Shown: piece after piece, positions 1 to 32,743 of the stretch
How the letters are laid out: the number at the start of each line of letters is the position of its first letter
How positions within the stretch are numbered: position 1 is the stretch's first letter
Assembly: GCA_947623805.1 (NCBI GenBank)
Contig: CANQHZ010000039.1
Span: 1-32,743, forward strand
DNA from: an uncultured Lachnospiraceae bacterium
GTDB taxonomy: Bacteria; Bacillota; Clostridia; Lachnospirales; Lachnospiraceae
Direction of reading: 5' to 3'
Length of the DNA stretch: 32,743 bases
The notes under the pieces: generated by a model
Told to the model about the DNA's origin: nothing
What the model saw: the letters and a program-made list of their open reading frames with translations, nothing else
Databases searched by the model: none
Program-made: the position numbers and the translations under genes

Positions 1-1100
1 TATATAATAGTCTCTATAGAAACATTCTTCTTTGCGGAAAGCTGTATAATGCTCCTGTAGTATTGCTGGTGTATGCTGAAATCGTCGCCTTCACCTTCAG
101 GCATATGCTCAGGCAAGTCTTCTCTATGGGCGACAAAAATGACATTTCCGTCAATTCCTTTGCTGAGTTTTACGGGAGAGCTCGTGAATAGATTCAATAC
201 ATTTTCCAGAAAAACCAGCAGATATTTGAGTTCATATTTGTGCAGACCGCTGTTTTCAAAATATCTGACTGCGGACAAGGGGCAGGGGCATGAGTGGGGA
301 TTGGACACGCTTATGGCGTTGGCAAGGCTGTTTGCGATAGCGACAATGCGCGCGAACTTGTCTATTTCGTCGCCCTTCAAGCCGTATGGATAGCCGCTCC
401 CGTCAAATTTCTCATGGTGCATGAGCGCGGCGTTTTGTACGGATTTGGGTATGCCTTTGTATCTGCCGAGCAGATGAAAGCCTTCGATGGTATGTGTTTT
501 CGCAATTTCAAACTCCCTTGACGTAAGCCGCTTTAGCTTGCCGCTTGATATTGAGGGCGGCAGCATAATCTTTCCAATGTCGTGGAAAAGCCCGCATTCG
601 GCGGCAAGAAGCTTATCGTCTTCTGACATTTTAAGCCAGTCGGCAAGCACATATGAAATGACAGCGACATTCGTACAATGGGCATAAACTGAAAAAGTCA
701 GCCCGCGTGTATTGAGAAGACTGATAAGAAGACCGCCTGTGCCGCTTTCAATGCTGATAAGCTCCGTGAAGCTTTTCATAATCTCTTTCTCATGGATTGG
801 CTCGTTTCTGTACAGGGTGTTCTTAAAGTTTTCCTGAAAATATTCGCAAAACCTGTTAAACTCGCGAGAGAACTGCGCTGCGGCGTTTGAAACGGCAGCG
901 GTAAAGGCTATAGGGCGGATAAGGCTGTCAGCCGTTTTGTCCTCAATGGAAACGCGATATACTGAGTAGCCGTCAAGCCTTGTTATTATATTGTCGGTAA
1001 GCACGACTCCCCTTGGGACAAGCACCCTGGAATCATAGGTTAAAATGTCCTCAGCCGTCACCATACCTGATTTTAAATCTGAGACAGGCAACTGTTTCAT
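1..1100 (-). CDS. HD-GYP domain protein, partial (c-di-GMP phosphodiesterase-like)
   Basis: The reading frame starts at ATG 1100-1098 behind an AAAGGGGGAA ribosome binding site and stays open for 366 codons to the left edge, so the C-terminus is missing. An N-terminal segment of about 130 residues precedes an HD-GYP domain. Visible motifs are HCTNVA, FHDIGK (H173, D174), a helix with HTIEGFH, and HHEKFDGSGYP (H228, H229, E230). HD-GYP proteins usually hydrolyse cyclic di-GMP in the cytoplasm. Here the usual IADxxDAxxxxRPYR stretch reads IANSLANAIS (N257), so one expected metal-binding Asp and the second Asp are replaced. Catalysis may be weak or lost, and the protein could act as a sensor. 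There is no transmembrane segment or receiver domain in the visible part. The family call is firm; activity is uncertain. Confidence 0.86.
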   Translation of the reverse strand, partial: MKQLPVSDLKSGMVTAEDILTYDSRVLVPRGVVLTDNIITRLDGYSVYRVSIEDKTADSLIRPIAFTAAVSNAAAQFSREFNRFCEYFQENFKNTLYRNEPIHEKEIMKSFTELISIESGTGGLLISLLNTRGLTFSVYAHCTNVAVISYVLADWLKMSEDDKLLAAECGLFHDIGKIMLPPSISSGKLKRLTSREFEIAKTHTIEGFHLLGRYKGIPKSVQNAALMHHEKFDGSGYPYGLKGDEIDKFARIVAIANSLANAISVSNPHSCPCPLSAVRYFENSGLHKYELKYLLVFLENVLNLFTSSPVKLSKGIDGNVIFVAHREDLPEHMPEGEGDDFSIHQQYYRSIIQLSAKKNVSIETII

Positions 1101-1123
1101 TGGTATTCCCCCTTTAATTATCT

Positions 1124-1152
1124 ATTTTAGACCTTTGACAATAAAATGTCAA
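1124..1152 (-). promoter_or_regulatory. Sigma-A promoter of the HD-GYP gene, with palindrome
   Basis: On the minus strand TTGACA (1152-1147) is followed after exactly 17 bases by TAAAAT (1129-1124), 24 bases upstream of the HD-GYP start. The -35 box is half of an inverted repeat, TTTGACA / TGTCAAA (1134-1140 and 1147-1153, 6-base loop), that fills part of the spacer. This could be an operator. Confidence 0.72.
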
Positions 1153-1228
1153 ATTCGTTTTTGTGAAAATTGCCGATTTTTTGGCGGAAAATATTATCAA
1201 AAATAATTAGTAATAATATATAAAGCTG

Positions 1229-1237
1229 TGATATAAT
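1229..1237 (+). promoter_or_regulatory. Extended -10 promoter upstream of the Nudix gene
   Basis: TGATATAAT (TG, one base, then TATAAT at 1232-1237) is a textbook extended -10 element. No good -35 box lies 17 bases upstream, as is allowed for extended -10 promoters. The 5' leader would be about 145 bases. Confidence 0.45.
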
Positions 1238-1391
1238 TTTTATGCAATTAATTATAAAAAACGATGGGAAAATCAGACAATAAAAAGCGTCTGCCAAAGA
1301 AACAAAGGCATTTCGGCAGCCTGTGGGCAAGGCAGGCGCTGTCGGCATAAGCCTGATGCGTATAGCAGGCGGCGCAGAAATGGAGTGGGAT

Positions 1392-2003
1392 ATGAAAAAA
1401 TACACAAAAATACATAAGCTTTCCGATAACCGTTTCCTTAATTTATTCAAGCTTGACGCGCTCACCGATTCGGGCAGACAGTTTGACTACTTTTTTGTAT
1501 CAAGGAGAAAGCCAGACCAGATAAAGCTCCTTACGGGCGACATATCGGCGGAAGGGGTAGTTATATACCCTGTTTTAAAGGACGAGCCTGAAAAGATAAT
1601 AATGATACGCCAGTACAGGTATCCGCTCGGCGATTATCTTTATGAGCTGCCCGCGGGGCTTATCGACGAGGGGGAGACGCCCGAAATAGCCGCCGTGCGC
1701 GAGATGAAGGAGGAGACAGGGCTTGATTTTGAAGTGTATAACGGCGGAAACAGCGCCCTCCGCCGCCCGTTTTTTATGGGCGCGGGCTTTACTGACGAGA
1801 GCTGCAATGCCGTGTTCGGCTATGCAGGCGGGAAGATAAGCCGTGAGGATATGGAGGACACGGAAACAATACAGGTGCTTATAGTGGACAAGGCGGAGGC
1901 GGCAAGAATACTAAGGGAGGAAAAGGTGTCGCTGCGCGCCGCGTACCTTTTGATGAATTTTATACATTCAAATGCTGATAATCCATTTGGATTTTTGGAT
2001 TGA
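1392..2003 (+). CDS. Nudix hydrolase, ADP-ribose pyrophosphatase type
   Basis: This 203-residue protein carries a complete Nudix box: GLIDEGE, seven residues, then REMKEETGL (pattern GX5EX7REUXEEXGU). The EAMKEETG-like helix supplies the metal-binding glutamates. The layout, with a preceding strand QYRYPLGDYLYELPAG, matches the ADP-ribose pyrophosphatase (NudF-like) branch, which splits ADP-ribose into AMP and ribose 5-phosphate in the cytoplasm. ATG 1392 is chosen because GGAGTGGG lies 6 bases upstream. An in-frame ATG at 1380 and GTG at 1323 lack such a site. The substrate is inferred from the family and not proven. Confidence 0.88.
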   Translation: MKKYTKIHKLSDNRFLNLFKLDALTDSGRQFDYFFVSRRKPDQIKLLTGDISAEGVVIYPVLKDEPEKIIMIRQYRYPLGDYLYELPAGLIDEGETPEIAAVREMKEETGLDFEVYNGGNSALRRPFFMGAGFTDESCNAVFGYAGGKISREDMEDTETIQVLIVDKAEAARILREEKVSLRAAYLLMNFIHSNADNPFGFLD

Positions 2004-2007
2004 GATT

Positions 2008-2036
2008 TTGCGTTTACAAAATTATCATATTATGCT
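2008..2036 (+). promoter_or_regulatory. Possible promoter for metG
   Basis: TTGCGT (2008-2013), 17 bases, then TATGCT (2031-2036). Both boxes are only partial matches to consensus. The spacing is ideal, and the site lies in the 78 bases between the Nudix stop and metG. I see no T-box or S-box leader, because the gap is too short for one. Confidence 0.3.
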
Positions 2037-2081
2037 AAATTTAAACATAGTGAATATTTTATATGGAGAGGCGGTTGAATT

Positions 2082-4061
2082 ATGCAGAATAAAGGAAAAT
2101 ACTACATTACCACGGCGATAGCCTATACTTCGGGCAAGCCACATATCGGAAATAATTATGAGATAGTCCTTGCGGACAGCATAGCGCGGTTTAAGCGCAA
2201 AGACGGCTACGACGTGTTTTTCCAGACGGGCACTGACGAGCACGGGCAGAAAATCGAGCTGAAGGCGGCGGATGCGGGCGTGACGCCTAAGGAGTTTGTT
2301 GACAGGGTTGCAGGCGTTATCAAAGGGCTCTGCGACAGGCTGAATATTTCATATGACAAATTTATCCGCACCACGGATGATTATCATGAAAAGCAGGTGC
2401 AGAAGATTTTTAAGCGCCTTTACAATCAGGGCGATATTTACAAGGGCGCGTATGAGGGGCTTTACTGTACGCCTTGCGAATCGTTTTGGACAGAGTCGCA
2501 GCTGCGCGACGGCAGATGCCCCGATTGCGGCGGCGAGGTAAAGCCTGCCAAGGAGGAAGCGTATTTCTTCAAAATGAGCAAATACGCGGACAGGCTTATA
2601 GACCACATAAACAAACACCCCGAGTTTATCCAGCCCGTATCGCGCAAAAATGAGATGATGAACAACTTCCTTCTGCCTGGGCTGCAGGATTTGTGTGTGT
2701 CGCGCACTTCGTTTAAATGGGGTATTCCCGTGGATTTTGATGACAAGCATGTCGTTTATGTGTGGCTTGACGCGCTCACAAACTATATCACGGGCATAGG
2801 GTATGACGCGGACGGCAACAGCACTGAGCAGTACAAAAAGCTCTGGCCTGCAGACCTGCATTTGATAGGAAAGGATATAATACGTTTTCACACGATTTAC
2901 TGGCCTATATTCCTGATGGCGCTCGGCGAGGAGCTGCCGCATCAGGTATTCGGACACCCGTGGCTTTTGCAGAACAATGACAAGATGAGCAAGTCAAAGG
3001 GAAATGTAATGTACGCCGATGACCTTGCGGACATATTCGGCGTTGACGCGGTGAGGTATTTCGTGCTGCACGAGATGCCGTTTGAAAATGACGGCTCAAT
3101 CACATGGGATTTAATGGTGGAACGGCTAAACTCCGACCTTGCCAACACGCTTGGAAACCTTGTAAACAGGACAATCTCCATGAGTAACAAATATTTTGGA
3201 GGCGTGGTGGAGGACAAGGGCGCAGCCGAAGCGGCAGATGAGGATTTAAAGGCTGTAGCGACAGGCGCATATGACAAAGTTGCGGCGAAGATGGCAGAGC
3301 TTAGGGTAGCCGACGCGCTTACTGAGATTTTTGCGCTTTTCAAGCGCTGCAACAAGTATATAGACGAGACAGAGCCGTGGGTACTGGCAAAGGACGAGGC
3401 GAAAAAGAACAGGCTTTCGACAGTCCTCTACAATCTGGTGGAGAGCATTTCCATAGGCGCGGGACTTCTCGAGCCGTTTATGCCTGAGACGGCGCAGAAG
3501 ATTGCGGCGCAGCTTAATTGTGATATTAGGAGTTTTGAATCAGCAAAGACCTTTGGCGAGTACAAGTCAGGAAATAAGGTGACGGATAAGCCCGAGATAC
3601 TTTTTGCGCGCCTTGACCAGAAGGAGATAGACGCAAAAGTGGAGGCGCTTGCGGCAAAGCAGATTGCCGAGGCTGGGGCAGCGTCTGATAAGGAAAGTGA
3701 AAGCGCGGAGGGCGTTATCGATATAGAGCCGAAGGCTGAAATAGAGTATGATGATTTTGCAAAAATGCAGTTTCAGGTGGGCGAGATTATCTCATGCGAG
3801 GCAGTGCCTAAGTCAAAGAAGCTGCTCTGCAGCCAGGTGCGCGTAGGCTCGCAGGTAAAGCAGATCGTGTCTGGAATAAAGGCGCATTATACGCCCGAGG
3901 AGATGGTTGGCAAGAAGGTAATGGTGCTTGTAAACTTAAAGCCTGCCAAGCTTGCGGGAGTGCTGTCTGAGGGAATGCTTTTGTGTGCCGAGGACGCAGA
4001 CGGAAACCTTGCGCTTGTGGCACCTGAAAAGGATATGCCGTCAGGGGCGGAGATAGCATGA
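2082..4061 (+). CDS. metG: Methionyl-tRNA synthetase
   Basis: This class I aminoacyl-tRNA synthetase charges tRNA-Met with methionine in the cytoplasm. The 659 residues show, in order: the HIGH-type signature PHIGNNYE near residue 20; a zinc knuckle with two CxxC pairs (CTPC and CPDC, near residues 127-147); the KMSKSKGN loop near residue 300; the anticodon-binding helical domain; and a C-terminal tRNA-binding OB domain (DFAKMQFQVGEI...) of about 110 residues found in dimeric bacterial enzymes. A charged Ala/Glu-rich linker near residues 520-555 precedes the OB domain. The start is set by GGAGAGGCGG upstream of ATG 2082. Length and motifs are complete, and no defect is seen. Confidence 0.98.
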   Translation: MQNKGKYYITTAIAYTSGKPHIGNNYEIVLADSIARFKRKDGYDVFFQTGTDEHGQKIELKAADAGVTPKEFVDRVAGVIKGLCDRLNISYDKFIRTTDDYHEKQVQKIFKRLYNQGDIYKGAYEGLYCTPCESFWTESQLRDGRCPDCGGEVKPAKEEAYFFKMSKYADRLIDHINKHPEFIQPVSRKNEMMNNFLLPGLQDLCVSRTSFKWGIPVDFDDKHVVYVWLDALTNYITGIGYDADGNSTEQYKKLWPADLHLIGKDIIRFHTIYWPIFLMALGEELPHQVFGHPWLLQNNDKMSKSKGNVMYADDLADIFGVDAVRYFVLHEMPFENDGSITWDLMVERLNSDLANTLGNLVNRTISMSNKYFGGVVEDKGAAEAADEDLKAVATGAYDKVAAKMAELRVADALTEIFALFKRCNKYIDETEPWVLAKDEAKKNRLSTVLYNLVESISIGAGLLEPFMPETAQKIAAQLNCDIRSFESAKTFGEYKSGNKVTDKPEILFARLDQKEIDAKVEALAAKQIAEAGAASDKESESAEGVIDIEPKAEIEYDDFAKMQFQVGEIISCEAVPKSKKLLCSQVRVGSQVKQIVSGIKAHYTPEEMVGKKVMVLVNLKPAKLAGVLSEGMLLCAEDADGNLALVAPEKDMPSGAEIA

Positions 4062-4063
4062 AA

Positions 4064-4125
4064 AGTAATTCTAATCACTCGTGCCAATGGGCACTCACAA
4101 GGTGCTAAAGCGCCTTAGAATTACT
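4064..4125. repeat. Folded intergenic element with 11-bp closing stem and two inner hairpins
   Basis: AGTAATTCTAA (4064-4074) and TTAGAATTACT (4115-4125) are perfect inverted repeats. Inside lie two hairpins: GTGCC / GGCAC (4081-4085 / 4090-4094, loop AATG) and GGTGC / GCGCC (4101-4105 / 4110-4114, loop TAAA, one G.T pair). The whole would fold as a three-way junction just after the metG stop. It resembles a dispersed REP-like intergenic element or an RNA structure. Only one copy occurs in this window. Confidence 0.7.
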
Positions 4126-4136
4126 AATTTCATGCC

Positions 4137-4161
4137 GAAAAACGCAAGATTAGCGTTTTTC
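4137..4161. terminator. Terminator downstream of metG
   Basis: GAAAAACGC (4137-4145) and GCGTTTTTC (4153-4161) form a perfect 9-bp stem with a 7-base loop and a T run in the 3' arm. It would end metG transcripts before the HAD gene. The A run on the other side lets it work on either strand. Confidence 0.65.
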
Positions 4162-4190
4162 TTAGTGTAAGAAGATAGGGAGGCGAATAT

Positions 4191-4835
4191 ATGGAAAGGG
4201 CGCAGGCGGTTTTGTTTGATTTGGACGGGACTTTATGGAACGCCGTGGAGGAGATTTGTTATACTTGGAATGAGGTAGTGACGAAAAATCCAGACAGCAG
4301 GGAAACACCGATTTCCATTGAGGAGATGGGTGAGTGTCTGGGACTTCCTATGACTAAGATAGCGGAGAAGCTTTTTCCTAAGGCTTCAAAGGAGCGGCAG
4401 CTTGAGCTTTTAGAGGAGTGCAGCAGCGTTGAAAACGAGTATCTGCGCACGCACGGAGCAAAGCTTTACCCAAAGCTTAGGGAGACGCTTTTGGAGCTAA
4501 AAAAAGACTACAAGCTTTTTGTGGTGAGCAACTGCCAGCAGGGGTATATCGAGAGCTTTATCGAAGCACACGGGCTTTCGGACTGTTTTGACGACATAGA
4601 GTGCTGGGGCAATAACCAGCTTCCCAAGGGCGAAAACAATAAGCTTATAATGAAGCGCAACAACGTAGAGCGCGCTGTCTATGTAGGCGACACGGCGGGC
4701 GATGAAGAGTCCGCAAGAGTAGCGAAGATACCGTTTGTCTTTGCCGAGTACGGCTTTGGCAAGGCAAAAGCGCCCGATTATGTTCTAAAGGAGTTTGCAC
4801 AGCTACCCGAGCTTATGAAGACGGTTTCTTTTTAA
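4191..4835 (+). CDS. HAD-superfamily hydrolase (phosphatase)
   Basis: This is a 214-residue haloacid dehalogenase-type phosphatase. Motif I FDLDGTLW has the nucleophile D10 and the acid/base D12. Motif II is the VVSN strand near residue 111. Motif IV YVGDTAGDEE holds D167 and D171 for Mg2+. A helical cap lies between motifs I and II, as in the phosphoglycolate phosphatase/PpaX branch. The likely substrate is a small phosphorylated metabolite and cannot be fixed from sequence. The ribosome binding site is AGGGAGG upstream of ATG 4191. The next gene follows after 15 bases, so the two are probably co-transcribed. Confidence 0.9.
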   Translation: MERAQAVLFDLDGTLWNAVEEICYTWNEVVTKNPDSRETPISIEEMGECLGLPMTKIAEKLFPKASKERQLELLEECSSVENEYLRTHGAKLYPKLRETLLELKKDYKLFVVSNCQQGYIESFIEAHGLSDCFDDIECWGNNQLPKGENNKLIMKRNNVERAVYVGDTAGDEESARVAKIPFVFAEYGFGKAKAPDYVLKEFAQLPELMKTVSF

Positions 4836-4850
4836 AAAGTTACAGGAGTA

Positions 4851-5258
4851 ATGAAATATATGACATACAAAGAAATATTGGACCAAATGTATAAGACGCC
4901 CGCGTTTATCCCGTTTCTCGGCATAAACATCACGGAGCTTGACTCGGGCTACTGTAAGGGCGAGATGGAATTAAAGCCCGAGCACTTAAATCCGCTAGGA
5001 ATGGCTCACGGCGGCTGCGTGTTTTCGCTTGCTGACACAATCGGCGGGCTTGCGGCAATATCGCACAATCCCGAGGCGACGGTAGTGACAGTCAGCAGCA
5101 ACATAAACTACCTGCGCCCCGCCGAGAACACGACAAAGCTTGTCGCGCAGTCGCGCGAGATAAAATACGGCAGCAAAGTAGCTGTTTATGAGGTAAACGT
5201 CACCAGTGACGACGGCACGCTGCTTGCAAGTGCGGTGAATAACTACTTTATACTGTAG
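4851..5258 (+). CDS. Hotdog-fold thioesterase, PaaI family
   Basis: This 135-residue protein has the PaaI/YbgC-like signature HLNPLGMAHGGCVFSLADT (residues about 44-62), in which the Asn, the HGG turn and the Asp build the acyl-CoA thioesterase site. Such proteins hydrolyse acyl- or aryl-CoA thioesters as tetramers in the cytoplasm. Two starts are possible: ATG 4851, only 2 bases after the AGGAG at 4844-4848, and ATG 4860, 11 bases after it. Neither spacing is ideal; the longer form is given. It sits 15 bases behind the HAD gene and is closed by a strong terminator. Confidence 0.88.
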   Translation: MKYMTYKEILDQMYKTPAFIPFLGINITELDSGYCKGEMELKPEHLNPLGMAHGGCVFSLADTIGGLAAISHNPEATVVTVSSNINYLRPAENTTKLVAQSREIKYGSKVAVYEVNVTSDDGTLLASAVNNYFIL

Positions 5259-5287
5259 ATTATAAATATTAATTTTAGTATTATGAT

Positions 5288-5325
5288 AAAAAAGGGCAAG
5301 CCGAAAATGGCGTGCTCTTTTTTTG
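5288..5325 (+). terminator. Terminator after the thioesterase gene
   Basis: An A run, then GGGCAAGCC, loop GAAAAT, GGCGTGCTC and a run of seven T. The stem has nine positions with one G.T pair and one mismatch. It separates the housekeeping operon from the defence island. Confidence 0.85.
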
Positions 5326-5364
5326 CTTATAACAAATGATTATTGCGAGTTCTGTCCCAAAACG

Positions 5365-5393
5365 ATTGACATATGCCCCACACATGCTTATAA
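5365..5393 (+). promoter_or_regulatory. Consensus sigma-A promoter of the ietA operon
   Basis: TTGACA (5365-5370), 17 bases, TATAAT (5388-5393): a perfect match in both boxes and spacing, and the strongest promoter seen in the window. Transcription would begin near 5400, about 25 bases before ietA. Confidence 0.92.
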
Positions 5394-5425
5394 TGAAAAT
5401 ATAAAAAGAACGGAGGCGTGGTGCT

Positions 5426-6469
5426 ATGAAAAAACAAAACATTATCAATCTTGTTAAGTATCATGTTGAACAGAATAATTCAGCATTTATTTCAGAGGTA
5501 TCTGAAATAGCCAAAGATTTTGATGCTAATGGTGATTATGAAGTGGCACAGTATTTGATGGATTTGATTTCAAATGCGAATGTTTACATGCCGCAAGCCA
5601 ACTATCGCAATCTTCAATTTTTAGAAAAGCTTGAATATTCATCTAATCCGCTTCTGCTTCCCAATATAATTGAGGAAGACGTCATAGGGATAGTGCGCGC
5701 GGTAAAGAATAAGACAGGTATGTCAAAATTTCTTTTCTATGGAGCGCCAGGCACGGGGAAAACAGAGTCAGCTTTTCAAGTCGCCCGATTGCTTGAACGC
5801 GATATTCTTTCAGTTAATATGGAGCAGCTTGTTGACAGCAGATTAGGAGAGACATCAAAAAATGTAATAAGACTGTTTGATGAGATAAATCATTTGATGT
5901 ACGGTAAGGCTGTTGTTTTCTTTGATGAGCTTGATGCCTTAGTGCTGAACAGAAACAGTACAAATGACCTGCGCGAGATGAGCAGAGTAACTTCGACATT
6001 TTTAAGAGAATTGGACGCTTTAAGCGATCAGATTTTAGTGATTGCCGCAACCAACCTGTTTGAAAGCTTTGACAAGGCGCTGACGAGAAGATTTGATGCC
6101 ATTGTTTCATTTGACAGATATTCAAAGGAAGACTTGATTGAAATTGCAGATGCCATGCTTACATCAAACATAAAGAAGGCGGTTAATTCAAGTCAGGATT
6201 TAAGACTTTTTAATAAAATTTTAAACAGGCTGACGGATATTCCATATCCAGGCGATATGAAGCAGATAATAAAAACATCTATCGCATTTAGTGATGAGGC
6301 AAATAAATATGACTATTTGAGAAAGATTTATCTTGCTTTGAATGACAATCCGAAAACGGTTGACATTCAAAGCCTTTCGGAACAGGGATTTACCACAAGA
6401 GAAATAGAAATACTTGCCAGAGTTCCCAAAAGCAGCGTAGCGCGCAAACTAAAGGGAGGAATTGCCTGA
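5426..6469 (+). CDS. ietA: AAA+ ATPase, IetA-like defence protein
   Basis: This 347-residue protein has an N-terminal helical part (about 1-95) followed by an AAA+ module. Walker A is GAPGTGKT (residues 106-113), Walker B is VVFFDELDAL (D167, E168), sensor 1 is IAATN, and an arginine-finger region reads LTRRFDA. The last 30 residues contain TREIEILARVPKSSVARKLKG, which fits a helix-turn-helix pattern. The gene overlaps the subtilase gene by one base (TGATG), with AGGGAGG ahead of that start, so the two are translationally coupled. AAA+ ATPase plus subtilase is the composition of the IetAS plasmid-stability and anti-phage system. The ATPase is thought to control its partner protease. It starts at ATG 5426 behind GGAGG with 9 bases spacing. 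The ATPase call is certain; the IetA name rests on gene context and domain pairing. Confidence 0.85.
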   Translation: MKKQNIINLVKYHVEQNNSAFISEVSEIAKDFDANGDYEVAQYLMDLISNANVYMPQANYRNLQFLEKLEYSSNPLLLPNIIEEDVIGIVRAVKNKTGMSKFLFYGAPGTGKTESAFQVARLLERDILSVNMEQLVDSRLGETSKNVIRLFDEINHLMYGKAVVFFDELDALVLNRNSTNDLREMSRVTSTFLRELDALSDQILVIAATNLFESFDKALTRRFDAIVSFDRYSKEDLIEIADAMLTSNIKKAVNSSQDLRLFNKILNRLTDIPYPGDMKQIIKTSIAFSDEANKYDYLRKIYLALNDNPKTVDIQSLSEQGFTTREIEILARVPKSSVARKLKGGIA

Positions 6470-8730
6470 TGAATAATTTACTGGAATTAAAAGTGAGATA
6501 CAACCATGGAAAAAGAGTCGGAAATCCTGTCTTTTTAAATCTTAGGAAAAATGGAGAAACGACAGTCGAAAAAATTCAGCATTTACAGGAAAATTTAAAG
6601 GCAATAGTCAGATATTACAATTCGGTTGACCGATATTTAAAAGGATATTTGATAGATGTCAATTATAATGACATCATTGCAAAATCCAAGAGGATAAGCG
6701 AATTGCTCAAACCCGACGGTAAACAGTCAAATGATGCTGTAGTAGGAGCGCGTTTTTCGGATGCGCCGTCAGGACAGGAAAACCATATAATCACTTATTA
6801 CGTAGACGAAGAAACAGTTGACAAAACTATTGTGAAGATGGAGGAAGCGAAAAGATTTTTAACGGAAAAATTAGGAGGAAAAGCAGTACCGGAAAATTTT
6901 AATGAATCAAAAGAAAAAAAGAACGTTTTAGACTATAGTGGATATTCTTCAAAAAGTTCAATTCGTAATATGATAGTTGATTGTTCCGTAGTAGAATCTA
7001 TGTCAGTCCCAAATGTAACGGCAGACAGACAAAGAGAGTCGTTTCTGCTGACCTTCTTTCAGACAGAACAGTCATTGTCCGAAATGCTGGAAAAGCTTGA
7101 AATAGACAGGTATCAATATCCGTATGCATTTTACGGAAATGACACTATCTCGGCAGACTGGAATTTGTATAAGCTCCTTAAAGATAAAGTCCCTTATATG
7201 ATTTCAATGATTTCTTCAGACCTGTCACAATTGACGATAGACGATGCTTATAAAACAGCCGAAAGGCACAGACAATATATTCCCAAACCCTCTAATGAGC
7301 CGACGATAGGCGTTATTGACAATTTATTTGACGAAGGCGTTTATTTTTCCGAATGGGTTGAAAACAAGGATTATCTCGATGAACTTGAAATGATTGGCGG
7401 CAGAGAAGTTTCAAGAGATCATGGCACAGAGGTGACATCTATAATTGTAGACGGACCAAGCCTTAATCCATGGCTTGATGACGGATGCGGCAGATTTAAG
7501 GTGCGTCATTTTGGTGTGTGCGTGGACAGGATTTCAGTGCCGAGGCTGGTCAATAAAATCAGAAAAATTGTAAGCGATAATCCCGATATTCATGTGTGGA
7601 ATTTGTCACTTGGCACCAATGATGAAGTGTCCAAGAATTTCATATCGTATGATGCTGCGGCGTTGGACGATCTGCAGGCGAACAAAAACATTATTTTCGT
7701 AGTGTCCGGTACAAATGATAACCGAAATGAGAAAAAAGGTATATTGCGGGTAGGTTCACCTGCAGATTCGTTAAATTCGGTAGTCGTTAATTCAGTGAAG
7801 AGAAGCGGTATACCAGCATCATATACCAGAAAAGGGACTATTCTGTCGTTTTTTAATAAACCTGATGTGTCTTATTATGGAGGAGATTATGAGGAGAGCG
7901 AACGCATAAGAGCCTGTTCGTCTAAAGACGTGGAGGAAGTATACGGGACGTCATTTGCCGCCCCTTGGATTGCAAGGAAGCTGTCATTTCTGATTGATGT
8001 CATGGGATTTACAAGAGAAGTGGCAAAAGCCTTGATTATAGATGCGGCAGCAGGGTGGGAATTTAAGGTGTCGGCATACAAAATCCAAAATCAGATTGGT
8101 TATGGCGTAGTACCGATAAAAATATCGGATATTATAGAGTCGGATAACAGGGAAATAAGATTTTTTTTATATGGTACGGCAAGCTCATACATTACTTCAA
8201 ATTATTCTATACCTGTTCCACGTGATTCTGACAATAAATATCCTTTTATTGCGCGGGCAGCGATGTGCTATTTTCCCCAGTGTTCAAGAGCGCAGGGCGT
8301 GGATTATACTTCCAGAGAGTTATCGTTGAAATTTGGACGTGTGAATAGAGAAGGCAAAATTGATGATATTAATGAAAACGTTCAGGATGAATCAGGACAT
8401 GCTGTTGACGAACGCCAGTCGCGCAGGGATTTCAGAAAGTGGGAGAATACGAAATTTATATCAAAGGTTCTGAAAAATAATAAGGCTTTGAAAGCATATG
8501 ATGAGCGGTTGTGGGGTATATCAATCACTTCAAAGGAAAGGCTTGCTGATTCGTTGAGCGGGAATTTGAATTTTGGAGTAGTTGTCACGCTTAGGGAAAT
8601 TGATGGCGTTAATAGAATACAGGATTTTATTACGGCTTGTACATTAAGAGGATGGATTGTAAATGAGATTAGCGTTGATAACAGATTAATGCTTTATAGT
8701 AAAAATCAGGAGGAGGTAACGTTTGATTAG
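6469..8730 (+). CDS. ietS: Subtilisin-like serine protease, IetS-like defence protein
   Basis: The protein has 753 residues with a peptidase S8 domain in the middle. The complete catalytic triad is visible: D284 in GVIDNLFD, H318 in DHGTEV and S495 in GTSFAAP, with the oxyanion Asn N416 in SGTNDN. About 280 residues of unknown fold precede the domain and about 170 follow the active serine. There is no signal peptide, so it should act inside the cell, unlike most subtilases. It is coupled to the AAA+ gene by a TGATG overlap. In IetAS systems the protease is presumed to be the effector or toxin and the ATPase its controller; the target is not known to me. The DSR2-like gene follows after 59 bases. 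Confidence 0.85.
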   Translation: MNNLLELKVRYNHGKRVGNPVFLNLRKNGETTVEKIQHLQENLKAIVRYYNSVDRYLKGYLIDVNYNDIIAKSKRISELLKPDGKQSNDAVVGARFSDAPSGQENHIITYYVDEETVDKTIVKMEEAKRFLTEKLGGKAVPENFNESKEKKNVLDYSGYSSKSSIRNMIVDCSVVESMSVPNVTADRQRESFLLTFFQTEQSLSEMLEKLEIDRYQYPYAFYGNDTISADWNLYKLLKDKVPYMISMISSDLSQLTIDDAYKTAERHRQYIPKPSNEPTIGVIDNLFDEGVYFSEWVENKDYLDELEMIGGREVSRDHGTEVTSIIVDGPSLNPWLDDGCGRFKVRHFGVCVDRISVPRLVNKIRKIVSDNPDIHVWNLSLGTNDEVSKNFISYDAAALDDLQANKNIIFVVSGTNDNRNEKKGILRVGSPADSLNSVVVNSVKRSGIPASYTRKGTILSFFNKPDVSYYGGDYEESERIRACSSKDVEEVYGTSFAAPWIARKLSFLIDVMGFTREVAKALIIDAAAGWEFKVSAYKIQNQIGYGVVPIKISDIIESDNREIRFFLYGTASSYITSNYSIPVPRDSDNKYPFIARAAMCYFPQCSRAQGVDYTSRELSLKFGRVNREGKIDDINENVQDESGHAVDERQSRRDFRKWENTKFISKVLKNNKALKAYDERLWGISITSKERLADSLSGNLNFGVVVTLREIDGVNRIQDFITACTLRGWIVNEISVDNRLMLYSKNQEEVTFD

Positions 8731-8789
8731 GCAGGGAAAAATTGTGGTGGCATATTAAAGTTTTAGATTATTATGTGGAGATGAAAAAT

Positions 8790-11753
8790 ATGTATGAAGA
8801 TGAGTTTCAACGAATTATGGATTCCTCTAGGAAAAATACGCTTACTATTTTTGTGGGAGCGGGAGTGTCGAGAATGTCAAAAGCACCATCATGGAAAAAT
8901 TTAATTGATGATTTTTGTGGTGCTTTAAAACGAAACAAAAATGTAAGTACAGATGAATACTTAAAAATTCCTCAAATTTATTACTATTCTATAGGTAGGG
9001 ATGAAGACAGGTATTACTCTTTTATTTGTGAACGTTTTAAATGTAATAAATTGAAACCTAATGTTATTCATAAAATGCTATTTGAGCTAAAACCATGCTC
9101 TTTTGTAACAACAAATTTTGATGATTTACTGGAAAAAGCTTCAATAGAATATTGTACAAGCTATAAAACTGTTGCTTGTGATGAAGAAGTGTCGGAGATT
9201 TACGGAGATAGGTATATATTGAAAATACATGGAGACCTTGCTCATAGAAACATTGTGTTAAAGGAAGAAGATTACTTAAATTATAGTGATAATTTTAAGC
9301 TGATAGAAACATTGCTTAAGTCAATATTTTCTACAAATACAGTTCTGCTGATAGGATATGGATTGAATGACTATAATATAAAACTAATTCTAAATTGGGC
9401 AAAAAGTCTTTTAAAAGATCATTTCAACAAGCCGATTTTTATATACACTGATGATGAAAAGTTAACAAGTGAGGAATTGATTTACCATGAGTCAAGAGGC
9501 TTGAGCGTAGTTGAATATTATAAATGCAACGGTTTTGTAGAGCGATTGGATAGTTTAAAGTATGAAAATAGGTATAAAACGGTTTTAAAAGCTATTAAAG
9601 TTAGTGACGAAAACTCTATCAAGGATAAGGATAAAGAAGGTTTATTTAATGTTTTATTTTCGCGATTGAAGCCACTTAATGATATGTGGGCGTTGAAAGC
9701 GAGTGATATACAGGAAAAATTAGGTCAGCTTGTAATTGTGGAGCAAATAGGAATGGTTATTCAACGTTGTAAGCAACCCAATATTTTTGAACGATTTATA
9801 GAAATCAATCAAATGGATTGTTCGCAACGAAACAGTTTGCCATATGAAGAACTGAATAAGTATAAAATCATTGCCAGTGTGCTTTCAAAAGGTAATATTA
9901 CTTCTTATAAAACTATTGATAAATATAGCCATATTATTAAGCTGAATGATATAAGATATTCTTTTGCAGATAAATTGTGCCTAACTTTTGACTATTTGAA
10001 TATGGATAGATATATTTCAAAAAAGCATAAATCTATACGCAATAATTATAAAAAAGCATTTTATTTATCAAAACTGAAGAGATATAAAGAAGCATTTGAG
10101 ATTTTTGGACAAGTGGCAACAAAGGCATTTGCTAATAAAAATTATCTACTTTATTATTTAGCTCAAACCAATAAATACAAAGTGTATAAGGCTATGGAAT
10201 TAGTTAGAAATAATGATTATTCTAAGTTGAGTGATGAAGAAAGAATGGGAATGTCTGCCTCACAAGTTGAACACCTTTTTGATAATTTGCCTCATGAATT
10301 TCAGGTAACATATTCCTGTTTTAAAGATCTTGCCTCAGTCAATTTATTATATAAAAACTCATATGAGTCGCGGATAGATAATAGAAGACTTCAAAATATT
10401 ATAGAAACTGATTCTTTGGAGATAGGGATAACCAGCTTAGATAAAGTCGTTTCCAGATTGAATGGAAATTTACACTTTTTGTTGGGGAATGCGTTATATA
10501 TAGATGAATATGTTGAGTTCAAAAATACTGTTAAAGATGTAATGGAACAACTTATCTTTAAATATTCCATACAAAACAAAGAACGGAGATCAAATTCTGC
10601 TTTTGGGGATGTTATTAATCAAAAGATAATGTTTAATTATGTGGATTTTTATTGTTTTATAGAATATTTTAATCCCAAGGAACTAAGTCGTTTACTTTCT
10701 AAATATGATATCAAAGAAATTGAATTTAGTGAATTAGAAATTATATGCAAAAGTATAGAAAATATTATAAATTATTATGAGCAAGTCATTGAAAAAAGTA
10801 TGGCACAAATTGAAAAAAAGTCTTATCAAGGCAAGATAAAAACTTGTATGATTTTGCTACGATACTTTTCTATTCCACAAAAATTAATGGATAAGTTGTG
10901 CTCATTTATATTGAAATATGATTTTTGTGATATTTATATAGATGAAAAAATATATTTTTTAGAGTATCAAATAGTAAAGAGAAATATGTCAAGTTATGCC
11001 ACATCAACAATCATTGAGAATAAGTTAATAGACTGCTTGGACAAGCATATTGAGACTGCCGAAAAGGGAAAAGATTTTTGTATTCCTTCTCATATGAGAA
11101 ATGTTAATTATTACAATTTGGTTCATTATATTAAGCCAAGACCATCTATAGTTCGTTTGACAAAAAGATTTAATAAAATATTTGATATTGGTATTGGAAA
11201 TTTCCCGATAGAAATGTTTGAACACTGTTATTTGTATTTGTCTGATAATATGAAAAATAAGACGATTAGAAATATGAAAAGATTGTTAAATAAGGATTTT
11301 GATTTTAAATATTTTACATTTTTAGTAGCACATGATATAAAGATAGAAAGCGATTTAATCAAAAAATTAAAACTGTATTTGGATAAAATTATTAAAATTA
11401 CAGATATAACAGTAGAAGGTGTGACAATATATCCTCAAAATGATAAATATGAAGATTTAGTAGATGTTGGATATTGGTGTTTAATTAATGTACTGCCAGC
11501 AATAGAATTTAAAAAATATGTTGGATATAGTGAGCTTTTTGATTTCTATTACTTGTATGATAAGTTTGACTTTAGTAAATTTGATGTTAAATGGCTTTTG
11601 GGATTATATGAACCTATTATTGAAAAAATATGTGAGAATAATTATGTGAAATCAAAGCTTCGTTCGGTGGTAGCAATAAGTGTGCAAGATAAAAAATTAA
11701 ATCCGAAAGATGAGAAAAAATTATTGAAGATTTTAACACATTATTTATGTTGA
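8790..11753 (+). CDS. dsr2: DSR2-like SIR2-domain anti-phage NADase
   Basis: The N-terminal SIR2 domain (about 1-260) shows GAGVS (residues 23-27), the catalytic pair N109 in TTNFDD and H147 in KIHGD, and GYGLNDYNI. The N to H spacing of 38 equals that of DSR2 as I recall it (N133/H171). The remaining 700-odd residues are helical repeats with no enzyme motif, ending KLLKILTHYLC. Size (987 against about 1,005) and layout match DSR2, which senses a phage tail tube protein through its C-terminal part and then destroys NAD+, stopping growth of the infected cell. ATG 8790 is chosen because GTGGAG lies 9 bases upstream; ATG 8781 and TTG 8742 are in-frame alternatives. The gene is very A+T-rich, a sign of transfer. 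It is probably co-transcribed with ietAS. Confidence 0.87.
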   Translation: MYEDEFQRIMDSSRKNTLTIFVGAGVSRMSKAPSWKNLIDDFCGALKRNKNVSTDEYLKIPQIYYYSIGRDEDRYYSFICERFKCNKLKPNVIHKMLFELKPCSFVTTNFDDLLEKASIEYCTSYKTVACDEEVSEIYGDRYILKIHGDLAHRNIVLKEEDYLNYSDNFKLIETLLKSIFSTNTVLLIGYGLNDYNIKLILNWAKSLLKDHFNKPIFIYTDDEKLTSEELIYHESRGLSVVEYYKCNGFVERLDSLKYENRYKTVLKAIKVSDENSIKDKDKEGLFNVLFSRLKPLNDMWALKASDIQEKLGQLVIVEQIGMVIQRCKQPNIFERFIEINQMDCSQRNSLPYEELNKYKIIASVLSKGNITSYKTIDKYSHIIKLNDIRYSFADKLCLTFDYLNMDRYISKKHKSIRNNYKKAFYLSKLKRYKEAFEIFGQVATKAFANKNYLLYYLAQTNKYKVYKAMELVRNNDYSKLSDEERMGMSASQVEHLFDNLPHEFQVTYSCFKDLASVNLLYKNSYESRIDNRRLQNIIETDSLEIGITSLDKVVSRLNGNLHFLLGNALYIDEYVEFKNTVKDVMEQLIFKYSIQNKERRSNSAFGDVINQKIMFNYVDFYCFIEYFNPKELSRLLSKYDIKEIEFSELEIICKSIENIINYYEQVIEKSMAQIEKKSYQGKIKTCMILLRYFSIPQKLMDKLCSFILKYDFCDIYIDEKIYFLEYQIVKRNMSSYATSTIIENKLIDCLDKHIETAEKGKDFCIPSHMRNVNYYNLVHYIKPRPSIVRLTKRFNKIFDIGIGNFPIEMFEHCYLYLSDNMKNKTIRNMKRLLNKDFDFKYFTFLVAHDIKIESDLIKKLKLYLDKIIKITDITVEGVTIYPQNDKYEDLVDVGYWCLINVLPAIEFKKYVGYSELFDFYYLYDKFDFSKFDVKWLLGLYEPIIEKICENNYVKSKLRSVVAISVQDKKLNPKDEKKLLKILTHYLC

Positions 11754-11881
11754 CTAGTATAAAGTAATTATATAATTAAGAATGGGCAAAGCATAATGTA
11801 CTTATGATAAAGTTAGATTGTGAAATAGGAAATGCATTATAGTATAAAATAGAATAAAAACAAAGGAGATAATAATAAAAA
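11754..11881 (+). promoter_or_regulatory. Spacer between dsr2-like gene and hsdM with weak promoter-like boxes
   Basis: TTGACT (11750-11755, overlapping the dsr2 stop codon) is followed after only 15 bases by TATAAT (11771-11776). Further down, TTGTGA (11818-11823) precedes TATAAA (11843-11848) by 19 bases. Both have poor spacing, so the hsd promoter is not settled. No terminator is seen. Confidence 0.35.
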
Positions 11882-13477
11882 ATGTCAGAAAAAAAAGATT
11901 TATTACAGGTTTTGTGGAGCGGGGCAGACGTGCTTAGAGGAAAGATGGATGCAAATGAGTACAAGACCTATTTGCTTGGATTGATATTTTACAAGTATTT
12001 GTCAGACGCTTATTTGTCAAAAGCATATGATTTGCTGCATGACAGCGTGCCAAACAGCTTAGATGAAGCGCAAATATCATATGAAGAAGCTATGAACAGT
12101 GAAGATGCAAAAGAATTGTCAGAAGAACTTAAAGAATCTCTGCACTACACATTGGCGCCTGATATGACATATGTTAGCATGCTTCATGACGCAAGAAATA
12201 ACTGTTTCAATCGAGAAAAGCTGCAGGCTGCGTTTAACCGAATAGAGGAGTCAGATGAGTTGTTTAATGGACTATTTGCTGACGTTGACCTGTACTCAAA
12301 CCGCCTTGGCGCAGCAGACCAAAAGCAGAGCGCCACTATATCGGAAGTAATTAAGGTATTGGCTGACGCTGATTTGATACATACAGAAGGCGATGTTTTG
12401 GGCAATGCTTATGAATATTTGATTGGACAGTTTGCTTCGGAAACGGGCAAAAAGGCAGGGGAGTTTTATACCCCGCATGGACCTGCGCAGATTTTATGCA
12501 GAATTGCAATGACAGGTCAGGAAAATAAAAAAGGGCTGCAGGTATACGATCCCTGTATGGGTTCGGGTTCGCTTATGCTTAGCTGCAGAAACTATTCGTC
12601 AGAACCTGAATATATTAAATATTACGGACAGGAGCTGATGCCGTCAACGTACAATCTTGCGAGAATGAACATGTTCCTGCACGGAGTCTTGCCCGAAAAT
12701 CAGCATTTGAGAAACGGAGACACACTTGATGCTGACTGGCCTACGGATGAAGAAACAGAGTTTGACGTGGTTACGATGAATCCGCCATATTCGGCTAATT
12801 GGTCGGCGGCGGAAGGATTTAAGCAGGATGAGAGATTTATGGATTACGGCGGCAAGCTTGCGCCTAAATCAAAAGCGGACTATGCCTTTTTGCTGCATGG
12901 ATTTTATCATTTAAAGCAGACGGGAACTATGGCAATTGTGTTGCCGCATGGGGTTTTATTTAGGGGAGCTTCGGAAGGAGTCATACGTGAAATATTACTG
13001 CAGAACGGCTCAATATACGCAGTGATTGGACTTCCTGCAAATATGTTTTATAATACATCGATTCCTACCTGCATTGTGGTACTCAAAAAACACCGCGAGG
13101 GAAGGGATGTACTGTTTATTGATGCATCAAAGCTCTTTGAAAAAGAAAAGAAACAGAATGTGATGCGTGATGAGCACATTGACCGCGTGCTTGAACTGTA
13201 TAACAACAGAAAAAATGTTGAGAAAGAAGCGTATCTAGCATCTTATGACGATATTGTCGCAAACGGATATAATCTGAATATACCAAGATATGTTGATTCT
13301 TCGGAAGAAGAAGCAGAGATTGATTTGAAGGCGCTTGTACAAAACATAAGGGAAACGGATAAGGCAGTAAAAGAGGGAAATGCGGCATTGCTTGAAATGA
13401 TGAAAGATTTAAGGTTTAATGATGATAAGACGAAAGAAGTGGTTGGTGAATTTATCAAAGCACTGGAGGAGGCATAA
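11882..13477 (+). CDS. hsdM: Type I restriction-modification system, methyltransferase subunit
   Basis: This 531-residue N6-adenine methyltransferase starts with the HsdM N-terminal helical domain (LWSGADVLRGKMDANEYKTY...). The S-adenosylmethionine motif follows as DPCMGSGS (D223), after the FYTPHG turn, then the catalytic NPPY (N300-Y303). Two HsdM and one HsdS form the methylase; adding HsdR gives the restriction complex. An in-frame stop just upstream (11876) fixes ATG 11882. The AAAGGAG ribosome binding site lies 13 bases away, which is long. The 3' end carries GGAGGAGG that serves hsdS, which begins 3 bases after the stop codon. The length fits the EcoR124-like branch. Confidence 0.97.
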   Translation: MSEKKDLLQVLWSGADVLRGKMDANEYKTYLLGLIFYKYLSDAYLSKAYDLLHDSVPNSLDEAQISYEEAMNSEDAKELSEELKESLHYTLAPDMTYVSMLHDARNNCFNREKLQAAFNRIEESDELFNGLFADVDLYSNRLGAADQKQSATISEVIKVLADADLIHTEGDVLGNAYEYLIGQFASETGKKAGEFYTPHGPAQILCRIAMTGQENKKGLQVYDPCMGSGSLMLSCRNYSSEPEYIKYYGQELMPSTYNLARMNMFLHGVLPENQHLRNGDTLDADWPTDEETEFDVVTMNPPYSANWSAAEGFKQDERFMDYGGKLAPKSKADYAFLLHGFYHLKQTGTMAIVLPHGVLFRGASEGVIREILLQNGSIYAVIGLPANMFYNTSIPTCIVVLKKHREGRDVLFIDASKLFEKEKKQNVMRDEHIDRVLELYNNRKNVEKEAYLASYDDIVANGYNLNIPRYVDSSEEEAEIDLKALVQNIRETDKAVKEGNAALLEMMKDLRFNDDKTKEVVGEFIKALEEA

Positions 13478-13480
13478 TTT

Positions 13481-14662
13481 ATGGAGAATATACCGAATAT
13501 ACGATTTAGTGGGTTTACTATGCCTTGGGAACAGCGTAAGTTGGGGGATGAAGCAATAGAAATACTGGCTGGTGGGGATATAGATAAAGATAAAGTAGTC
13601 GAGGAGGGTAAATATCCCATTTATGCAAACGCTTTATCTGGTGATGGAATCGTAGGATATTATAATGACTATTATAGGGTTAAAGCTCCCGCTATCACGG
13701 TAACAGGACGTGGAGAAGTGGGGCATGCGCAAGCAAGGATGTCTGATTTTACGCCAGTTGTAAGGCTTTTAGCAATACGATCAAGGCATGACTGTTATTT
13801 TTTGGAGAATGCGATAAATAATCATAAAGTTGTTGTTGAGTCTACAGGTGTGCCGCAATTAACAGTTCCGCAATTATCATCATATGATATTTGTTTTCCC
13901 AGTGATATTGGGGAAGAAGTGAAAATTGGCGAGTATTTTCATAAATTAGACACCCTCATCACACTTCACCAACGGAAGTGTGAAGAAACAAAAACTCTAA
14001 AAAAATATATGCTTCAAAAAATGTTTCCACAAAATGGAAGGAAAGTTCCGGAAATTAGATTTGTGGGCTATACAGACAATTGGAAACAATGCAAATTGTC
14101 GGAAATCAGTGAAACGTTTGAATATGGCTTAAATGTTGCAGCAAAAAAGTTTGATGGAAAAAATAAGTATATCAGAATAACGGATATAGATGATATATCA
14201 CATGAATTTATTTTGGATAATGTTACTTCGCCTGATACTGACTTAACGAATGCTGAAAACTATAAATTGGAAGAAGGGGATATTCTTTTTGCGAGGACAG
14301 GTGCCAGTGTTGGAAAAACTTATATGTACAGAAATTCTGATGGATTGGTATATTATGCTGGATTTTTAATTAGAGCTAAAATAAATAAAAGCATTAATCA
14401 TGAATTTATTTTTCAAAATACACTAACAAAAGATTATAAAAAATATATTACAATTACTTCGCAACGTTCCGGTCAACCGGGAGTTAATGCGCAAGAGTAT
14501 TCCGAGTATAGAGTTATGATACCAAATCGCGATGAGCAGGATAAGATTAGTGTTTATTTAAGGAACTTAGACAATATTGTTAGCCTTAATCAACGCAAAT
14601 GTGATTATTTTAAAGAAGTGAAAAAATACATGCTAAAAAACATGTTTCCACAGAAAGGATAA
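13481..14662 (+). CDS. hsdS: Type I restriction-modification system, specificity subunit
   Basis: This 393-residue protein has the standard two target-recognition domains. The first (about 1-160) starts with IRFSGFTMPWEQRKLGD. The second starts near residue 188 with IRFVGYTDNWKQCKLSE. Each is followed by a conserved helical spacer, LHQRKC...KKYMLQKMFPQ near 163-186 and LNQRKC...KKYMLKNMFPQ at the C-terminus, which form the paired coiled coils that set the distance between half-sites. The recognised bases cannot be read from sequence. It is translationally linked to hsdM (3 bases) and hsdR (3 bases). There is no truncation and no nearby recombinase or second hsdS copy. Confidence 0.95.
   Translation: MENIPNIRFSGFTMPWEQRKLGDEAIEILAGGDIDKDKVVEEGKYPIYANALSGDGIVGYYNDYYRVKAPAITVTGRGEVGHAQARMSDFTPVVRLLAIRSRHDCYFLENAINNHKVVVESTGVPQLTVPQLSSYDICFPSDIGEEVKIGEYFHKLDTLITLHQRKCEETKTLKKYMLQKMFPQNGRKVPEIRFVGYTDNWKQCKLSEISETFEYGLNVAAKKFDGKNKYIRITDIDDISHEFILDNVTSPDTDLTNAENYKLEEGDILFARTGASVGKTYMYRNSDGLVYYAGFLIRAKINKSINHEFIFQNTLTKDYKKYITITSQRSGQPGVNAQEYSEYRVMIPNRDEQDKISVYLRNLDNIVSLNQRKCDYFKEVKKYMLKNMFPQKG
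13966..14660 (+). repeat. Internal direct repeat pair in hsdS (spacer helices)
   Basis: The segments about 13966-14039 and about 14585-14660 encode the two conserved spacer helices and share the order CAACG...AAATAYATGCT...ATGTTTCCACA. They are diverged, not identical. Such repeats are where type I specificity subunits exchange or circularly permute recognition domains. Confidence 0.6.
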
Positions 14663-14665
14663 GAT

Positions 14666-17617
14666 ATGGCAGAGTTAGAATCCGTTATTGAACAAAAACT
14701 TATAGCGCAGCTATGCAGTGGCGAATCCCAATGGACATACAGACCTGATATTAAAACAGAAGAAGACTTATGGAATAATTTCAAATACATTCTTGAACAG
14801 AATAATAAGGCAAAACTCAATGATATTCCACTGTCGGAATCAGAATTTGCCAAGGTAAAGAACGATATTTCGCATGCGTCATTTTACGATGCCGGGAAAT
14901 GGCAGGTTGGCGAGAACGGAAAAGTTTATGTTCATGTACAGCGTGGAAATGATACATTGCATCTTGTCGTTATGAATAATGAACACATTGTGGGTGGTAC
15001 GAGCGTTTATGAAGTGATAAATCAGTATCAGGCTTTTGTGACTGACAACGACGATGGCAAGCGCGACAGAAGATTTGATGTTACACTTCTTATTAACGGA
15101 ATACCGATGATACATATTGAACTAAAAAATAAAGACCATTCTTATATAGACGGATATAGGCAGATAAAGAAATACATATCTGAGGGAAAATTCCATGGGA
15201 TTTTTTCTAATGTCCAAATGTTTGTGGTGAGTAATGTCACTGATACAAAATACTTTGCCGCAGTCAGAGCCGCAGAGCTTGACAAAAAAATGATTACAGG
15301 ATGGCTGGATGAAAAAAATCAACCTGTATGTGATTACCTTGACTTTGCAAAAGCAGTTCTGAAAATACCGCATGCGCATGAAATGGTGACAAGATATACA
15401 GTTCTTGACAATGACAAAAAGAAACTGATTATTTTGCGCCCCTATCAGATTCAGGCAATAGAAGCGATGCGCGCCGCCTCTAAAAAAGGAAAATCAGGCT
15501 ATATCTGGCATACAACAGGTTCGGGCAAAACCATGACTTCGTATAAATCCGCCAGAAACCTTTTGATGGATATTCCGTCTATTGAAAAGACTATTTTTCT
15601 TATAGACAGAAAAGACTTGGACACTCAGACCAAAATGGATTTCCAGTCATACGCGGAGAATGATACAATAGATGTAGATGATACAGAATATGTAAATACC
15701 CTGATTAAAAGGCTGACTGACGGCAACCGTCAGATGATAGTCACGACAAGACAGAAAATGCAGATTATGGTTGACAGGCGTCTGAAAGAAGGCACTAAGG
15801 ATTATGAGAAAATAAAAAATCTAAGAGTTGCGTTTGTCGTTGACGAATGTCACAGAGCGGTATCGCCTGAAACAAAAAGAAAATTGGAAAGATTTTTTAA
15901 TAATTCATTGTGGTATGGTTTTACAGGCACACCAATTTTTGATGAAAACAGTTATGAGCAAAAAGGCGACTTACCTCAAACTACGCAGCAGCTATATGGC
16001 GAGTGCCTGCACAGCTATACTATAAAGGAAGCCATTCATGATGAAGCCGTTCTTGGATTTATGGTGGAAAATCTGGGACCAAAAGACGAAAATGCAGACG
16101 AGGCTGTATTTGATACGGAAACACACATGAGAAAGGTTTTGAATGTGATTTTAAACCAGTCATACTCAAAATTTGGCATGCAGAATGGCAAGGGAAGAAC
16201 ATATGAAGGCATTCTTACGGTAAAATCTATTTCGCGGGCGCAGAAGTATTATGAACTCTTAAAAAGGGTAAAGGAAGGCGGCGATGAATTGAAAATAAGC
16301 GAAGATGTGAAGAAAAAACTTCCTGATTTTCCCAAGTTTGCAATAACATATTCCGTATCGGAGAATGAAGAAGCTTCTCAGTTAAATCAGGATAAGATGT
16401 ACAATGCGATATGTGAGTATGATGAAATGTTTGAAACAAATTTTAAGAATGGCGGAATCGATGCTTACAATAAAAATCTAAATGAAAGACTGGCGCGAAA
16501 AGAGAAGAAATATTTGGAAAGAAGCCAGCAGCTTGACTTGGTTATTGTAGTGGACAGGCTTTTGACAGGGTTTGATGCGCCCTGCCTTTCGACGCTTTTT
16601 ATGGACAGGCAGCCTATGAGTCCGCAGAATATTATTCAAGCTTTTTCGCGTACTAACAGGCTGTTTGGCGATGAGAAGTTATATGGGTACATTGTAACAT
16701 TTCAATCGCCGGGCAATTTCAAAAATGCAATTAACCATGCTTTGAAAATGTATTCTCTCGGTGGAAAGGGCAGTCCGTTGGCAGAGGATTGGGACATTGT
16801 ATTAAAGTCATTTTCCGTTTCTGTAAAGGCTATTCATGCGCTTGCAAAAACGCCCGAGGAAATAGCCGCATTGTCAAGGAAACAGAAAAAGTCGTTTATT
16901 CACATGTTTAGGGCATTGGATCATGATTTTGCGCATTTAAAATCATTTTCAAGCTATAAGGAAGAAATCCTTTCGGAATACGATTTTTCAGAAGAACAGT
17001 ATGAAAATTATGCGGCAATGTATAAAAATGTTATGGAAGAATTGAAAAATCCAAGCGACAGTGAGCCGCAGGAGGAGCCTGTATTAGATGATTATGATTT
17101 AGTTGCTTATAATAAGATACGTATTGACTTTGAGTATATACTTGAATTGCTGCAGGGAGTCGTAGAATCGCTAGAGCAGTTTCGGAATGATTTTAAAGAG
17201 ACTGAATTTGAGCTTGAAATAAAGAAAGTCAAAGAATTTGTTGCTGAGTTTTCAAAAGATAATCAAAAACTTAGTGAACTGTTAAATATAGTCATTAATG
17301 AAATAGAGAAAGACAAAGCCAAATACGCAGGGCAGGATATTTCAGTGATTGTAAATCAGATGAGAAGCGTTGCCATTGACAGGGAAATAGAAAAGTATGC
17401 CAAAAAGTGGTATGTAGATGTGGAAAATGTAAAATATGAGGCATACAATTATAGAAATGGTGTGTTGGCAAATGAAAATAATCTGAAAGAGAGTGCGGAT
17501 TATGCCGCGTACAGCGCTAATACGCAAAATCCTATGAAAAAATTAAAGTTCAGGATAGAAATGATTAACGACTTTAAAAATGAACTGATGGTGAATATAC
17601 AGCCATTGCTTGTATAA
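14666..17617 (+). CDS. hsdR: Type I restriction-modification system, endonuclease/translocase subunit
   Basis: This 983-residue protein carries an N-terminal PD-(D/E)XK nuclease with D138 and E152-L-K154 (IELKNKDH). It is followed by a superfamily 2 DNA translocase with Walker A TTGSGKT (K288), the DECH box at 393-396, motif III TGTPIF and motif VI QAFSRTNR. A helical C-terminal region (about 800-983) would dock on the HsdM/HsdS core. On unmethylated sites it pulls DNA in and cuts at a distance. It starts 3 bases after hsdS behind AAAGGA. All motifs are intact, so the system looks functional. No terminator reading in this direction is obvious behind it; the hairpin at 17661-17698 better fits the opposite strand. 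Confidence 0.97.
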   Translation: MAELESVIEQKLIAQLCSGESQWTYRPDIKTEEDLWNNFKYILEQNNKAKLNDIPLSESEFAKVKNDISHASFYDAGKWQVGENGKVYVHVQRGNDTLHLVVMNNEHIVGGTSVYEVINQYQAFVTDNDDGKRDRRFDVTLLINGIPMIHIELKNKDHSYIDGYRQIKKYISEGKFHGIFSNVQMFVVSNVTDTKYFAAVRAAELDKKMITGWLDEKNQPVCDYLDFAKAVLKIPHAHEMVTRYTVLDNDKKKLIILRPYQIQAIEAMRAASKKGKSGYIWHTTGSGKTMTSYKSARNLLMDIPSIEKTIFLIDRKDLDTQTKMDFQSYAENDTIDVDDTEYVNTLIKRLTDGNRQMIVTTRQKMQIMVDRRLKEGTKDYEKIKNLRVAFVVDECHRAVSPETKRKLERFFNNSLWYGFTGTPIFDENSYEQKGDLPQTTQQLYGECLHSYTIKEAIHDEAVLGFMVENLGPKDENADEAVFDTETHMRKVLNVILNQSYSKFGMQNGKGRTYEGILTVKSISRAQKYYELLKRVKEGGDELKISEDVKKKLPDFPKFAITYSVSENEEASQLNQDKMYNAICEYDEMFETNFKNGGIDAYNKNLNERLARKEKKYLERSQQLDLVIVVDRLLTGFDAPCLSTLFMDRQPMSPQNIIQAFSRTNRLFGDEKLYGYIVTFQSPGNFKNAINHALKMYSLGGKGSPLAEDWDIVLKSFSVSVKAIHALAKTPEEIAALSRKQKKSFIHMFRALDHDFAHLKSFSSYKEEILSEYDFSEEQYENYAAMYKNVMEELKNPSDSEPQEEPVLDDYDLVAYNKIRIDFEYILELLQGVVESLEQFRNDFKETEFELEIKKVKEFVAEFSKDNQKLSELLNIVINEIEKDKAKYAGQDISVIVNQMRSVAIDREIEKYAKKWYVDVENVKYEAYNYRNGVLANENNLKESADYAAYSANTQNPMKKLKFRIEMINDFKNELMVNIQPLLV

Positions 17618-17660
17618 GAACAATATAATTTTTTATGTTAATATATCATCAGGTTTAAAC

Positions 17661-17698
17661 AAAAACATGGGGGCGTTTCCAAACTGGAAACACCCCCA
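17661..17698 (-). terminator. Terminator of the 222-residue protein gene
   Basis: TGGGGGCGTTTCCA (17668-17681) pairs with TGGAAACACCCCCA (17685-17698). On the minus strand the odd position is a G.U pair and the stem is followed by TGTTTTTG, a good T tract. On the plus strand it would be a C-A mismatch with a poor tail. It may still slow transcription arriving from hsdR. Confidence 0.75.
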
Positions 17699-17715
17699 TA
17701 ATTATCATTCTATTA

Positions 17716-18384
17716 TTATTCCTCACCCTTAACAACCACAGTCCCATCTTCAGTAGTAGTAGAGTTGTCAGGTTTTGTCTCCTCTGCCGGCTTGATAAGG
17801 TTGTCAAGCTTTTCGATAACAGAATCATAAGTCCTCTTTGAAATATCAGGCAGCTCGCCGCCCCATGTCTTTTCAGCCTGCTTATAGCCCTTGATAAACG
17901 CGTCACGCATCTTTTCAAGCGCGCTCGTATCATCACCTGCAAGCGCCGTAGCAAATGAAACAATGCGGTCAGAAGTCTGCTTTACGCCCCAGTAGCCATC
18001 TTCGGAAATAGCCTCCTGCGCTTTCTGCTTTGTCTCAGCGTCCACAGTGAAATTGCCGCTTGCAAGAAAACGCCAGATATTGTTTGCTTTGCCAAACATA
18101 TCGGTCTGCGTTGAAAGCATATTATGTACAAGCTCTGTAAGCTGAGCCTGACGCTTTTCCTGGTCAGCCTTTAACTGCGCCACGATAGTCTTCCTGTCGT
18201 CCTCAGAAAGCTTTGATTTGTCATAGACTGCGGCAGTATCATCCTGCTTGGAGGTAGTGACCTCGGCAGAAGCCTCGCTCTCAGACGCCTTAGAAGATGT
18301 AGCGCTCTCAACAGCCTGATTCTGCTCATTTATGGCAGAAGTATTGGTATAAACAGCATCGTTAATAGTTGGAATTGTGCTCAT
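17716..18384 (-). CDS. Conserved-looking protein of unknown function (possibly DUF5610-like)
   Basis: This 222-residue acidic soluble protein has no signal peptide or membrane helix. The first 60 residues are low-complexity, rich in Ser, Ala, Glu and Thr. The centre (about 62-200) is mostly helical and contains ISEDGYWGVKQTSDRIVSF and KTWGGELPDIS, which resemble what I remember of DUF5610; that match is from memory and weak. A short acidic Thr-rich tail ends the chain. It starts at ATG 18384 with AAGGGAAGGG upstream. It has its own promoter and terminator and faces the defence island, so it is probably a stand-alone core gene and not part of the island. Function unknown. Confidence 0.72.
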   Translation of the reverse strand: MSTIPTINDAVYTNTSAINEQNQAVESATSSKASESEASAEVTTSKQDDTAAVYDKSKLSEDDRKTIVAQLKADQEKRQAQLTELVHNMLSTQTDMFGKANNIWRFLASGNFTVDAETKQKAQEAISEDGYWGVKQTSDRIVSFATALAGDDTSALEKMRDAFIKGYKQAEKTWGGELPDISKRTYDSVIEKLDNLIKPAEETKPDNSTTTEDGTVVVKGEE

Positions 18385-18469
18385 ATGGTATCCCTTCCCT
18401 TCTATAAATTACAATAAATATAGTCATCCATGACTGCGCATTAATATGTTTCTTTGAATTTATATCGTC

Positions 18470-18478
18470 ATTATAACA
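18470..18478 (-). promoter_or_regulatory. Extended -10 promoter of the 222-residue protein gene
   Basis: On the minus strand TGTTATAAT (18478-18470) is a TG-n-TATAAT extended -10. The region 17 bases upstream (TTTTAT) is a poor -35. The leader to the start codon is about 80 bases. Confidence 0.5.
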
Positions 18479-18592
18479 CGAAAACTTTACCAATAAAAGA
18501 AAATTTTTGCTGAAAAAATCGCACAAAACGAGTATACTTACATTATATAAAACTCACAAAAATAAGTACGAATTGGAAATTTTCCCAAAATA

Positions 18593-18621
18593 TTGACTAA
18601 ACTCTAAATATTGGATATAAT
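18593..18621 (+). promoter_or_regulatory. Sigma-A promoter of the ispE operon
   Basis: TTGACT (18593-18598), 17 bases, TATAAT (18616-18621). One mismatch in twelve positions with ideal spacing, about 80 bases before ispE. Confidence 0.82.
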
Positions 18622-18704
18622 CAATTAAAATTGTATTAAAAAAAATACATAAGGCAAAGTCGGCTTGGTGCATGAAAGGCATGCATGGAAAGTGAGGAAA
18701 AACG

Positions 18705-19592
18705 ATGGAAATGCTGAAATATAAAGCAAGGGCAAAAATCAATCTGGGGCTTGACGTGAAAAAGCGTTTTGCAAACGGTTATCATGAAGTCAAAATGGTG
18801 ATGCAGACCGTAGACATATATGACGAGCTTGGGTTTAAGCAGAGCAAGACCCCCGACATAATCCTGTCCGTTGCAGGCCACGACGAGTTGGGTAGTATAT
18901 CAAACAACCTCATTTTCAAGGCGGCAAAGCTTATGAAAGAATATTATAGCATTAAGGGCGGCATAGAAATTCATTTGCATAAAAATATTCCTGTCGCCGC
19001 GGGAATGGCAGGAGGAAGTACAGATGCGGCTGCGACAATGCTTGCGATGAATGAGATATTTGGACTTGGACAGAGCAAGGAGAAGCTGATGGAGCTTGCC
19101 GTCCGTCTGGGAGCGGATGTACCATATTGCATAATGGGCGGTACAGCGCTTGCGGAGGGCATTGGCGAGAAACTGACAGCGCTGCCTAAGCCCCCCAAAG
19201 CATCACTTTTGGTAGTAAAGCCGCCGCTTATGGTCTCGACAAAATGGGTTTACGATGCGCTTGACGCGGGCATTATTGAAAGTCACCCTGACATAGACGG
19301 CATGGTAGAAGCGCTAAAAAACAATGACCTGAACGGCATTGCGAGCCGTATGGCAAATGTGCTTGAAAATGTCACGGAGCGCAAATACAGCATAATTTCC
19401 GACATAAAGAATATTATGATTGATAAGGGAGCACTCAATGCGCTTATGAGTGGTAGTGGTCCGAGTGTATTTGGCATATATGAGAGCGAACATGACGCAA
19501 AAGCCGCCGCGGCGTATATGAGGGATACTTTAAAGGATAAAAAGCTGCGGGCGCAGATATTTGTCACGGAATTTTATAATGAAAACGAATAG
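18705..19592 (+). CDS. ispE: 4-diphosphocytidyl-2-C-methyl-D-erythritol kinase
   Basis: This 295-residue GHMP kinase phosphorylates CDP-methylerythritol at the 2-hydroxyl with ATP, the fourth step of the non-mevalonate (MEP) isoprenoid pathway in the cytoplasm. It opens with KARAKINLGLDV, whose Lys and Asn bind substrate. The ATP loop PVAAGMAGGSTDAA spans residues 96-109, and the C-terminal LMSGSGPSVFG motif is present. Length is normal for IspE. It starts at ATG 18705 behind GTGAGGAAA; ATG 18711 is a less likely alternative. A GntR regulator follows after 41 bases, an order I associate with Lachnospiraceae, and they likely share the promoter at 18593. Confidence 0.96.
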   Translation: MEMLKYKARAKINLGLDVKKRFANGYHEVKMVMQTVDIYDELGFKQSKTPDIILSVAGHDELGSISNNLIFKAAKLMKEYYSIKGGIEIHLHKNIPVAAGMAGGSTDAAATMLAMNEIFGLGQSKEKLMELAVRLGADVPYCIMGGTALAEGIGEKLTALPKPPKASLLVVKPPLMVSTKWVYDALDAGIIESHPDIDGMVEALKNNDLNGIASRMANVLENVTERKYSIISDIKNIMIDKGALNALMSGSGPSVFGIYESEHDAKAAAAYMRDTLKDKKLRAQIFVTEFYNENE

Positions 19593-19633
19593 GATTAAAA
19601 AGGAACCGCTCAGGGCGGATGGAGAAAATTTTT

Positions 19634-20323
19634 ATGAACAGTATTATGAATGATGACGAGTATCTGCCGCTTAGGGATGTAGTGTTTAACACATTGAGGC
19701 AGGAGATACTTACAGGTAAAATGAAACCTGGCGAGCGACTTATGGAGATACACCTTGCGAATAAGCTCGGTGTGAGCCGCACGCCGATACGCGAGGCAAT
19801 CCGCAAGCTTGAGCTTGAGGGGCTTGTCATAATGATACCGCGGCGCGGTGCCGAAGTGGCGCAGATAACATGGAAAAGTCTAAAGGATGTGCTTGAGGTA
19901 AGGCGCGCTCTTGACGTGCTGGCAATCGAGCTTGCCTGCGAACGCATGAGCCGTGACGATGCGGAAATGCTCTCCGGTGCCTGCGAGAGCTTTGAGGCGG
20001 CGACGCGGACAAAGGACACCCGCAAGATAGCCGAGGCTGATGTGGGGCTCCACGACATTATAGTAGCATCTACCGGAAATTCGCGCCTTATACAGCTTGT
20101 GAATAATCTTGCGGAGCAGATGTATCGTTATCGCTTTGAGTATTTGAAAGATGAAAGCAAGCACGATATGCTTGTGCAAGAGCATAAAGATATGTACAAA
20201 AGTATCGTAAACAAAAATAAAGAGGCGGCTGCGGCAGTCGTGCGCAAGCACATTGACAATCAGGAGGCGGCAATAATAAGGCAGCTCCAGCTTGAACGCG
20301 AGGAAAGAAAATCAAGACGCTGA
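19634..20323 (+). CDS. GntR-family transcriptional regulator, FCD (FadR) subfamily
   Basis: This is a 229-residue DNA-binding protein. The N-terminal winged helix (about 8-72) reads LRDVVFNTLRQEILTGK, then the recognition part LGVSRTPIREAIRKLE and the wing IPRRGAEVA. An all-helical FCD domain follows, beginning DVLEVRRALDVLAIEL, which in this family binds a carboxylic acid ligand, often with a metal. ATG 19634 is preferred: GGAG lies 9 bases upstream. An upstream in-frame ATG at 19619 has AGGGCGG directly against it with no spacing. It is co-transcribed with ispE. Neither ligand nor targets can be read from the sequence. Confidence 0.92.
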   Translation: MNSIMNDDEYLPLRDVVFNTLRQEILTGKMKPGERLMEIHLANKLGVSRTPIREAIRKLELEGLVIMIPRRGAEVAQITWKSLKDVLEVRRALDVLAIELACERMSRDDAEMLSGACESFEAATRTKDTRKIAEADVGLHDIIVASTGNSRLIQLVNNLAEQMYRYRFEYLKDESKHDMLVQEHKDMYKSIVNKNKEAAAAVVRKHIDNQEAAIIRQLQLEREERKSRR

Positions 20324-20383
20324 ATATTTCAGGAAAAATCTGTCCATACTCTGATTATGCATAATAAAAAGGAGCGAGACAGA

Positions 20384-20608
20384 ATGAAAAGAACATTGAT
20401 GGCTTTAGGAGTTATACTATGGGTAGGTGCGTTAAGCCCTGAAATATTTGTAAAATCAGGCGGCGGCTGTATATTCGATGAAAACGGTGAGGAGCTCACT
20501 CAAAAAGAGGCTGACGCGTTTATGGAGGAATGCTTTTTTGAGGACAGCGGCGTAAAGTCACAAAAAAAAGTGACATATAAGCTTGCGTTGGCAGAGCTGT
20601 TTAAATAA
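20384..20608 (+). CDS. Small protein with N-terminal membrane or signal segment, unknown function
   Basis: This 74-residue protein starts at ATG 20384, 9 bases behind AAGGAG. An upstream in-frame ATG (20357) lacks such a site. Residues 1-22 (MKRTLMALGVILWVGALSPE) form a positively charged start and a hydrophobic stretch typical of a signal peptide or single anchor. The rest is short and acidic with two Cys (C29, C51), which might form a disulfide outside the cell. It lies between the GntR gene and DUF1934 in the same direction. I do not recognise a family. Confidence 0.6.
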   Translation: MKRTLMALGVILWVGALSPEIFVKSGGGCIFDENGEELTQKEADAFMEECFFEDSGVKSQKKVTYKLALAELFK

Positions 20609-20664
20609 CATTGGATAAATGAAGATGAGTATGCGCATACAACTGCGCGGAATGAGAGGAAATA

Positions 20665-21120
20665 ATGGAAAAGGATGTGCTGGTTTCCATAAAGGGACTG
20701 CAGTTTGCGGCGGAGGATATCGGCGCCGCCGCGACAGACGAGGAGCTTGAGGGTATAGAAACGGTCTGTCCGGGGCAGTATTACCTTAAAAATGATGCTC
20801 ATTATATACTCTATGATGAGCTTATAGAGGGCTTTGACGAGCCGATAAAAAATATGATGAAACTGCGCGAAAAGGAGTTTATCCTGACTAAGCGAGGCGC
20901 AATCAATGTGCAGATGGTATTTTCAGAGGGCAAAAAGACGATGACGGACTATGGTACGCCATATGGAAATATATTGATTGCGATTGACACGCAGCGTATT
21001 GAGACATCATGTGCGGAGGACAGCCTTGATATACATATTGAATACGGTCTTGAGGCAAACTACCAGTTTGTGGCGGATTGCGATATAGCTATAAAAATAA
21101 AAAACGTTACCCACGCTTAG
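20665..21120 (+). CDS. DUF1934 beta-barrel protein (YwiB-like)
   Basis: This 151-residue protein fits DUF1934, a calycin-like small beta-barrel family common in Firmicutes. Typical features are the opening VLVSIKGLQ, the central strand FILTKRGAINVQMVF, the MTDYGTPYGNILIAIDT block, and the closing repeated strands (LDIHIEYGLEAN). Function in the family is not established; binding of a small ligand is presumed. GAGAGGAAATA precedes ATG 20665. In other Firmicutes the family often sits near argS or rpoE, but here it does not. The last six codons are part of the terminator stem behind it. Confidence 0.85.
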   Translation: MEKDVLVSIKGLQFAAEDIGAAATDEELEGIETVCPGQYYLKNDAHYILYDELIEGFDEPIKNMMKLREKEFILTKRGAINVQMVFSEGKKTMTDYGTPYGNILIAIDTQRIETSCAEDSLDIHIEYGLEANYQFVADCDIAIKIKNVTHA

Positions 21121-21139
21121 GCGGCGGGTAACGTTTTTA
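21099..21139. terminator. Bidirectional terminator between DUF1934 and the alarmone synthetase
   Basis: AAAACGTTACCC (21101-21112) pairs perfectly with GGGTAACGTTTT (21126-21137). The inner CGC / GCG closes on TTAG. A and T runs flank both sides, so it serves the two convergent genes. Its left arm codes for the C-terminus of DUF1934. Confidence 0.9.
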
Positions 21140-21145
21140 GCTAAA

Positions 21146-21859
21146 TCATTGCATAGGCTCCTGCGGATTGTCGCGGCGTACTTCATCAAGAAGATGTTTC
21201 ATTCTCCGCTCCATCTCAGACAGCTCCGCAGAATATTTCCTGAAATCATCTGTGGTCTCCTCCGGCGTATCGCCTTTATAGCAGATACGGTGCTCCATAC
21301 TTGCCCAAAAGTCCATGGATAACGTCCTGAACTGTATTTCGACGGGATAATACTGCATTCCCTCAATACGGTATACCGGAACTCCGAGTACCATGTGGTA
21401 GCTCTTGTATCCGCTTGACTTCGGGTAATGTATATAGTCGCTTTCCTTTAAAATAAGCAGGTCAGTCTGTGTCTTTACGAGTGATAATATACTGAATATA
21501 TCTTCAATAAAATAACAGATTACACGTATGCCCGCAATGTCCGTCAGGTTATCTTTGGCGGAATATGCTGTGACGGGCAGATTTCTGTATGAGAGTTTCT
21601 TCTCAATACTCTTTCTGCTTTTGATGCGCGCCTGAATATTATGTATCGGATAGTCGCGGTATTTTTTCCTATAGTCCTCGTTTAAGCCGTTCATGCGCAC
21701 TTCAAGCCGCGTCATAGCCTCCCTGTATGGTTCTACGAGATGGTCGTATTCCTCCTGAGGTATATGCTCTGTATTTATCGTCGGGACATACGTGACAGCC
21801 TTTGCAGCCATCATTTCTTTTAGCAGTTCGTTTTGGATTTCATTTATCTTAGCAATCAA
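21146..21859 (-). CDS. Small alarmone synthetase, GTP pyrophosphokinase (RelA/SpoT domain)
   Basis: This 237-residue single-domain (p)ppGpp synthetase transfers pyrophosphate from ATP to GDP or GTP. Motifs: IQARIKSRKSIEKKL (ATP binding), DIAGIRVIC, HYPKSSGYKSYHMVL (G-loop with the Tyr that stacks on the acceptor base) and VEIQFRTLSMDFWASMEH (catalytic Glu). There is no hydrolase, TGS or ACT domain, so it is of the small RelQ/RelP type that acts in stress. The start is TTG at 21859-21857 with a perfect AGGAGG 8 bases upstream. The first internal Met would remove conserved sequence. It is transcribed alone from its own promoter and ends at the shared terminator. Confidence 0.93.
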   Translation of the reverse strand: MIAKINEIQNELLKEMMAAKAVTYVPTINTEHIPQEEYDHLVEPYREAMTRLEVRMNGLNEDYRKKYRDYPIHNIQARIKSRKSIEKKLSYRNLPVTAYSAKDNLTDIAGIRVICYFIEDIFSILSLVKTQTDLLILKESDYIHYPKSSGYKSYHMVLGVPVYRIEGMQYYPVEIQFRTLSMDFWASMEHRICYKGDTPEETTDDFRKYSAELSEMERRMKHLLDEVRRDNPQEPMQ

Positions 21860-21873
21860 ATTAAGTACCTCCT

Positions 21874-22226
21874 GTTCCTGATTAGAGCCTATGGTACAGG
21901 TTTAGCTAACTACTATAATTAAACTATAGCTTATATGGGCAGTAAAATCAATAAGAATGTGTAAATTTAACAAAAAAATTACAATCTTTCGAAATTTTTT
22001 GTAGCTTATTTAAAGTATGAGCAGTAAAAAATGCAGGCGTCCTGCGGTATCAGATATGGCAACATATGATTATAGCGCTGAACATGTTACACTTTACAAA
22101 AAAAATTTATACATTTTATGAAAATAATATATCTAATATGAAGAAATTGTGATAAAATAAGAAAAATATCTGTTTATGTCAAGCGGATAGTTTAGGGGAG
22201 TTCCAGTGTGTAAAAGGAGGTTGAGC
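21874..22226. other. Divergent intergenic region between alarmone synthetase and LacI-type gene
   Basis: It is A+T-rich. It holds the synthetase promoter, a short hairpin GCAGG / CCTGC (22033-22037 / 22041-22045), and an 8-base palindrome AACATGTT (22081-22088). TGATAAAAT near 22150-22158 looks like an extended -10 for the regulator but has no -35. A 34-codon frame from ATG 22017 lacks a ribosome binding site and is not called. Confidence 0.45.
21923..21951 (-). promoter_or_regulatory. Sigma-A promoter of the alarmone synthetase gene
   Basis: On the minus strand TTGATT (21951-21946), 17 bases, TATAGT (21928-21923). Two mismatches in twelve positions, ideal spacing, about 63 bases before the TTG start. 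Confidence 0.7.
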
Positions 22227-23243
22227 ATGAAAAAGGTAACAATTCAAGACATAGCAGCTGAATTAGGGCTCAGCAGGAATACAGTGGCGAAAGCTCTAAA
22301 CGGCGGCGTGGTGTCGCCGCCGACTAAGCAGGCTGTAATTCGTAAGGCTTGGCAGATGGGGTATGCAAAGCTCGACGAGCGGCTGCTTGACGAGGTCAAA
22401 ACAAGTTACAGAAGACCGAACACGGGCATAATACTCGTGCTGTCAAATCACAATCAATCAGTATTTTGGAACAAGGTATTGGCAGGCATCAGCACGGCGG
22501 TAAGCGACGAGGGGTACCGCATGCAGCTTTATGTAGTGGATGATGAGGATTATGACGGTGAGGGAGTATGCAGGCTTATAGCTGATGATGTAAGGGGTAT
22601 CATCTTTTTGAGCGTATTTCCGATAAGGTTTGTCAAGGGCATAAGCAAGACGGGACTTCCGCTTACGTTTTTCAACAGCCCTGTAAATGCTCAGGAGTAC
22701 ATAGAGCTTGGCGATGTGGTAAACGTGGATGGCTTTTATTCAATGAACAGAATGACAAATTACGTGATAAACAATAAAGGCTGCACAAAGCTTGCATACA
22801 TAGGTTATGCGGAGGGCTCGCGCATGGTGCAGGCAAGGTATCTGGGTTTTTTGAATGCCTGCAACCAAAATTTTATAAATGTTGATGACGCACTTCAATT
22901 CACCCATCCGTCTAATCAAATAAGCTTTAGCTATGCTATGGTTGAGGAGGTCATAAACAAGTTTCCGTATATGCCTGATGCTATAATATGCGAGGATGAT
23001 GAAGTGGCAAAAAATGTCGCGCTTGCACTTTTGCAGAAAGATTCAAAGTATGTGCAGTCGATAGTGATTACGGGCTTTAACAATACTATTGAAAAGGACT
23101 TTTTCAAGAAAGATATTCTGACGGTTGAGGTCAGGATGGAGGAACTTGGCAAGCGCCTTGTAAGGTCAGTGATGGATAGGGCGAAAAATCCAAGCATGGA
23201 TATTACGTTTACTACCATAGTGGCGTATCCGATATTGAATTGA
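22227..23243 (+). CDS. LacI-family transcriptional regulator
   Basis: This is a 338-residue repressor-type protein. Its N-terminal helix-turn-helix reads VTIQDIAAELGLSRNTVAKALNG (residues about 3-25), with the hinge-proximal PPTKQAVIRKAWQMGY, then a periplasmic-binding-protein-like sensor domain of about 270 residues that would bind a sugar or related ligand. In place of the usual VSxxTVSRVLN the recognition helix reads LSRNTVAKALN, and residues near 39-44 (MGYAKLDERL) lack the canonical hinge AL, so operator preference may differ. ATG 22227 has AAAGGAGG 6 bases upstream. The DegV gene follows closely and may be in the same transcript. The regulated genes are not evident; no sugar operon is nearby. 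Confidence 0.9.
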   Translation: MKKVTIQDIAAELGLSRNTVAKALNGGVVSPPTKQAVIRKAWQMGYAKLDERLLDEVKTSYRRPNTGIILVLSNHNQSVFWNKVLAGISTAVSDEGYRMQLYVVDDEDYDGEGVCRLIADDVRGIIFLSVFPIRFVKGISKTGLPLTFFNSPVNAQEYIELGDVVNVDGFYSMNRMTNYVINNKGCTKLAYIGYAEGSRMVQARYLGFLNACNQNFINVDDALQFTHPSNQISFSYAMVEEVINKFPYMPDAIICEDDEVAKNVALALLQKDSKYVQSIVITGFNNTIEKDFFKKDILTVEVRMEELGKRLVRSVMDRAKNPSMDITFTTIVAYPILN

Positions 23244-23290
23244 TTAAGAAATGTTCTGAAAGAGAATTAAAAGAGGGGTTACAGTATATA

Positions 23291-24193
23291 ATGGAATATA
23301 AAATAGTGACAGATGGCTCATGCGATTTGCCGACAGAATTGTGCCGACAGAAAGATATTACAGTAGTGCCGTTTTATGTGTCGTTTGACGGTGAAAAATA
23401 TGAAAAGGAAATAGTCGAGATGCCTATCAGGGAATTTTATGACAAGATGGTGGCGGACCCTTTGACGTTTCCTAAATCTTCAATGCCGTCGGTTCAGGAT
23501 TATGTGGATGTTTTTACTCCTATTGTTGAGGATAATAAGGCGATTATCTGCATTTGTATTACGACAAAATTTAGCGGTTCCATGCAATCTGCTCTAAACG
23601 CAAAGGAGATAGTGCTTGAGAGCTTTCCTGATGCGCGTATTACTGTCATTGATGCCACTATCAATACCGTGCTGCAGGGCATATATGTTTTGGAGGCGGC
23701 AAAAATGTATGCGGCAGGTGTGGATTATGACAAGGTTGTCAGTGAACTTGAGGCTATAAAGAGCACGGGCAGGATATTCTTTACCGTAGGAAATATAGAC
23801 TATCTAAAGCATGGCGGCAGAATAGGGAAGCTCGCAGGACTTGCGGGTTCTGTGCTTGGCATACGTCCACTTATTACTTTGAAAGAGGGCGAGATATTCC
23901 CGTCGGGCATAGCCAGGAGCCGCAAAAAATCGCTTGATAAGGTATATGAGCTGTTGCTTGAGTATCTGGATGAATTGAATGCCGATTGCTCTGATTATAG
24001 TCTTGCAGTAGGGTTTGGCTACGACAGGGACGAGGCTGTGGTTTTCAGGGACGGCGCTGTAAGCCTTTTGAACTCAAAGGGATATTCCATTACTAAGGAG
24101 GAACTTCCGATATATCAGATAGGCGCTACGATAAGCGTGCATACGGGACCATATCCGCTTGGTTTCGGGATTATCAAAAAGGCGAAATTTTAA
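23291..24193 (+). CDS. DegV family fatty-acid-binding protein
   Basis: This 300-residue protein has the DegV hallmarks: IVTDGSCDLP at the start, the SSMPSVQDY segment with the lipid-contacting Ser, TTKFSGSMQSA, GRIGKLAGLAGSVLGIRPLI, and HTGPYPLGFG near the end. DegV/FakB proteins hold a single fatty acid and present it to a kinase (FakA) for phosphorylation. FakA is not in this window. The start is ATG 23291 with GAGGGG 12 bases upstream, a rather long spacing. It lies 47 bases after the LacI-type gene and ends at a bidirectional terminator. Confidence 0.93.
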   Translation: MEYKIVTDGSCDLPTELCRQKDITVVPFYVSFDGEKYEKEIVEMPIREFYDKMVADPLTFPKSSMPSVQDYVDVFTPIVEDNKAIICICITTKFSGSMQSALNAKEIVLESFPDARITVIDATINTVLQGIYVLEAAKMYAAGVDYDKVVSELEAIKSTGRIFFTVGNIDYLKHGGRIGKLAGLAGSVLGIRPLITLKEGEIFPSGIARSRKKSLDKVYELLLEYLDELNADCSDYSLAVGFGYDRDEAVVFRDGAVSLLNSKGYSITKEELPIYQIGATISVHTGPYPLGFGIIKKAKF

Positions 24194-24225
24194 GTTTTAA
24201 ATTGAAAATAAATATTAAATCAAAA

Positions 24226-24262
24226 ATAAAGCTCCGGTGAAAACACCGGAGCTTATTTTTTT
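24226..24262. terminator. Bidirectional terminator between degV-like and chemoreceptor genes
   Basis: GCTCCGGTG (24231-24239), loop AAAA, CACCGGAGC (24244-24252), then TTATTTTTTT. A rich A run precedes it, so it also ends the convergent chemoreceptor transcript. Confidence 0.92.
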
Positions 24263-24283
24263 GATTAAAAGCGTGTATGGAAA

Positions 24284-26083
24284 TTACAGCTTAAACATAT
24301 GTATGTCATCTACAAGTGTGTGAACCTTTTGCTCAAGCTCATCGACGATACTGCCGGAATCTTCTACAAGTTGTGAGAGCTCTGCCGACATGGCGGCTGT
24401 TTGCTGGGTCATTGTAGCGTTGTCCTGAGCGAGATTGTTGAGTGTATCGAGCGCGTCTGTAACGCCTGAGCGCTGTCTTTCGATATCACCGGTCATATTG
24501 TCGATAACCCTTACGGCTGTCACGCAGTTGTCAAGCTCTTTGTAGAGCTGGCTGAAACTCTGCTGCGTATCTGATATACATTCTACCTGTAGACCGACGG
24601 CATCGCTTATCTCACGCATGATTTCAACCGACTGCGAAGCGTTTCTGAGCAGGTCGTCTACTATTTGGCTTATCTCCTCAACAGAGGTGGTTGACTGCTG
24701 CGCGAGTTTGCCGATTTCGTCGGCAACTACAGCAAAGCCCTTGCCTGATTCTCCGGCTCTTGCCGCCTCTATGCTGGCGTTGAGTGAGAGCAGGCTCGTC
24801 TGGTCTGAAATTTCGTTTATGAGATTGGCAGCCATCTGAATTTTCTGGACAGATTTGTTTGTCGCCTCTGTCTGCTCATGCATTGCCGATATGTTGTTTC
24901 GTGTCTTGTCATTGGCGGCAATGAGCTGATTCAATGTATTCATAGACTTCTCACTGAGCTGTTTCATGTCGTTTGCGTTTTCGTCAAGCGTTTTTACTTC
25001 CTGCCCTGTCTTGTCAATGCTGCCACCCATTACGTCGGCCTCGTTTGAAGCGCTGTTTGTCGAAGAAGCCTGTGAGGACACGTTGTTGGCGATAGAGTCA
25101 ACCGCTGTAGAAACCTCGGAGATTGAACTGCGCATATTGCCAAACATTTTTTCAAACTGTTCAAGGGCGTTTGTCACGCCGTCAACTACCTCGTTGATAT
25201 TCTGAAGAAGCTCACGCGTATTGTTCTGTGCTTTCATAATGGCGTCCGCTGTCTGACCTATTTCGTTGTTTGTCTTAATGTTGATATTGCCTGTGAGGTC
25301 GCCTGTAGCAAAATTATCCACAAACGCGCACATATCCCGGAGGGGTTTTACGAGCTGCCTGCTGTAGAGGTACGCGAGTACGAGTGAAAATGCCAGTACG
25401 ACGACAAATACTATATCAACTCTAAGAAGAAGCGAATGATAAGTCGAATCGAGCTGCTGCTTTACGCCTGCCATGTCAGTTTCAATATCATCTATGTAGT
25501 TGCCTGTGGAAATTATCCAGCCCCAAGGCTCAAAAATCTGAGAATATGCAATCTTGGGCGCTACGGTCACACCGTCGGATTTGGTGAAATAAAATTCATT
25601 GTAGCCGCCCTTTTCAGCACTCTGGCATACCTGCAGGATTGACTGGACGATTTTTACTCCGTTGGGGTCTGTGAGGTCATAGCGATTGTTGCCCTCGTTT
25701 TCTGTAAGAATGGGGTGCATAACAAGGATATAGTCGGTATCGTCAATCCAGAAATATCCGCTCTGGTCGTCGCGGTAGCGCATGGCACGAACCGTTTCCT
25801 TGGCGGCAAACTTTGCCTCATCCTCGGTCTGCTCGCCTGCCATATATTTGTCGTACTCGCCCTGCAGTACGGAGATGGCATTCTGCACTTGGGATTTGAT
25901 TTCAGTGTTGTAGCCCTCATTCATTGCGTTTTCATAGGTGGCATAAGCGTCGCTTGTAAGCTTTCTGATTGACAAGACTGCGTTTGCGCCTATGCACAAA
26001 GCCGTTATTGCGGTAACAATGAGGCATAGTATCATTATTGCGCCGGTCAGGCTTTTTTTCTTTCCGCGTTTTTCTGTTTCCAT
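24284..26083 (-). CDS. Methyl-accepting chemotaxis protein with single Cache sensor
   Basis: This is a 599-residue transmembrane chemoreceptor. The order is: short basic start, first membrane helix (about 13-37), extracellular sCache-type domain (about 40-205, with [15 protein letters not shown] and [15 protein letters not shown]), second membrane helix (about 218-240), HAMP (about 243-295), then the long cytoplasmic coiled coil with the signalling tip [20 protein letters not shown] (about 425-444). It should relay ligand binding to CheA/CheW at the cell pole and thus to the flagella. ATG 26083 is chosen because AAGGAG lies 8 bases upstream; the GTG at 26092 overlaps that site. There is no CheR-binding pentapeptide at the C-terminus (ends DDIHMFKL). 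Single Cache domains of this kind often bind small organic acids; the ligand is unknown here. Confidence 0.95.
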
Positions 26084-26126
26084 TTGGTTCACTCCTTATC
26101 TTTGTTAGACATTAATGATAGCTCAT

Positions 26127-26154
26127 TTATTAATTTTACTATTAATATTGTCAA
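26127..26154 (-). promoter_or_regulatory. Promoter of the Cache chemoreceptor gene
   Basis: On the minus strand TTGACA (26154-26149), 16 bases, TAATAA (26132-26127), about 44 bases before the start codon. The match is to sigma-A; no clear sigma-D (flagellar) motif is seen. Confidence 0.55.
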
Positions 26155-26282
26155 AAATCAATATATTAATGTGCTTTTTATTGTTTATTATTGTATTAGT
26201 GCACAAAAACGATTTATTTTGGGAGGGGATGAGTGGAAAAAGAAGTTTTGGGGTGGTGGGTTTGTAAATGAATGACATTTTT

Positions 26283-26310
26283 TTGATAAAAACTTCATTA
26301 ATGTTATAGA
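26283..26310 (+). promoter_or_regulatory. Promoter of the second chemoreceptor gene
   Basis: TTGATA (26283-26288), 16 bases, TATAGA (26305-26310) with an upstream TG giving an extended -10 (TGTTATAGA). About 65 bases before the ATG. Confidence 0.45.
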
Positions 26311-26374
26311 GTAATTTTTAAATAAGGAATAATATAAATAAAATTTCGTAAGAGGTAGAGAGGAGATTAAGCAA

Positions 26375-28804
26375 ATGAACAGTATCAAGTCAAAACTCGT
26401 TATTCTTGGGGCGGTTTCCATTATATGTACGGTAATTCTTGGAATAACGGGAATTTATATCATGAACAGTAATAATTCAAACAATCAGGTGCTGAATGAT
26501 ATAAATAATATTAACCTGATGCAATATGAGAACAAGGCGGAAGAGATAACGTTTCTGTATGATTTGGACCTTAGTCACTATGACAAAATCACTGCCAATC
26601 TCAGTTCAATGAATGAAGCGGCTGCAGCGGCATTGGAGAGTAGTGATGGTCAGGGATACAGAGAAGAACTTGAAAAGGTGGCGGAGAATATTTCCGCTGT
26701 ATCGGCAAATACGGATGAGCTTAGAAAGATTTTGGAGACGCGCGGATTTAAGCAGGGCAGCGGTTTGTATGAGACTTATCTTGCGGGTGATGAGGCTTTG
26801 AGCGCGTCGATATCGCAGCTTGACAACGAAAACAGTTGGTCGGATATTTTTTGGGTGGAGACAGACCTTTCTACGCTTGAAACAGTTGAGGTGGACGGTA
26901 AGACATATCGCAAGGCGACGTTCAGCAATGCGCTGCCTGCGACAAGCAGGCGTGATACGCTTATAGTGCGCGTTACGGCGACGGGTGTTGATTATGTGGG
27001 CGATGTAAATGTAGTGAACATAAAATTTGACGACACCAAGGTGGACATAGGCAGCTTTGACACGGAGGCGCTTGCAAACTCAATGGGTGATTCGTTTACC
27101 GATTTGAAACTTTCGACATTTAACGGCGAGGATTCAGTGTATTTTAAGGGTGAGTTTGTAAATACGGGCGGCAATGCACAGGAGGCAAGGCTTACGCTGC
27201 CGATAAAAGATTACAACAATATGGACTATGAAAATTTTTCAGTGGACATATATTTTGAGGACACGCAGACACCGTCAGTGAGTGTTTCGTCGGCATTAAA
27301 CGACAAATATAACTTTAAGGCGAGCCTGTCGGACGCAAATACGCTTTTTGGCGAGTATAACAAGCTTGTAGCCGAGGGAAGTGATACAGGTACATATCCC
27401 GAGGATATAGCAAAAATATTGGACGAGATGAAAGAAATGTCGCAGTATTATTCAATGCAGCAGGATTTGAAAGACGCCATCGCGTCGGGGCTTGACGCAA
27501 AAATACAGGCTCAGCAGGCGATAGTTGAATATGACAGCGAGATACTTGCGATAAAGAGTGAGAATAATGAGCTTAATACAAGCCTCACAAACGACACGGC
27601 AAGTGTTCGTCAGCAGATAGAGGAGCAGACGGCGCAGCAGAAGATGATGATGTCTATGCTTATATATGTGGTATTTATAATCGGAGCTGTGCTCGTAGTG
27701 CTGCTTACCGTATTTGTGATAGTTTCAATACAAAAGAGCATAAAGGCATTTGAGGAGACGCTGTCGCAGATTTCGCAGGGAAATATCATGGTAAAGGCGC
27801 GTACTGATAATCATGACGAATTTGACAGTTTCGGTGCATCGCTCAATGCTATGACTGATAAGCTCACAGAGGTAATGCGCAATGTTATAAATTGTGGAAT
27901 TGAGCTTAATAAGAGTGGAGCGGAGCTTGAGCAGATGTCGCAGAATTCAGGGCAGACTTCGGAGATGATAGACAGTTCAATCTCGGAAATAGCTCAAGGC
28001 GCAGTTACGCAGGCATCTGACGTCGAAACATCCACGGGCGAGATAACACATCTGGGCGAACTTATGGAAAACATGAATACCGATATTGCGGAGCTTGACG
28101 AAACTTCAATTGATATGAAAAATGCAAGTGATGGGGTAGTTTCTATATTAAATGAGCTTAGCACGTCAAACACGCATATGACAGACAGCATACATAAAAT
28201 TGCCAGCCAGATATCAAAGACAAACGATTCAGTGAAAGAAATTGAGGAAGCAGTTTCACTTATCTCATCAATTGCGGACCAGACGAACCTGCTTTCATTA
28301 AATGCCAGCATAGAGGCGGCGCGCGCGGGCGAAGCGGGCAGAGGTTTTGCGGTGGTGGCGTCGGAGATACAGCAGCTTGCGGACCAGTCAAATAACTCGG
28401 CAGATACTATTTTTAAAGTAATATCAAACCTGATAAACGATTTCAAGGAAACGATGGATATAATGGATGAGGTGAGCCGAGCGACAAACGAGCAGAACGA
28501 AAATCTTATTAAGACGCAGCATCAGTTTGAAATAGTAAACAACGGTATTTTGCAGTCAAGAGACAAGACGGAAGTCATCAGGAGCGCGATAGTAGAATGT
28601 AATGATGTGAGTGCCACGGTATCTCACATAATGATGAATCTTTCGGCAATATCAGAGGAAAACGCGGCCTCAACCTCAGAAACGGCATCGTCGATGCAGC
28701 AACTAAACAGCACGATATCGGATTTGATGAGGGAGTCGCAGACATTGATGTCGATTTCGTCACAGCTGGAAAATGATATGAGATTTTTCAAACTTGAGGA
28801 GTAA
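26375..28804 (+). CDS. Methyl-accepting chemotaxis protein with large extracellular domain
   Basis: This is an 809-residue chemoreceptor. Membrane helix 1 spans about 7-29 and helix 2 about 427-451. Between them lie roughly 395 extracellular residues with helical ends and a beta-rich centre that I do not recognise. A HAMP domain (about 452-505) and the signalling region follow, with the tip [20 protein letters not shown] near 632-651. It ends RFFKLEE, similar to the neighbouring receptor's MFKL end, and has no CheR pentapeptide. ATG 26375 follows AGAGGAG at a 9-base distance. It is divergent from the other receptor and closed by a strong terminator. The ligand is unknown. Confidence 0.93.
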
Positions 28805-28820
28805 ATATATTTGTTGAATT

Positions 28821-28857
28821 AAAAAACGCCATGGACTGTGTTGTCCGTGGCGTTTTT
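28821..28857 (+). terminator. Terminator of the second chemoreceptor gene
   Basis: AAAAACGCCA and TGGCGTTTTT close a stem that continues inside with GGAC / GTCC around a 6-base loop. The run of five T follows directly. Confidence 0.9.
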
Positions 28858-28893
28858 GGTTACAAGGTGAACATTCAAAAAGAAAATTTTATG

Positions 28894-28922
28894 TTGAAAC
28901 AACCCCAAATAGGGTGTATAAT
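28894..28922 (+). promoter_or_regulatory. Sigma-A promoter of the OFA-type transporter gene
   Basis: TTGAAA (28894-28899), 17 bases, TATAAT (28917-28922). The spacer contains an inverted repeat ACCC / GGGT (28902-28905 / 28912-28915) that might be an operator. Confidence 0.8.
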
Positions 28923-28984
28923 AAAAACAGTCATTTCCGCATATAAATCGGGATTGTCTAAATTACATAAAGGTTAAGGAAGTA

Positions 28985-30338
28985 ATGCATATGAAAGAAA
29001 ACGTTCAAAACACACAGGGCGGATGGCGCACCAACAAATGGTGCAGGGCAGCCATTCCCGCATTATTGCTGCATTGCAGTATCGGTACGGTTTATTGCTG
29101 GTCAATTTTCAGTCAGGAGATTGCCGATTACATCGGATTTTCAAAGGGTGCGACTGAGTGGGCATTCAGCTTCGCAATCTTTTTCCTCGGAATGTCGGCG
29201 GCGTTTCTTGGCAACGTAGTTGAGAAGGATATCCACAAGTCTTCGCTTATCGCGGCGATATGTTTCGCGTGCGGTATGGCGGGTACAGGTTTCTTTATTT
29301 ACTACGGCGGCGCCCACAGGGGCAGTATGCTGGCGCTGATAGGCATTTATGTATGCTATGGCTTTATCATGGGTATCGGTCTTGGTACAGGATATCTTTC
29401 ACCCGTAAAAACTCTTATGCTCTGGTTCGAGGACAGGAAAGGTCTTGCTACAGGTCTTGCGGTTGCAGGCTTTGGAGCGGCAAAGGCTATCGCGAGCCCT
29501 ATTATGCAGGCGCTGCTTGACAATCTGGGCGACGGCGGCATTTACAAGATGTTCTGGATTTTGGCGGTAGTTTATTTTATTATGATGTTTGTGGGTCATC
29601 TTCTTCTTGCAAAGCCTGCTGGCTGGCATGAGCCACAGAAGAAGGAAAAAGGACAGGATATGTTTACTGTCATCAAGTCAAAGCCCATTACAAACTACAT
29701 AGGCATTTGGCTGATGTTCTATATCAACATCACTTGTGGACTTGCCCCTTATCTCGCAGGAGAAGATGATTGTAAAGTGTATCGGTCTTGGCGGTGTCGT
29801 AGGAATCATTTCTACGGTTTCGGCTATATTCAATGCGGGCGGGCGTCTTGGATTTTCGGCATGGGCTGATACTATGAAAGACAGAAATACGATTTATAAG
29901 ATTATTTTCACGCTTTCGATTGTATTTACCGCAATCATAATCGTGACGGGCGGTATCGCAAAAGGCGAGGGCAATATCATGCTTACAGTGCTTGTGCTGT
30001 GCCTGATATTTGTCGTAAACGCAGGCTACGGCGGCGGCTTTTCAAATGTTCCTACGCTTTTGTCCGACCATTACGGAATGGGCAATATCAGCGCTATCCA
30101 CGGACTTACGCTTTCGGCGTGGGGCATTGCGGGTCTTACAGGCAACCAGCTTGCCACATGGATTGTAAATCATTTCGGCGAGTGGATAGACCACGATGGC
30201 ACCAGCGTAAATCCTACAGGCTACCAGACAGTGCTTTATGCTACGGTAGTGCTTTACATTATAGCACTTGTTGTCTGCCTTGTGCTTGTAAAGCCGACGG
30301 ATAAGGCTCTGGAAGCTAAAAAAGCAAAGCAGAAATAA
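28985..30338 (+). pseudogene. OFA-family MFS transporter (oxalate/formate antiporter-like), +1 frameshift
   Basis: The first frame (28985-29869) matches the N-terminal half of an OFA-type major facilitator: the start WRAAIPALLLHC-like region, six membrane helices, and the loop LMLWFEDRKGLATGLAVAGFG typical of the family. After G252-L253-A254 the frame goes wrong at a CCCC run (29745-29748) and ends in nonsense at 29869. The second half continues one base over, from CTT at 29748 (LISQEKMIVK...) to 30338, with NAGGRLGFSAWADTMKDRNTIY and the closing helices. Removing one C restores a continuous protein of about 450 residues with 12 helices. OFA members exchange or import carboxylates such as oxalate or formate. 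It is either a true inactivating mutation or a base-calling error. Starts ATG 28985 and 28991 are both possible (AAGGA 4 or 10 bases upstream). Confidence 0.88.
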
Positions 30339-30360
30339 TAACTAATGGAATAAGAGAATT

Positions 30361-30397
30361 TTAACGCCCGTCTGTGTTATGCAGGCGGGTGTTTTTT
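30361..30397 (+). terminator. Terminator of the transporter gene
   Basis: ACGCCCGTCTG pairs with CAGGCGGGTGT over 11 positions (two G.T pairs, loop TGTTATG), followed by a run of T. Confidence 0.88.
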
Positions 30398-30615
30398 GTA
30401 AATGTTTTGGAAAGACAAGCATTAAGGCGCGAGAGGAGAGATTTGTTCTATTTTTTACATTTGAGTTTACAAATGTTTTTGTATATGTTATTCTAATACA
30501 GTACTTGTTCAAAAAGGTACACATGCCATATTTTTATTATAATTTTTATTCTAAATTAACTTTATCTTGAATTTCAAAATCATAGAATTAAAGTCAGCCA
30601 TTTAATCTTATAATC
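30398..30615. other. A+T-rich intergenic stretch upstream of the Rpn-like gene
   Basis: A possible promoter is TTTACA (about 30463-30468), 17 bases, TATTCT. A leader of over 100 A+T-rich bases follows with no ribosome binding site near the first in-frame start. I see no gene and no RNA fold. Confidence 0.35.
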
Positions 30616-31659
30616 TTGAAATCCCCACTTATAGATGATATATTAAAATTACAGGAAAGGCATAATTTATTGATGAACGATGAAATAATACAGCTTATAG
30701 ACGCAATGGACGGCAGACAGAAATACGACGCGATGTGCAAAGCATTTTTCAGGTACCGCGAAGCTATTGCGCCGATACTAAAAGAAGTAGTCGCCGAATT
30801 TAAGGACTGTACGAACGATGAAATAATTTCCCTGATAGACGCAGATTCAATAAGCCTGTCAGATACGGTAAGCGACCTGCCGCTTCGGATAAAGGACGCA
30901 GGCACGGAGATGACCTCACCGACAGATAAAACGATTTATTATGACTGCCGCTTTAAAGCCAAAAATCCAAGGCTTTCGAATGAAATGATTTGCATATCGC
31001 TGCATATAAATTTTGAAGTGCATAACGACTATAATGTAAAATACCCGATAACGAAACGTGGCACATACTACGTGGCGAGAGAAATATCCTCGCAGCTTGG
31101 CATTCTCACGGAAACGACGGACTACAACAGCCTTGAAAAAGCCTACAGCATATGGGTATGCAATGAAAACATACCCGAAAAGCTTCAAAACACTGTGACA
31201 AGGTATCACTTTGTAAAAGAAGACCTCATAGGGCATATAGACGAGTTGGAAGAAAACTACGATTTGATGGAAGTAGTAATAATCAGACGCGGCAGCAAAA
31301 CGCCTGATTACGATATATTCAAATACCTGAACGCAGTATTCACTTCCGACAAAGACAACATCCAAAAATACATAGACATGGACAGAAATCCGCAAATTCG
31401 AGAGGAGGTTGATAAGATGAGCGGAATGGGGCAGAGCATATATGACAGGGGATATGATAAAGGAGTAGAACAAGGGAAAGAGCAGGGAATGGCACAAGGA
31501 ATAGCGCAGGGCGTTAATCAGGGAATAAGAGCGCTCATACTTAACAATATAGAGGAGCACATATCCAAAGAGCGCAGCATAGGCAATCTTCAAAAGCTTT
31601 TCGGCATTACTAAGGAAAAGGCGGAGGAATATTATGTGACATATGCGGATAAAATATAG
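30616..31659 (+). CDS. Rpn-like PD-(D/E)XK nuclease / putative transposase family protein
   Basis: The frame encodes up to 347 residues. Its C-terminal region is typical of the Rpn/PD-(D/E)XK nuclease-transposase families: a run of Gly/Gln/Glu-spaced repeats (GYDKGVEQGKEQGMAQGIAQ) followed by a short helical tail. A central block (IYYDCRFKAKN and SLHINFEVHN, then ITKRGTYYVAREISSQLG) could be the nuclease core with its Asp and Glu, but the motif is diverged. Such proteins promote DNA breakage and recombination in other bacteria. The start is uncertain: TTG 30616 has no ribosome binding site, while TTG 30670 or ATG 30673 lie 9 and 12 bases after AGGAAAGG. The latter would give about 328 residues. 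Confidence 0.62.
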   Translation: MKSPLIDDILKLQERHNLLMNDEIIQLIDAMDGRQKYDAMCKAFFRYREAIAPILKEVVAEFKDCTNDEIISLIDADSISLSDTVSDLPLRIKDAGTEMTSPTDKTIYYDCRFKAKNPRLSNEMICISLHINFEVHNDYNVKYPITKRGTYYVAREISSQLGILTETTDYNSLEKAYSIWVCNENIPEKLQNTVTRYHFVKEDLIGHIDELEENYDLMEVVIIRRGSKTPDYDIFKYLNAVFTSDKDNIQKYIDMDRNPQIREEVDKMSGMGQSIYDRGYDKGVEQGKEQGMAQGIAQGVNQGIRALILNNIEEHISKERSIGNLQKLFGITKEKAEEYYVTYADKI

Positions 31660-31923
31660 GATTTGAGTTAGTTTAAACTGCTTGTGTAGGGGTGTTTGTT
31701 CAATGTCTGAATAAGCGCCCTGTTTATATTTACGCATACTTCGTATCAAATTTTGAATGAATAAGTGAAGAACTGCTGCCAAAATGATATTTGACAGGCA
31801 GATGAAAGATGAGTAGAATTAAGCCAGACGGTATAGATGTCGTATAGGCATATATAAAGAGTATGAATGTAAATGTCGGAAATAAAGTAGATGGAATTAT
31901 TTTAATATCACGGGAGAAATCAA
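31660..31923. other. Intergenic region before the GNAT gene
   Basis: Apart from a 10-base palindrome AGTTTAAACT (31670-31679) and A+T-rich promoter-like sequence near 31845-31860 (ATATATAAAG), nothing clear is seen. Confidence 0.3.
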
Positions 31924-32526
31924 ATGATGGAGAAAATTTATATACGGACAGCGCAATCGCAGGATGCGGAGGCGCTTTTGAAAATATACGCTCCGTATGT
32001 GGAAAATACAGCGATAACATTTGAATATGTTATACCGACTGTAGAGGAGTTTAGGACGCGTATCGAAAAGACCTTGGAAAAATATCCGTATTTGATAGCA
32101 TATACGGACACGGAGATTTTGGGGTATGCATATGCGGGAATTTTTCATGGGAGAGCCGCCTACGGCTGGGCGGTGGAAACCTCTATTTACATAAAACAGG
32201 ATAAGCGCCATATTGGTGCGGGAAAGGTTCTGTATGATGCGCTTGAAAGAGCTTTAGGGGCGCAGGGGATTTTAAATCTGAATGCATGTATAGCGTATAC
32301 GGATAAGGAGGACGCGTATCTAACGAACGACAGCGTAAGGTTTCACGAGCAGCTGGGATACCATATGACAGGCAGATTTCATCAATGCGGATATAAATTC
32401 GGCCGCTGGTACGATACGGTCTGGATGGAAAAGCACATAGGTAAACACATAGAAAACCAGCCATCAGTGAAAGCATTTAAGGAAATAGAGCGGAATTTAT
32501 TGTGGCTCAATAAGCCAGTGCATTGA
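31924..32526 (+). CDS. GNAT-family N-acetyltransferase (phosphinothricin acetyltransferase-like)
   Basis: This 200-residue acetyltransferase opens with IYIRTAQSQDAEALLKIYAPYVENTAITFE, which is close to the phosphinothricin/methionine sulfoximine acetyltransferase branch. The acetyl-CoA loop RHIGAG starts at R95. The later NDSVRFHEQLGYHMTGRFHQCGYKFGRWYDTVWMEK block is also typical. It would transfer an acetyl group from acetyl-CoA to the amino group of an amino-acid-like substrate in the cytoplasm. About 30 extra residues at the C-terminus go beyond the usual 165-180. ATG 31924 follows GGGAG at 8 bases; ATG 31927 is an alternative. The substrate is not certain. Confidence 0.92.
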   Translation: MMEKIYIRTAQSQDAEALLKIYAPYVENTAITFEYVIPTVEEFRTRIEKTLEKYPYLIAYTDTEILGYAYAGIFHGRAAYGWAVETSIYIKQDKRHIGAGKVLYDALERALGAQGILNLNACIAYTDKEDAYLTNDSVRFHEQLGYHMTGRFHQCGYKFGRWYDTVWMEKHIGKHIENQPSVKAFKEIERNLLWLNKPVH

Positions 32527-32601
32527 TATTCTGTAACCTTTATCAACGAGAACAGTGAATGTAAAGTAAGCGGATATTGGCTGGAAAAATTAAAAATGAC
32601 A

Positions 32602-32654
32602 GCACATAAAAATGTCAACCATATAGAAATAAAATGGTTGACATTTTTATGCGC
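32602..32654. terminator. Long hairpin behind the GNAT gene (21-bp stem)
   Basis: 32602-32622 pairs with 32634-32654 over 21 positions with one non-Watson-Crick pair (A-C on the plus strand, G.U on the minus strand), around an 11-base loop. The innermost 15 pairs, AAAAATGTCAACCAT / ATGGTTGACATTTTT, are perfect. It is longer than the other terminators here and could act on both strands. Confidence 0.65.
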
Positions 32655-32688
32655 TAATTGTAAACTTAATATCCCATCTTTGACAGTT

Positions 32689-32734
32689 AAAATGCGGGGA
32701 AGCTTGATAATTCCAAGGGTTTCTCGCATTTTTT
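32689..32734 (+). terminator. Second hairpin with T tract at the right edge
   Basis: AAAATGCGGGGA pairs with TTCTCGCATTTT (two G.T pairs), with an inner CTTG / CAAG, followed by seven T. It lies 35 bases after the previous hairpin with no gene between them. Confidence 0.6.
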
Positions 32735-32743
32735 TATAGCTAA

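Follow-up and report, generated by a model that had tools for sequence, protein, structure and literature searches.

In a 32,743-nucleotide stretch of DNA from an uncultured Lachnospiraceae bacterium (hereafter the window; contig CANQHZ010000039.1 of assembly GCA_947623805.1), the segment 5426-17617 codes for an IetA-IetS pair, a full-length DSR2 homologue and a type I HsdM-S-R system that appears to be complete. As shown statistically below, IetAS travels with its own promoter, the -35 box of which is bracketed by direct repeats of TGTCCCA. The best overall explanation is probably that of a modular anti-phage island in an exchangeable chromosomal site, with an IetAS promoter that would be repressed by IetA. 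As a defence island it is ordinary, because all of its families are already known.

Results

Six genes, ietA, ietS, the gene of the DSR2 homologue, hsdM, hsdS and hsdR, lie head to tail on the + strand (Table 1), where the sequence-only reading had placed them, and the names it had given them were upheld by PADLOC profiles for IetA and IetS, by the full-length match of the third protein to DSR2 chains in the PDB and by the Pfam cut-offs, which HsdM, HsdS and HsdR all exceed. All reading frames of the three systems are open and the checked catalytic residues intact. IetA has the invariant residues of Walker A, Walker B and the RR finger, and in IetS, whose start overlaps the ietA stop codon (TGATG), the catalytic D284, H318 and S495 as well as N416 are present and invariant across 29 sequences. 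Both proteins score below the NCBIfam equivalog cut-offs for IteA and IteS (116.7 bits where 510 are needed for IteA, 131.5 where 900 are needed for IteS) and are therefore, by this measure, members of the wider IetAS family and not equivalogs. The DSR2 homologue aligns with the PDB chains over residues 7-986 of 987, spanning the SIR2, middle and C-terminal domains, and its N109 and H147 correspond in the alignment to N133 and H171 of B. subtilis DSR2, both NADase catalytic residues thus being kept. PADLOC reported SIR2-type models only for this protein (e.g. ThsA1, E 6.4e-25) and no DSR2 model, so that its name depends on the PDB sequences. The gene has a G+C content of 27.7%, and while the listed reading frame begins with TTG at 8742, inspection by eye favours the ribosome-binding site of the ATG at 8790. 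HsdM and HsdR also exceed their NCBIfam cut-offs; HsdS stays under its own (63.5 of 662 bits), though above that of Pfam.

Table 1. Features of the island and its promoter (window coordinates)
Feature	Position	Strand	Evidence or remark
Variable segment of the chromosomal site	5258..17656	.	homology to G028 and G019 ends at 5257 and restarts at 17657
First candidate operator half-site, TGTCCCA	5353..5359	+	just 5' of the -35 box
Sigma-70 promoter of ietA, TTGACA-17-TATAAT	5366..5394	+	12 of 12 consensus bases
Second candidate operator half-site, TGCCCCA	5374..5380	+	between -35 and -10; one mismatch to TGTCCCA
IetA, AAA+ ATPase with C-terminal helix-turn-helix-like tail (residues about 317-344)	5426..6469	+	PADLOC IetA E 2.6e-40; Pfam AAA
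IetS, subtilase	6469..8730	+	PADLOC IetS E 4.2e-55; Peptidase_S8
DSR2 homologue, 987 aa, SIR2 NADase, between IetS and HsdM	8790..11753	+	PDB DSR2 E 2.9e-85
HsdM, type I adenine methylase, NPPY at 300	11882..13477	+	TIGR00497 352.8 bits (cut-off 242.75); Pfam
HsdS, two target-recognition stretches	13481..14662	+	PF01420, 2 stretches
HsdR, type I endonuclease/translocase, TGSGKT and DECH	14666..17617	+	TIGR00348 305 bits (cut-off 284.55); HSDR_N, SWI2_SNF2, EcoR124_C

The ietA promoter is the sole sigma-70 site with 12 of 12 consensus bases listed in 5200-18500, and the two half-sites, 21 bp apart from start to start, form a direct repeat around its -35 box. The pattern TGTCCCAN{12,15}TGYCCC has a single match in the genome of the window (a 95.7% complete draft). 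Upstream of IetA, in varied neighbourhoods, the TGTCCCA repeat is present in 46 of 50 loci, with a spacing of 20 bp in 20 and of 21 bp in 26; these are the upstream regions left from 54 after removal of L074 (truncated), L081 and L085 (too short) and L109 (a copy of L087). The control sequence gave 6 repeat matches in 1,698,032 bases, both strands counted, and the four IetA upstream regions lacking a match look degenerate by eye. The conservation profile, which used only the 25 loci with a spacing of 21 and enough upstream DNA, ends upstream of the repeat block. In 392 genomes, the bare pattern has 36 exact matches, and all 8 that contain TTGAC lie upstream of IetA. The exact repeat is found in none of the three plasmid records of Carnobacterium, Macrococcus and Enterococcus; in Carnobacterium it is present with one mismatch. 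A reading of the repeat as a phage-borne decoy was dropped. One scan of viral contigs for the repeat gave at least 120 loci, and none of the 120 listed encodes IetA or IetS by tblastn; a second such scan gave 45 stretches.

An alternative account, possible in our view though somewhat doubtful, is that three independent systems came together by chance insertion and were retained by selection, that each is self-expressed, and that the repeat is the site of an unlinked host regulator. Its strength is that IetAS and HsdMSR each occur alone: IetAS lies upstream in 0 of 17 HsdM relatives (17 of 22 found, with 3.9-10.4 kb of upstream DNA examined), and HsdM of the island's family follows IetAS in 3 of 38 IetS loci, two counts on which an obligate coupling of IetAS to HsdMSR is rejected. 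A host regulon, however, would have further targets, and the single match in this genome, together with the confinement of the TTGAC-bearing pattern to IetA upstream regions, disfavours an unlinked host regulator. Furthermore, the repeat accompanies IetAS across genomes whose labels span several families and classes. It is also conceivable that a regulator other than IetA could bind the repeats.

The conserved tail of IetA might provide the DNA-binding function. Taken alone, the clostridial tail has no significant match in Pfam and a best E of 0.09 in a PDB profile search. All ten divergent IetA tails have their best Pfam match among the DNA-binding helix-turn-helix families (E 1.2e-6 to 0.026), three of them (L374, L375 and L373) reaching the Pfam cut-off, and a single hhalign comparison of the clostridial tails with six divergent ones gave a probability of 83% and an E of 8.7e-6. 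The repeats differ by group, TGTCCCA occurring in Clostridia and, with one mismatch, in Carnobacterium. Some divergent IetA with such tails have others of like spacing, namely exact 10-mer direct repeats at 21 bp in Hymenobacter and at 20 bp in Sphingopyxis (0 of 400 resamplings each; Hymenobacter DG01, whose IetA has the protein accession of APR13, was not counted as independent). A repeat at such a spacing is present in none of five loci with tail-less IetA. Among tailed IetA, the repeat test was only suggestive for Enterococcus (P 0.06) and Acinetobacter (P 0.18) and showed no significant 20-22 bp repeat in Acidovorax, Dongshaea, Methylotuvimicrobium, Paenarthrobacter and Agrobacterium cucumeris. 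One of two Macrococcus loci was positive (P 0.01) and the other not, and Mesomycoplasma was negative. This test is insensitive, because the window's own candidate operator gets only P 0.70.

PrrC guards EcoprrI, and IetAS might by analogy guard a neighbouring methylation-based system, to be released when a phage inhibits the HsdM or PglX machine. In several of 38 loci, with neighbour scans covering 30 chosen downstream genes, IetAS lies directly upstream of a methylation-based operon or within one: at HsdM in L069, L101 and L084, between BrxC and PglX in L076, L078 and L104, at a split type IIG/ISP enzyme in L072 and at BrxA in L089. We nevertheless judge a guard role improbable, given that other IetAS loci, including the close relatives L070, L073 and L075 (ORF lists), have no methylation-based neighbour, that restriction systems are common defence genes whose adjacency therefore needs no coupling, and that AAA/subtilase pairs act alone as toxin-antitoxin systems, as reported for mycoplasmas and SGI1.

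The DNA downstream of metG was compared in 31 of 35 same-genus relatives, G002, G004, G018 and G027 being left out for a contig end or for want of a strong metG match; the L052 stretch stops 95 bases past HAD and is thus uninformative. The flanking genes, previously taken as core, proved to be so only within a small clade and not genus-wide, the thioesterase gene following HAD in 3 of the 31. At the same site, G026 carries IetAS-HsdMSR but lacks DSR2, and its HsdS is another one (34% identity). The closer relatives G028 and G019 carry, in place of the island, a D12 methylase and an AlwI-type nuclease (by Pfam, in G028) and a methylase with a shortened nuclease (in G019, recognised by near-identical translations to G028). 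The island genes are thus not ancient core genes, two of three site-sharing relatives having other restriction genes there; neither such a core status nor a failure to match the IetA/IetS or DSR2 families, the two results that the sequence-only reading had named as counting against it, was found, IetA and IetS being matched by profile and DSR2 by a full-length search. The left limit of homology coincides with the thioesterase stop codon. Of the hairpins proposed to bound the island, the left one (5288-5325) falls inside the variable segment and was not listed by the scan tool; the right one was recovered, at 17666-17700, but on the minus strand and in the conserved flank, as the called terminator of the convergent 222-residue gene.

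Four-fold-site divergence from G026 is 13.4 and 10.7% in IetA and IetS, 3.5 and 4.6% in HsdM and HsdR, 19% in the thioesterase gene, 36% in HsdS (45 sites) and 40-65% in HAD, in p222 and in seven genes further out. A defence cassette may have been exchanged between species, with DSR2 arriving separately from IetAS-HsdMSR, so that the mode of arrival, previously left open, would be answered in part by exchange through the flanks and stepwise insertion. The IetS/HsdM junction is a slot for cargo: L069 and L101 have nothing there, whereas this locus has DSR2 and L074 has Tmn. The comparisons favour modular neighbours over one machine, and joint action of the systems stays hypothetical. A mobile element with its own recombinase is most improbable: close relatives do differ in presence or absence of the island, but the window contains no tRNA gene and no recombinase among the 19 proteins scanned with Pfam, as the earlier reading had held, so that an integrase/tRNA island is rejected, and the alternative contents share both limits, on the left the stop codon of the thioesterase gene and on the right the terminator that serves the 222-residue gene, as exchange in homologous flanks would produce.

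Discussion

We propose that IetAS works much like a toxin-antitoxin pair, with IetA as the partner that would restrain the IetS protease. The putative C-terminal helix-turn-helix of IetA may occupy both repeats, which would lie two helical turns apart on one DNA face, and keep RNA polymerase out; IetS would then be freed, and the repression lifted, by a change that a phage causes in IetA. IetA would in this way repress the operon to which it belongs, and DSR2 and the restriction genes may be gated by it as well. DSR2 and hsdMSR may share, at least in part, the transcript of the ietA promoter, because no clear + strand terminator precedes 17617 and no internal promoter match exceeds 10 of 12. 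Against a shared transcript count the 69 promoter-like matches in 5200-18500 (51, sd 8.4, in shuffles), with some + strand matches at 10 of 12 inside genes, as well as leaders of 59 bp for DSR2 and 128 bp for HsdM. From what is known of their families, DSR2 would deplete NAD+ upon meeting a phage tail tube protein, and HsdMSR would cut unmethylated DNA.

In its widest form, on which we are evenly balanced, the proposal is that IetA is an AAA+ antitoxin and repressor of its own operon, binding direct repeats 20-21 bp apart by its helix-turn-helix, that tail and repeat co-vary across bacteria, and that the genes behind IetS (DSR2, Tmn, HsdMSR and PglX) are under a phage-responsive switch. One result from an analogous pair does not fit simple repression, namely that, in the available portion of its report, sgiAT of SGI1 expressed from its own putative promoter lacked the plasmid-stabilising effect, from which its authors infer a need for activation; that portion does not mention autoregulation ('autoregul', 0 occurrences). 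Our literature search found no account of an IetAS trigger or of its transcriptional control.

The pair resembles IetA/IetS of pTiC58, sgiAT of SGI1, the AAA-ATPase/subtilisin pair of Mycoplasma mycoides subsp. capri and 'IteA/IteS' of NCBIfam in having an AAA+ ATPase directly 5' of a subtilase, in the same antitoxin/toxin order and with the catalytic residues kept. Its helix-turn-helix-like tail and its promoter with conserved direct repeats of TGTCCCA have no mention, as far as the available parts go, in the accounts of sgiAT and the mycoplasma pair. Bacillus subtilis DSR2 (PDB 8k98, 8wkt, 8wy8 and others) aligns in full with the homologue, with equivalents of its catalytic residues; it has a tail tube trigger and the inhibitor DSAD1. 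The homologue differs in sitting inside an IetAS-HsdMSR string. The type I system, with all three subunits and an EcoR124-like HsdR C-terminus, has nothing unusual, its HsdS being exchanged between relatives. In the available part of its description, the RptR/RRDM island of enteropathogenic E. coli (PMC12255303) likewise combines a type I system and an embedded second defence module with a repressor on direct repeats at a promoter; RptR, however, is small, serves as a repressor only and has TAGCTA sites, whereas the candidate repressor here is an AAA+ antitoxin with TGTCCCA repeats. TgvAB of Vibrio cholerae VPI-2 is, in the accessible part of its report (PMC11411939), also an additional defence system within a cluster of type I genes, but with other cargo and placed among the type I genes, whereas the slot here lies between IetS and HsdM.

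If true, the proposed regulation would explain how a compact island silences a toxic protease and an NADase and how one switch might serve several defences. The short candidate operator stays with IetAS whether the pair lies among BREX genes, beside a type I system or by itself, and from it one would predict that an AAA+ antitoxin binds DNA. New defence genes may be sought in the slot that separates IetS from HsdM.

Results

A DNA alignment of the regions upstream of IetA, taken from varied settings, revealed a conserved block, TGTCCCAAAA...TTGACAT.TGTCCCA........TATAAT, which contains two copies of TGTCCCA whose starts are separated by 20 or 21 bp; one copy immediately precedes the -35 element and the other sits in the spacer. 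This direct repeat, here called the operator, was present with at most one mismatch per copy in 46 of 50 IetA upstream regions (with a spacing of 20 bp in 20 of them and of 21 bp in 26), and the remaining four carry degenerate copies recognised by eye. Of the 50 regions, 40 have TTGA between the two copies, and 43 have a TATAAT after them that deviates in no more than one base. As a control, both strands of the same loci outside the IetA upstream regions gave 6 matches in 1,698,032 bases, a rate of 0.0009 per 260 bases. Given that the 53 IetA proteins form only nine clusters at 70% identity, the operator loci are related and not independent; in an alignment of the 25 loci that share the 21-bp spacing, conservation ends upstream of the operator block.

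The operator pattern occurs once in the genome of the window (5353-5379), a draft of 3.96 Mb. A search of 392 genomes from the order with the bare exact pattern gave 36 matches in 30 genomes. Eight of these matches have TTGAC inside, and every one of the eight precedes IetA in a genome that also has IetS. Most of the other 28 are probably due to chance, since a backwards control pattern gave 20 matches. Within window 5200-18500, the ietA promoter is the sole 12-of-12 sigma-70 match among the matches listed; weaker promoter-like matches are in excess (69 vs 51 in shuffles, sd 8.4), and terminator-like sites are not (5 vs 7.7), the only one on the + strand being a weak site at 8251.

Because the operator accompanies IetAS and not the neighbours of IetAS, an ietAS product is the simplest candidate for its binder. 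The C-terminal, helix-turn-helix-like tail of IetA (residues about 317-344) has T, R-E-I, S, R and L invariant across 23 sequences. Searched alone, the clostridial tail gave no significant Pfam or PDB match; the best Pfam match of ten more distant tails is a helix-turn-helix family in every case (E 1.2e-6 to 0.026, with three reaching or exceeding the curated cut-off), and a single comparison aligned the clostridial tails with six of these distant tails at a probability of 83% (E 8.7e-6).

A resampling test for upstream repeats, applied to 21 loci, is insensitive, as the window's own operator scores P 0.70. Exact 10-base repeats upstream of IetA in Hymenobacter (21 bp) and Sphingopyxis (20 bp) were reached in none of 400 resamplings, one Macrococcus locus scored P 0.01 and its relative 0.69, and Enterococcus scored P 0.06. 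By this insensitive test nothing was detected in Acidovorax, Dongshaea, Methylotuvimicrobium, Paenarthrobacter, Agrobacterium cucumeris and Mesomycoplasma, nor upstream of five IetA without a helix-turn-helix-like tail. A Carnobacterium IetA with a clostridial-type tail has CGTCCCA and TGTCCCA upstream, 20 bp apart. An Acinetobacter IetA whose tail is a clear helix-turn-helix is preceded by three copies of TGGTAAA about 19-21 bp apart, seen by eye, together with an inverted copy (repeat test P 0.18). Ligilactobacillus plasmids encode IetA-like ATPases with a shortened tail; the operator is absent, and no S8 peptidase is annotated beside them within the fetched stretch.

The head-to-tail defence island proposed by the sequence-only reading was borne out, with six open frames on the + strand, flanked by the thioesterase gene on one side and by a convergent gene for a 222-residue protein on the other. 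Its IetAS-like pair matched PADLOC profiles (IetA, E 2.6e-40; IetS, E 4.2e-55), and across the island Pfam identified AAA, Peptidase_S8, SIR2_2, N6_Mtase, Methylase_S (two stretches) and HsdR domains. For the full HsdMSR it had named, the NCBIfam hsdM and hsdR cut-offs were passed. The island IetA, IetS and HsdS missed the NCBIfam cut-offs for IteA, IteS and the specificity subunit. IetS D284, H318, S495 and N416 are kept in 29 of 29 aligned sequences, and the Walker motifs and RR pair of IetA in 32 of 32. The third protein, read earlier as a DSR2-like NADase, could indeed be aligned to PDB chains of DSR2 along nearly its whole length (residues 7-986 of 987; E 2.9e-85), and its N109 and H147 are equivalents of N133 and H171 of Bacillus subtilis DSR2, whose mutation is reported to abolish NAD+ cleavage (PMC11087589).

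Positions of the features in the window and in loci fetched from other genomes
Feature	Locus	Position	Remark
IetA	window	5426-6469	+ strand
IetS	window	6469-8730	+ strand
DSR2 homologue	window	8790-11753	+ strand
HsdM	window	11882-13477	+ strand
HsdS	window	13481-14662	+ strand
HsdR	window	14666-17617	+ strand
D12 methylase and AlwI-type nuclease (alternative site content)	L038	1368-3915	
D12 methylase and AlwI-type nuclease (alternative site content)	L039	1804-3175	reverse complement; nuclease frame internally shortened (171 vs 565 residues), methylase frame open
Tmn (YobI-like P-loop NTPase), 1219 residues, in the IetS-HsdM slot	L074	3423-7079	PADLOC E 4.4e-71; Pfam YobI-ATPase
IetAS between BrxC and PglX, within BREX operon	L076	4464-12428	
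IetAS between BrxC and PglX, within BREX operon	L078	2346-14138	
IetAS between BrxC and PglX, within BREX operon	L104	3744-14505	
DSR2 homologue, then HsdM-like frame	L135	6363-11033	minus strand; genome G396
Acinetobacter IetA upstream repeats	L374	2658-2817	
Ligilactobacillus plasmid IetA-like ATPase	L147	5001-6005	
Ligilactobacillus plasmid IetA-like ATPase	L152	4001-5005	

DNA downstream of metG was compared for 31 of 35 same-genus genomes, and three of the 31 relatives have the thioesterase and 222-residue genes at this place; one of the other stretches, L052, is too short to tell. G026 carries IetAS and HsdMSR without DSR2, with 45 bp between IetS and HsdM; its HsdM and HsdR are 99% identical to those of the window, and its HsdS only 34%. 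In G028 and G019 the island genes are replaced by a D12 adenine methylase and an AlwI-type nuclease (named by Pfam for the G028 copies and by near-identical translation for G019, where the nuclease frame has 171 residues vs 565), and homology with the window stops at 5257, the thioesterase stop codon, and restarts at 17657.

Divergence between the window and G026 at four-fold degenerate sites is 13.4% in IetA, 10.7% in IetS, 3.5% in HsdM and 4.6% in HsdR, compared with 40-65% in HAD, in the 222-residue gene and in seven more genes farther on; the thioesterase gene is intermediate (19%). From this low divergence we infer that the cassette would have moved between species once the two lineages had separated, and in no fewer than two pieces. 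The G+C content of the DSR2 homologue, 27.7% vs 35-42% in the other five island genes, fits its separate arrival, and loss of DSR2 in G026, instead of gain in the window, might also account for the difference between the two.

In a census of 38 IetS loci from named genomes, IetA lies directly upstream of IetS in 36, and the window's HsdM family downstream in three. The IetS-HsdM junction, which holds the DSR2 homologue in the window, is empty in G026 and in locus L101, and holds Tmn in another locus. Obligate coupling of IetAS to HsdMSR is ruled out, as none of the 17 HsdM relatives with examined upstream DNA (from 22 further relatives found in 397 family genomes) has IetAS in the 3.9-10.4 kb upstream of HsdM. 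The next DSR2 homologue (39-40% identity) is followed by a short HsdM-like frame of 207 residues, making it another such homologue next to a type I methylase remnant. IetAS also occurs within BREX operons; the words 'IetA' and 'subtilisin' are absent from the main text of a 2026 BREX survey, as far as available (PMC12839542).

Discussion

Defence systems embedded within type I clusters are known (PMC11411939, PMC12255303), and the island brings familiar components together in a new assortment. What is new here is the IetAS operator with its probable reader; we found no report of this in the literature searched, including the available parts of PMC8562856, PMC5006074 and PMC10954446, the original pTiC58 paper lying outside that search.

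AAA-ATPase/subtilisin pairs are described as toxin-antitoxin systems (PMC8562856), with loss of the antitoxin lethal in a semi-minimal mycoplasma and the subtilase toxic in Escherichia coli. SGI1 sgiAT shows similar toxin-antitoxin behaviour (PMC5006074), and antitoxins can repress their own promoters (PMC12255303). We infer that IetA would hold IetS in check and would repress the ietAS operon through the TGTCCCA repeats. The DSR2 homologue and HsdMSR, lying behind the ietA promoter, may be transcribed from it, and if the steps are carried over from the known families, the former would cause NAD+ loss on sensing a tail tube and the latter would provide restriction.
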